This document shows positions 1-64,000 of a stretch of 64,000 bases of DNA, in pieces. Position 1 is the stretch's first letter. The number at the start of each line of letters is the position of its first letter. Location of the stretch: the NCBI GenBank assembly GCA_950295325.1, contig OX485803.1, positions 26,040,001 through 26,104,000 on the forward strand, written 5' to 3'. The stretch is from Polytrichum commune. Taxonomy: Eukaryota; Streptophyta; Polytrichopsida; Polytrichales; Polytrichaceae. The notes below the pieces were generated by a model, which saw nothing but the letters and a program-made list of their open reading frames with translations, did no database searches and was not told where the DNA came from. Position numbers and translations under genes: made by a program.

Positions 1-220
1 GACAGATGCATGACACGTTGTAAAACAGAATAATAGTATCATATATCTAATGCAAGACTCTCCATACTCTAGCCGTAGCAAACTTTATACCTACTTACAC
101 ATTGAGAGGCACCCTGCAACATTACACGTTCAAGATGTATATCTACAGATGGTATGAGAAATTGTTGTCTGGGTCAGGTAGTCACTAGTCCGGGCAGATG
201 ATGGATGCCCATTGACTTAC
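1..220 (-). other. Start of intron 1 of the type III PKS gene
   Basis: Minus-strand sequence downstream of the GTAAG donor at 220-216. The frame stays open by chance for 15 more codons but loses family resemblance at once: the ordinary continuation would be a (D/K)KS(G/M)I(K/R)xR-like stretch. The rest, to the window edge, is AT-rich intron. The acceptor is not in the window. Confidence 0.75.
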
Positions 221-653
221 AGATACGCTCCACGAAGCTGGCGGCTTCAGGGGGGATGTTGAATTTCTCCAACACCAGCAACTTGGCGAAGTCCTCCATC
301 TTGTACTCATGCGGGGGGTTGGCAGTCCCAATCCCAAGGATGCCTGGTGCCCTGCGCTCCACCATTCTCACCCCATAGGGGACGTACGTCGACCCAGAAC
401 TAGCTGACTTGCGAGCTGCAGCTGCCATCTCAGAATGTCTCCCATTCCCATTAGTACAGCTTGCGCCGTTTGTGCTGCTTCCATTTGTGCTGCCATTTGT
501 CACGTTGCCATTCACAGATTCCTTGCAGCTGTGGACTCCATTCCCTCCCACAACACCATTCCCGCTACTTCCATTCGCCACCAAACCACTCAACGACTCA
601 CTCACCACCGCAACGGCTCCGGTCCCGGCCAAACCATTCTCGGCGGGTGCCAT
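221..653 (-). CDS. Type III polyketide synthase (chalcone synthase superfamily), exon 1, partial gene
   Basis: Exon 1 of a minus-strand type III polyketide synthase gene. These enzymes condense a CoA starter with malonyl-CoA units (chalcones, alkylresorcinols, alkylpyrones). Residues about 103-145 give the family N-terminal helix and strand: APGILGIGTANPP, then EYKMEDFAKLL and SFVERIC. Reading begins at ATG 653. The frame reaches the first base of Cys145 at position 221, and the next bases (220-216) read GTAAG, a clean donor. An intron inside the Cys of the (K/E)R(M/I)C motif is the conserved intron 1 of this superfamily. Residues 1 to about 100 form an unusual Gly/Asn/Ser/Val-rich, low-complexity extension; most members have 5-20 residues before this core. 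The catalytic Cys-His-Asn triad would lie in exon 2, outside the window, so substrate and product class cannot be told. Activity is inferred. Confidence 0.88.
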
Positions 654-1400
654 GGTGCCCCAACAACACTGAAATACTCTAAACTCACAGACGCACTAAG
701 AGTCACCTGGATGGGGATTTCGCTTCACAAGTTCTCCTTCCACCTTGTGGGATTACCTCACTCCAAGGGTGATTCTCACAGTCAACACAGAGACCTTCAA
801 TAGAAACAGTTAGGCAATGCAGCTGGAAGTAAGCTGCAGAAACCCAATGCTGATGATACTGCCACAGAAGCTATGTCGACCGAGAATCAGCTCACTAGTA
901 CTGCAGAGGAGATGAAGATGGACGTGGATACGGAGATGGAGATGGAGGGGAAGGTGGAGGGGCTAGACGGTGGACACGAAACCAAGCACAGTACTTGCTT
1001 GAGGTGGTTGCAGAGAGCAGTGGACAGCGAGCTGTACATCCAACAGGGGAGCCTTAAATTCTCTCGCTCAGCTGCTGGCAACGTTTGCTTGCTTTCTTGC
1101 TTGTTGCTTGCTTGCAGACAGACAGACTTGCAGGCTTGCTGTGAATGAAGTAACAGAGCTGCTTATGTAGTAACAGAGCTAGCTGCTCAGACTGATCGCC
1201 GGCCACCAGTCTACTAGACTTAATAACTCGACTTACTTGCACAATATACCCCCCACTACTTAACTTGCCGTTTCACCAGCTAGCCACTCACCGGCTCCAA
1301 ACCTCTCCTCCTGATGCTTGATCAAAGTTGTCCTCCTGCAACTCAGATCATCTCTCTTTATAACCTGATATTGATGCAGATGATCTGTTTGTTGTCACTC
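654..1400 (-). promoter_or_regulatory. Leader and candidate promoter of the type III PKS gene
   Basis: Region upstream of the PKS start, read on the minus strand. A TATA-like TTATAAAG lies at 1356-1363 (minus strand) and would give a leader of about 650-680 nt. A GCTT-type microsatellite (AAGC on the gene strand) occupies about 1084-1140. Base composition is less AT-rich than the DNA beyond 1.8 kb, as expected around a real gene. No transcription start can be proved from sequence, and a leader intron is possible. A plus-strand acidic open frame at 873-1148 overlaps this stretch and is probably fortuitous. Confidence 0.35.
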
Positions 1401-3982
1401 GCGTGGACTGGTAGTAGTGGTACTGTGTAGTGTAATGCCAAGCGGTGCTTGAAGGAGGTCGGTTTAGTCAACATCTACCGGTCGAGAAGTAGTACCATTG
1501 ACATTATAAACGACACTTTGGAAACAGACAGGCATGTGATTGTGTTATGTGGGAGACGCCGTGCATGAAGCAAGAATCAACCACTTGTACTTACTGCACC
1601 TAGCTTGCTTATAGGTAAGCATGTCATGAGTTCCTACACCATTTGTAGCTGCCGGAAGTAGTTGTAGTACTACTACTAGCACTGTCGATGAGTTTTTTAA
1701 CTCCAATAAACTGCTGTCAAATTTAACACAAATGGCGGAACTCAATGAATGAAGCATTGAGTTCCGTGTTACTGCAACCCAATATTGTCATCAGAGTCCA
1801 CACACCGCTGCGGCAGGCCAGGACTCAGCCGGTTGATCAACCAAGCCCTTGTAGACTACCTATTAAGTTATACACATGAATGCATGCATAAGAGTCCGTA
1901 TCTTCATATCATTTGCAGTCAGTGTCCTACTCCTGGTGTTTAATAAATAGACACTTGGTAGAGCAGATTGATGTTTTGACATATTCTTGGACACGGTGAC
2001 AAGTGTTCAAGCAGCTGGGGCGGTGGAATTCCAATCTCCTCTGGAAGGATGGTTCCTCTTCACCAAAATGCCCACCTTTGCAATTCAACAATTCTCGCAC
2101 TAATTAATGAGACTTGTCATCTCACCTAATACCTATGCAGGATCATAATTTCCATTAATGTGTAGGTACTTGTGACAGTTCATTACCCCTTTCCTGGCAT
2201 TATTCAACACTAGGGTGGTGCACCCCTAGAGTCAAGAATTTTGGGAATTTATAATTAATAATACCCCGCTTATGTCGCATCTTGCTATTGCAAAATGAAC
2301 AATATTTCACCCAAGTAATCCTCATCTAACAAGGGCAAACCAGCTGCTGGTTCAAACCTTGGTTCAATCAGAGCCATGGATATAATTACATCATCGTTCA
2401 TGACACCAATATGACGGCATATCACCGTGTATGTCATATTGACATACACGGTATACACGGCATATAGTGTATGTCAATATGTATGCTTGATCAAGATGTA
2501 TAACCAAATTAGGTACGTCTACCTTAGTTATGAGCTGGTTGGTATTAGCCACATACTTTATAATTTCACAAAAGAATTTTAATATACAAAACCAATTGTA
2601 GTCTAAACAGCGAACAAAACGGGGTACCTAGGAGCACCACACGTGGACTGATGATAATCATATTTTGGATCTAGGGAGGCATGATATTCAATATGGATTT
2701 TGATGAGATCATAGGCACATGCCATTTTTAAATTTATAGTGCCAACAGCCAAAATATTTGAGTCATTTTGTCATTTAAAATTATTAAAGAAAAAAAAAAG
2801 GGCAATGGCAATGGCCCTTAGCTCTCTCCCAATGGCACTTTTGTCTGTCATTCGAAAAATTTATGGCAATGGCATCAAAAACATAGAATAAAACATGATA
2901 ACTTCCAATATGTAATGGTGCACAAAATCGGAGACTCACCAGAATCACACAAGCACAACCAAACATAGTATATACCCATCCCTCTCTCTTTACCTATTTT
3001 GTAATTATGGTAACACTTAATGATAATAAAATCAATCATACACTATGATCAAACAATATTTGGCATCTGATGCTCAACGCCTATTCATCTACCTCATTTA
3101 TGCTAATCAAATCTGAATTGGATGAAACTTTAACGGAAATTTTAGATGGTAGTAGCGCACCGTGTAGCCAGATTGCACATGTCCTATTGATAGCCATCAT
3201 AAATGGCCATTGTCCCTTCTAACAAGGGTACACATGGAGTAGGTTCTGTGCATTATTTTTGCATTACCCCGCAAATTTCAACTCATTTAGACCCATTCAA
3301 ACCATGGATTAAGCCGCATCCCTCTCTAATTGCAATAAAAATCAATTGTGCACAAGAATGGTCAAACATGATAAGAGTCATTCAATGCCCAACTCCTATT
3401 CATCCACCATGATTGTTTAACATGTGCACAAGGTAAATGTTTAACATTTGCACAAGGTAGATGTTTAACATGTTGTTGTTATTTAAGTCTTTGCCAAGGA
3501 CATGTTGAACATTTACCTTGTGCAAAGATTTAAATGACAACAACAAAGGCATGTGTTTTGGCTGTATGGCCTAAAATAGTTCTCATCATAAACCAGGCAC
3601 ATGTTTAGACCATGCTCTTTAAACATGGCTTAGACCAATAGAAGACATTGAGGACAACACCATGTTAAGGCTACGCGGCTTAAATATGGAGTTGACTAGT
3701 GGAAGTTTGACTTCAAGATCAGTTTCATGTTAGGATGTGCATCACATATGAACCAATAAAACTTCTAAGCGTAAATGATAATAGTATAATAGGATGTACT
3801 ATATTTATATATTTACTATCCCAAAGGACTCTAATCAATGATCATGTTTGATCCTAGAGTAAAAAATTGTTTGTATTACAATTAGAGAGGGAAGTGACCT
3901 AATTTATACTTGAGTGGGTCCGATTGAGTTGACATTCATGGGGTAGCTTAAACATAATGTTAATAAAAACCATGGAAACATC
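1401..3982. other. Intergenic, AT-rich; degenerate repeats only
   Basis: No gene seen. About 2960-3090 and 3308-3412 look like a diverged direct repeat: both run from 'catccctctct' through AT-rich text to 'cctattcatc(t/c)acc'. Around 2400-2485 there are short palindromes built from 'tatgtcaatat' and 'atacacggta'. Confidence 0.4.
3415..3560. repeat. Imperfect inverted repeat
   Basis: A block repeating 'cacaaggta(a/g)atgtttaaca' faces its reverse complement ('tgttgaacatttaccttgtgca') across a short spacer, and 'ttgttgttatttaa' faces 'ttaaatgacaacaa'. This would fold into a long hairpin and looks like a decayed fold-back insertion. No target duplication found. Confidence 0.45.
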
Positions 3983-4736
3983 ACATGGGGTGCACCTACA
4001 CTTGATTTATGTATACACGTGCAATAACCCCCAACTTATTTGGGGGGGGGGGGTAATTTACCTTCATATATTGAATATTTTCCACCTTATAAGTAGCTAA
4101 ATTCCTATTGGATGGTATTTTCTAACACCCTATCATTAAATATAAATTTTAGAGTCGCATAATTATAATCACTTTGTCTTATTCTTAAGTAGTAGAAATT
4201 TCGTGAGAACAATCTGCACATACATTATGCATACAATACACAATGCATACATTACATTGTGCAAATATTACTCTGCACATTACACACATACAACCATCAT
4301 ATTATAAAATTTAGCACATTGCGTATGATTCTTGAACCCCGCCCCCAAGAAACCCTAAATAAGCCAGCCAACCCATCCATGACCGGATGACAATATTTTT
4401 CATCCAAAGGCAGCCGTTTTACAAAATCCATCCACATGTTCACATACATTTTGTCTATTTCTCATCCAGTGCCAGTAATGGCAGATGATTTATGTTGAAC
4501 CTATAAATCAAAAAAATCTAAACTTAATTATATTTAAGCTACTTTACATCTAAATAAAAAAATACCACAACTCAAACCACACCATACATTATATATAATT
4601 CTCAAATTCACATTTAGAGGACACTATTGTATATCTAAGAAAAAATGTAAAAATTATGTGTCTTGAATAAAATCCATCCTAAATTTTTTGGCATGTGGTC
4701 TTCTACATTTTTGCCAGTGCCCCCCCCCCCTCCTAG
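3983..4736. mobile_element. hAT-like non-autonomous element with 8-bp target duplication
   Basis: GGAAACAT occurs at 3975-3982 and again at 4737-4744, directly flanking the element. The left end has GGGGTGCACC and the right end GTGCCCCC..., complementary over the G/C-rich core. Internal text near both ends matches the larger element at 60346-61657: left 'cacgtgcaataa...ggggtaatttacc' against 'cacctgcgataatgacc...ctatttacc', right 'ctacatttttgccagtgcccc' against 'ctacgtttttcgccagtgcccc'. No coding frame survives, so this is a deletion derivative. The 8-bp duplication suggests hAT. Confidence 0.6.
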
Positions 4737-4744
4737 GGAAACAT

Positions 4745-5087
4745 GTTTTTAAACATGATTTAAACATGTACTTGGCAAAGACATGAAAATGCTTATGTTA
4801 TACATCATGTTGAGGTCGCACAATCAAAACATCTTCCAATTGGATACAACAACGTTACTTGATTTATAGATGTTTGGACCGAGCGGCTCAAACATTTTGA
4901 TGACCTACATGTTAGATTTTTAATGACCACCACCACCACTTTAACTTGCTTAAAGACAACAATACTAACAATAAGAAGGATGCCCAAGCATTGATTGTCC
5001 CACTTGTATCTCCACCCAAATAAGAGTATTTTCTTAACAATATACTTCCTTGTCATTCCATATCAATGTAAACTTATAGTTATCTAA
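4745..5087. other. Intergenic, no gene seen
   Basis: AT-rich spacer between two mobile elements. An 83-codon minus-strand frame (4805-5056) has no recognisable motif, biased composition and no paired structure; I do not call it a gene. Confidence 0.35.
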
Positions 5088-5692
5088 GGTGCAAGCACAG
5101 TCAAGTACACAACTACACTCCCATGCATAGGTTTAAGTGAAAGTGATTCTAAAATACATATTAACTTTGAATTTTGTGAAGGGAAAAATCATAAAAATTT
5201 GAAAAACACATTGATGTACAAAGGCAAGAATTTATATAGAAAAAAAAATTTCAAGAAAAGTTTGCATATTTTAGAAGACAGTGCAAATAGTGTGTAAGTA
5301 GATATATTGAACACATAATTGTCTAAAATTTGTTCAAAACATGATAAGATTACATTAAATTAATATTTCTACAAATTTTTGTAATGGTGTCCTCAAGTCT
5401 ATAAAGAATTCACAGATTATGAAAAGAAAAATAACCAACTTCAAAATATTTAAGGTCATGAAAGCTATGTCCAAAACCAGATTTAGCCATTACTTTTTTA
5501 GCAGTACTTTCAATGATAAGTTTTGAGGATCTCATCTTGATATTCTATATTTCAATACCTAACACAATAACACAGGGTGCCATGAAAAAAATCCTGATTT
5601 GAATAACACTATTACTTTTAGGCATTTGACCAAAAAAATTATGGTTTTAGTATACCGGAACGCATTTTATGTATGCTCGACCGTGCTTGCTC
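5088..5692. mobile_element. TIR element of the GCAAGCAC family, copy 1
   Basis: The left end reads GCAAGCACAGTCAAGTACAC. The right end, reverse-complemented, reads GCAAGCACGGTCGAGCATAC, an inverted terminal match. The interior holds 'ttatggttttagtatacc' near the right end. Related copies or fragments lie at 6718-7160 (opposite orientation), 32781-33010 and 51222-51665. No convincing target duplication and no frame. Superfamily unknown. Confidence 0.5.
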
Positions 5693-6717
5693 CCAAATGT
5701 TGTAGACGTTGAACCCATCTTAATTTGTGAGGGGATACCATAGTCGGACTAAAAAAATAGGGACGCAGTATTGGTGAACATTGACACAAATCAAGTTGTT
5801 GACATTGTGTGTTGCAATGTCGACCCAACAAATTGCATTGATGCATGTTTTGGACGATGAAGCATGAAGTTGTATGAAGAATAATACCCAACCATTCCGT
5901 TATTCATGAAATCTTGGATGTTATCCCGGTGATTCCCCATCTAATCAAAGAGGTTCTTGACTTTGAGGCTTGTTCTTCAAAGTCTTACATTGTTGATGGT
6001 AAGGACTGTCTTGTAGGGCATACAAAACCTCCGAAACTTCAATTTAATATGAGTGATGGCGCTCTCCCCGGGAAGTAATACAAATTTCTTTGCACCGCAT
6101 CACATTGGACCCCACCTGAAGGTTTTTTTTATTTTTTTTGGAAAAGAAATAAAAACAACAAAGCAATGTTGCTAGATGGTGACCCAAACCTTGCAAATTG
6201 AATCTTATGGAGAATAAGGAAGAGGCAACCATCTTTTTGAGTGGCAAGGGATTGTCATGAAAGGTATGTGGTGTTATACTCCTAGTCGATAAAGAGTTTT
6301 TCAAGCCCATTTGTTTGAGAAAAGTTGGGCTAAGCTAAACTTTGTGACACCTAGACTCTAGTCAACACTTTCGTCAAATCCAAGTGGAATATTTCCGTCC
6401 TTGTGAGAAGAATGTAGACATCCTCCGCCATTACACTAGATGCAACACCAAAGAGTCCTTTAAAGTGGACAGTTGATTCAAGTTTCTCCCGTTTGGAGAG
6501 ATACAAATGTATCCCAACAAGCATTTAAGTTTGCAACCCAATTGTAACCCAATTGTATCCCAACAAAGCATTTAAGTTTGCAAAGGACATTTGTCTTGTA
6601 TCAATGTCTATAATCTTAGCGGTGAATTTGAAGTATCCAATGAATGAACAATGTTCTAAATTTATCTAAATTTAGGTTTTGTGTGTATTAGAGTTTTTTC
6701 TTTTAGATATAGGAAGA
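5693..6717. other. Spacer between inverted GCAAGCAC-family copies; no gene recognised
   Basis: About 1 kb lying between two oppositely oriented repeat copies. Short minus-strand frames (5667-5891, 6044-6310) have no recognisable domain. A local tandem duplication of 'ttgcaacccaattgtaaccc' type occurs near 6530-6580. Confidence 0.3.
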
Positions 6718-7160
6718 AAGCATGCTCAAGTATATGGAAAAATTGTATGGTATACTAAAACCATAATTTTTTTGGTCAAATGCCTAAATGTACTAGCAAA
6801 GTTTTGTTTAAATTGGAATTTTTTTCATGTCATCCTTTATTGTTGTGTTAGGTACTAAAATATAGAATATCAAGATGAGTTCTTCAAAACTCATCATTCA
6901 AATTGCTGCTCAAAAGGTAATGGTTAATTATGGTTTACATAGATGTCATGACCTTGAAGATTTTGAAGTTGGACTTTTTTTTCATATTCTATGAATTCAT
7001 TATAAACTTAAGGGCTGCATTACAAAAAAAATTAAAGAAAAAAAATTAATTTAATCTTATTTAAGCATGTTTAAAACAGATTTTAAACAATTACGTGTTC
7101 AATATATCTACTTACACACTACTTGCACTGTCTTCTAAAATATGTAGAATTTTTTTGAAA
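6718..7160. repeat. GCAAGCAC-family copy 2 (partial, inverted relative to copy 1)
   Basis: Begins 'gcatgctcaagtatat', then 'ggtatactaaaaccataatt'. It runs parallel to the copy at 51222-51665 and antiparallel to 5088-5692, ending in the 'tcttctaaaatatgtagaat' block. The outer right terminus seems lost. Confidence 0.5.
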
Positions 7161-8542
7161 ATTAATTGTCAACATGAATTTCTTGACTTTGTAGGTCAAT
7201 GTGTTTTCCAAACCTTTGTTGTGCTTGCTTTTGGATGATGTCATAATATATTAAATAAATGTGGTAATATATATTAATCTTTGCATTGGATGATGATTTT
7301 TTGATTACATGGCATACATTGGTTGATGCATATTTACTAGATTTAATAAATAAAACTCTAATTATAGTACATTTGAAGTAATTATAATGATTTCTTGACA
7401 CTAATGTGGTTGACATCAATTGATTTAAATAGCCAGCCCAATAATGTCCCAATATTTTACATGTGAATATCCTTGAATAATTTTGCCCAATATTAGGGCC
7501 TGATGAAGGTGAAAATTTGATGTTGAAATTTGATTTCCTGCTTAACTTTCTGGAATACATAGACCTTTTAACAGAACGAGTGTCCATTACTATTATTTTT
7601 CATATTATAAAGTGCCAATGAATAAAATTTATGGGCTACTTACATTAGCATGTCAAGTTTGAGTTAAATGTTGTGATTTTTATATTAACATTATTCAATT
7701 ATATGGTTGTGTTCCATTCTATACTTAGCATTTGACATGGGCCTCCACTATCTTACTTTCATGAGAAGAAACTTAGAAAATAAGAAGGAATCGACGCTTG
7801 TACAAATAACGAATAATGTTGGTTTGAATAGTAAGAATATTATGATAATGACAATAAATTTATAATAAATTTGATATTAATTGTAATTTTGGGGAATAAT
7901 ACTGGGATGAAGAGTGTTCCATACGAATATTCCTGTGATAAATAGTAATTCCTGCACATAGTGCCGTGAGTATAACTCCACCCCAATTTCCAAGCTCAAC
8001 ATGAATGTATGAATAGTATATAGATATTCTCACGTTGCTTGAGGGGCCCACAGAATATAATTGACATATTCTAGGGTCATGGAACCGACCCACATGATTG
8101 AATAATGTTACGTACAAAACATACTTATCATTTACAATTTAATATTTTCATACACCATGTGCACTATCTTGATGTATGTTTAGTCCCATAAGCCGTTTGA
8201 CTTCCCGGATTCTAAAATACATTTCATAGGAAAAATTAAAATGTGGGAAAATAGCAGAAAGGAATAATGATGGTTGACTTTTTATTCGTATGTCAGTAGC
8301 ACCTAAGCGTTGGATGAAAAGAAGAATTTCTTTTCTTTTCTTTTCTTTTCTTTTGGTAGACAAAATAAAGCAGTGGAGTTCATTGCCAAACGAAAGTAAC
8401 ACCTAGCACATCCTGTCCTCAATAATGCAACACTCTATTTGTGATAACCACAATCATTATTCAATTTGTGCCCCCCCAATTTTTTAATTTTTTTAAGAAC
8501 CATGATCATTATGAAAAAAATTCTTTGTATCCCAGAAGTTAC
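7161..8542. other. Intergenic, no gene seen
   Basis: AT-rich; several minus-strand frames of 84-141 codons (7162-7587, 7860-8117, 8148-8402) have no motif I know. A CTTTT microsatellite is at about 8328-8354. Confidence 0.3.
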
Positions 8543-8744
8543 CAATGGGGAGATCCAACCGCTACTCAAAAAATGACCAGTTCCAGTTTAAAATTTTAAG
8601 CAAATCGTTAATGACATTAGAGGAATCTATCGCAAATAGAACCTTACAATAATACAGGAAATTCAAAAGATATCAACACGAAACCAGTTGGCCTTGGAGA
8701 CACTTGGATCTTGACCAATTGTGTGTAAAATTTCCCAGACATTG
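8543..8744. mobile_element. 226-bp-type MITE, degraded copy 1
   Basis: Collinear with the well-preserved copies at 46460-46685 and 49387-49617. Shared landmarks are CAATGgGGAGA at the start, 'gaggaatctat' in the middle, then 'aaaccagttgg', 'gacacttggatcttgacca' and 'attg' at the end. Ends are decayed and no target duplication can be read, so it is an older insertion. Confidence 0.55.
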
Positions 8745-10151
8745 CCTAAAACATGTTTAGGTCACAAGTAACTTACCCCAAAGTTGCAATTGTAACCCTA
8801 CCCACACTTTTTGGTGGGCATAGTCAGTGGACGGCTCCTCCCAATTTGGGGTATGTTTCCGTCACTTTTAGCCAACAACTGGACCATGGAACATACTTGA
8901 GTTCCAAACATTCATTGGTTAAAAGCAAACATAAAGGTCTCCCATGCTGGTGGGAGCCACGTGCTAGGTACGCGCATCATCAAGTGTGGGCAAGGCATAT
9001 AGCACTACATAAAGCGACAATTTGGGGTTTCTGTGGGGTGGACTCTTCATAGGAAACCTAAATGATGTGTGTGAGTTATTATGAAATTAACCCCCCTATA
9101 CACAAGAAGTTTATGTATGTGTATTAACTGTAGGCTAGAAAATGGACTCAAGTATTTATTCTAAGCTTTTCACTTTAATGTGATAAATGGCGTTACTATA
9201 GATACAAGATATAAATCATATATTAAAAACGTCTTTATTACATATGAAATCCAACTTCACTTTGCAAAGAGAAAATCATTGAACATGTTTTCAACCATGG
9301 CATGTAACTCATCAATTGCATCAAACAAACAAAGACAAAAGCATATTCACTTAGCCATAATTTGGAGAGATTTACTCAAGGGAGCCCATGAACACTCTAA
9401 GAGCCTCCAATTTGTAAACACCTAGAACCCAATATGTAAACACTAACAAGAATGGACAGGGTAGTCATCGAGGACTATTACCATATGACAACAATGGGTG
9501 AAAATGTGTATTGGATGAAACAAACACATCTATTATCAAGTATTTCTTTAAATCTTAGAGCCCCTTTTTGTACATCTACATTTACATCATATTCATTAAT
9601 AGCATTTTGGATGCACACACTAAAGAAAAATAATAAGGCTCCGTTATGTATACTACTAGTGATGGGCCACACAAGACACGAGTTCGGTGACTATATCATA
9701 CAAAACTATGTATTGTATTTTTATTTTTATTTTAATCATTACAATGAATATTGGCATATGATCTCCAATCTAACCTATTAGTTCAATTCAACCACATGAG
9801 TCACATTGGTTAATTATGTGGAAGGATGATGATGTATGAAGCCCAAACACAACAAGTTTCAAATAACTTCTTTTACATGTGGAATTATAAATAAGACCAA
9901 CTTGGCTTGCAAGGCTCTAGATGTAACTTGCTTGGAGCTTAAGAAGGTCCATTTTGGAGACCTAATGGTAAGAATTTACATTTTTACCTTGATATTTTTG
10001 GTCGTCTTCAATTTTCATTACTTACTATTCTAATCCAAGTCTCCAAGGGATGAGGTTGGGCACATAGGTTGTACCAATCGAGTGGACTTAAATTGGGATG
10101 AATTGGCAACAAACTTGTGGAGGCATGTTTTCAATGCACTCTTATGGTAAG
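8745..10151. other. Intergenic; short unrecognised frames
   Basis: Plus-strand frames at 8753-9052, 9180-9425, 9452-9781 and 9836-10033 have no recognisable domain. Their AT-driven composition (Ile/Tyr/Phe/Asn rich) fits non-coding DNA. They could be shards of one old element, but I cannot show this. Confidence 0.3.
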
Positions 10152-10590
10152 GACCACTTCACACACGAGACTGAGAGCCCGTGACCATTACACTTCAAGC
10201 ACTCTCATAGGTGGAAAAGGCGGAACTAGTCCAAGTTCGCTTCACACTATGCTTGAGAGACCAACGGAGTAAGTGAATGCAAGATGGATGTAAAGTCTAC
10301 ATGGACTCCTACATGGCATCGAATGGATCATGTTTCATGGTCACTTGGAAATCTCACAACTGTTGATTAATTATATTTTATCATGTGTGAGGGCCCGCAT
10401 GAATAGAAATTGTATTGAAATAACATTCAGTTGAGAGCCCGGTCACATATGGCTTCACATTACACTTGAGAATCCATGACCACACTACATGATTGTGGAG
10501 GTGTGTTGGGACGGCCTTTGGACACTTTCTTTTGGGCTCTCACAATTTCATGGTCACGGCTCTTGGCTCGTGTGTGAAATATACGTGGCA
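10152..10590. mobile_element. GGGCCAC-type PIF/Harbinger-like element, copy 1 (degraded)
   Basis: Begins GGACCACTTCACACACGAG after a TAA and ends near 'ggctcgtgtgtgaaat', giving an inverted terminal match (CACACACGAG). The body ('caagatggatgtaaagtctacatgga', then 'ggtcacttgg') is the inverse of the copies at 13106-13590 and 29312-29803. Confidence 0.5.
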
Positions 10591-10679
10591 TGTTCAGAAC
10601 TCAAAAGACAACTCACCGTGGGCCATGTGCCATGAGTGGCCGGTAAGTTTAAGTTAAGGTAACTCAATGAAAGGGAATA

Positions 10680-10915
10680 AAGACCAAAGGGAACGGCGGC
10701 AATTGTCAAAATGCATGTGGGCAACAAAAGTGAGTCTCATGGTCCGAGATGACCCTAAACTGCCCGATGATGGTTCAAGAAAGAGGTTGGTAATTCGAAT
10801 CTTGGCTGTGAAATCTCCTCTCTACTTGACGGAAAACTTGTCAGGTGGTCAACTGCCTCCTGTGTTTTGGCGTTGGCCTGTCGGCCTTCTATCTGGAAAA
10901 ATAATTAATTAAAAT
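10680..10915 (+). repeat. Possible tRNA-derived SINE-like repeat
   Basis: 'tcatggtccgagatgaccc' resembles a pol III A box of Leu/Ser-type tRNA heads. 'ggttggtaattcgaatcttgg' resembles a disturbed B box (GGTTCGANNC). The block ends in the A-rich 'taattaaaataaaaaatc', like a SINE tail. This is weak evidence from boxes and tail only. Confidence 0.25.
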
Positions 10916-11823
10916 AAAAAATCTCAAGATGACCTTTTGGCTTGTCCCACTTGCATGCATGGGAGGGATGGGATTGTTTCGGCAACCATAACCATCTTAT
11001 AAGTCGCAAACAAAAGTACCGCCCCTTCATGCATAATATATGTTTACTCATGCCTCAAATAATATTCAAATTCTTACACTCACATTAGTTGTACACGGTA
11101 TGAAGAGTCCAACCCCTAGGTTGGGACCTCTATTTTGTATATATACTCGTCATATCATGAGTTTACAAATATACATTATTATTATTATTATTTATAGTGG
11201 TGGTGGTGGTGGTGATGGGACCTGTAATTTTTCCATTCATCCAAAAGATGTGGAGAGACTATTCAGATGAATTGTGTTTTGAGTTCATTCTGAACCAGGT
11301 CAAAAAAGAAACAACCTGGTTTGTTCTTATCAAATCATATAATTATTGGTTATTATCGGTATGGAAAAACTCACTAGGGCAAAATTGAAGTAGATCTTCT
11401 TTAAAATCCAAGTAATCGTATAGAACATTGTAACTATGTTTTGTTAGACCTACTAGTTCAATGGTTCGTAATTTTGAGCTTTAGATAGTTGAATCTCATC
11501 ATACGACATGTTTTTGGGGTGCGCGTTTTTTTTTTTTTTTTTTTTTTTACCACAAGCTTGTCATATACCACTCCAGTATAGGTGTTCAATCAAGAAGAGT
11601 GATCACATAAGGTCCGCATACCGTACATAGGAGGGAGAATGATGACATAGTCAACAATGTATTTCGAAACTTCAAAGATTTCATTGAGATATCAATACTT
11701 GAGGAGGCACATGTTTCTTAAGAAATATCCACCACGGTTCGGCATGCAATTTATTAGCACTATCTTGTCTAAGTTAGAGCATCATAATAGGAGTTGATGA
11801 GAAGATGCAAGTTACGTAACTCC
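10916..11823. other. Intergenic with microsatellites
   Basis: Holds a TTA run followed by a GGT run at about 11178-11216 and a T run at about 11527-11549. No gene seen. Confidence 0.4.
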
Positions 11824-12347
11824 GAGGGTACACAACTCCTTTGCTTGTAAGGCCACATATAATGCAATGTGAGGTGGTATGATTCATTGTAGTTCAAGTA
11901 AGCTTTGCAGTCCTTGGAAAGAGGAATTGATAATTGTAATTTAAAAAATCAATATAAGCATATATATAATAAGATGATTATGTACTTTCATAAATTCATA
12001 AAGGAAAATTCAATATATGGAGGTAAGGGCAAGAAACCAAGATTTTGGACTATATATTGAATTCTTCAGGTTCTTCTATTTGTAGTAAATATAAGATGAC
12101 TTTTTTTTAAACTATATTGGTAAGAAAAAAGTTGTTTGGATTTTTTTAACCATTCTAAGCTCAAAAGTCCAAGAAGCTTTGCAAGTAATGTGCATTCAAT
12201 ATTTGTGATCTCTTTTATTAAATGAATTGAAACCCACCATTTATTTCCTTTAATAAAAATATAATTCCATTTTATTACTTGCAAGCCCAACTTATGGGTT
12301 GTTTTGATGTTGTTGCCCTTTGTCTATAATATGGGAGTTGCGTACCC
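11824..12347. mobile_element. Possible relative of the 592-bp MITE at 41263-41854
   Basis: The right end reads 'tataatatgggagttgcgta' followed by ccc, the same terminus as the element at 41263-41854 (TIR CCCGGGTACGCAACTCCC). A weaker left end, 'gggtacacaactcc', starts about 520 bp upstream. No target duplication could be read and the interior does not obviously match, so only the right terminus is solid. Confidence 0.35.
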
Positions 12348-12428
12348 AAGGACAACCCCCATTGAATCCTTTGATAACCAATGCAGCAAGAAGACTACAA
12401 GTAGCAATGTTTGGGTTGATGAGGTTAA

Positions 12429-12830
12429 GGGTGAGTTTCCATGTAGGCCTCTCGCCCACTAGATTCCAGTAGGAATAAGGACAAACTCAACCAAACATAG
12501 ATGGAATTTGGTGGGGCGAGCTTCGTATCTGCCGACTAGTTACTCTCATCTTCTTGAATCAAGCCCACCTACTAACTTCCTCCTTCATGTTAAAACCTCC
12601 TCCTCCTCCTCCTAAAATTGGTCTTCCATCCTTCAGTAACCATCACTTGTAGGTTAAGAAGTGGTTTAGTGAACACATAGAAGTCTGATGGCCCATGTCC
12701 ACGCCCTTCACATTCTAATAGACCACCAACATGTGGTTGGCTAGCGGCTTGTGCTTATCTACATAAGAACACCTCCAACCCACCATCAACTAGAATCTAG
12801 TAGGCATCAATTGGCCTCCACACAAGGGGA
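12429..12830. repeat. GGGTGAGTTTCC-family repeat, copy 1
   Basis: Collinear with 33086-33416. Shared landmarks: 'ggtgagtttcc' at the start, 'cgcccac(t/c)a', 'aggacaaa', 'agtctgatggccca' or 'agtctagcggccac', 'cttatctacat(a/g)agaacacctccaaccca', and a terminal inverse of the start. Likely a MITE; here the right end is diverged. Confidence 0.45.
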
Positions 12831-13105
12831 TTAGGTATGTGTTTTCACAGTCTAGAGTTATGAACTTAATAGAAATGGGCTCAAACTTGGGCAAAATCTA
12901 TGGGAGAGCCAACTCAACCAATTTTTGCCAGTGAGCTAAACTAAAAATTTGACAGGAGAGAGTACGAGACAGTTAAGACTATGATTAAGTTCGTCCCCTA
13001 CCATTGCAAACACACTTTACACTTTATGACCAACCAAGCACCCATGCATGGATGGGTTGGGAGTTTAAACTCATGCAAGAAGAGGATACTTCCTTTGAAG
13101 TCATA

Positions 13106-13590
13106 AAGGCCACTTCACACACGAGCCAAGAGCCGTGACCATGAAATTGTGAGAGCCCAAACGAAAGTGTCCAAAGGCCGTCCCAACACACCTCCAAAAT
13201 CATGTAGTGTGGTCATGGACCCTCAAGTGTAGTGTGAAGTCTTATGTGACCAGATCCTCAACCAAATGCTATTTCAATGGAATTCTATTCATGGAGGTCC
13301 TCACACATGATAAAATAGAATAAATTAACGTTTGTGAGCATTCGGAGTGCCATGGTCTCCTGGTTTTGTGTTAGGCCTACCTCCAAGAGGTGGTTTTTGA
13401 AAATAGTCCAAGTGACCATTAAATATGATCCATTTGATGATATGTAGGAATCCATGTAGACTTTACATCCATCTTGCATTCACATTCTCCGTTGATCCCT
13501 CAAACGTAGTGTGAAGTGAACTTGGACCGGCTATGCCTTTTCCACCAATGAGAGTGCTTAAAGTGTAATGGTCACTCTAATTTCACACCT
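13106..13590. mobile_element. GGGCCAC-type PIF/Harbinger-like element, copy 2 (degraded)
   Basis: Starts GGCCACTTCACACACGAGCC and runs parallel to 29312-29803 through 'accatgaa(a/c)', 'gtagtgtgg(t/c)cat', 'ctcctgg', 'ccaagtgacca' and 'gaatccatgtagact', to 'aaagtgtaatggtcac'. The right terminus is eroded. A 65-codon minus-strand frame within it has a counterpart in copy 3, but this follows from shared ancestry and is not evidence of coding. Confidence 0.5.
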
Positions 13591-13886
13591 AAGCTTGAGA
13601 AATGAGTCTATTGATCTCTATTTGGGTAAGAGCAATTGTATCCACGTGGACCCCAAAGATACTAAAATGGCTTTTAGAAGAATGCTTTTTAAGGTACAAA
13701 ACTAAACTTGGGCGTAACTTCTTAGAGCGTCTTCACTGGACCGGGCATGGGGCATGCCAACGCCATAAATGGGGCATCCCGGGTTCTTAGGTGGCGGTAT
13801 TGGTATATAGTGAGCCCCCCCCCCCCAAATTTAGAACCGGCCTGGGTATAGTTAAGATTTCCCCCCGCCATAAATGATTCATATAG

Positions 13887-14170
13887 GGCAGACATTAAAC
13901 ACCCCCGTACGAACTTCCGGGGGTTTCAAATCCGGGCGGGGGCAGCCCTCCCGGGAAATTCTCGAACCCGACCAAAAACTATTGCCCGGCCCGTCCAACT
14001 TCGAAAAAAACTTTGCCCTTGCATTTTTGAAGGCCGCTTGATTACAAATCCCATATTGAGTGCACTTCATCTTCAAGGTCCAAAATCCAATATATATGTT
14101 TACTTCCATCGAGTAAATAAGCAATTGACTGCGATTTCATTATCAAAGTGAAACTTTCAGTAAAGCATGT
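13887..14170. repeat. Segment shared with the interior of the Mutator-like element (inverted)
   Basis: Reverse complement of about 22140-22395: both carry 'attgcttatttactc', then 'atatatattggatttt' or 'atatatattggatttg', then 'atgaagtgcactcaatatgg' and a following G/C-rich stretch. The minus-strand reading LKMKCTQYGIC occurs in both. It is a third repeat family found inside two unrelated host elements. Confidence 0.55.
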
Positions 14171-14485
14171 AATTGACTTGGAAATCAAAAATATTACAAA
14201 ACCCTCACTAGCACTGAGGTTATATTTTTTGTGACTTACAATTTGAAATTGTCTTTGTCATTCTAAAATGACACTTATATTAGTGTGTTGATTTAGTATG
14301 TATATTTTATAATATTTTAGTTAATGTCGTCTATTTTCACATGTATTCATACGCATTCAAACTAATTAAGTGTGATTCTTGAGACTCCAACCCTCCCGAT
14401 CCATACATACAACATAAACACAAGCATATAGTAAGAGAGAAACCAGAATCACCATACTGTTCTCCCTCTTTAGTATGACACGTTT

Positions 14486-15130
14486 GGGAAGCACCCAAAA
14501 AATGTCATATTATCAAGGTGTCGTCTTCCCATTAATATGACAAGTGGCGTAAAGTTGTCGTAATATCGAGGGAATACGAAAACATAAGTAATACGAGCTT
14601 ATTAATATATACAACGAGTTTAAGTGATATAGATGGTATGAAATAATAACTTATAACATCAAACAAATACAAATAGTCTCAAGAACTCTTGAAATAGGAG
14701 TCCAAAGATCTCTGGTGTTGCCTACTCAAGTTAGCAACTATCGTCTTATCTTAATTCCCTACTAATTTATGAAAACTAATCATTTCATTAACACCAAAAC
14801 ATGAAGAGTTCTCTAATAAGAAACTAGACAACAATGATGCATGACGTTTAGCATCAAGATATTGGTGATACTATATCACCCTGAGTACAAGGCAACATAC
14901 TAGGCAGGAGGCCACTCTCACCATGACCATGTCCATTCTACACTAGAAACCCTAATCCTCATTAAGCTCCCAATGATAAGTGAAATTCCCAAGTAGTTCC
15001 CAAGTGAAAGTCGATGTATGCTAGATGTACATAACAAAGATGAAAGGAAGTTTAGCATGAACTACCTCTTGAATATGACAAAACAGAGATTCTAAATGCC
15101 GCATTACCGAGTACCATAGTCGTATAAACA
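14486..15130. repeat. Long dispersed repeat, copy 1
   Basis: Direct repeat of 17385-17800. Shared text: 'aggtgtcgtctt', 'attaatatgacaa', 'gatggtatgaaataataact', 'caagaactcttgaaatagga', 'agttcccaagtagttcccaa' and 'atatgacaaaac'. This copy holds about 250 bp (14712-14965) that is absent from the other. No frame seen. Confidence 0.6.
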
Positions 15131-15453
15131 GCAGCAACAGCGATCCATCCGGCTCCCCAAAGATTGCGAGCGAGGGGGATCACGCACGCCCTTTGATGCG
15201 ATGAGGCGATGAAATTTGGCTGATCGATTTTCGTATGAACAACGCTGGACGGGCATATTGTATCGAGGACTTCAAGTGACGTCTACATTTTCAATGCGGG
15301 GTTGCGTTTTGAAGGGTTGTTTTGAGAGAGGTATGTTTTGCAAGGCCAAATCGCGTCTGAAGGGCACCGAAGGCTTCAATCTGGAACATTGTCCCAAAGG
15401 TGTAGAATAGTATATACTTTGTTTGGCGTGTGCCGGGTCTGGTGGGGACACTC

Positions 15454-17228
15454 TTATGACTCAAGTGTCCTCCACTTGGAACTTCAAGGGGGAGCACCTT
15501 GATTTCATACTTGTAGCATATGGGTGTAGATATGGGGTATTAGTTGTGGCTATAAATTACATTATGTACATATGGGTAAGGTTTTCTCTTTCTTTTTCTT
15601 GGCAATGTCTAGAAATAATATACCCTATGAAACACTAGAACCCATACATAAATTTGCCTAGAAATGACAAAAGTGACCTACATATATGATATATAGAGGA
15701 TGAAAGATTCATGTTAAATAGGGTTGAAGCTGGAGATAATCATCCAATAACTCCATGTTTCATCCAGTCTCTGGATGATCCACCCCAACACCCTAGGGTT
15801 TGGGGTTGATTCCTTGGGGTAAGGGAGGAGGGGGGGGGTCCCAAAGTATAATTATTGAGGAAAATTGGGGGGAAATCTACCGCTTAGGGTATAGTATGAG
15901 ATGAAATATTTTTGCCTACAAGTAGTGCATGCCAATTTTCTACAAGTTTTATTTTCTTCTAAACAAATGTACGATGTATTGCCTTTACATGTTACTACAA
16001 AATGTACTAGCGAGAATGATGTTGAGGTAGAAGTGATTTGATGGAAGCAACTTGAAGAGATGTTCCACCAAACAATATTTGGATATGATTTTATTACAAT
16101 TATATGCACATGGATACACATGTGGAACATTCACCAATTTTGAGACACCTCGGTACAAGCACAATTTAGCATATTACACCAAATGTAGACATTCTTTTCC
16201 ACATCTTTGAGCACATTATTCCAAATAATTATAGCATAGTCTTGGAATTCTTGTCATAATTTTTTTCTTCACTTGCTCTACTTCACCTTACTAGCATACC
16301 ATCTACTAGTATTGAAGGTAAGAACGTTTCTTTCATTCCAAACCATCCCTAAGGGGTCCACCCTTCATTACAAGCATACATGCTTGCGATGCCTTCAAAC
16401 CATTGCCCCTTCCGACATATTTTGGGTGGACAAAAAAGAAGACATACATACAAAGTTATTTCTAAAACTTAGGACTAACAACTCTCATGCTCCTCATTTG
16501 ATTTGCTAATGCGCTCATGTAACTTTTCTTTTGTTGAAATCCAAGAAGCGTCCACGATAGGGGCACTCACGTTAATTATTCACATTATGCAGATCGAATG
16601 ACACTCATAGACGTGTTCGATTTGTCTAAGGACAACAAAAGTTTAGGGTTACAGTCATATGATTGTGTGACAGTGTGTTTGTTAGATGGATGCAGAACCA
16701 TACATCTTTTCCATTTACTTCCACACTTTCCACTTTCCCTCAGTCTCATCATCGACCTTTCACCACATTCAACGGCATCCCCTGAAAGTGGACTTACAAT
16801 AAATACCTTATTTAGTGCGGTCCACGCTATGCATCATCAACCCACGCAGTCATTCCTCCATTTTATGACACACGATCATATATACTACACCACCTTGACT
16901 AGCTAGTATAATATATACGCCGCCTGGACCTTGTTGTATGGGTACCTAAAGCCCTTTGGGGGGATACCATGTCCGGTATCTTCAAGGCACTAGTGGCTAG
17001 CTAGGAACTAGTATAGTGTGTCACTATAGTGTCCATCCTCGAAAGGGGAGAGTAGTATTGTCCCAATGTCCCCTTGTCCGGTGGGCATCGCGTCATTGGC
17101 ATTACGAACAGACACTTTATTCACGCCGGCCCCTTAAAAGGGACCGGAGTTTCTATCTTATCTTATACGCCGCCTTTTTCCCGTCGACCCAATGTTCTAG
17201 TGTTAATCTTAGTCGCCAACCTGGGTGA
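15454..17228. other. Intergenic, no gene seen
   Basis: AT-rich with a G run near 15828-15838. Short frames (15852-16130 minus, 16273-16509 plus, 16598-16906 plus) have no recognisable motif. Confidence 0.3.
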
Positions 17229-17235
17229 CACTTTT

Positions 17236-17325
17236 TTGAAGGGGAGTTCTCCACAGGGGTCAAGTTTCTTGGGCCACCTCGAAGCCTTGGACAAGAAACT
17301 TGGCCTCTGGAAAACTCCGACTTTA
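17236..17325. repeat. Short fold-back hairpin
   Basis: 'ggagttctccacaggggtca' and 'agtttcttgg' face 'caagaaactt', 'ggcctctgg' and 'aaaactcc' across about 20 bp, giving a stem of roughly 30 imperfect pairs. It lies just upstream of long-repeat copy 2. Function unknown. Confidence 0.45.
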
Positions 17326-17384
17326 ATCAAACTTTTCTTCCTTAGAAAAATCTTTGCACTATTGTTCTCCATCTTTAGAATGGC

Positions 17385-17800
17385 ATTTTGGGAAATACAA
17401 AAAAAGTCGTGTTATCGAGGTGTCGTCTTCTCATTAATATGACAAATGACGTAAAGTTGTCATATTATTGAGGGAATACGAAACAATAAGGAATGTGAGC
17501 TTATTAATATATATATATATAACGAGTTTAAGCAATATAGATGGTATGAAATAATAACTTATAACTCCAAACAAATACAAATATTCTCAAGAACTCTTGA
17601 AATAGGAGTCCAATTACCATTAAGTTCCCAACAATAAGTGAAGTTCCCAAGTAGTTCCCAAGGGAAAATGAATGTATTTTAGATGTACGTAATATAGATG
17701 AAAGGAAATCTAGCATTAACTACCTCTTTAATATGACAAAACGGATATTCTAAATGTTGCATTATCGAGTGTTGTAATTGTATAAAAGAGGGAGTTTTAA
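17385..17800. repeat. Long dispersed repeat, copy 2
   Basis: Direct repeat of 14486-15130, lacking the central 250 bp. An AT microsatellite (17506-17521) has expanded at the point where copy 1 has only 'tatatac'. Confidence 0.6.
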
Positions 17801-20800
17801 ACTAAAAAGTTTGGTTTCGTAGAAATGTATTGTAATATTGAGGGTGTCATATAAACTAGTGTCCTATTAACAGGGTCGGACTATACCAACATGCAATTTC
17901 TTCAAAAATCAATAAGAAGATAATGTTACCTTCTTATTTACCTTAATTTGGATGCATTATAGAGTGGAACATTTTCAAATAAATTCTTGTCATGAAAGAA
18001 GTTCTAAAAACATTGCCATATACATTTTTTTCGATCAATTTAATTTTTTTAATTATCAATACAATGGTCATTTAGGGGGTAAGGTTTCTACTATGGCCAA
18101 CCATGACAGTTTTGTGAAGTAGTCCGGTGAACTTCTCCTATTGGTGAAGTTGTCCAATACACTTCTCCTCTAGGTGGTTACACTACGGCCGGTTAAGACT
18201 TCTTGAGGCATTTTTTTTATTGCCTTTTCATCTTCTCCGGCATACCATCCCTTGACTCAAAAAATAACCATGTCTTGGGCTAAAATTCTTGACCGACTGA
18301 TGCACTTCTCCACCATAGTGTAAAGCAACCCTTACCTCCATACCACAATCATGACACTTGTAGTAAGAGATTTTTTAGGACCGGTTTGTCAAATAATAAA
18401 GGTAATAAATGTGCAAAAATGATGAGACCCACATATTTTTCAAACTTCATATGTGATGAGTACTTTGGAGCATCCAAGGGACCCCTTGGGGAACGAAATC
18501 TCTAGATTCTCTTACATTTAGTTTTTGTGAGTAGGGTCATTTTACTCTTGCATTGTACTCTCGTTGGACTCTTGTAGGATGGAAGATTTGAAGAGAAAGA
18601 GATTAGGACTTGACTAGAGCCTAGAGCTAGAGCCAACCCTTTTAGCATTTCACTTGTAGATGTGATGAGCATGCACATTTTCATAAATAAATTAAACAAC
18701 TTATCACTCTCCAACATCAATAGACATCCATTATAATACAATAGATTCTTACTTTCGTAGGTGTGATATGGTGAAGCCTAGGGTTGACACTTGGCAAATT
18801 TTAGAAACTATGTGCCGCCAAAGATAGGGTCCTTTCCTTTTGAGACAAAAGGCCAAAAAGCCAACGCCAAATGCATTAAGAACTAAAGAAGAGATAGGGT
18901 CTTTTTTTTGTTGATGGTATCAAAAAAATTGAAGCAGTTTCAAAATAAAAATTAACCCCACAAAGTATGTGACTTTGAGTTCACAAAGTATGTAGGCTGC
19001 TATAAATTCCATGAAACTAAGTCCACATTATTTCTAAGCTATCAAGGTATAAATCATATCATTGGTCTATGGTTCCAGAATAAAACAATTCTTGTTGTTC
19101 TTGAGTGCATATTATCTAATCTATGTATGTATGTTTTGTATTATGGATTTCTAAAATTACTTTGAGGCTAAACCACATTGCAATGAATTATTGGCTCTAC
19201 CCTTTGAGGTGGTTATTGAAATGACCCTCAGTCAAATAACCGACTAGATTTGGCTACGTGTGGAGGATAACGATAGGGCATAGCACTCTTGCAACAAATT
19301 TAGGGGGTTGGATTCTTCATATTGCATATGAGCAGACGTGAGTGTAGGAAGGGGTATTATTTGAGGCATTAGCGTATATAGTATATATAAGGGAGAGGTA
19401 TTGCTTTTCTCCGAGGTGTACATTTGAAAAGGCTAATAATAATTTTGAACTAAACATAGATGCACAAAAGGGCCCCGTCAAGATAAGAGAAAATTTGATA
19501 GTAGATGTGCTAGTTTCATTTAATTTAGTTTATTCCATCCAAATGACATGTGTTTTAGGGTCATATTATTATGAGTTGTATTTTATGGATGAACAAATGT
19601 TCAATGACTTTCTCGCTAGAAAGTGAAATTGGATTACATATGTAATAAACACCCATTTATTTCATGATTTAGTGTATGTAGTGTAGGCATTTATCACATT
19701 AAAATGAAAAGCTTAGTATAAATACATGAGTCCATTGTCTAGCCTACTATTAGTACGTATACATTTGTTTTTTCTCTATAAATGTCCTATATATAGGGGT
19801 TTTTTAATTTCATAGTCATCCACATACGTCATTTGGGTTCCCAATGAGGAGTCCACCCCCCAGGGTGACCAACCGCTTGTTCACTTATAATAAGCATATG
19901 GTACATGAGAAAAACTTGCCCCAACCTTTCAAAGTTATTGAAAGGTACTACAAAATATGCACAATTAGAAAATTACATTATTGAATGGGTCATTTAGTTG
20001 CTTGTCACCAAGAAAATACCTCCCAAACAATTTCTCCCTTGCTGGACATGGTTTCCATGAGTCACACTAAGTGTTAGCCCCAGGTGGTGAAGACATCATC
20101 ATCGGACTAAGCTTTTTTTTAAAATCTTCATATTGTGTGACGCTGTGAGCATATTTCTTTAATACAAATGTTTTATTTTCATTATGTATACAAAATGGCA
20201 ATCTACATTGGATTAGGTTGTTTCCTTTGAAAACCTCAAAAGTACGAAATCTGAGGCCAAAATATCATTTTACCAAGAACATGACATTTGGATAATAGGA
20301 AACTTTCTTGCACAACCAAACGTGTCTTAATAAAGAGGGAGCACAATAGTTACCTTGTAGTGATTGGTTGGCAATTAGGAAGAGTGTCATATGACAATTG
20401 TTGTTGCATGACGAATCACGAAGAAAAATTTAATTAATATGGTAATTCATTTAAATGTCACACTAAATCAGATGTTTAGTATAGGCACAACACTTGTATG
20501 GTAATCAAGTCCCATTCCTTTCATGCAATTCATTTGAGATAACTATAAATGACCACTATGGAATGACGTGGTCTTAGCTCTGGTTATTCCAATAAGGTAT
20601 GTCGGCCTAATGCAGTCACTCCTTTTAACCGAACTCGTGTATTTGATTGGTATATGACAATGTAGTCTCTTGTAATTGTGAGTCATGGATGGATACCGTA
20701 AATATATGTGTAACAATAAGATTAGACGATGTTTTTCTTTAACCACTCTAGATTTAATTGGTAACACAAAGTGGGGGTACCTTGGCAACTTTCACAATTA

Positions 20801-21600
20801 CATGTAACATTGTTGAGTCTTTGGAAAATTCTTGGAAATGATAGGCTTGGACACAAGTGAATTTTAATAATTTAATTAATAATAGAGTTATGTGTAAAGT
20901 CTTGCCATCAAACTCCCATTGAGTTGGCTAAACTGTGGGGTTGAGAGTGTAACTATACTAGTTAAAGTCATCCAAGTTATTTTAAGGTTGAAATGAACAT
21001 GCTGAAAGAGCGTTGTTGGGCTATTAGAAGCGACTTTCGAGCTTGCTATACACTCTAATCTCCCCAATATCATGCACATGGCAACCAAAGTGCACGTGAC
21101 ATTAAGGAGGTATGCAGTGTCAACATGGATGCGTGATAGTAGAGGATTGGTGTAGCACTTGAAAATATGGAGTAACACAAAGTCAACATTGCAATAACAA
21201 TAATAATTACAACATGACAGCGTGATGCGCGCAAGCGTGCAGTTTGGATTCATTAGCGGATTACTTTAATGTCAAAATCCACGATATATGCGAAGGAAAA
21301 TGTGACGACAAGGAGGGAGAATCAAGCTAAGAACATCCGTTCCCTAGGGTTTCATGATATAAGAGAGGGAGTGGCATTAAAGAGTTTGATATTATGGAGG
21401 TTAGGGTGGATCAAACTAGCCCTACATAGGTTAAAGGTAGTGGATCCCATGCACAAACCCTATTTCACATCCTAAACTTTTCTCAGAGGCAAGAGGCGAT
21501 TCAAAACTCCAAGGAGTTTCACCCAACTTCCAAAACAAGCTCCAACACACGACGAGCTAACGAGTTGTTAAAAGAAGAAAAAAAAAATGAATAAATCCCT
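17801..21600. other. Intergenic, no gene seen
   Basis: About 3.8 kb of AT-rich sequence. Open frames are short and motif-free (18502-18741, 20543-20788, 20888-21253, 21269-21475). I see no paired termini here that I would defend. Confidence 0.35.
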
Positions 21601-21604
21601 CAAC

Positions 21605-21705
21605 AAAAGATCGAACCCACGGTTTCGTCCCTCTTCGAAGGACGTTATGCATCGCTCTAAGGTAGAAATACCATAACCCGTTAACCACCCTCTAGCCATG
21701 CACTA
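21605..21705 (-). repeat. tRNA-like sequence or SINE head, minus strand
   Basis: Minus strand reads TGGCTAGAGGGTGGTTAACG (A-box-like, as in Ser/Leu-type tRNAs) and, about 80 nt on, CCGTGGGTTCGATC (B box GGTTCGANNC). A T run at about 21580-21589 (on this strand) could end pol III transcription. No paired acceptor stem can be drawn, so a functional tRNA is unlikely. Best reading: tRNA-derived SINE fragment or tRNA pseudogene. Confidence 0.4.
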
Positions 21706-21727
21706 GACGGCCGCCATAATGGCGAAG

Positions 21728-23080
21728 GCCGGACGCTAAAGAACCCCTATCGAGCTCTGTGCGCCTAAGAATCCGCGTCTCTTGGCCCACGTGTCAGTGC
21801 CCAAACCATAACTTTTTGGACCTGCCCACGATGTTGCCCGCACCTTGCCAGACCGGATGGAACCTTGGACGGAGTTCGCTCCAACGACGTTAGTCATCAT
21901 GTTTCATGTTTCATGTTTCATATGAAAACTTTGTGATAGTAGTCGGTATTAACTATATTAACTATATATATATATAATATTAAACTATTCAATTAAAAAA
22001 AATCATTCATTTGAGTTTCATTTTAGATTGACAATGTCCCTTTCAATTGTAAGTGATAAAAATTACAACCTCAATGCTAATGAGGATTTTGTAATATTTT
22101 TGACTTTCAAGTTTATTACATGCTTTATTGGCGGTTTCACTTTGAAAATGAAATCCAATCAATTGCTTATTTACTCATTGAAAGTGAACATATATATTGG
22201 ATTTGAGACCTTAAAAATGAAGTGCACTCAATATGGGATTTGTGGACAAGTAGCCTTCAAAAATGCAAGTACAATAGTTTTTTTGGAGTCGGGCGGGCGG
22301 GCAACAGTTTTCAGTCGGGTGCAGAAAAACTGACGGGCAGCTGCCCCTGACAGAATATTCCCCCCCCCTCGAAAAGTTCGCGGGGGGTACTTAACGTCCT
22401 CCACCTGGATGTAGTGCATAACACATTTGTAAATTTGATTATGATGTATGACACATTCACAAATTTGGATCAAGTGCATGACACATTTGAATATGACGCA
22501 TGACACATTTGTAAATTTGGATCTTGTGCATGACACATTTGTAAATATGAAAATGACGCATGACATATTTGTAAATCTGGATCTTGTGCATGAGACATTT
22601 GTAAATATGAATATGACGCATGACATATTTATAAATATAGATCTGGTGCATGACACGTTTGTAAATTTGGATCTAGTGCATGACACATTCGTAAACATGA
22701 ATATGACGGATGACACATTTGTAAATTTGGATTTAGTGCATAACACATTTGTGGATTTGGGACCGGCGTATAACACATTCCAAAGATTTTGATGCATAAC
22801 ACATTCCGCAAATATCGTTTGCATAACACATTAGCAAATGTGGTTGAAAACCGATGGGAAGGAGATAGGGAACGTTCCCAATGCTCGGAAGAGGGTCCAT
22901 GGCTCGAAGCATGACTAACGTCGTTGGAGCTAACTCCGTCCAAGGTTCCATCCGGTCTGGCAAGGTGCGGGCAACATCGTGGGCATGTCCAAAAAGTTAT
23001 GGTTTGGGCATTGACACGTGGGCCAAGGGACGCGGATTCTTAGGCGCACAGAGCTCGATAGGGGTTCTTTAGCGTCCGGC
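21728..23080. mobile_element. Mutator-like element (MULE), 1353 bp, 170-bp TIRs, 9-bp target duplication
   Basis: ATGGCGAAG stands at 21719-21727 and again at 23081-23089. The element starts GCCGGACGCTAAAGAACCCC. Its first 170 bp (21728-21897) and last 170 bp (22911-23080) are inverted copies with about four mismatches by eye. Long TIRs plus a 9-bp duplication are the signature of Mutator-like elements, and near-identical arms with a perfect duplication suggest a young insertion. The interior has no transposase frame. It holds a segment shared with 13887-14170 and a 30-bp tandem array, so the element is non-autonomous. Confidence 0.85.
22405..22815. repeat. 30-bp tandem array, about 13 units, inside the MULE
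   Basis: Units of 30 bp around 'gcatgacacatttgtaaat', decaying at both edges. Alternate units differ ('ttggatcttg' against 'atgaaaatgac'), giving a 60-bp higher-order period. Because 30 is divisible by 3, frames stay open on both strands (plus 22448-22792, ten-residue repeat VHDTFVNLDL; minus 22228-22824). I see no start context, codon signal or domain that makes either a gene. Confidence 0.85.
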
Positions 23081-23559
23081 ATGGCGAAGTGCCGTTTCTA
23101 AAACGGATCATGGCTCAGCGGCAACTTCAATGCGTGTACACTTAGTGTAACCGATGCGAGTCAAGTGTTAATGTACTCACGAGGTAACCGATGTAGGCGA
23201 TGTTCTGTATGGAAATGCGGATTATTGTGTTCGGTGTAGGGAGAATCTAGTGAACGAGTAGGGAGTTAGACAACTTTCCACTTTGAAAAATTGTAACATT
23301 CTTTTTCACAGGACAAAAAAAATATGAAACAACTTGCATTCATTCTTCATGAATCCTTCTCTTCTATCTTGGAAAATTATCTCATGATTGTCAGACCAGA
23401 TCTTCAATGCGAACGAATCACCTTATTTTCACGGGTTATGGTATTATTTCTACCTTAATCGTACTCAACTTGCATCCTTCGATTTTGGATTTCGATTTTT
23501 CCTGGAAATTTTTCAGAAAAAACTTATGGAATCACGGCTAAAGTCACCCACGTAGAGTA

Positions 23560-24077
23560 CCACTCGTGTACTTGGGCTTCCTTCCTTCCTTCCTTCCTTC
23601 CTTCCATGCAGCCACCCACATGCATACATACATGCATGCGAGGACATGAGGGATCATAATTGTTGGGCTTGGGTTATCATTGAGACCTGTACTCCGTGTT
23701 CCTGTGTGTACGAAACGAATTTCCAAACCCAACGAACTCTTCCGAGATGCAGACCATCTCAGCCTTTCTTTCAGCCTCAGCCTCAGCCTGTTGCTCCTCC
23801 TGAATCATATCAGCCTCACCTCATCTCATCTCATCTCATCTCATCTCATGTCATGAGCTTCTTCAACTGGCTCCCAGACTCCCGCTTTCCATGGCCTTCC
23901 AGTTGCAACCCCGCATCATTTCCTTCCTTCCCTCGTACTCGATTCGCACTTGAACCACATTGGTACGAAGCACAGCTCATCAGCCCTTCACAACACAAAG
24001 CTCCAGCAGCTTTTGCGAGCTTGCATTCGATGCGCCTTCTTTTTTTAAATGAAATCCGGCAGGCAAATGGTAACTTA
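23560..24077 (+). other. Pyrimidine-rich island with possible first exon (frame from about 23852)
   Basis: Composition shifts from AT-rich to C/T-rich: a CTTC run (23580-23605), CAGCCT repeats (about 23760-23790) and TCATC repeats (about 23820-23850), as in many plant promoters and leaders. A frame from ATG about 23852 begins MSFFNWLPDSRFPWPSS and continues for about 75 codons into 'aaatg|gtaact', a passable donor, where a Harbinger-like element begins at 24078. I do not recognise the protein. It could be a truncated gene or chance. Confidence 0.22.
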
Positions 24078-24613
24078 GGGCCGCTTTACACCTAGAGGCC
24101 AGGCCAATTCCCCTTGAGGCCGATTGCATGAAATTGTAACCCCTTTTAGGTTGGAGGCTGGCCTCAACTACACGTTATAATGAGATTATAATGGGGGCCA
24201 ATTTTCTCATATGTAAAGGCCTTAGGGCCAAGAAGCTAGGCCGATTCAATAAATCTAGCATAATCCAATGGATCTAGCATAATCTAGCATAGAGCCGTTC
24301 ATATTTTCACATAATCCAATGGATATAGTTTTGTTAAAAAAATCATATTTTATGAAAAGAAGTTTTTTCTATTGAAATGTGACATTGGCCCCAGGGCCAA
24401 GAATTGGCCCTTCATTTTGGGTGCACCCAATTCAACGAGCTTGGGCCGTGTCATACCATGCATTTTTTGATTAAAAAAATCATACCACCAAATCGGCCCG
24501 GCCTCTAGGTGTAAAGGGGTTGGGGCCGAGTTCAGCATTTTGGCCAATCACAAGTGAGGATTTCAAGCCTCTTACACAACGAATTGGCCCGGCCTCTAGG
24601 TGTAAAGCGGCCC
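24078..24613. mobile_element. PIF/Harbinger-like MITE, GGGCCGCTTTACACC termini, TTA target duplication
   Basis: TTA at 24075-24077 and 24614-24616 flanks the element. The termini match over about 33 bp (GGGCCGCTTTACACCTAGAG, then a GGCC-rich part). The right terminal block occurs twice (around 24490-24525 and 24580-24613), a partial terminal duplication. No coding frame of note. A TTA duplication fits PIF/Harbinger. Confidence 0.7.
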
Positions 24614-24671
24614 TTAGTCGTGGTTGTTCGAGTCTCTTGCGTACGAGCACTGGGTGTTTATATAAACTATC

Positions 24672-25348
24672 CCTCGAGGCCGAAAGCAAAATCATGTCCA
24701 AATTCGTTTTTGAGATCGTAGTGCAAACTGGTTGAGAAGCTCATTAATAGGGGAACAATGCGTCTTATGGTACATCTGTCCGTACGGATGGAAGCTTTGT
24801 GGAGTTAGGATTGTCTGCACTAGTTTCTAGCCGTCAGTGTGTCTGATATCAAAAGATTACAATGTGAATGTGAATGTTGATGTTGTTGGGCATCGGGTTG
24901 TTTGGATAAGAACGTCCACCTCGGCCTTTAGGGGTTAAGCTCATGTTACATTATGTGAATTGCCTCGATATATGTTGTTCGTGCACATGTCTTGTTTTCA
25001 GTCAAAGCCCTCAAGGCCGAAGGCAAAATCGTCTCCAAATTCGTTTTTTAAATCGTAGTGCAAACCAGTTGAGAAGCTCATTAATAGGGGAATAGTGACT
25101 CTTATGATAGATCTGTCTATACAGATGGAAGCTTTGTGGAGTTAGGATTGTCTACACCAGTTGTTAGATGTCCGTGTGTGTGATATCAAAAGATTATAAT
25201 GTGAAAGTGAATGTTAATGTTGTTGGGTATTGGGTTGTTTGGATAAGAACGTCCACCTTGGTCTTTAGAGGTTAAACTCATGTTACATTATGTGAGCTGC
25301 CTCAATATATGTTGTTCGTGCACATGTCTTGTTTTTTTCAGTCAAATA
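24672..25348. repeat. Tandem duplication of about 336 bp
   Basis: 24672-25007 is repeated at 25008-25348, with matching text throughout: 'aggccgaa', 'gagaagctcattaatagggg', 'gatggaagctttgtggagtt', 'gttgtttggataagaacgtc' and 'gcacatgtcttgttt'. Two adjacent copies with moderate divergence. No frame crosses both. Confidence 0.75.
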
Positions 25349-26908
25349 AAATGGCATGTGTAGGTACTCTATAGAGCATAGTTGGCGGGGGTGGATAGTA
25401 TGCAAGGCATTCATTCTAGTTGCAACTGAGTTGGGAACTCCCACTTTGCATGAAAGACGGGAGGTTGTGTCGTGCAATGCATCATTGCATTCCTAGTCAA
25501 TAGGAAACTAGAGGAGATTGGTACACAAGTTACGTACCTCAAAACTCCACCACTATGCAAGTTTGCTGAATTTTCTCGGTGTAAGCCATGAGTCTTGTAC
25601 AATGTATTCATTTTCAACAAACGGGATGTTTTCGTACAAAGACTCTTACACAAAAAAAAATGCTAGGTTTTCATAGAATAAAATCATGTAACATCAAGTG
25701 AACAACGTTTGTCAATGGAATTCAGTACTTGTCAATCAATTCACCAAAAGTAATGTTATTTTTTTCTTCTCTTTTTTCCTAACCTTATTTTATCATGCAT
25801 GCATAATCATCTTGATGATACACATAAATAATGAACACAGTTTTTTTTCTTATTAATTATTTAAGTCTAATTCCTTGATAATTAATGCTTAATATAGAAA
25901 ATTAACTTTTAAATAATTTTTAATTTTTGGATGAATAGAGAGAAATATCCTCAACAAATCATTTGGAGAGAAACATCATTTGAGGATTGCAAGTCAATAG
26001 ATTTCATGAATATATCAATCTTGTTGGGAAAACCATTCACCAGTTGGGAGCCAGGCTATGAGCTCAATAAAAAACCCCTAAATAATATGGTAAATCCATA
26101 TCCACATTTTAAAACACCATAATGAAGTAAGCCTTGAACACTCCAAAAAGACCTCCAATTGATGCTAAAGAAGTTAAAGAAATGATGTGACAACTAATGT
26201 GGTCTCAGCCTGGTCTCGGAAAACAACAATGATGATAAAATGTCCATTTTGAGAGTCACCTTTGTTGATTTCCATGGGTGCATATCATTTGCAATGTTTT
26301 TCATTCTTTTTTCTCTCTCGTCACATTTGCTAGTCTACCATAAATTCTTCAAATAGTTTCATCCTTGTTAAATCTCCTAACGTACACAAAGTGTCTGAGG
26401 AGTGTTGCTTTAAGGATTGCGGTCATTACATCCAATTGAATGAATGCATTCTCATCCTCAAATCAACTCCAATGAATGGCCCATTTGGCTACCTGACTGG
26501 TCTTGTTTGTATGTCTTTACAATATTCACGGCCTGAAGTTAATGGAACCAACATGTTGTACGTGTAAATGGACACTTGAAGGTTGAAAAGTTGACGGACT
26601 TGTGGCAACTTAGTTGTCACTTGGGTGGTTAGGCCCCGGATGGGCATTATTTTCTGATTTCTTCTTGTTTTGCATTGGCTGCCCTATGGTGGGTGTACTT
26701 GGTTTCCTTCTTATAATCGATTTTCTCAATTTGTGCCAAATTGTTTTTCGAAAAAAACTGATGAACTTGCAATCTTTATCATCTATTTGCACACTATCAA
26801 AACATGCATGTCATGGTATGGTATGGTACTTGTCTATTATTGGAATATTTTTGAAATGACATCTGACCATGCGATTCCTACCATTGTCTAATGCTTTCAA
26901 AAATTATG
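25349..26908. other. Intergenic, no gene seen
   Basis: AT-rich. Frames at 25931-26122 and 26614-26859 (plus) lack known motifs. Confidence 0.35.
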
Positions 26909-27111
26909 CAATGAACGGGGAGAACTGACCGCTAGTTACAGATGCATCAGTTGAATTTGAGAAATACTCGTTGAAGTTCAAGACTTCACAAAAATTCCCA
27001 TCATTCTAGAGGAATCTATGAAATATACCGAAAGATCACAACATGTAGTTGAAGGGACTTGGAAACACTAGGATTTTGACCAATTATGCCCCGAAAATCT
27101 CCTGGACAATG
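26909..27111. mobile_element. 226-bp-type MITE, degraded copy 2
   Basis: Starts CAATGAACGGGGAGAACTG and runs parallel to 46460-46685 through 'gctagttaca', 'gttgaagttcaaga', 'gaggaatctat', 'aacactaggat' and 'ttatgccc'. The right end is a decayed 'tctcctggacaatg'. The 8 bases on each side agree only in part. Confidence 0.6.
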
Positions 27112-27186
27112 GAGCTATGAGCATGGTTTGAAGATCTACCTAGTACCTTCATGGGTCATGTAATCACCTTAGTAGCTCAACCCTAA

Positions 27187-27602
27187 GAGCGTCCCCACCA
27201 GACTGGGCATGGGGCATGCCAACGCCATAAATGGGCATCTTGGGTTCTTAGGTGGCGGTATAAAGTGAGCCCCACCAATGGCCGCCCCCCCCCCCCCCAT
27301 AATTTAGAACCGGCCCGGGTACAGTTAAACCTTCCCCCACCATAAATGGTTCATATAGCGGCCCGCCTCCGGCTGGCCAAGAGATTACTTTAATATCATA
27401 TACTTCGATATCCTACTTTATCCCGTGACAAATAATAAGTGTCGTTGTCTTATTGATTGCTTCCTAATTATGGCGGGGGCACGCCTAGGCTTTGGCGGGC
27501 TTTAACTCATGGTGAGTTGCGTGGCCCAAGATGGTGGGCTCCCCAAAGGTATAAAATATTATATACTTTATTTGGCGTGTGCCCGGTCTGGTGGGGACAC
27601 TC
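27187..27602. mobile_element. PIF/Harbinger-like MITE, 416 bp, TAA target duplication
   Basis: TAA at 27184-27186 and 27603-27605. Termini GAGCGTCCCCACCAGAC and, reverse-complemented, GAGTGTCCCCACCAGAC. It shares both ends with the 1.73-kb element at 13725-15453 and includes a C run at about 27284-27297. No frame. A Tourist-like MITE by its duplication and terminus. Confidence 0.75.
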
Positions 27603-27605
27603 TAA

Positions 27606-29311
27606 CACCAACACCAAACTACGATCACCCAAATGAGTACTACATTTGTACATAAGTTATTTAATGAGGGATTCTTAATGATTTGAGACTTGTGTTCTAA
27701 AATGAAGCCCGCTTATTCATTTGGGTGGTCATATATGCATTGGTGGTGTCAGGTTGAGCTATCCAGCCTATCCTATTGTACAAGGGGTAAGACCATGTAA
27801 CTCTCATTATAAATGTCACAAAGTTCATTACAAGTTTCACAATTTTAGTTCTATAGATTTAACATTGATGTATCATTGTAATTTTATTGTATTTCATTTT
27901 TTGGTCAGGTAAATCATTTCAATGAAGATTTGGACTAGAAACGACATTACAAGAATCACACATCTTTGCTATTGATTCTTTGTCACTACAAGATAAATTT
28001 TAGGTATTCAAATCTATTGCTGAAATAGATTTGAATGCCTAAAATCCACCTTACAGTATGAACTAGTGACAATGACCCATGATCTTTGTAGTGTCATTAC
28101 AATGTAGTTGATCATATTGAGAGAGAGAGAGCACAAAAGAGAGCTTTTGTCAATCTCGGTTACTTGGTCCGTTATCATGGAACACTTGATTGCTAACGTT
28201 GAATTCGACAAATATTGAGTGAACTTCCAGTGATCATCTTCATCTACACTTTTCCATTTTAAAGAATCTTGACATTTTTGTGGTAATGCCCAAAAATCAT
28301 TGTTTCACAAAGGAAATCAAGGTAGGAAGGGTATGCCATCATAGGAGTAGTGCCAGGATACACCATCACCATATCGACTATCATGACTTTGATCATTGTA
28401 AACCATGAAAAAGTGACCAAAAGTGACCAAGGCACTACCATAGGTTGCTGCGTGGTTTGACACAAAGTAACAATTTTTTGGAAGAAATTTGCTGTGTGTC
28501 GTATTCACATTGGTCAAGACCTTGTTGAAGTCCACGTGGAATTTTTTTTTTGGCATTTGAAGTGTTGAACTTCATATTACTCTATAGTTTTGCCAAAGCA
28601 TATAATCTCACTGAGAGATATATTCAAATGATGTTAGATCTTTGTACATAGTTGCATGGGTTAGTAGATCATTTGCTAGAAGAAATCATAATCATCTTTA
28701 ATAGATGAAAAAAATAACATGTGGCTTAAAAAAACCCTATGAGTGCTATTAAGGGTAGACTTTCATGTGCTGACCATCCCAACAAAGGAAGTTGGACTTA
28801 AGTCAATGTTGGTGAACTTTGGATGAGACCTCCTTACAATTTGATAGCCAAGCACTTCCAAAATTATTGGAATATCTCTACTATGTGACTATTAGATCTT
28901 TTCGAATTTGATCAAAATTAAGAAAATAACGCTTTTTTTCTTCTCATAAATGTGTGTTGAACTTAGCTACAATGTGTGAGTGATTGATCAAAAAACATAT
29001 GATAGCAAGTGAGATGAAAAGGGAATGAAAAAGCCCTCAATGGCGACGGTGATCTGGAATGCCCTTCCTAATTGAATTGCTCATGTAGGAGAAAACACAT
29101 AATAGGCATCATAAGGTACCTTACACATGGACACACATAACAAGCAAATAGCTTAACAATTAACTTGTGCCTTCATCCAAATCTATTCTGAAACAAGTCA
29201 ATGAAAGAAAATGAGAAGTATAAGTTGTTGGTCATTCCTTACCAAGCTGTTGGAGTCTATTACACTTCTAGAGTCTAGACTCAACCTTTCTCGTCAGTAG
29301 TGCCTAACTTA
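27606..29311. other. Intergenic except for a small palindrome
   Basis: Apart from the palindrome at 27977-28075 and a GA run near 28121-28130, I see nothing. Short minus-strand frames at 28014-28556 overlap each other without a motif. Confidence 0.35.
27977..28075. repeat. Small palindromic element with CACTACAAGA-like end
   Basis: The left end is TGTCACTACAAGATAAATTT. Inner arms 'ttttaggtattcaaatctat' and 'atagatttgaatgcctaaaa' pair over about 20 bp around a 6-base loop. The right end is 'ctagtgacaatg'. CACTACAAGA is the classical CACTA terminus, so this could be a minimal CACTA-derived MITE. It would fold as a perfect-looking small-RNA-type hairpin if transcribed. Confidence 0.45.
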
Positions 29312-29803
29312 GGGCCACTCCACAAACAAGCCAAGTGCCGTGACCATGAACCTGTGGGAGTCCAAAAGAAGTGTTCAAAGGTTGTTTTAAGAAACATCCA
29401 AAAGCATGTAGTGTGGCCATTTGCTCTCAAGTGTAGTGTGAAGGCATATGTGACCAGGCTGTCAACCAAATGCTATTTTAATGAATTCCTACTCACATGG
29501 GTCTTCACACATGATAAAAATAGAATAAATCAACATTTGCAAACGTTCAAAGTGCCATGGTCTCCTGGCCTTGTGTTGGCCTACCTCCAAGAGGCGATCT
29601 TTGAAAATAGTCCAAGTGACCATGAAACACGATCCATTCAATGCCATGTAGGAATCCATGTAGACTTCACGTCCATCTTGCACTCTCCTACTCCACTGGT
29701 CCCTCAAGCGTAGTGTGAAGCTGCGAACTTGGACCGGCTCCGCCTTTTCCACCAACGAGAGTGCTTGAAGTGTAATGGTCACGGGCTCTCAGTCTCGTGG
29801 CCC
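29312..29803. mobile_element. GGGCCAC-type PIF/Harbinger-like MITE, copy 3, TTA target duplication
   Basis: TTA at 29309-29311 and 29804-29806. Termini GGGCCACTCCACAAACAAG and, reverse-complemented, GGGCCACGAGACTGAGAGC. Best preserved of three copies (others 10152-10590 inverted, 13106-13590 parallel). No transposase frame. Confidence 0.65.
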
Positions 29804-29806
29804 TTA

Positions 29807-31440
29807 GATGTCCACCTGACAGGCCTGGAGGACTTGTGGGTGCTCGGAGAATCTCCCATGTTGTATTTGTGTGAGGAGCAGTAACAGCCTATGAGGTTTA
29901 ACTGATCCAACGGTGGTTGAACGTGGATACAGTAGTCTATTCTCTGTAGAACTGTAGCAAAGTTAATATTATGCGTTATGTCAGGAGTCACCGACCCATC
30001 ACCATGAATGAATCTGTTGTTGGGAATCCAAAACACATAAACACTTAAGTTCAACTTTCCCAGTGTTGTCAGTACTTAGTATGTCTTGCAGTAGTGTGGC
30101 TTGGTCTGTAGTAGTTGTCCTTCTTGCAGGGAATTCATCACCCTGCCCAGTGTTGCATCTGGCACGGCATTGATCTCCAGAATTCAGTTACATGTGGTCA
30201 CAAAGTCGATCCAAAAGTTAGTTGCTTTGACTTATGCGACCCTTAGGGATCTCTCTTGAGTGTGTGTGTGTGTGTGTTTCAATTCTTTCCCATCGTATCT
30301 ATCTGCAAGTCGGTCGCGAAATGCGCGACGAAGAATGCCACTTGGCGTTTTGTTTGTTCATCTAACTTTGAGATTGGTGATAGGATGTAATTTTTCTTAA
30401 GCATTGGAGTTAGGTCGTTGGGAGGAGCTATTTTGGTTGATATACCGGTGATAGCGTAGGTTGCATATGTGACATTTGATGGTCAATGACATTATCAATA
30501 ACAAGATCGTTATGATTTGTGATAGTTCTACATAAATATGAAATATCTCACACTCATATTTATGACCTCCTGCTTCGAGTTACCAGGATGCAGGTTACCA
30601 GGAAGCAGTTACGCAAATGTAGGTCCGTTCTTGGCCAAAATCTCATATCCAATAACTCAATCGTTTCAATTAACTCGATACTATAAACATATAAATATAT
30701 TGTGCTTGCCACACATTTAATGCATTCAGATTGCCGAGATTTGGTGGGAGAGTGATGCATATAAGCGCCAATTCATTTTTGCATACATGTGTGGACGTTT
30801 TTCCATGCTTGAGGGTGGGGTGGTTGTGTGTTTACTTGTTCATTTATTTTATTTTATTTTATTTTATTTTATTTTATTTTATCTATTTTATTTATTTTAT
30901 TTATCTATTTTTCCTTTCATTGGGGGGTGCTTGTTGTGTAAGAGCTTCATGCATGGAGGGTTTATCCTTCATCAATGTTGAGAGAGATAAAAATGGATAC
31001 TAAAATCGATTGGGACATGTACCATGGATGAGTTGAAGGAGATTTAGAGGTATGGCATCAACTTCCACAAATCCACATGGAAGGCACATGCATGAGACAT
31101 TCAAGATGAGGATTCTATTGCATGGCGGTTACAAATGTGCATTCCTACTCTACATAACGCAAACTTGTGCGCCATACCATCATAGACGTGAAGTGTGGGC
31201 ATTTTTCAGCTTGTTAGAAACTAGCATGGTTGTGGATGTGGCACGTAGATGATGAGTGCATCATCTACCACCCACATGCCACGAGCTCGAATCTATTTGT
31301 TGGCTCATCTACAAGCTCATCTTGCCACAACACCTCCCAATAGTGACAACGCCAATGAAGACAAGGCTCACCAACAAGGTGGTCCTCTTCTAGGAGCCGT
31401 GTAAGAAAATGATGCCATATTAGCACCACATCATTTTTTC
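29807..31440. other. Intergenic with microsatellites
   Basis: A TG run at about 30259-30276 and an ATTTT-type pentanucleotide run at about 30838-30910. The long hydrophobic frames over the latter (Leu/Phe/Tyr repeats) are microsatellite artefacts. No gene seen. Confidence 0.4.
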
Positions 31441-31444
31441 ATAC

Positions 31445-31535
31445 TTTTTAGAGTCGTTTGAGTCAATTGGTGAGTGCCTATGCTTTAAGATTGCTAAAGG
31501 CCCGGGTTCGAAATAATGCGAGGTCCTTTTGCGAG
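31445..31535 (+). repeat. tRNA-derived SINE-like head
   Basis: 'tgagtcaattggtgagtgcc' matches the pol III A box (TRGCTCARTTGG-like), and 'ggcccgggttcgaaa' some 40 nt later matches the B box. Spacing and the intervening 'ctatgctttaagattgctaa' resemble a Lys-type tRNA body, but the acceptor arms do not pair. Most likely a SINE derived from a tRNA; a tRNA pseudogene is the alternative. Confidence 0.45.
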
Positions 31536-32372
31536 TGGTTCATACTTCCATCCACCTACCTTGATTGAAACGTTCGTGGGGCTTTCTTGTTGCCCTTGGA
31601 GCTCTGGGGTGTTTCTTTTGGAAGAGAAAGTTGCATTGCTAGTTGTTGGAATATGATGAGTGGTTGGGTGTGGGCTTGAGTCTCATGGGAGTCCATTTGT
31701 TTGGCGACTTAGGTTTGAGTTTTCTTTTGTTTAAGACAAGGGTAGAAAGGGAGTGTAAGGTTGTGGTGTGTAGTTGGTATTGTATTGTATTGATTTTGGT
31801 TGCGTGGGGGGGGGGGGGGTTGAATTGTTGGAAGAGGTTTTGTGAGTTGTTGGCATGTATACCCCCTTCTTTCACCAACTTTGAGGACAAATATTGGTTG
31901 GACTCTCCAAACGGTTGCTTTGACAACTTGTGTCAACGTAGTTTATTTGTCAAATTTTCTCTGCATAACCATGACATGGCTTTTGGTTTCTTTTTGTGTA
32001 TGTGGTTTGGGAAGGGGTGGTTGGTGTGATTTTTTAGTGCGTTTCTAGGAAAGTGGGCTACAATTTGGACGTTTGAGCGCAAGTGTGAGTGTGTTCCAGT
32101 TGGTGTCTTGGAGAAGTAGGATGGTAAAAGTCATGTTATGTTGGCATGCAACAGTTTATAGGCCCATTTTAGTGTTTTCTTGGATCTGGAGTGTGGAGGC
32201 ATGCCTATTCCATTGTCATGCCATTTATGTGACGTGTTGGACCCCTCAACACTAAATAGGTAATTGTGTGGGTGGGGGTTGTGGAAGGATTTGAGGGAGG
32301 TGGAACATGTTGAAGGGGAGTAGTAGTATGAATATGTTATGTTAAATTTATAAATTACTCTAGGGCACAAGC
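31536..32372. other. Intergenic, no gene seen
   Basis: A T/G-rich plus-strand stretch with a G run at 31806-31819. A 128-codon plus-strand frame (31643-32029) spans the G run and has no domain; its Cys/Trp/Phe/Leu bias fits non-coding T/G-rich DNA. Confidence 0.3.
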
Positions 32373-32780
32373 ACAGGGGGATCACTCCATTGTCAAGTTG
32401 AACACCACGTGCGACCAAAAAAAATCTTCTTTTGGTAAGTTGCACCACCAAAATGGGTCAAAATTTTATCAATTTTTTTCATGAGTAGATATACACAGTA
32501 CCTATGACATAGTTAAAATTGGTAACTAAATTTGATGATTTGTTTTTTTCATAAAACTTACCGTTTCTAACTAGAATGACACAGAATTGAACTAAAACAA
32601 TTACTAAAAGAAATAAAGATGACCAAAAATTTCAAAAAAATATACAAAAGATACTATCAATGGTTATGTATATGTAGAAAAAATATCATAAATTTTAAAA
32701 TTATATATGGCATGTAATATAGGGGTAGCAAACTTTGTCCGCACGTGGTGTCAACTTGACAATGAAGTGACCTCCCCGTG
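32373..32780. mobile_element. TIR element, 408 bp, 9-bp (or longer) target duplication
   Basis: GGCACAAGC at 32364-32372 and 32781-32789 flanks the element; the match can be stretched to 12 bp. Termini pair over about 45 bp, containing 'tcattgtcaagttga' and 'caccacgtgcg'-type blocks on both arms. A duplication of 9 bp or more with long arms suggests a Mutator-like MITE. It sits exactly at the left end of a GCAAGCAC-family copy. Confidence 0.6.
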
Positions 32781-33010
32781 GGCACAAGCACGGTCAAGTA
32801 CACAACTCCATTACCATGCATAGGTTTAAGTGAAACCAATTCGAAAGTATATACTAACTCTAAATTTTTTGTAGGAAAAAATTATAAACATTTGAAAAAC
32901 ACATTGATATACAAAGACAAGCAATTTATGTTGACAATGTTTTCTTCAAGAAAAGTCTACATATTTTAGAAGATGATGCAAGTAGTGTGCAAGATGATGC
33001 AAGAGGTGTA
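32781..33010. repeat. GCAAGCAC-family copy 3 (left part)
   Basis: Parallel to 5088-5300: 'caagcacggtcaagtacaca', 'ccatgcataggtttaagtga', 'aaacacattgat(a/g)tacaaag', then 'catattttagaaga'. Truncated on the right near 33010; its left terminus was hit by the 32373-32780 insertion. Confidence 0.55.
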
Positions 33011-33085
33011 CGACCTAAGAAGACTCAGCTTGCTTCTGATCAACATCTAACAACACAAATCAACCCATAAGGAAAGCATAATAAC

Positions 33086-33416
33086 GGTGAGTTTCCTTTT
33101 ACGCCGCTTGCCCACCAAATTCTAATGGGAAAAAAGGACAAATGTAGATAGAATCTAGTGGGTGGTGCTCATATGTGCCAACTAACTATTGCTATTTCAA
33201 GTGTTTAATGTTTGTATGTGTCAACCAACTATTGTTGTATTTCAAGTGTTTAGTGGGCGCATGGAAGTCTAGCGGCCACCAAGCCCACAACCCTCCACAC
33301 TCTAGTAGGTCATGAGAATGTGATTGGTTGACAACTTATGCTTATCTACATGAGAACACCTCCAACCCATTATTATCTAGAATCTAATGGGCAAGCGGCC
33401 TACATGGAAACTCACC
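33086..33416. mobile_element. GGGTGAGTTTCC-family repeat, copy 2 (probable MITE)
   Basis: Begins GGTGAGTTTCC and ends GGAAACTCACC, an 11-bp perfect inverted terminus, extended inward by 'cgcttgcccac' opposite 'gggcaagcgg'. Collinear with 12429-12830. Flanks do not give a clear duplication. Confidence 0.55.
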
Positions 33417-34634
33417 CTTAGTTTCAAACCCATGATTGGACTCAAGCTTGAAGATTCGTTCCTCAAACTAAGAGTATTCTTGAGTGGGAGCATCGAGATT
33501 TTGTTGGGAAAGTGATGTCAAATTAGCACCACTTCATATACTCGTACCTTGGACTAGGACCCTAGTGTAAATCCTTGGGTCCCAAAAAATTCTCTTCCAC
33601 AATAAAATCACTTGATTTTAGAGTTTTTTTGGTCTTGGACCCTAGTGTAAACCCACGTGCATTTCATTAGTTGAGCTAAAAATCAATTAGGAAAATCTTC
33701 AAGATGAGTTAAAGTTTGACCAACAAAAATCCATGAGGAAGCTCTTTCGGTTATTTAGGGTTAAAGCAAGGTTGTAACATGTATGCCCTATTCATCATTA
33801 TGACTTGCATATCATGTGTATACCTAAAATCTACAGTCACATGGGAATTGTACCAACCATTGATTCTTGTTCTTTGGCAAAAATTTATCACACTTCGATG
33901 TGGATGGGAGGATCTAATTTTTTTGGGTCATTTAGTGGTATTCACCAACTTGTTCGGCACATGAAAGTGTGCGCTTTGTACACCAGTCCCTTCCCATGAT
34001 AGCCCACACGATAGTGCCCAATGGTTGTGTACTACTCGCCTATAAAATGGGTGATGGAGGCATGCTGACAAAAACTCCATATTAGGTGAAAATAATCTTA
34101 ACTCTTGTTTACACTAGTGACCAAGGGCCATGACCATTGCATGAATCCCGCTTTCATTCTTTGTACCCAACACGCGAGTCCATTCACACAATATTAAGCC
34201 CCCCACCCCCAAGTTCCCTCTCATGCTTTGTACTTACACCGGTGTGAGCTCGCGCAATAGTGGCCATATAAGTGCACGACTAGGTCCATTATTAGAAGTG
34301 CTCCTTGGAGGAGTACAAAGTAATGGAACAAAATACCAAGTTAGTATTTTCTGCCACCTTGTTGAGTCATAAATCATCACCAAGTGACACAAAAACAAAA
34401 TAGTACTTGGGACTTGGCTTTGTCTTGTTGTAGCATCCACCACCAGCTAAAAAATTTAATTTTAAAAAAAATAAAAAAATAAAAAAATAAAAATTGTGTG
34501 CTGGATAAAACCTTCACTCGATTGCTATGACACTGGCATAAGTTACGTTCTCTAATGTCACGCTGACACCTCTGTGATTGGAATCCAGATTTCTAAAATC
34601 CCTACCGAGTTTTAGGTTTGAGTGAGGTTCTGAA
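33417..34634. other. Intergenic, no gene seen
   Basis: Contains 'gtcaaattagcaccactt' (33518-33535), which resembles 31410-31430 just before the SINE-like head: a small shared repeat fragment. An A-rich run at about 34459-34490. Confidence 0.35.
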
Positions 34635-35101
34635 AAACTTATAGAGTTTTCTTTATTATTGCAAGATCAAGAGGATTCTAACGCACTATAGAACGCAAAG
34701 TTGGATACACATGCAAAACATGTATGGCTTAATGTTTCAAGTGTAGGCAACTTAAATCCGGCCATATATAGATCTCTCTGATTATGTTACTATCGATTCT
34801 AGAATAGCTAACATCATTCGAGCATGTAGTCCAATTTCTTGTAAATACATGTCATGTTGACGTTTGATCTCAGATCCACACCCAACCAAATGCCACGGTA
34901 ATCCAAAGCCTAGAAATATTATACAACATGTACATATTGATTGCGCAGATGTACAATATATGAACAACTGAAATGGTTGGATTTAGGTTGCCTAAAATTT
35001 AAACTTTAAGCCATACATGTTTTGCATATGTATCCAATTATGGATTCTACAGTGCGTTGGAATCCTCTTGATCTTGCAATAAAGAAAAATTCTATAAGTT
35101 T
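34635..35101. mobile_element. Fold-back element with about 130-bp arms
   Basis: Left arm 34635-34760 and right arm 34978-35101 are inverted copies: 'aacttatag', 'attgcaagatcaagaggatt', 'catgcaaaacatgtatggct' or 'atgcaaaacatgtatggctt', and 'aggcaactta' or 'aggcaaccta'. No convincing target duplication, so superfamily unknown. No frame. Confidence 0.6.
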
Positions 35102-38100
35102 GATATATATAATATATAAATTATGCTCAACCCTTATTTTGTTGGTTTTAGGTATACTCACTTACACTAGGAGTTGTGGTCAAAGGTTGAGGGAAATGAA
35201 GCAATCCTATCGGTTTAGAGATGAAGGCCAACGTCGATTAAATATTTTAATGTATAAAAGTTTGGCCTCGAGATGGCCCCCAAGGCATGACTTTTATGGA
35301 TTTAAAGGCCAACAAATTAAGTACAATTCTTTGCATTTGATCTCCACTATTGGATCAAATGAACACTAACTCCACATCTTTCCCCTTCACACTCTTGCTT
35401 CTCTCATCATTTTCTCTTTCATATCTCATTTTTTCTTGTTCTTGTTTTCTCCTTGTATGATTGCTTGCTTGTAGAATGGATAGCTCATCATAATACGCTT
35501 CAATAATCATTGATGGGACCTCATATCTGCAAGAGAGAGGTGTGTCTAATGTAGGAGCTTACGGATTTTGACCTTTACGCCCTATTGTAGCAAGACGATC
35601 AAATTTGCCTCTTTTGATCTCAAACACTAATGTTCAGCTGAATGCAAGCACTAAAATAACAAGATTTGTTCAGAAGCTACAATGCAAAACAATAGTGCCT
35701 TGCGCAGAGCCCATAATCATAGAAACTCTAGATGACAATGTAAGTGTATGTATTGTTGATCCAACCTTTGCAACAAAAAAGAAAACAAGCTCTATGCACA
35801 AAGGTTGCGCCAAAAGTAGCAAAAATCTAGAAAGCATCAACAAAAGAGGAGCATGAAGAAGATGGATAATGTGGAATTTTAAGAATTGGAAGGATTCTGA
35901 TATGGAAGCCCTAATTACTCTTGGAGATAAAAATGAAACCTGATTTTGTGAAGAATGTGACGAAGCAAGGCAATTCTATACATTGATTTTGTTGTGATGC
36001 TTCATGTTTGCATGAGCTTATTGAATGCAAACCTAAGAAATAAGAAAATTTAACCCAAAAAAAATCCAATTTTATATTTGGCCAATTGGGCCTTTTAAAG
36101 GTCTTTGTTGATGTCTAGTTGCCCACCTTTCCCCACATTAGACCCCCATTGTGTGTCTTGGGCATTTATGACCATTGTCACATTGGGTGCCAACATTGTG
36201 GATTGAACCTCAATCCCGGGAGGCGGGGGCAAATGAGGCTTCAGTCATTTTAGCTCGTATGATATTGAGCTCTATTTTTTTCATACTGCAATCAATAAGA
36301 ATGTTAGATTTGCTTTGTTGTTGCTAAATGAGTTGATACATGGTTCAACCTACATGCTTGGACGATTGTAGCAATTACATGGTTCACAAAATTATAAGTG
36401 GCTTGTAAGAAAATATTTATTACATTGTTCAAGTAATACAAATGTGATAGAATGACAAATGGCATTTTTAGAGAAAGTAGACACGAGTGCAAATTTTACA
36501 ATTCAATTGATTAGTGATGGGATTAAACTGGAATAATAATGAAGCATGCTATAACATTTGCAAATGAGCATTTTGATCAGTCGACACTCCGACTATATCT
36601 AAAGAAAACATTGATTTTTTGGACATTGAACCTACATTAAAAACATCCTTACAATATCCTCACAGTAAATCATTTCATGAACAAACTATGTGTATGTTTT
36701 CCAAGAAAACTAAAAATAATCACAATGATATGATTAGAAGTTTGAAAATACTAATGCTCTATTCGAAATAGTCGGTTGTCAAATGGATAGACTCATAGAT
36801 AATCTATGTGATCAATTTTATTCAATGATTTGATTGGCTTTACTCTTGACAAACCATCTTTCTCACCTTTGAATGAAGAATAAAATTTGGGTATTTTGAG
36901 ATAGACTATATCGCAAGTCAATTTGTAATATATAAAATGAATTTTTTATTAATTTTTCCAATTTTAATTTGTGGAAATAATGTCCAATCATAACTATGTC
37001 CAATCCCTTTAAAATTATAGTCTTAATACTTGTACTATAAGTCTACTAGTTTTTAAAATAAAATTGAATAAAATCCTTCATGACACCGATTAAATGTTGC
37101 ATTATTTTTAAAAGAAATTTTAAACATATGGTTACAATCTATACTTTTTAATAACATATGAAATTCTTTGCAATACGTCAAAATTTGTTATGATCTTTTT
37201 TTAACTTTGACTAATGAGGTTTTCAAACATCATAAGTTCCCAATGTTTTTTAATAGCTCTATAAACACCTATAATTTTAATATAGAAAATATTTTTCATT
37301 ACTCCATAGACCTCATATCAGACATATACAATGTGTTACCACTATTTAATTGTGATGGTATTGTAGTTATGTGACGTAAAAGAAATATTTCTCAGGTTTC
37401 CAAGCTAAGTGGTTGGTTTGCATTTATCCTTAGTTTACAAATAACTTATTATAAGGTTAGAAAGTCTTATGAATTAAAATGTCTTAGTTAGTCCCACTAA
37501 GCGTCTAATTAGTTCATTATAAGTTCAGTCGCCATGGAATAGGCAACTTAGACCTTTTTAATATATTCATTCTACTAAAATACAATATAAAATGGTCTAG
37601 AAACTAATATGGCATTTTAAAATTCCTAACTATTGAAAGAAAAGATAAAAAATTTTAATGAGATGTGTCAGAGAAATGTTCATAAGTTTTAATTATTTTT
37701 ATAATATAATAAGACTAATTAAATTTTAATTATAACTTCAATATCTACCTAAAAATATAAAAATCATAGAAAATAGACATTTTAGCAAACCAGGATGAAA
37801 TTATGCAGTCAGTAGTACCAAAACAAAAGTTGTCTTATAGAATTGCCTATGATTTTCAAACACATTTGTAAATTTCTATAAGATTATTATTTTTTTAAAT
37901 ACTTCAATAACTATCTATGTATATAAGATGTGTTAGAACTAGACTTTAAACAAGATGTGGTAGGATTTTGGAGTTTGATGTTCTTTTCAGTCCAAAATCA
38001 TTAACTAATGTGACAATCTATAGAATTATGTTTCACTAATAAATAAAATGATATTAGAGTGCAACTTCAATACAATGAACAAAGACTAAATAATTTATAA

Positions 38101-39399
38101 AAATAAAATTTCTCAAACGATGAAAACAACTTTACTCCCTTTTAAGAAACATTTATACTCAAAATTATTGAGTAATTAGCAACGGTTGATCGAGGGTGAA
38201 GTTGATCAAGATAAGAAGTGGTTTGGGTTGAAGAAGAAAGACTGTAGGCTTGAAAAAATTTGGAACTCCGAAGGTCTAAGATACAAAATAAAAACAAAAA
38301 TAAAAATAAAAATGCCTCAATGGAACTTGAACGCCTTTAAATAAGATTGTCTAAGGCGGCGGAGGGTTGGGAGGTGAGTTCTTTCATTGACTTTTGTTTT
38401 CCCATGTCTCCTTGGTATTAGATCCTCTCGGCCACTGTTGATGTTTTTTTGTCTAATTTTTTATATTAAATTTTCATTTAGTAGTATCAACATACACTCA
38501 TCAAAATAGATCTTACGTCGTTGAGGCCAATCAATTCAATTAAAGGGATTCTTTATAGTCAATGTCATTTGCTTTGTTCGTTTGATCATTTTGAGGCGTA
38601 ATCACTTCATATTCTTAGAATATTTTAAATTCTTATCCTTACCAACTACTCACTGATTGACTTTAATTTAGTCAATCCTAAAAAAATCATTTAATAAATT
38701 GTTGCTGCTTGTTTTATTAAAATTTCATATACTAACCTAATTTTCTAGATTGAAACTTCTTCAATTGATTAAAGTTTTTTTAATTTAAATTCTATTTACC
38801 ACTATTACCTAGTTAATTAATAAAATAATAAAAATAAACCTTCACAAGCTACAATTATCTCTTAGAAAGTATATGCTCGAATCTAAGAATTTAATTTTCT
38901 CATAGAAAGTATAATAATTGAATATAAATACGAATATTTTTTCTTCTGGATTTAACGTTGTTTGTTGTTGAGCATTTGAATTGATTAGCTACTCAATAAT
39001 TGTCTCTCTATATATCTATAAGCTTTCTCGTACATTCAAACATTATGTTGTCATGGTTTATTGCATTCAAATGATGAAGTCAAACATCATTCTCATCCAT
39101 AGTGATGACCAAGGGCAAAGTTGTTGTGTGGCCACAACAACAATCATGTGCAATCATGATGTGATGAATGACCATGAAAAATACTAAAGTCACTAGAATC
39201 TTGTGTCTATGGTGATCCATACTGCATTTCCAAACCCTAAGGCTCAAAAGGTAAGAGCAAACAAATCAAAAAACTTGAACTATTCAAAGAGAATGAATAA
39301 GAGGTGTAAAGGATATATGAAAATTTGAAGCCTTGGCCTCTAATCTAAGTCTGCAAAGACTTTACATAGTCACCCCTTGGACCCTATGTATTTTATTCT
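35102..39399. other. Very AT-rich intergenic region, no gene seen
   Basis: Over 4 kb, mostly A/T, with stops in every frame. A plus-strand frame at 35605-35856 (83 codons; contains RFVQKLQCKTIVPCAEPIII) has more balanced composition and might be an exon fragment, but I recognise nothing. A small hairpin 'gttgttgtgtggccacaacaac'-like lies at about 39118-39140. Confidence 0.35.
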
Positions 39400-41262
39400 T
39401 CACTTGAGGCTAGCTCAAGCTTCACAAGTACTCAAATTTTGGTTAAGTTGGATCATATATATATATGGCACAAATTGAAAAATCAATTGCAAGGAAAGAA
39501 CCAAGTACAACCACCTCGGGAGAATTAACGCAAAATTGAGGGGAAATAAAATAATAATGCCCATCTGGGGCCTAACTTTCCATGTGAGCTTTAAGTTGCT
39601 ATGAGTCACAATAAGACCACATCGAATCAAATTCGTTAAAAACATCTTGATGAGCAACATACGGGGTTTTTCCCAAGTCCAATAGAATCAGTTGCCACCC
39701 AATCCTGCCATAGTTTTGCAAAGTCTCTCAAATAACTTGATGTGTTTTCTCAATGGGCCATTGTAGAGCATTAAAAACCAAATTATTCCGTTGGTGCCAA
39801 ATAAACTATGAGAGACCACTCTTTAAGAAAAACCAAATGCGATTGAAGCGTTCCAGTGTATTGCACAAAGGTTGATCAAAGAGACATTGCATCATTAATA
39901 AGGAATTATGAGGACCAAGGTTACTTTTTTTGGCAAAAAAATTACCACAAGATGTTAGCAGCATACCACCGCATTTGTTGAATAAGTGGGCAATTGAAGA
40001 ACCTATGCTCCACTGATTGCGGGCCACAATGAGGACAACTCATGTGAATCTCTGCCAAAATTCTCCCACGACATTCATTCACTACCACTGCCTTGTGGAT
40101 AACCGACCAATGAAATTTGGCACAATTCTAAGGCACAAATAGAGGTTGCATTTTTTTGGTTACCTTCCAAGACTAAGTAATGTGATGTCAAACTTTGGAC
40201 CCACCTTTTGTAGAGAAATAAGGAGAGGACAACCAAAGAGAGGAAGGTCCCCATGAACCGTGGTAAGAAGGTTGCAACTGCATAATGCAGTACCTCAGTA
40301 TAACTTGCAGATTTGATTGGCCAAAAATGAGTGCTTAAATGATCCATTTGTTCATAAGAGCTCGCATAGCATCCTCTGGCGAAGTAAGACTAAGCCCACC
40401 GACTTTCTTTTGCAATGTATAGTCGTGCCAACTCACATGTGTTCTAGATGTGTACTTAGATCTAGACCACATGTAATTGCAAAATAAAGCTTTGCTCTTC
40501 CCCAAACTCTTTTGGAACCAGCCCATACCACGATGAAATACCAAAGGGGCGACATGAAAACCTAATTCTCTATGAGAATCCACTTTGCAAACGACAGGTT
40601 CGTGGAGCTCTAGTACTTAAGTTTTCTCTTGACTTTGCTCACCAAGAATTAATCAACATCTTGGATTTCTAGTTGTAAACCAGAAGGTGTACCAAGTAGT
40701 TTCGACAAATCTTCATTTAGGGCCCACTTCTAATGTTATTTCTCCACCCATCTTGGCAATAGTATGTGGCCGCACCAATAAGCAACATCTTATGCCAATT
40801 GATCTCTAGACCAGAGGCAGTTCTAAACTTATATAGCAACAAGGTTAACAACACTAGTTTCTTCTGCCCTCATCATAAATGATGTATCTTCAACACATTG
40901 GCTAATAATTTGTTGGGAATTGCATTGAGGAAGGACAATGTCCTTAAGGTTACCAATCCTCATTGTTTATTTAATTGCCGCATTGAATGCCTCTGCTGTA
41001 ATAATGAACAAGTGAAGAGCTAAAGGGCAACCCTAGCAGACTCCTATGAAGTTCAAAAAGCTCAGTCACTCGGTTGTTAATATTGATTGAGGCAGTTGCG
41101 TCTTGGAACACCAATCTAATCATATTAATAACGGAATTGGGCATTCCTAGCTTCCCTATGACTTGAAACATAAATGCCTAGTCGACTCTATCATAGGCTT
41201 TGCTAAAGTCTAGTTCAAGGAAGATAGATTCTTGATGCGACTCCTTTGCCCATTGAATTGAT

Positions 41263-41854
41263 CCCGGGTACGCAACTCCCATATTATACGCAGGGGGCAT
41301 CATACTTAAAACGGCTTAGAGGACGGCTTTTGTAAAAATTATATCAAATTATATCAAATTAAAATGATCAAAAATTTGGATGAAGACCAAATTAAATAAA
41401 ATGAGATGAAAAAAAAGTTGAGTAAAGACCAAATTAAATAAAATGAGATGAAAAAAAAAGTTGGGTGAAGACCAAATTAAATAAAATGAGATGAAAAAAA
41501 AGTTGGGTTGCATATTTATTAAGCCTCCCATTAAAATTATAAGCCACGAATAGTTGCCTCCCATTAAAATTATAATTCATTCACAATGTTAGAATTTTAT
41601 TAAAAAGTCCAAAAAGTTGGGTAGTTTGACCTATGGTACATGTATTAAAAAAAATCATATAATTAGGTTTTTAATGCAATTATATGCTTCAAAATATATT
41701 CATTTCCTATATATAATTACATTTTTGGATTCCTTGTTAAAAGGGCTACAAGGGTTTCCTACATTAAAACAAATTGTATCACTCAATATTGGACTAAAAC
41801 GCATTATAAGTGATTATAATATGGACCATATAATACGGGAGTTGCGTACCCGGG
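41263..41854. mobile_element. 592-bp MITE inserted in the LINE, 8-bp target duplication
   Basis: GAATTGAT at 41255-41262 and 41855-41862 is a perfect 8-bp duplication. Both ends read CCCGGGTACGCAACTCCC going inward, then A or G, then TATTATA: 25 bp with one mismatch. Removing the element and one duplication rejoins the LINE text around the 'WAKES' region, apart from a frameshift. An 8-bp duplication suggests hAT. No frame; internal triple repeat at about 41380-41515. Confidence 0.88.
41380..41515. repeat. Triple tandem repeat, unit about 52 bp, inside the MITE
   Basis: Three units of 'gaccaaattaaataaaatga' plus 'gatgaaaaaaaagttgggtg'-type text, nearly identical. It accounts for the repeated Phe-Leu-Ile frame seen on the minus strand. 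Confidence 0.85.
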
Positions 41855-42693
41855 GAATTGATTCGTGTGTGAGCATAATTTGTCCAACATGGATTGAAGC
41901 AAAAGAAAAGCAGTTTGATCACTATTAATTACCTCCACCAACAATGGCCGAAGCCGCCTCTGCAAAGCTTTAGCGAAGATCTTGTAAGTGGTGTTGAGGA
42001 GCGTGATCGGCCACATGTTGGTCAATTTTGAACGATTCCCTTCTTTAGAAAGGAGCGGGATGAGTTCTCGCGTCAATCCTTTTGAAAACCAATCACGCAC
42101 CAAAGATTCAGCTCACCATCATTGTGAAGTCGCCGCTAGAAATCAAGTCTAGAATGGTTAATAATAAATTTTGAACACGTAGTTTGACAATCTCTATTAT
42201 ACACATGTCTTTTTTATGACTATTCTTAGATCCACACATAACCATGCATCACTCAAATATAGGTGTCCATTGAAGATAAGTAACCAATTTAGGCCCACTT
42301 ACTCCAATAAGCCTTTGCATTAATATTTTTCACATTCCACTTATTTTAATTATCCCGTAAAAAAAAATGAGATCTCTACCAGATACCTTACTATGGTGTT
42401 TGACATTTTGATGGGTAGATACCTCTTGACATCGCACAAATGGGAAGCTTCAATGCCAAGAACTTCATTGAATTTCAGGTCCATCAAGAGCAGGGGATGG
42501 TGTAAATAATGTAATTACATGCTTAATGAGTTATATAATTGTTTCCGTGGAGTTTCTGAGTGAGTAAGGGCCGGTTTACACCATGGACCATGAAGTCAAA
42601 CCATGGAAGATGGCATTTTTTCATGGTCCGACTTGATGGTTCAACTTTCATGGTCCAATGTTTTGAAAAATCAATTTACAAAGCCTTTGGGCT

Positions 42694-43368
42694 CAGGGTT
42701 GTTTATTGTGTCGTGACGGAGGCTAATCTCGGCATAATGTCGTGCCGTCACGACACGTATCCGTCACGACATTATGCCGGATGCTGTCTTTATCCTGACG
42801 GATTTGAATTTTACCGAATTCTGTGTGTAATTACATTACCCCATTTCGGACACGTAGGATGTTAGATGCCCACGTGTGATGACATGTCAACAAAGTAGAG
42901 GTAAAGTGGGGAAAAAATTAGCGCCCGTCCGCCCCCGTTCCCGCCCCCGTTCCCGCCCTGTCCACCCCATTCCCGCCCCCGTTCCCGCCCTGTCCACCCC
43001 GTTCCCAACCCCGTCCGCGCCGTTCGCCCCCCCGTCTGCCCCGTTCCTGTTCCCGACCCCGTTCCCCCCGTTCCCGCCCCCGTTCCCGCCCCCGTTCCCG
43101 CCCCCGTTTCCCCCCGTCCGCCCCACACCCTCCTTAGTCATATTTTACTACTTTGATTTTAACAGAATGGCAAAATGGTTTACCTGGCGCTAGGCATATC
43201 CACATCCACGTCGGCCTTTTCTGTCACATAGGACACCACCTTGGCAAGAAGGTAAGTATTTTACCCACCCTACTAGCTTCCCCCTAGGTTGACCCTACGT
43301 GGACCCTATTGTGTTGTGACGGAGGGGTCCGTCACGACACCGTCATGACGTCGGGATAGACAACCCTG
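42694..43368. mobile_element. hAT-like element, CAGGGTTGT termini, copy 1
   Basis: TTTGGGCT at 42686-42693 and 43369-43376. Termini CAGGGTTGTTTATT and, reverse-complemented, CAGGGTTGTCTATCC. CAGGG plus an 8-bp duplication is typical of hAT. Subterminal GTGTCGTGACGG, CCGTCACGACAC and CGGCATAATGTCGTG with their complements form stacked hairpins. The core (about 42925-43120) is a C-rich minisatellite. No transposase. Copy 2 at 43847-44690. Confidence 0.88.
42925..43125. repeat. C-rich minisatellite (CCCGTTCCCGCC type)
   Basis: About 200 bp of variants of 'cccgttcccgcccc' and 'ccgtccgcccc', strongly strand-asymmetric: C on plus, G on minus. The minus strand carries many G-runs and could form quadruplexes. 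A similar but diverged block lies in copy 2 (44080-44130 and 44360-44435). Confidence 0.85.
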
Positions 43369-43846
43369 TTTGGGCTCCTTACCAGGTGTAAACTAAATGT
43401 TGACAAAGAGGGGTCTATGTGACCGTTTAACCCTTAATATCTTATGTGACCATAATTTGGTTGTGAGTTGTTTGCTCTGACCCCTTCGACACTACCTTAG
43501 ATGGTTTCTTGATTATTTCAACTACTTCTCTTGTTCTTGTTCAAGTTTGCTATGCTCTGCCACATGGATAATTTTGATTCAACAAAGTTAGTTATTCTTG
43601 GATCAATTCAGATATGGGAGTGTGCTCTCATTTGGTTTACAACGAAATCGGTCCACGAACCAAAACTTGACATTTGTCACCTCTGTGGTTTAGGGGCAGC
43701 GTAACCTATAAATGTTTTTTTTGTTGATCCGTATGTGCAAATGATTCCCAAATGGTATAAAAACCTGCATGACACTCAAACGCAACATATCCTAAATATT
43801 TGTTGTTGGATTTTTTAGTTGGACATGTGTTGGTGGGTGTACATCC

Positions 43847-44690
43847 CAGGGTTGTCTATTGTGTCGTGACGGAGGCTAATCCCGGCATAATGTCGTGCCG
43901 TCACGACACGTATCCGTCACGACATTATGTCGGATGCTGTCTTTATCCTGACGGACTTGAATTTTATCGAATTCTGTGTGTAATTACATTACCCCATTTC
44001 GGACACGTAGGATATAAGATGTCCACGTGTGATGACATGTCAGCAAAGTAGAGGTAAAGTGGGGAAAAAATTACTAGCCCCCGTCCGCCCCCCCGTCCGT
44101 CCCCTTTCCACCCTTTCCCCCCCCCCAGTCCGCCCGTTTGTCTTAAAATTTCAAAAAAAAGTGAAAAGGTGCTGATTCCAGCGAACAACGTAGAATTGCG
44201 GTCGCACATTCTCTTGCAGTACAAATGTTATTTCATATTTGTATAGAGGACTTCATTACCTATCCGTGGACACCAAGAACTCATTTTTTTGGAGTTCATA
44301 TGATTTTTTGAGAGCCAAAAAACAGAGACTATGTCTTCAATTTCAAAAAAAAGGTGAAAATCCCCCACCCCCGTCCGCCCCTCCCCGTCCGCCCCTCCCC
44401 GTCCGCCCCACCCTCGTCCCCCGTCCGCCCCACACACTCCTTAGTCATATTTTACTACTTTGATTTTAACAAAATGATAACATAATGGCAAAATGATTTA
44501 CCTGGCGCTAGACATATCCACGTCCACGTCGGCCTTTCTGCCACATAGGACGCCACCTTGGCAAGAAGGTAAGTATTTTACCCACCCTACTAGCTGCCCC
44601 CTAGGTTGACCCTACGTGGACCCTATTGTGTCGTGATGGAGGGGTCCGTCACGACACGACACCGTCATGACGTCGGGATAGACAACCTTG
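43847..44690. mobile_element. hAT-like element, CAGGGTTGT termini, copy 2
   Basis: GTACATCC at 43839-43846 and 44691-44698, perfect. Termini CAGGGTTGTCTATTGTG and, reverse-complemented, CAAGGTTGTCTATCCCG. Near-identical to copy 1 over both outer parts. It differs by about 170 bp in the middle, where extra unique sequence (44150-44350) splits the C-rich core. Same orientation as copy 1, 470 bp away. Confidence 0.88.
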
Positions 44691-44698
44691 GTACATCC

Positions 44699-46459
44699 AT
44701 GTGGAAGGTGCACAGTTGGATACTGCTGCCTCAAATTGCAAAGTGTCCCAAGAAATCACAAAATAATGGTTTCAAGATTTGTGAACTATGTAGAAACAAG
44801 TGGTCATGCTAAAGTCCAGACCAGTGCTCATGATTTCACTTTGCCCAAGGTGTGGGGTTGAAATGAAAAATGGTTTTGCAATGCAAATTGACATTCTACA
44901 ACCCACAGATACAAGATGGCAGTATGGCACTGGATCATGTAACCACCTACAAAAATATTAAACTTCAAGGGGTTCAAGACTCCATCAAGAATCGGTCCGA
45001 GCTAGAATGAAGGTCAATTTATTTCATTTTTTTGAGACAAATTAAGCAAGTTTATTTCATTGGCAAAAAAGAAACATGGACTAGAACCTACAAAAGTCTC
45101 AAGAGAACAGAGTAAATTTCTTGGTTGGAACCACATGGCCCCGAGGAGGGTATTTATATCCTAAGGATGGTCACCTGAGTCCCGGGGTGGCAACTCTTAT
45201 GTCAAAAACAACTCCTTATTATTCTCTTTTAATGCATCTAAGAGTTTACAATTTATTATTATGTAGAGGCAAACACCATGATGCGTAGGAAGAGGACATT
45301 GAGAGGAATCCAATGACAACATAAACGTTCAAATCTGAAGAGTTTTGGACCTCCAAAAATTAGTTTTATAAGTTATTATAGGTATTTTTTCGTAAACAGA
45401 GGTCAATGTCCAAACCCCCCATGTTTTTATTTTCTTTCTTAGAATTCACAAATTTTTATAAAAAAATCTAAAAAAATCTGAGAAAGGCAACTTCCAAGGG
45501 AACTTAGGGCATGGTTTAGGGTTTGAGGCCACAAGGGGGCTTGGGCTTGCGTTAGTGTTGGTGTTGTCGGTGTTGTTGGTGTTGTGTGTGACTTTTGTGT
45601 AACGGATTATGTCCTTGATGAGTCTAGATTATGTAGCAATAGATGAGTCCATGCTTGAAGCATAAACAACAACTATAAAACACCTTTTGCCTAAATCAAC
45701 TTATGAAGAAAACATGAGATCTTTTAAGTTCTCATGGTTCATTACCTCTAAACATGATGAAATTGTTCCCAAGTTGTTTCTCTTGTAAAGCTTTAGAGTT
45801 GATTTCACAGGCTTATCTTCTTATGTACCTTCACAACTCATGTGCGTCACTCTTTTTCTCTTCATTTCAATGCCTTGTAGATCCTAATTAAACCAAACTT
45901 CACAAATAAACATTATATCATATTATAGATGACCATGGTGTCTTTGGCTCATCTTTGGTTTTCAAATTGATACAAAAGAGGTTGGAGATGACGATCTAAT
46001 CTCATTAAAATGCAATTGCATGTCTAGTCCATTTTATAGATTACATAAAATTTAGACTCTAACTTTGGATTTGCAAATGAATATCAATTTGCATTTGCAC
46101 TCGGCCAATGTCGTGATAATCCATCAAATTCCAATGCTTGATAATGTCCAAGTCCGAACTTTATATGTGCTCTACCTAGTTGAATGATTATAAGTGTATA
46201 TCAAACTCCCATAAAACTTGGATAACAACTTCAAATGGAATCAACAATTTTGAGTTTCAAGTCGTTCTCATGGTAAGCAATTACTCATTACCAGGTGCAG
46301 CTCTTCTCTTTAGATCTCTTATTACGACTTATAATAAGCTCATAATAATTTTTTGTATCATAAATTGCAGCTTCAATTTCTCTTCTTAAGTTGGTGACCC
46401 TTGCTTCTTATACATGCGTTGCCACCCCGGGAACTGAGCCCCCATCAGATGCCCAAGAT
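44699..46459. other. Intergenic, no gene seen
   Basis: AT-rich; a GTTGGT-type run at about 45553-45590. No motif in the short frames. Confidence 0.35.
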
Positions 46460-46685
46460 CAATGATCGGGGAGAACCGGCAGTTAGTTACAAATGAACTA
46501 GTTGAGTTTGAGAAATAACCGGTTGAAGTTCAAGATTGCATGAAAATTACCGATCATTTGAGAGGAATCTATATAATATACTCCAATTTAATAAAGGAAA
46601 ACCGGAGGATGTCAACATATAACCGGTTGGACTTGCAAACACTAGGATCTCAACCGATTATGCCCAAAAATCTCCCCGATCATTG
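46460..46685. mobile_element. 226-bp MITE, well-preserved copy 3, 8-bp target duplication
   Basis: CCCAAGAT at 46452-46459 and 46686-46693. Termini CAATGATCGGGGAGA, a perfect 15-bp inverted repeat. No frame. Other copies: 8543-8744, 26909-27111, 49387-49617 (inverted). The 8-bp duplication and CA terminus suggest hAT. Confidence 0.88.
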
Positions 46686-46830
46686 CCCAAGATACTATTT
46701 CGAGACATTTTCCTATTATTCTACCAATGGAGGGCCAAGGTTGGTTTCTGTGGAGTTCAAATTGAATGGTTTTGTTCTTAACAAATCAGGTGCTTTAGAT
46801 GCTGACGTTTTTTTCATGACATTTGGGACC

Positions 46831-47184
46831 GTAACATTACCCAACCCAATACTCTTAACTCCGGCGCGGGTTTCGATGCGACTCCGATGCGGCTCCGGGG
46901 AGGTTCGGATGCCAGCTCCGGTGGGTCCATTTTTCTGGCCCTCCCCGTTTTGGCCCCTTGATGACTTTTTTTGGTTTTTTTTTTTGCTAAATTTGGGTTT
47001 TACGGCCCCAAATTACTCTAGGAGGCCCCTTATGAGATCAAGTAAGGCCCCACCCAATCAAAAAAATAGGGGGCAATTTTTGCCCCAACCCACCCGAACC
47101 CACCGGAGCTGGCATCCGAACCTCCCCGGAGCCGCATCGAACTCCGCGCCGGAGTTAAGAGTATTGGGTTGGGTAATGTTATCC
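46831..47184. mobile_element. Fold-back element, about 105-bp arms, 11-bp flanking duplication
   Basis: CATTTGGGACC at 46820-46830 and 47185-47195. Arms 46831-46935 and 47080-47184 are inverted copies: TAACATTACCCAACCCAATA, then 'actcttaactccggcgcg', 'ggctccggggaggttcggat' and 'gccagctccggtgggt'. A duplication of 9-11 bp with long arms suggests a Mutator-like MITE. The plus frame 46540-47211 runs through this element and the 226-bp MITE and is not a gene. Confidence 0.75.
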
Positions 47185-47195
47185 CATTTGGGACC

Positions 47196-49378
47196 CAAGA
47201 GACATGAATGAAAGGCAACAGAGACAATAACTCAAGTTACTGATTGAAATCGTGAAAGCTTGCATTTTAAGTTCGGAATCTGCAGGCCAGATTTCCGTAA
47301 GATTTCCAGTATTTCAGACGTAATTGGCGAAATGAATGATTAAAAGAAATATCCCTTGTATCAGTATGTCCCACAGTTCATGTAAGAAGTTCGTGGATCA
47401 AAGCAAAGACACAAATTCCAACACTCTGAACTCATTACTCTTAGCATAAAAGATAAAAGGACCTTAAATTTTGTCCTAAAATGATCATGCACATAGGAAT
47501 ATTGCTGTTGATACATGCAAATTGTAATTCACATTATTTGGAGGCAAACTAGAAGCATAGGATGCAAATCTCAAATATTACATCATTTGAAAAGAATGTC
47601 CTTGAAACGCCTCTCTATGTCTTTTTAAAAAAAAATTTTTTTTTAGTGAAATATGTAGTTTACATGCACCAAAATTATGGTCATAACAAAAAATGTAGTC
47701 CACATCTAAGGCTAGTTCATGCTATTTCTATCACATGGTCCGTTGATAGAACTACATGTATACAATATCATAATGTTCAAAGTTCATACATATAAGCCTA
47801 AATATGTTCAAATATCTAATTTCATATAGAATACTATTTGTTAACTTATTATATGGGCTTCTAGTAAATCACTAGAAGAATAATCCAAATTTGCAATTAT
47901 CCATTGGGATGCACGTGTCCACTCTACATATAGTGTAAATCTATTGAGTTGTCAACTGAAACCTAGAGATTTCAAATTGAAGTTTGTTGAGAGATCAAAC
48001 TTGTGGTTGGCAACCAAAATGACTTGATTCTACTCAGTGGATGGACATGTCCTTTGCAAATTGCCTATTCATTAGGTATGAAATCATTAATTTGGTTGCC
48101 AACCATAAGTTTCAAGACTCAAGTGACATTTCTTGGGAGTCAAGTGCACCGCCTCATAGTTGGGCAACCAAATTGAGTATTTATGTTCCCAACCTAGAGA
48201 CGGGTACCTTGATCAATGGTCGGGTGCATAAATTTTAAAGGTGGGCCAATGTGAAGGACATGAAACATTAAGAGGTTGCATTAAGTTCATCCATACAAAG
48301 CTCACTATGTCTACTTAAAAAAATTTGTTCACCCCCTAACAATATTTGGAGGACTAGCATGTGCATTTCCTTCAAAGGTTAGGACAATCATAACTACCAT
48401 GGCCGTAATGGACGGACGTGTCACATTTGATGTTTCACAACGGATGGTTGCAAAGTCCGAATTCTTCTAACATCTGTACACCCATTTAAAATAAGTAGAT
48501 CTATCCAGTTTTCCACAACAAGATTGATTTTCAACTCAAACCTACCCATAACTCTTTCACAAACTTCCGCGGACCCTTACTTACTCGCATTGTTGCTAGA
48601 GCTTAATGATGATTAGCAGGTTGTGTTTAAAAAGTAAGGAACGCAAATGGATCTCAGTTCGATACTTTTTCCAACCATCCCACGTCTCCTAGGATATGGT
48701 CAACAAACCCCAATCCTCATAATGTTTGAAGCTCACATGAATATCTCGTTCCGTATGAAAGTAAAGGTTTTTGTGCTTCCGTTGGCTATTGCAACTTATA
48801 ATGATTCTCGTATCTTGAGCATGCAATCTGATCGCTTTCAAACAAATGCCTTTTCGGTTTCGGTAATCATTCTTGGAGTCACACCTACCCACATACCACT
48901 CAAAAACAGGTGACCGATTAGAAGAAATGACCGCATTCACGCATGTCAACCTTTCGTGTGTCTGCCACTTGAAGAGTCTAACTCTTTCGTAAGATGCCGT
49001 GTAGCCGTTGCATGCGGTTGGTACTCCAACCTGTTATGGTGAGTGAACAATAAACTCGATGTTCTGTGAACCTGCCTTGATTGAGAGGCTCATATATATT
49101 TACTGTGCATGTATACACTTTCTTGATGCAGGGGCCGAAAATCTGTGACAGATGTCGCGATGCCCCCGCAGCAAGAATATGAGTGTCAATTATCAATTCG
49201 CTCGCATGCAACTCAGGTGGGATTTCTTTTGGAGGTCCACCGATGTAAAGGTCCAGGAATCTGTCAGGCCGACAACAACATTGGAGCCGGATAGGGAACA
49301 CACAACAACTCCAGTAGTTCCATTGAAGGAGGAGGAAGAGGGCAGATGGAAAGGGTGAGCGAGCAATCGGCAACGCAG
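47196..49378. other. Intergenic; unrecognised frames near 48.6-49.4 kb
   Basis: Open frames on both strands (48647-48913 plus, 48978-49373 minus, 49152-49358 plus) have a more balanced base mix than neighbours but overlap one another, and I know no match for any. One could be an exon remnant; which strand cannot be decided. Confidence 0.25.
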
Positions 49379-49386
49379 CAGGGAAG

Positions 49387-49617
49387 CAGTGATGGGGTGA
49401 GGACTTTGGGCATAATCATCGGTTGAGATCCTTAGTGTTTGCAAGTCAAACCAGTTACATGTTGACATCCTCCGGTTTTCCTTTATGAAATTGGGGTAGA
49501 TTCTATAGACTCCTCTAAAAAGATCGGCGAGTTTCCTGCAGGCTTGAACTTCAACCGGTTAATTCTCAGACTCAACCGGTTCATTTGTAACTAGCTGCCA
49601 GTTCTCCCCGATCATTG
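49387..49617. mobile_element. 226-bp-type MITE, copy 4, inverted, 8-bp target duplication
   Basis: CAGGGAAG at 49379-49386 and 49618-49625. The right terminus is the reverse complement of CAATGATCGGGGAGA; the left terminus is a mutated CAGTGATGGGGTGAG. Otherwise the inverse of copy 3 ('tttgggcataatc', 'gtgtttgcaagt', 'gatgtcaacat' counterpart, 'aaccggttcatttgtaacta'). Confidence 0.85.
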
Positions 49618-49625
49618 CAGGGAAG

Positions 49626-51221
49626 CAGCTCGATTTGATCGATCGTCGTACAGGGGACGCCTGGGTTCCATGGTCTACTGATGAATCTATCATAGTGCCC
49701 ACCTTATCTCTGTGTATATGATGCGAGTATTGATTTGCTGGGCCAGGGAGGAGCAACCTTGAAGCACCTGCGATGGTACAGTAGGTGTCAGAATTGGTGG
49801 CTTGGAGCTTGTGTGTGTAGGTGTGCGCACGTTCATGCATGCGTCCACCCCTTTTTCTTGGAATAAAAAAAGAAAGGAATTATTGGGTCCTCATTCGTTC
49901 GTGAGAGAATGAAGTATTGACTTTTATCTTGCTGTCAAAGGGCATACGAGATATCAATATGATGTGGAAAAGAAAGCACGGAAAAGTCCTCTTGGGAAAA
50001 AATCTCTTAAGCATGATCATTTAAGCCCAATCAACACCACCAAGCGTATGATTGTTCCACATGATTTGAGAGTTTGATCTATGGTTGAGGAGGTTGTTGG
50101 TTGCCGGCCTGCCACACATAGTGACAAACTCAGCAAGAGAATTGGCAATAGGTGGCCACCTACTTCGAGTCTTTGAGCGCGCTTTACTCCGTGCGATTTG
50201 GGCATAATTGGGACGGCCTTGTCATATTCGTTGCCTCAAATGTAATGATTCGCAACAGATTGGATTAGCTATTGAGATCGATATTCATGTTGTTGAGATG
50301 ATTGAGTCGCTCAATCGAATCCAAAACGGAGACAAGAGTGACTCTTTGGGGGCAACTCTCTTTTGGGTTAGGGCTTAGGCCCTCCTTGAAGTACACTAAA
50401 TAGATTCATTCGTGGGACTCGCACTATTTTCCAGCATTTCATCATTTCTTTGTTTGATGTTGACTGTAAAAATACAACTTTTGTCTTTTGTTAGAAAGAC
50501 AAAGTACTCAATTCCTCGCATGTGTGGGCATGTTGGATTGACTTTATCACTGTAACTTGGAACCACGAGTCAACATCCCGTCAACAAAATGAATCATAAT
50601 ATCCAAAAGGTCTCACTAATGCACCTCATAGGTTGTTTAGTGGAATGAACGCTCTCCCAAGATCAACAAAATGCATAGGAATATTGTGATATACAAGAGG
50701 CAGTTTGAGAGCTTGAACTTTTTGGCGGTCTTACAATGTGTAAATGACATCTTGATGGATCCCATGCGGAACAACGACCACAAATCTTTGTCAAAATTGT
50801 GAGCTACCTCATAGTGGTCATTCGGGAATGTTGAGAGTTCATTGAGCTCTCATTTTGTGGGCCCAAATGTTAACAATAAAAGTTAAATATGTCAAGACAG
50901 GGTAATACTAGGAGTAAACTAGAAGATAACAGAAGTTGGGAAAGAGACAATACCTCAAGTTTAGGATAAGGTTGAAGAATATGTTTAAAAAGGGACCACT
51001 GGTTTTTGGATTGTGTACATAAGGCCTCAGGTTTTAATTGATTAGGATAAAGATATAGAAAGAAAAGTAGAGAGGATGATTGTGATTATTTTTTATTACA
51101 TATTTTTGTGAAGTGTTACCTCCTTTTGGAATGTAAAGCATAGAATTGTCATGCTAGTCTAGAAATGTTTGGATGTTGAATTGTAGAATGTATGCAACAA
51201 AGAGTTACCTATCTTAGGGGG
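49626..51221. other. Intergenic, no gene seen
   Basis: No paired termini or convincing frame. Short minus-strand frames at 49559-49840 and 50017-50205 lack motifs. Confidence 0.35.
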
Positions 51222-51665
51222 CAAGCATGGTCAAGTATACAAAAAAATTGCTATGGTATACTAAAACCATAATATTTTTTTGTCAAACGCCCAAAAATAA
51301 TAGCAAGTGTTGTTTGAATTAAATTTTTTCTCATGGTGCCCTCTATTGTTGTGTTAGTACTCAAATATAAGAGATCAAGATGAAATATTCAAAATTGATC
51401 ATTAAAAGTACTACTCAAAATATAATGGCTAAATTTAGTTTTGGATGTAGATTTCATGACCTTAAATATTTTGAAGTTGAATTTTTCTTCTTATATTTCT
51501 TGAATTCATTATATACTTGAGGGCACCATTACAGAAATTTGTAGGAAAATTTTAACTTGAAGTAATTTTATCATGTTTAAAATATTTTTCAAACAATTAT
51601 GTGATCAATATATCTACTTGCACATTGCTTGCACCATCTTTTAAAGTATGTAGACATTCTATGTG
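51222..51665. repeat. GCAAGCAC-family copy 4
   Basis: Starts 'ggcaagcatggtcaagtat', then 'ggtatactaaaaccataat'. Parallel to 6718-7160 to its right end at 'aaagtatgtagacattct'. AT-rich, no frame. Confidence 0.5.
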
Positions 51666-53142
51666 CTTCGTATTTGTGTTCATAAATTGAAGGTTGAATG
51701 TTGTATATACCTGGTAGAGAGATCAAAAGCTAGAATTGAATAAGTTGGTGTTAGAATAAATGATGTCCTTCTAATTTGATGGGATGCTTGCAAAGTATAT
51801 TAGTGTGGTTATTGGGTTGTAGGGCTAGTGAATCCCTACCCCTATGGGTGAGGAGAAATATCTTCATCTAGGTGTATTTTAAACTCTTCAAGTTCAAAGA
51901 TTACCTATGTGCATCCAACAAAGATAATGGTACATTTTTAAATATTTTGTAACTCCAATACATATATATCTTATTGGTTTCAACGAGTTGTTTTTTTAAA
52001 TCTTTTAGAAATCTCCAAGGATTAGGTGCTCAAGTCTCTCAAGTTTATGTTCCCTTAAGATCCTAATGTCAAGGTTAAATGTCTTGGAGAGAAAGTCCAA
52101 ATTTCCAACATCTTTTTCAATACCTAATATCATGTGTAAAACTTTCATTCACTTCATAACTTGCATGGCATATATCAAAATTCCTTCTATTAAATTTTAA
52201 TTCCAAACATATTTAGTTAAGGTTCAAGATCTTCACATAAGTACATAACTATAATATGAGTATATCCCCTCATTTATTTATCCCAAAATTCAGTTAGATT
52301 TGTATGATATTTTTTATGATGTGAAATCCTAGTTTGTATCTAAGACGAGGTGACAAATGATTTGGCCTACTTGACAACCTTTCATGATCCTCCTCTAAAT
52401 TTGAATTCATTTTCAAATGATAGTTTCCGCATGTTTCAATTGGATTTCACCAGTTATTTCTAAGTTAATTTCAAGGTATCAAATCCAATGCTAATCAAGA
52501 GGTGCATTGTCGGTAGAAAAATCAAAGTTAACTTGTCAATTCAAGTTTTGGTACTAGCCAAAAAATTGGAATTCATTCCTTATATTTCATTTCTCAAAGT
52601 TTTCACATTTTTCTTTTTTGTTATGTCTGGTAATATCTAAGCCTTTAATGAGTTTTATGAAGCTTTTAACTTTTAATTTCACATACCTTTGTTGTAATCT
52701 CTAAGTTTGAACACTATATTCATTAATCGGAGACTTTGGAAAGTCTCAAAATAAAATATGCCCATAGTTTGGGATGCCAATATTGTGAGCATACGGAACA
52801 TTGGGAACATTGGGAACATGACGATTTACGAATTCGCACGTGGAGAATATTCACAGTACTAAAAATAGCAAGTCATTGAATTATAATGAAAACATGAACT
52901 TCAAGTGGAAAATAACAATCGAATCTCAAAAACAAATGAATTTATGTCATTATAGAGTTTAGGGTGCGCATCCCATATATAAGGGTCTTATGGAATTTGA
53001 TGGCACATCCCAAACGTATGCCACAGTTGAATGTGGCAAGTCTACTATGTCTATTAAAAACCAAGAATAAACACGCGCCCATGTTTTTTGCCATTAACTC
53101 CCACCTACGTTATGTTTACCCATCTCCATCTTCCGCTTCATA
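51666..53142. other. Intergenic, no gene seen
   Basis: AT-rich. Around 52797-52818 'acattggga' repeats in short tandem. Confidence 0.35.
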
Positions 53143-56100
53143 TCAATTCTCGGCGTCGTTTTCCACAGCTGCAATACGTGCCAAGTTGTCTTTGGCAAAA
53201 TCTATATGTTTTGGAAGGATGGTCATTGTTTCTGATTTAGAACCCCTGCGCGGCTTCCAAGCACAAAGTATGGTATCCGTTGTCGTAATGTAAATACGTA
53301 CATTATTTACATGTGTATGTATTTTGTGTTTCATGGTGATTCCTTCATTTGGAGATGAAGGAGGAAAGTAAAAGGGAGTAGAATTAGATTACCTTTTTTG
53401 TTCCTCATAGTTATTCTTAGTAACTTTTAGTTTTTATTTTATTTTTTTTATCTATTTTTTTTACTCTTAGTTTACTCTTATTACCCTTTTAGCCTTATTT
53501 CTAGTTTTATCCTTAGTTTATCTTTAGACCAATGGATAATTAGAAATCACGTGATGAGGATAAGAGGAGGATTTGAGGCCTTATCTCCTATATGTGGTTG
53601 AGGAGAAGAGAGTGGGGAGAGACAAGTTTTTTGGAAGCTTGACGGTTGTTGTGTGTGTTTTTTTTGGAGAAGAAAACTTGAAATAAAATATGCAATTGAG
53701 TTTTCATGTGATTGTTTTATCTTGAGTGTTTACATGCTTGAAGGAGAGTGAGCGAAAACAAAGTTGTGCTAGTTTGAGTGGAGGGAAGTTTGCTAGCTCT
53801 TGCATAGAAAGAGCTGAGACTTCGACCGTCCACAAAAAGATGGACAAGTCTTTGTTGGCAACAATCCTTTGAGAGAGTAAGACTTATTGATAGATTTGTT
53901 TTGTAAAGATTTGAAAGATTGAGGAAGTTTTGAGGACAATTGAAGATTCGACGGTCTGGCGAGCGAAACCAGTTGCAGCCAGAAGCTCCGTGCTTTCCTA
54001 AAGCGGACCCCTCTCTCCACGACACCGTGTTTATCCAAACCGGTCCGTAAGCTGAATCCACTGATATCTCTATTGTTGAAAACCATGGTGTCATACTCGA
54101 GAACCGTCAAACAACTTTGTAACTAAAATCTTTGTGTCAAAGTCGTACGGGTGTCGCCACCAAGTGTCATCAAAGCCGAGCGAATGCGATCCCAATACGC
54201 GATCAACGGTTCATGGGTATCTCTAACACGTCTGGTGATGTTCTCCTCGTACAATTCTTTCCAATATTCAATGAATCAGAATATGCCTTTGATGATTTCC
54301 GGCCCATTCCTCATGGGGTCGGGTTTGCAAGGCTTTGGTTCTCCATTTGGGAGCAAACATTTCTTATCCTTGTCTTGATGTCATACAAGTATACCATCAT
54401 CAGGGCCCCAATTAAGAGATGTGCACAAAAGCTTGAATTGCATGGTTGAAACACCATCATCCCTCATATAGAATCGGAATTGTTGTGTTTTGGTATGTCC
54501 CACCAAACGGTCCCCTCCCTTCAACATGTATGGCTTGATGAAGGCCTTGAAATTTGGTATTTCCTCAATCATGTGCGGGATATCACCGGCATATAGTCTA
54601 AATCCATATATGATTTCATAAGAAGTGGTATGGTCGGAAAATCTTCCTCATGCAACTTCATACTCTAACGTCCGAATGACACATCAATGTTGTTGTGTGT
54701 GTGCCTCACCATCAAGAGAGACACAAACACCTCTTTGAAGATTCATTTCGCCACGAGCAATGACCAAAAACAAAATACGTATCAACATTTGTTGTCATTT
54801 GCACAATTATCAAGTTGAATGTGGAGAGTTGGAGGCAATGGTTTTGAACAAATGGGTTCTCCGGGTGGTTCCGACAATGACGACATACAAACCTCCTTCC
54901 CCGCAAGCACTGCCTCATAAAGGGGTGTCGTTCCACAACCATCAAAAAGTGCACGGGAAGAATGTACCGGTGGCTTCTCAAGATCGCGCAAGAGTTTTGT
55001 AAATGAACCCACCGTGTGGTTAACATCCCAGGGTAAAAATCCAAACCATAATGAGCATACTTAACGTCCCCATGGCCGTGGATAATCATACCTGGAAAAA
55101 CAAACGATGCATGAACAAATATATGTAATAACCACTATACAGATGTATAGAGTTGGACATTTGCCAAACACACCCAAAAAATTTGGATAGACTTTGAATA
55201 CCTAGTTGTGATTTCATACAAACCAGTGACAGCTTATGAGTCCAAAATGAATGCTCATATTTGTTTTATGTTTAGAATTTATTTAGAATTGCATTTGGAG
55301 TGTTATTAAAACAATCAAAAGTATAAAAAGAGTGAGGCTTGGTGTGGTTCATGTTTTAGGCCTTAAGCCTATTTTGTATGGTTAAGTAGAAGTTTAGTGA
55401 CATTAGGGAGTGTTTGGTAAGTGAGTAGTGTTTGATGAAGCAAGAGGAAGGTCCTTGGATTTAAATGTTTGAATTAGAACATGCTCTTGTTGGTTTAGAG
55501 GGTGAGGATTTAGTGGATAGGATAAGGTCCTACTAAGTAGGAGAAGATTAAGGGGTTTGTAGTCTTGGGTGCCTTCTCCTCCTCCTCCTCCCCTCCTTTC
55601 ACTTCTCTCTTCTCTTCTTCCTCTTCCTCTTCTTCTCCTCTCTCTCTCTCCCCCTCCTCTCTAGGATTTTGAGCTCTTAGAGTTAGGAAAAAATGTGTGA
55701 ATTAGTAAAGAGGGTATTAGGGGATTTAGTGTGATTAGGTAGGAATATTAATAAGAGGGTCTTGTGGAGATTAGTGAGGCCAAGTAGAGGATTAGTGTGG
55801 TTAATTAGGATTTGAATACTAAGTTGGGATAGTAAGGGTCTGCCGAGGCAGGTTTAAGGAGGCAGCTGCAAATACTAAGCTGGGACAGTAAGGGTCTGCC
55901 GAGGCAGGTTTAAGGAGGCAGCTGAAATACTAAGCTGGGACAGTAAGGGTCTGCCGAGGCAGGTCTAAGAAGGCAGCTGAAATACTAAGCTGGGACAGTA
56001 AGGATCTGCCGAGGAGGTTTAAGGAGGCAACTGAATTACTAGGTTGGGACATCAAGGGCCTGCCGAGGAGGGTCTAAGGAGGCAGCTGAAATACTAAGCT

Positions 56101-58040
56101 GGGACAGTAAGGGTCTGCCGAGGAGGGTTTAAGGAGGCAGCTGAAATACTAAGTTGGGACGGTGAGGCAGCTGCCGGGACAGTTGGGGCCAAGGCGATAT
56201 AAAGGAGGGAGCTGTGGTGCCACATTAGACTAAGGAATAGATAGTTAATTAGGCGGTCACTCAATATTAGTTTACATAATTAGTTGTTAGTAAGCTAGGA
56301 GAACAAGAAGTAGTGGATGGTAGGATTAGCGGTTGAATGTGGGGTGTGAATGATATTGGGTAGCAATAGGGGTTGTTATGATTGGGATAATATAGAAGAG
56401 CGTTTGTCAACGCTTGTAATATTATCGTGGAATGGATTGGTGTGCAATGATTGATGGGAATTGTAATGGAGTCTCACGAATTTGGTAAAATGGAGTATGG
56501 AAACATGAATGTGATACCCATTCCCTTACCCAGACTAGGACGCTTAAGGGTGGGTGGTTTGGCCTCACATAGCTACGGACAACTTGAAAAACCCATCCGT
56601 GGCCTTTATTTTGCGTGCATAATAAAGGCATGCGGTCTTGGCGTGGTCCATATTATCATGGATGATTGTCACAACCTCTGTGGGCCTCATTATGGATAGA
56701 GCATGATTCTTGTAGTAAACTTGATGGTGTGCCTTTTGGTTGTTGACATGCTCAATATATTTTGTCTGGTGTCTGGTATGAGATTATGTGCCTATGGGGT
56801 GGGCGTCTCGAAGACCTTTGTATTTTTCACACGTCGTACACCTGGCAAACTTGTCCCCGGGTCTCTTCAAAATGTATTCTGCAAACTGTTGGTTTTTAAT
56901 CACACTCAACTTGGACAAAGAAATGGGCCCACATCCCGCTATGCGACCCACTTGGTTGATGTCCGTTAATATGTTCTTTCATTTTGTGCCCGTGGGCAAC
57001 ACCATTTGAACAACTTTTTCCCCTGATGACAATGTCCTCGTCTTGTGGGGCATTACATCGGCCAATGGCACTATGATGGTGGAGAGTGTCGCAGAGGCTT
57101 GAAGTGTAGCCTCCCTAGGTTTCTTTGTGCCCGAGTTGCCATGAAATTGAGAGCGAAGACCCATCGATGAATACTTCCTAAACCTATAAAAGTCAGCCTT
57201 GGAGACAGCATGGATGATATACCAAGCTGTACAACACACTTCCACATTCTCAAGGATCACCACCTTATGGCCATGGGTATCAATGTGTAAATTTTTGTGG
57301 ACCTCGAGTTTCTTTGCAGATCTCATACAAAAATCCGCAAGCCACATCTCTTAACGAAAAGACCTAATTTTTTCGCGTGGAAAGAATTGGTAACATTTCC
57401 TCGCGCAACAGTCTTTGGCGGACACGAGACGGATAGAATCGTCTCCCAATATGTGATCCCGTCATCGCTACTTGTCACCGCGAGGCACGCGGTTAGAATC
57501 ATATCTGCGGAGGCCTTTGCGAGGAGGTAATTTGGCCAACAAAGCTGATTGCGTTTGTTTGTGCCGCCGCCCTTGATCCCACAAGCTTACTTCTTCATGT
57601 AGAACTCGACGAAGGGACCATCGACACAAGGAAAATCTCCACGTCACCGGAACCTCAAGTGGAAGCAAATAATTCAAGATGCACACACGAACATCATCGG
57701 CACCGAGGGGGTTGGCATCAACACAATCACGAGGATCGGAGTTTCTACATATGTCATTTGCCACCGGGACACCAAGGTCGTTAAGTAGAACGACATCAAG
57801 GCCCACCCATTGCTCTTTTTCGAAACCCGCGCACAACGGAATGTCATCGTGGTCATCCCCGGAATGTAGAGATTGTTCGGGCCCTTCAAAAGACTCATGG
57901 GAGGATGCATCCACAGGCACCCCCACCACGTTTGTAACGTCGGTACTGTCCGCCGACGTGAAAAATAGTTCGCATTCACTATCGGAGGACGATGCATTAG
58001 TCGACAACTCCAATGAAATATCTCCCACATGCATCACCAT
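53143..58040 (-). pseudogene. Transposase-like gene (family known to me as DUF7869), multiply broken
   Basis: Minus-strand relic. Start ATG at 58040, then an acidic Ser/Asp-rich N-terminus to about 57470. Conserved blocks follow: a Cys-rich DCCARKC segment (about 57390); VEVCCTAWYIIHAVSKADFY, helix-turn-helix-like (57180-57250); KSQFHGN-type SQFHGNSGTKKPRE; GCGPISLSKLSVIKNQQF; CTTCEKY (about 56823-56842); IHDNMDHAKTA (about 56635-56672); HGHGDVKYAHYGLDFYP; HIQLDNCANDNK (54785-54826); HTHNNIDVSFGR (54683-54703); MLKGGDRLVGHTKTQQFRFY; GGDTRTTLTQ. A stretch ending FAKDNLARIAAVEN (53143-53334) may be the C-terminus. Breaks: TGA after LPTGTK, TGA at 54782-54784, TGA before IFKEVF, TAG after SFGR, a frameshift after GLDFYP. 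55.10-56.57 kb looks like an intron, with a TTTTCCAG acceptor near 55091. D...D...H/D spacing suggests an RNase-H-fold transposase; that is inference. Confidence 0.72.
55816..56175. repeat. About 55-bp tandem array, 6-7 units, within the probable intron
   Basis: Units begin 'aatactaagctgggacagta', pass through 'agggtctgccgaggcagg' and end 'taaggaggcagctga'. Variation is by single bases and small indels. It lies between two coding blocks of the transposase-like relic, so it is intronic or part of an insertion. A C/T-rich run (55570-55660) lies just beyond. Confidence 0.85.
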
Positions 58041-58191
58041 TGTACCTAAACAAACAATCATCGCATGAACAAACAACAATCATCGCAATGTTTAGAAGAG
58101 CGCACAAATTATCTATCTAAATATATGGCCCAGAACTCACAAACAACTCTTGGGGCACCAATGGGAGGCCCTCACACACAAAGACGAACGC

Positions 58192-58606
58192 CTCGGGGAG
58201 TGCACTTAAAGTTAAGACTAGGAATCACGTGAGTGCGTACTTTTGACCCCCCTATGTATGTACTAAAAAATCATCTAAAAATTGTAAAAAAAATATGAAG
58301 TTGTTAAACACAATCTAAAATTCTTGTTGTATAAATTTCAAAAAATAATCAATTGTAAATATTTTTAAATTGATTTTTGAAGCAAAAAACAATGCATTTT
58401 AGTTCAAACTTCTATCATTTTTTTTAATGATTTTTTAAAAACTTTTCGTCCTGAAATTTATACCAAGTGATAGATATATACGTAATGATTTGGCACTTAA
58501 AAAGTCTTAATTTAAAAACTATTTTAAGACCAAGTATTGTAGGGGGTATGCCATTAAAACGCACTCACGTGTATTCCTAATCTTAACTTTAAGTGCACTC
58601 CCCGAG
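58192..58606. mobile_element. 415-bp MITE inserted in a palindrome, 8-bp target duplication
   Basis: ACGAACGC at 58184-58191 and 58607-58614. Termini CTCGGGGAGTGCACTTAAAG, an inverted match extending about 45 bp with few changes. Removing the element restores ACGAACGCACGTTCG, the core of the palindrome family at 58.8-59.9 kb. Its CTCGGGG terminus resembles that of 60346-61657. hAT by duplication length. Confidence 0.88.
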
Positions 58607-58778
58607 ACGAACGCACGTTCGAAAAGAATACAAAGACATGGAAACACTGTAGGATAATCCCATGGCAGTTGACACTAGCATCACATTGAGATATATATCA
58701 TTCGTGAAGGGTGTCGATATGATTTGTGCAACCATGGCGAGGGTTGCACACCAAAGGACAGGTTACTCAAAACTGTAG

Positions 58779-59875
58779 ACGAACGCACGGATGAAAAAAC
58801 TCAACCCAATCAATGATGAAATGTGCATGGGAAATGGAATACGCAATTTTGAGAAGCACCCAATACTCATATTTACGACCTTGTCCGCATGCAATAAGCA
58901 TAACTATAGGAACCTCCCGAATGATATGGGTGGAAGACCTAATAGTCGTCTGCACACTACAATATGCATGTCAATCACCGTAAAGATAAAGACAGTCCCA
59001 TATGGGAAATATAAATGGTAGTGTGTATACACCCCACATATGTTTGCGGCGGTTATGCTTACGAACAGCCGTTTGTAAGCTCTTGCTAAAATAGTATATG
59101 TAAAAAACACTTGGACCCGTCGCAACTTCGATAACTCAGGCCATACGTTATTTGAAGACATGCCACCATGTCTATCGGGGCAAATGACAGGTTGTACCAC
59201 ATCCCGACGTTCCATTGTAAATCAGGGAACGGCATATTTATGAACGTGCGTACATAAGTTCTCTGCCCTACTGTGTGGTTATATGCAGGAATGTGTTTGT
59301 CTATAAGTATATTGTTGGATGTGGTGGTCATACTCCTAGGTGGTATTTACGAACGCACGTTCAGAAATTTGGAGAATCTAAGAGTATATGGTTGAAATGG
59401 CCGTGTGGGAAAGACGAACGTCCGTTTGCATATAACTGCCATACTGAAAGTCTGCATAGACGTCAATGAATGATGTTGCTGCATGCGTGTACAATAATCC
59501 CATGTGGTCTTTACGAACGCACGTTCGTAAATCCCCGTCCATCTTATATGCATTTGGAGAAAAAGCAAAATGGTCGAATTACAAACATACATTTTTATGA
59601 TCCTGGTTGGCATATTTACGAACGCGCGTTCGTATATTAGTGACATATGTACTATGAATATGACTATCCATATGCATAGTGCCTATGACTATCAGTATGC
59701 ATACAGTGCATATGACTACCCATATATATATATGTATATATATGGCTCTCTGAGCGCAGACTATGCTCTTATATGGTACTTACAAACGTGCGTTCGTAAA
59801 CTACCCACCATCATTTCTCTGACTCATTTATATATAAGTGACAGGTCGTGTGCTTTACGAACGCGCGTTCGCAAA
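58779..59875. repeat. Cluster of imperfect palindromes, core ACGAACGYRCGTTCGT
   Basis: Copies at 58779, 59058-59079, 59237-59258, 59346-59368, 59414-59431, 59510-59531, 59614-59636, 59779-59800 and 59854-59875, plus the MITE-split copy at 58184/58607. The best is TACGAACGCGCGTTCGTA (59617-59634), a perfect 18-bp palindrome; 59510-59531 has 10-bp arms around a CA centre. Many are preceded by (a/g)tggta or gcatat and a T run. Spacing runs from 65 to 180 bp, so this is not a simple satellite. Sequence between copies is not obviously conserved, whereas the palindromes are. It lies just upstream of the transposase-like gene. Confidence 0.85.
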
Positions 59876-60345
59876 CTTCCGGTATTTATGGCGGTATATG
59901 CGGGGTGTGCAGGTTGTGCAGGTTGTCGTGTACCTGGGAGGTGTGGGGTTGGCGCACACGAAAATGGCTTCCGCGCGCTGCGTCGGGTCTCTAGAGCGCA
60001 CACGGCGTGTACCGCAGAAAAGAGCTTTGCGGTGGGGGGAAGAGCTTTAAGTACTTCTCTACGGTGGTTCAAAATTCCTTGGATGCTCTTTAAAAAGCGG
60101 ATTCCCGCCGCCTACTTTGACCTACCAGTATGGCATTCCATCCATGCGCAATTATATAAATAGCATTATGTAAGGAACATGTATTGCATGCACGCAACTT
60201 AATATTGAAAATATGTAGATCAGTTGCAAACCTTAGGTGTTACCAAGGTCTCTTGAATATAAATATGTATATAATAAATACATAATATCATAATATGATG
60301 CTGGTCAATATAGAATATTAAATGATTTGCGACCAAGGTGTAAGG
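59876..60345. other. Short GC-rich stretch then AT-rich spacer
   Basis: 59880-60120 is G/C-rich (tandem 'gtgcaggtt', then 'cgcgcgctgcgtcgg') and open on both strands by composition. No domain is visible in either frame. It could be a remnant of the 5' end of the neighbouring element or a CpG-type promoter; I cannot tell. Confidence 0.3.
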
Positions 60346-61657
60346 CTCGGGGGGGGCACTCCCTTGTATATTTTGCATACACCTGCGATAATGACCTATT
60401 AAAATAGGGGCTATTTACCTATGAGAAAGGATTATAAGGGATGCTAATTTTTGAAATAATGGTAAAATGTTGTGATTATTTGCACCCTATTGGTAATTAT
60501 AAATTCTTGGATGGTTGATTTTATGGTACCCTATATTACTTATATGTATTTTTTTCCCCTGATTGCCCCCATTCCTTAAAGTGTATGATACAGTAGAATT
60601 CTCGTTAGAAGCACATGTACAGAGTAAGAGAAACAAACATTTACTAGGGTTTAGGGTTCAGGGTCACACTGAAGTCCGGGAAAAGCAAAACACTAAACAA
60701 TAACAACAAAAGATTGCAATTACATGTCATTAAGCAACACGAGCCAACGAATAAAAGTTGTGTTGGATAACACAGTTAGAAACCTTGAGGTCTTAGGGAA
60801 CACTCCAGCCACATGTGTCTCAAAGTCACATTTACAAGGTTTGCAGAATCCCTACAATTGATGCCTTGATCTTCCAATCCTACACATTGGAGGAAAATCC
60901 CACGCCATGCAAGCAAAATCCACCTAAACTAGCTAGGCTACCATTTACACATGTGGGAGATATGAGGGTACTCGAACTGAAATGAATACTATAGATTTCA
61001 AGGTATACTAATGATCATTCAGCCCTTTTTCCAAATTATATCTCCACATGTGTGAGATAGTACAAATTTAGCAAGTTTTATTTTTTATTTGAAATGAACT
61101 CATTCAATGAGTTTGCATCTACCTCATCTAAGGTGTAGATTTTGCTAGTTGATTCATACAGTAGAGACATAGTTGAGATAATAGCATCCACATCAACCCA
61201 CACACAGTCACTCTCAACATACTTATATTTGTTGAGACCCGGTTGTTTTTTGAACCAATGGAGGTAAGCCATAGCAGTTGGGAAGAGCATTTCTCTATTT
61301 CCGTTATGGACTGCACGTTTCATCAAGTCAATGGGTTGCCAACAATTGCCCCACTTAGTACCAACCTTCACCCTTATCTTTTGAACCCTTCCTATATAGA
61401 ACATGCCATATTTTGGTGGCAAAGTATTTAATTTTTGAAACTATCGCTTTTTCTCCATGCTATTTTATATGTACCACTTAGGTAATTTAATCATGTTTTG
61501 TCAAATGCTATATTACATATAATCATGTTTCACAATCCTAGAGCACCCTATACTACATCTAATAATTTACAAATTTTACGCCAAATTTTTATACAAGACC
61601 CTATATTTTATCGCACGTAGTTCCTACGTTTTTCGCCAGTGCCCCCCCCCCCCCGAG
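60346..61657. mobile_element. hAT-like element, 1312 bp, carrying a 114-codon frame
   Basis: GTGTAAGG at 60338-60345 and 61658-61665. Termini CTCGGGGGGGGCACT and, reverse-complemented, CTCGG plus a longer G run, then CACTGG. Both outer parts match the shorter element at 3983-4736, which lacks the coding frame. No transposase. The 8-bp duplication suggests hAT. Confidence 0.75.
61078..61422 (-). CDS. Hypothetical protein frame carried inside the hAT-like element
   Basis: An intact 114-codon frame starting MPPKYGMFYIGRVQKIRVKV and ending in stop TAA at 61078-61080. It reads like real protein: mixed charge, Trp and Gly in blocks (KVGTKWGNCWQPIDLMKRAV), then FPTAMAYLHWFKKQPG and DCVWVDVDAIISTMSLLYE. 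Composition differs from the AT-rich frames nearby. I do not recognise a named domain. The WVDVDAI stretch recalls hydrophobic/acidic blocks near the C-termini of CACTA-associated proteins, but this is a weak likeness. It lies wholly inside the TIR element and has no counterpart in the shorter relative, so it may be captured gene sequence or part of the lost transposon protein. It could also be one exon of a longer product. Confidence 0.4.
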   Translation of the reverse strand: MPPKYGMFYIGRVQKIRVKVGTKWGNCWQPIDLMKRAVHNGNREMLFPTAMAYLHWFKKQPGLNKYKYVESDCVWVDVDAIISTMSLLYESTSKIYTLDEVDANSLNEFISNKK

Positions 61658-61665
61658 GTGTAAGG

Positions 61666-61715
61666 TCCAAGTTAATTGACAATGTAGACCTAATATATGT
61701 GATTATGTGTGTATC

Positions 61716-61751
<36 letters not shown>

Positions 61752-62460
61752 AAATAAGGTAAACTCGGGTAAAAACATGTTGTGGAGGCCCCTAAAATTA
61801 TAGGGATGATCATATGATTCACATCGAAACATGCCCGTAATATGCTCACAAGTGCATGAAAACCATTAAAAAGATGGGTTAATCCATAATGGCTTGTACT
61901 AGGGTAGATTGAGGATAATATGAATCTAATCATACCTAGATGTAAGTTAGGACTTAATTCAAATGTAACCCTAGGTATGAAAATAATGAATTAAAATAGC
62001 ATGTGTGGAAATGTTTAATTAATTTGGAATGGTCAATATGATAGAGTAATCATAAGAAATGAAACCATACTTACGACAAGTCACACTTAAAATTATGTGT
62101 TTTACATCTTACGAGAAGTATGTGCATGCTCATAGATAAAAATGTTGATTTAAACTAAAGTCTTAAGACATGCATGTTATAATGAGATTAAGTTTGGATT
62201 GTGTGATCAAATAGCACTCAACAGTATTAAGGGGAAAGATGGAGCATTTCAACACTCACTTTTCACCCGAACCAAAGCTTTCCCCGAAATCTATTAATTT
62301 TGAATCTCAAAATGACAATTGGCATGATTCTCAATTATTATAGTTATTGGGAACCGAATAAAGCAATTTCCAATCCAACCAACATCGGTAGATCATTTTG
62401 ACATGCCCATAGACCACAACATGACCACATATATTGAGAAAGGTTGGTAGGATAAAAAAG
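61666..62460. other. Intergenic, dinucleotide repeats
   Basis: An AT run followed by an AC run at about 61716-61750; otherwise AT-rich with no gene seen. Confidence 0.4.
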
Positions 62461-62469
62461 ATGTAGGGA

Positions 62470-62525
62470 TGCAGGGTTTAGGGTTTAGGGTTTGTGATAG
62501 TTGTGTATGTGGTTTAGGGTTTAGT
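62470..62525. repeat. Interstitial telomere-like repeats
   Basis: Three consecutive gggttta units (62475-62495) and two more at 62510-62524. TTTAGGG is the common plant telomere unit. The run is too short to mean a chromosome end. Confidence 0.7.
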
Positions 62526-62618
62526 CGTTAGTACGATACATTACACACACAAACAATATTGACTCCTAAAAACCCGTATCGCACTAACTTAATTTATGAC
62601 AAGCTCACAGTTGATGGT

Positions 62619-63115
62619 AGCCCCTCTACACAATCTCAAATTGGTCCTTTATGAATGTAATATTTATTTGAAAAACCATGGTTCAAATTGAAAGATATCT
62701 CGTTTATGAAAATTCTATATTTGAAAACATCATATACACATCCTTAGGGGTGTATTCTTCATTGAAAACCTATGATATACATTTGATGCTAGCGAGATAT
62801 CTAACCATATGGCTCATTGGTTAAATGCAATTACATCATTGTTGAAAATTAAAGTTCAATGCACTATACAATCTTTAGTTCAAGTTGACGCCCAATGAAA
62901 TGAATTGACGTCCTATTGGAGATTGAATTTTCCTCCACCTCTTGTAAGAAAACGAATAGCCCCTCTCAACAATCTCAAATTGGGTCCTTTATGTACTATG
63001 TAATATATATTTGAAGAACCATGGTTCAACCTTAAAGTTATCTCATTCATGAAAACTCTATACTGCAGAACACCATATACACATCCTTGGGGGTGGATTC
63101 TTCATCGAAAACCCA
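62619..63115. repeat. Diverged duplication, two units about 338 bp apart
   Basis: 62619-62772 and 62957-63115 share 'caatctcaaattgg', 'aaccatggttcaa', 'catatacacatcctt' and 'gattcttcat(t/c)gaaaacc'-like text. Direct orientation, moderate divergence, no frame. Confidence 0.65.
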
Positions 63116-63299
63116 CTAAATGACATACATTGTGCAATACGAATTAACTTAAGGTTGTTTTTGAAAATATGTTTACAAGGAATCCAATTGTAAATGTACT
63201 AAGGGCATACGGCATACAAAATTCATGTCTTCATACTAAGTTCTTCAAGTTAATGTGATTAATGCTTCCATTACATATTATACATATACATATGATTTA

Positions 63300-63500
63300 C
63301 GCCCCCCTTCATTACATCTACATCCATCTCTGATCGCATTTCCCCCCATCCCCCCATCCCCTGATGTCCCCATCCTATCTCCTCCCATTTCCCCCATCCC
63401 CCCATTTCCCCATGCCATGTGCTTCCATTTTCCCCATCCCCCATCCCCCATCTCCACCCATCCCCCCATCACCCATATGCACTCATCCCCCCATCCTCCC
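63300..63500. repeat. C-rich CCCCAT-type tract
   Basis: About 200 bp of 'ccccatcccc' variants, C-rich on plus and G-rich on minus. Both long frames over it (Pro/His-rich plus, Gly/Met-rich minus) follow from composition. Confidence 0.75.
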
Positions 63501-63599
63501 ATAGGCCACATGGAACGTCGCCATTGGAATGACGGCAATGGACCGTCGCCATCGGCACGACGCCACGTGGCAGCCGTGGGGAAACCCTAACGGCGCTGG

Positions 63600-63946
63600 C
63601 TACCACCCCGCGCCCCTTCTCTCTTCTCCTCATTCTCATTTGGAACAGAGAGAGGAGGAGAGGAGAGCTTAGAATATTCGGAGCGAAGCTCTGTCAGATT
63701 TTAGTCTGCCTTATTTTATTTTGCTTCAAGTTGTGTTTGAGTTGCATATTTCGCTTGAGAGGTGACTTATTGTGAGTAGAGAGGGTTGCAAGATTGTTAG
63801 TAGAGCTGGAGTTTGAATATTGGGGTTTGAAAGCTTGAAGCTTGAAGCTTGTAGCTGCACCAGAATAGGTGCTAGGGTTTCAGACCTTGTACAGCCGCTA
63901 GCCCACGGACTTTTTGGACTAGCGACTAACCTAATAGCTAACAATT
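63600..63946 (+). promoter_or_regulatory. Possible promoter/leader of the coding start at 63947
   Basis: The composition changes here: a GA-rich run (63650-63670), tandem 'gcttgaa' (63833-63850), then a balanced leader with 'gctagcccacgg' and 'ggactagcgac' as a small inverted pair. It reads like a transcribed leader or the 3' part of an LTR; no primer-binding site could be identified. Confidence 0.25.
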
Positions 63947-64000
63947 ATGGCTGAAAACGGTTCTCGAAAAAAATGGGCTTGCCCAGCTATGGCTAGATTG
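63947..64000 (+). CDS. Possible start of a protein-coding gene or retroelement gag, cut by the window edge
   Basis: ATG at 63947 in the context 'acaattatggc' (G at +4) opens 18 codons to the end of the window: MAENGSRKKWACPAMARL. It follows a leader-like region and an apparent promoter change. A basic, short N-terminus of this kind occurs in copia-type gag proteins and in ordinary plant genes alike. Too short to name; the next kilobase to the right would decide. Confidence 0.3.
   Translation, partial: MAENGSRKKWACPAMARL

Follow-up and report, generated by a model that had tools for sequence, protein, structure and literature searches.

Arrays of family-private palindromes in DUF7869 transposons of Polytrichum commune: candidate sites for an element-encoded dimeric protein

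In En/Spm (CACTA) transposons, the element-encoded protein TNPA binds repeated subterminal 12-bp motifs and influences the methylation of its own element; CACTA elements have CACTA termini and a 3-bp target site duplication (TSD). Clustered palindromic sites are also known from the bacterial ParB/parS system. In Arabidopsis VANDAL elements, arrays of VANC motifs are reported to occupy non-coding DNA within introns, between genes and at the termini, and mostly to avoid exons; the motifs differ among related VANDAL families, and the arrays vary by gain and loss of tandem repeats (PMC5735166). Two other reports describe Sola2 elements with 4-bp, AT-rich (AWWT) target duplications and 12-13-bp terminal repeats (PMC3627910), and Muta1 with a terminal palindromic motif and subterminal repeats, a design unlike that of the palindromes considered below (PMC5225508). 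In the literature searched, which was mostly titles and abstracts with few subscription journals, we found neither a transposon with family-private intronic palindromes nor a mention of DUF7869.

The locus analysed here lies in a 64,000-nt stretch of DNA (the window) which, as read from its sequence, carries the left part of a ~16-kb DNA transposon of a family termed P1, with 13-bp terminal repeats and a 4-bp target duplication. As in the VANDAL/VANC system, P1-type elements have private motif arrays in non-coding DNA, including putative introns, and DUF7869 elements have an accessory protein beside the transposase. On the other hand, nothing but DUF7869 scored above the Pfam cut-off in the transposase-type gene, where no MULE model appeared at E ≤ 1, and the elements have terminal inverted repeats (TIRs) with a 4-bp TSD. 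Their motif, a dyad of 20-22 bp whose halves are separated by 2 nt, also contrasts with the directional 9-bp motif of VANC. The VANC domains DUF1985 and DUF287 were absent from ORFs A-D of P1 (E ≤ 1) and from the A/B fragments of the P2-type neighbour of copy E1, as well as from P5 A, P2 A (second half), P3 A (part) and four P4 ORFs (E ≤ 5), the B proteins of P3 and P5 lying outside the scan. By analogy, the DUF7869 system may work in a manner resembling VANDAL/VANC, yet the element is not a VANDAL: the scans found no MULE or VANC domain, its target duplication measures 4 bp and its motif is a dyad. It would resemble TNPA in its element-encoded reader of repeated motifs, a reader that is predicted here, and it differs from CACTA in its termini (AACACTATATTCG), in its 4-bp TSD (9 of 10 paired-end elements) and in its motif arrays, which in the intact copy EB are internal and partly in probable introns where those of CACTA are subterminal. 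The 4-bp TSD (9 of 10 pairs, and EB) and the 13-bp terminal repeats are shared with Sola2 as reported, but none of the nine duplications fits its AWWT target.

The first-pass annotation of the window had described a cluster of about ten palindromes beside a transposase-like gene, and this cluster was confirmed. The 16-mer core at up to 3 mismatches matches eight places in the window, all at 58607-59872, where 0.17 matches would be expected in the whole window and the top value over 100 shuffles was 2. With the centre left free and up to 4 mismatches, ten non-overlapping sites lie within 58184-59875 (Table 1). At this setting the rest of the window holds seven extra places, every one with 4 mismatches, so that the four-mismatch site at 58779 is the least certain. 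The measured spacing is 65-282 bp, wider than the 65-180 bp claimed. Furthermore, the claimed left limit of 58184 corresponds not to a palindrome but to one of two copies of the 8-bp target duplication ACGAACGC, which flanks a 415-bp inverted-repeat element at 58184-58191 and 58607-58614. This element, hAT-like as judged by its 8-bp target duplication, is inserted into the palindrome at 58607. Reading of intact copies gave the P1 motif in full as a 20-22-nt dyad, TTTACGAACG NN CGTTCGTAAA, longer than the 16-mer core. Genome-wide, the exact P1 22-mer occurs at 2909 places (reversed control, 0) and the exact 16-mer core at 3420 (control, 1).

Table 1. Features of the P1-family copy in the window (window positions), and sampled DUF7869 loci (L numbers) with recurrent palindromes.
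Feature	Position or locus	Strand	Basis or remark
Left part of the window's P1-family transposon copy	52710..64000		nucleotide and protein alignment to EA and EB
Left terminal inverted repeat	52710..52738	+	2 mismatches to AACACTATATTCGNTANTNGGAGACTTTT
Transposase-type gene, second part (DUF7869 part, T2)	53119..55193	-	tblastn with EB protein
~1.3-kb insert splitting the T1 frame	55235..56570		missing from intact copies
Transposase-type gene, first part (T1, residues 66-608)	56562..58190	-	tblastn 79%, 546 alignment columns
415-bp inverted-repeat element, ends CTCGGGGAGTGCACTTAAAGTTAAGA	58192..58606		inserted into the 58607 palindrome
P1 palindrome	58607..58622		1 mismatch in 16-mer
Possible decayed P1 palindrome	58779..58794		4 mismatches
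P1 palindrome	59061..59076		2 mismatches, centre free
P1 palindrome	59240..59255		3 mismatches
P1 palindrome	59349..59364		2 mismatches
P1 palindrome	59414..59429		2 mismatches, centre free
P1 palindrome	59513..59528		exact; full 22-mer TTTACGAACGCACGTTCGTAAA exact too
P1 palindrome	59618..59633		exact core
P1 palindrome	59782..59797		1 mismatch
P1 palindrome	59857..59872		1 mismatch
Stretch separating the transposase-side array from the accessory-gene array	59853..63673		aligns piecewise, 75-91%, to other copies
P1 palindrome	L018		recurrent perfect
P2 palindrome	L017		recurrent perfect
CCCACGGGTG palindrome	L014, L015, L021		recurrent perfect
CCCACGGGCG palindrome	L016		recurrent perfect
TTTACGGACG palindrome	L022		recurrent perfect
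GGTGAGGCA palindrome	L019, L050, L054		recurrent perfect

Comparison of copies gave two complete elements, EA (C3; 16,071 bp) and EB (C2:70211817-70227913; 16,097 bp), with the ends AACACTATATTCG...CGAATATAGTGTT. The end pattern was found at 476 genome places against 0 for the control, many of them inverted pairs ~16 kb apart. A 4-bp target duplication is present in nine of ten paired-end elements on C1 (ACCT, CCTA, AAAG, TGAA, TAGT, ATGT, TTGT, CACT and TTCT) and absent from one; it is also absent at the ends of EA. EB sits within a satellite array with AAGT at both flanks, and its joined flanks equal another unit of the array at 27 of 28 bases. The window copy is damaged and broken up by insertions, and continues past the right edge into C1:26104001-26118500, where more palindromes and the accessory exons A-C of the same element are found (L013/L023); no right end turned up in the 14.5 kb that follow the window. 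T2 is left in five pieces with 55-88% identity to the EB protein, this broken DUF7869 copy being placed by tblastn alone. The insert in the T1 frame includes 6.4 tandem copies of a 55-bp unit (55815-56167), and T1 residues 605-636 match at 55138-55233. Between the two arrays, 59853..63673 holds no palindrome at up to 4 mismatches except the last site of the first array at its left edge. Elsewhere, a ~974-bp repeat (L001, C1:2456500-2464499) occurs twice in the E1 copy (left half split) and once near EA.

The transposase-type gene consists of two long minus-strand frames, to the left of the palindromes in the window. In copy E3 its second part matched PF25273 (DUF7869; E = 4e-37, 128 bits against a cut-off of 26), and T1 had no Pfam match above cut-off. 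In the genome, 150 PF25273 matches were scored out of 1489 candidates, all over the curated cut-off. The accessory gene, right of the window, comprises exons A, B and C (probable), followed in intact copies by frame D, which has a phosphatase domain of the NIF type (copy E1, E = 2.9e-16). It is probably a multi-exon gene, with introns taken from splice-like junctions: EB has TTGCAG ahead of the start of A, AAG/GTGAGT at the end of A and TCTCAG ahead of C, and in the intron alignment the A-B intron ends with CAG and the B-C intron begins with ATGGTAAG. Note that all gene models were read from the sequence of a single genome. An endogenous virus had first been considered, as the long ORFs seemed intronless, and was dropped once terminal repeats, target duplications and splice-like junctions had been recognised. 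A search for viral relatives of protein A in a viral contig set gave 85 pattern stretches, none of which was confirmed.

Pfam recognised no DNA-binding domain in P1 A, B, C or T1, and no helix-turn-helix in protein A. Protein A has an IDGQH motif and sub-threshold matches to GmrSD_N (E 0.03; 1/4) and DGQHR (best E 0.14; 2/4), two models that we take to be ParB/Srx-like. This motif, these matches below significance and the clustered palindromes recall ParB/parS; a PDB profile search gave nothing credible (top E 0.015, Cas1, judged spurious). ORF C matched HAUS-augmin3 below the cut-off (E 0.00055, 19.9 bits versus 29.4), which is taken as a coiled coil. By tblastn, accessory protein A is found in P1, P2 and P5 elements; the identity between P1 and P5 is 42% for A, 54% for B and 61% for D, and that between P1 and P2 is 34%, 34-40% and 43%, respectively. 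P3 gave weak yet significant matches to A and B (A at E about 9e-7), and P4 matched A in a pairwise hhalign comparison (E 7e-7, probability 92, 114 columns). T1 is 63% identical between P1 and P5 and 46-68% between P1 and P2.

We then examined where the palindromes lie. In EB, sites with up to 4 mismatches begin between 3858 and 13672 of 16,097 bp, upstream of the transposase-type gene, ahead of exon A, in the A-B and B-C introns, in and after C, and before D; ~3.8 kb on the left and 2.4 kb on the right are without sites, save 6-mismatch resemblances at 3676 and 15302. The first-pass annotation had offered two interpretations of the cluster. A subterminal transposase-binding array was rejected as the main reading by these internal positions, several of them in probable introns, while sites for a dimeric DNA-binding protein are the most likely reading, to which the conserved, family-linked dyads point. 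In a set of seven elements, made up of three P1 subfamily copies plus single P5, P2, P4 and P3 elements, coding sequence holds only 6 of 130 sites at up to 2 mismatches, where 54 would be expected by length, with coding limits that are approximate, being taken from tblastn and ORF ends, and with exon C of P2 unmarked. These six represent two conserved places in the exon C match of the P1 copies EB (L010), P1g2 (L024) and the window's element (L013, L023). At one of them, TTA stands where the palindrome would give the stop TAA, so that by this outer-base change the frame stays open, as read in EB. Two P2 sites (22664 and 22733, in the element neighbouring E1) are inside an open frame outside this coding test, and a P3 palindrome that had seemed close to the DUF7869 domain lies 65 bp beyond the end of the DUF7869 frame, outside that frame and between two exon-like frames. 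A CCCACGGGTGATCACCCGTGGG site was also seen 144 bp beyond the DUF7869 domain match in three copies (L058 (C1:48454084), C1:33993134 and C1:19881006); in the one copy read it lies outside the domain frame and is probably intronic to the transposase-type gene.

The suspected link between the palindromes and the transposase-type gene family was borne out. Among the matches listed on C1, the distance to a listed element terminus is at most 20 kb for 80 of the 86 distinct places of the P1 22-mer and at most 26.2 kb for every one; 7.7% of that C1 stretch lies within 20 kb of such a terminus. For the 16-mer, 55 of the 67 distinct places listed on C1 fall inside the 20-kb limit, and none is farther away than 26.5 kb. 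No motif cluster unlinked to the gene family was seen among the listed 22-mer places on C1, and palindromes were present in every P1-family copy read, that is, in E1, E3, EA, EB, P1g2 and P1c as well as in the window.

Other DUF7869 families carry palindromes of their own. The P2 palindrome, TTTGGGTCG NN CGACCCAAA, was found in a related element adjoining one copy and is the most abundant of five, with 9731 exact genome places, and the P2 family may account for much of the repeat content. The two CCCACGGG forms (CCCACGGGTG/CCCACGGGCG) together have 853 exact places, TTTACGGACG has 1147 and GGTGAGGCA has 155, with 0 for the control in each of these four cases. All five share one design, in which different arms surround a 2-nt centre. 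Specifically, we sampled 15 loci (nine plus six) upstream of DUF7869 matches, guided by the best of these matches, and ten had a recurrent perfect palindrome with a 2-nt centre (Table 1). L020 had 17 GGTGAGGCA sites at up to 1 mismatch and no recurrent perfect palindrome, and no array was found at the remaining four (L049, L051, L052 and L053). In nine control chunks from the first 49.5 kb of the window, no palindrome was present in at least 3 copies. At L019 (P4), an array of a one-sided variant, GGTGAGGCATATGCCCCACC, with ~59-bp units adjoins the perfect-palindrome array.

A cross-table of composites and palindromes at up to 1 mismatch was almost diagonal: composites with an array carry their own palindrome and nearly none of the others. 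The exceptions were E1, which spans two neighbouring elements, EA, with one P2 site outside the element, and the P5 element, with one P1-type site just ahead of exon A. The P1 palindrome (TTTACGAACGNNCGTTCGTAAA) and the P5 palindrome (TTTACGGACGNNCGTCCGTAAA) are alike, a single symmetric base apart, and that of P2 is unlike them. In the A-B intron, the P5 palindrome occupies the same place as that of P1, with the same base switched in both arms, and single sites keep their place in introns whose remaining sequence barely aligns. The T/C choice in CCCACGGG is equal in both arms at 48 of the 50 places listed. The two mixed sites, in which one arm has T and the other C (C1:29505201 and C1:46835593), are possible intermediates between two palindrome specificities.

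These data bear on what reads the palindromes. If they were transposase-binding sites for synapsis or end cutting, comparable with the subterminal arrays of CACTA and hAT elements, the DUF7869 protein would be the reader. An array upstream of the DUF7869 gene recurs in 11 of the 15 loci, a link that is partly by design because the loci were chosen by DUF7869, and both protein and palindrome differ between families; these observations speak in its favour. However, the palindrome-free ends of EB (3.8 and 2.4 kb at up to 4 mismatches), the recurrence of sites in probable introns of the accessory gene, and the terminal repeat common to P1 and P5 elements with their different palindromes make this explanation unlikely.

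We consider it quite improbable that the palindromes act as RNA hairpins in transcripts, controlling splicing, export, polyadenylation or small RNAs. Numerous sites precede exons or fall within probable introns, and pairing would yield a stem of 9 bp closed by a 4-nt loop, which would likewise leave the centre free. Complementary changes make up 15 of the 24 two-arm changes (in P1, 11 of 12), above the one in three expected at random, but one-arm changes number 319 against these 15 complementary and 9 non-complementary ones over the five palindromes. Flank matching at outer position 2 reaches 31 of 41 in P2 (14.6 expected) and 10 of 13 in P5 (5.3 expected), above all 500 shuffles, and the shuffle maximum is reached at position 3 in P1 (39 of 74, 29 expected) and position 1 in P5 (11 of 13); the remaining outer positions show no excess, and tandem copies inflate the counts. 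In addition, the arm sequence is constant over the sites of a family, beyond what pairing alone requires.

To what extent the arms are conserved was determined by comparing EB with other subfamilies. Over the accessory gene, EB and P1g2 are identical at 356 of 400 arm bases, 693 of 1064 other non-coding bases, 3967 of 4759 coding bases and 30 of 40 centre bases; for A-C of EB and the window's element, the values are 113/120, 121/192, 2998/3684 and 8/12, respectively. The arms are thus 89-94% identical across subfamilies, against 63-65% for the other non-coding DNA of this gene, and exceed even its coding sequence, although the sites were selected in EB by consensus fit and the arms are therefore somewhat favoured. 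In the arrays alone, the arms are 72-85% and the spacers 46-52% identical: 153/180 and 228/437 between EB and P1g2, 130/180 and 223/488 for the accessory array between EB and the window's element, and 149/185 and 418/882 for the transposase-side array of the window (58184-59875), in keeping with the earlier remark that the sequence between the cores varies. Note that array sites are not independent, because arrays grow partly through tandem duplication.

In copies that are ~98% alike, on the other hand, palindromes vary as often as other non-coding DNA. In EA, 6 of 272 non-CpG and 3 of 168 CpG positions were changed in palindromes, and 100 of 6033 and 9 of 465 outside; in its first array taken apart, the values were 0/124 and 1/74 in palindromes, and 13/588 and 0/38 outside. 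Constraint is thus visible only across subfamilies. The first-pass annotation had also seen several CpGs surviving in each palindrome. Several CpGs are indeed present in the P1 motif, but the arms of the related P4 palindrome, GGTGAGGCA NN TGCCTCACC, have none, so that CpG is no general feature of the palindromes. As for survival, palindrome CpGs in young copies mutate about as often as other non-coding CpGs, and a high CpG ratio inside palindromes is no evidence because the motif itself contains CpG; protection of CpGs is thus not supported.

The unreduced change rate in young copies would suit palindromes that are a functionless, satellite-like by-product of tandem duplication and gene conversion, as would the ~178-bp array units, which are ~90% alike and vary in number between copies, and the 33-bp spacing of the S6 arrays. 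This origin is nevertheless very improbable, since single sites hold the same intron place where other sequence hardly aligns, accessory-gene arms are conserved above coding sequence, coding sequence is mostly avoided and five different arms keep one design. Least probable of all is that the transposon exploits sites of a host protein (a transcription factor, insulator or silencer), because five nearly family-private palindromes in one genome would need five host readers, and the P1 sites listed sit at or near elements.

With moderate confidence, we propose instead that the palindromes are cis sites for an element-encoded, most likely homodimeric, activator or anti-silencer private to each family, which would restrict expression and mobilisation to copies of that family. 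This proposal starts from four observations: how the elements are built, that the palindrome arms are constrained, that the sites mostly avoid coding sequence, and that the family-private palindromes keep a constant design. From them we infer protein binding, the dimer state, the element-encoded origin of the reader, and activation or loss of silencing. Specifically, the transposon would produce the accessory protein, which would bind to the dyads as a dimer and read a pair of half-sites of 9-10 bp set 2 bp apart. It would do so ahead of the transposase-type gene as well as in the introns and promoter region of the accessory gene. Arrays in the promoters and introns of its own family would then remain active or unmethylated, both genes would be expressed, and copies of that family would be able to move. 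The early links, in which the protein is made and the dyads are bound, would draw on constraint and design, and the later ones, namely activity, loss of methylation and mobility, would follow by analogy with VANC (PMC5735166, PMC10398659). The favoured candidate for the reader is the accessory A-B-C protein, with the transposase-type protein in second place. The palindrome of P1 resembles that of P5 but not that of P2, and the A, B and D proteins of P1 are closer to those of P5 than to those of P2, which favours the accessory protein a little at most; the choice of A/B over the transposase-type protein is accordingly a weak one, suggested by sequence comparison.

A bolder form of this proposal, which we put forward tentatively and consider rather less likely to hold than to fail, is that the DUF7869 superfamily represents an independent second VANC-like system, in which each family has its own dimeric anti-silencing protein and, in its introns and promoters, a matching private palindrome, and specificity moves by symmetric half-site switching throughout a family, giving at least 5 orthogonal pairs and about 14,800 exact sites. 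In its boldest version, a ParB-like DGQH reader would load at the palindrome and spread along the element. If the protein of each family reads its own palindrome only, the genome would hold a natural set of orthogonal DNA-reading pairs and, beside VANDALs, a second case of transposons that evade silencing without disturbing the host. The repeated origin of sequence-private anti-silencing would then become testable, as would the joint shift in specificity of a reader and some 20-30 sites per copy, and such pairs could yield tools for epigenome editing with long sites (20-22 bp) and low off-target activity.

Two minor observations concern other arrays. At L006 (C1:640000-647500), two dense P1 arrays with 44 sites at up to 4 mismatches, many of them 33-34 bp apart, surround ~3 kb without long ORFs, and a family terminus is present at C1:648532; this locus is probably a non-autonomous copy. 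In the window, tandem arrays are present at 22415-22760 (30-bp unit), 24671-25335 (337 bp) and 55815-56167 (55 bp).
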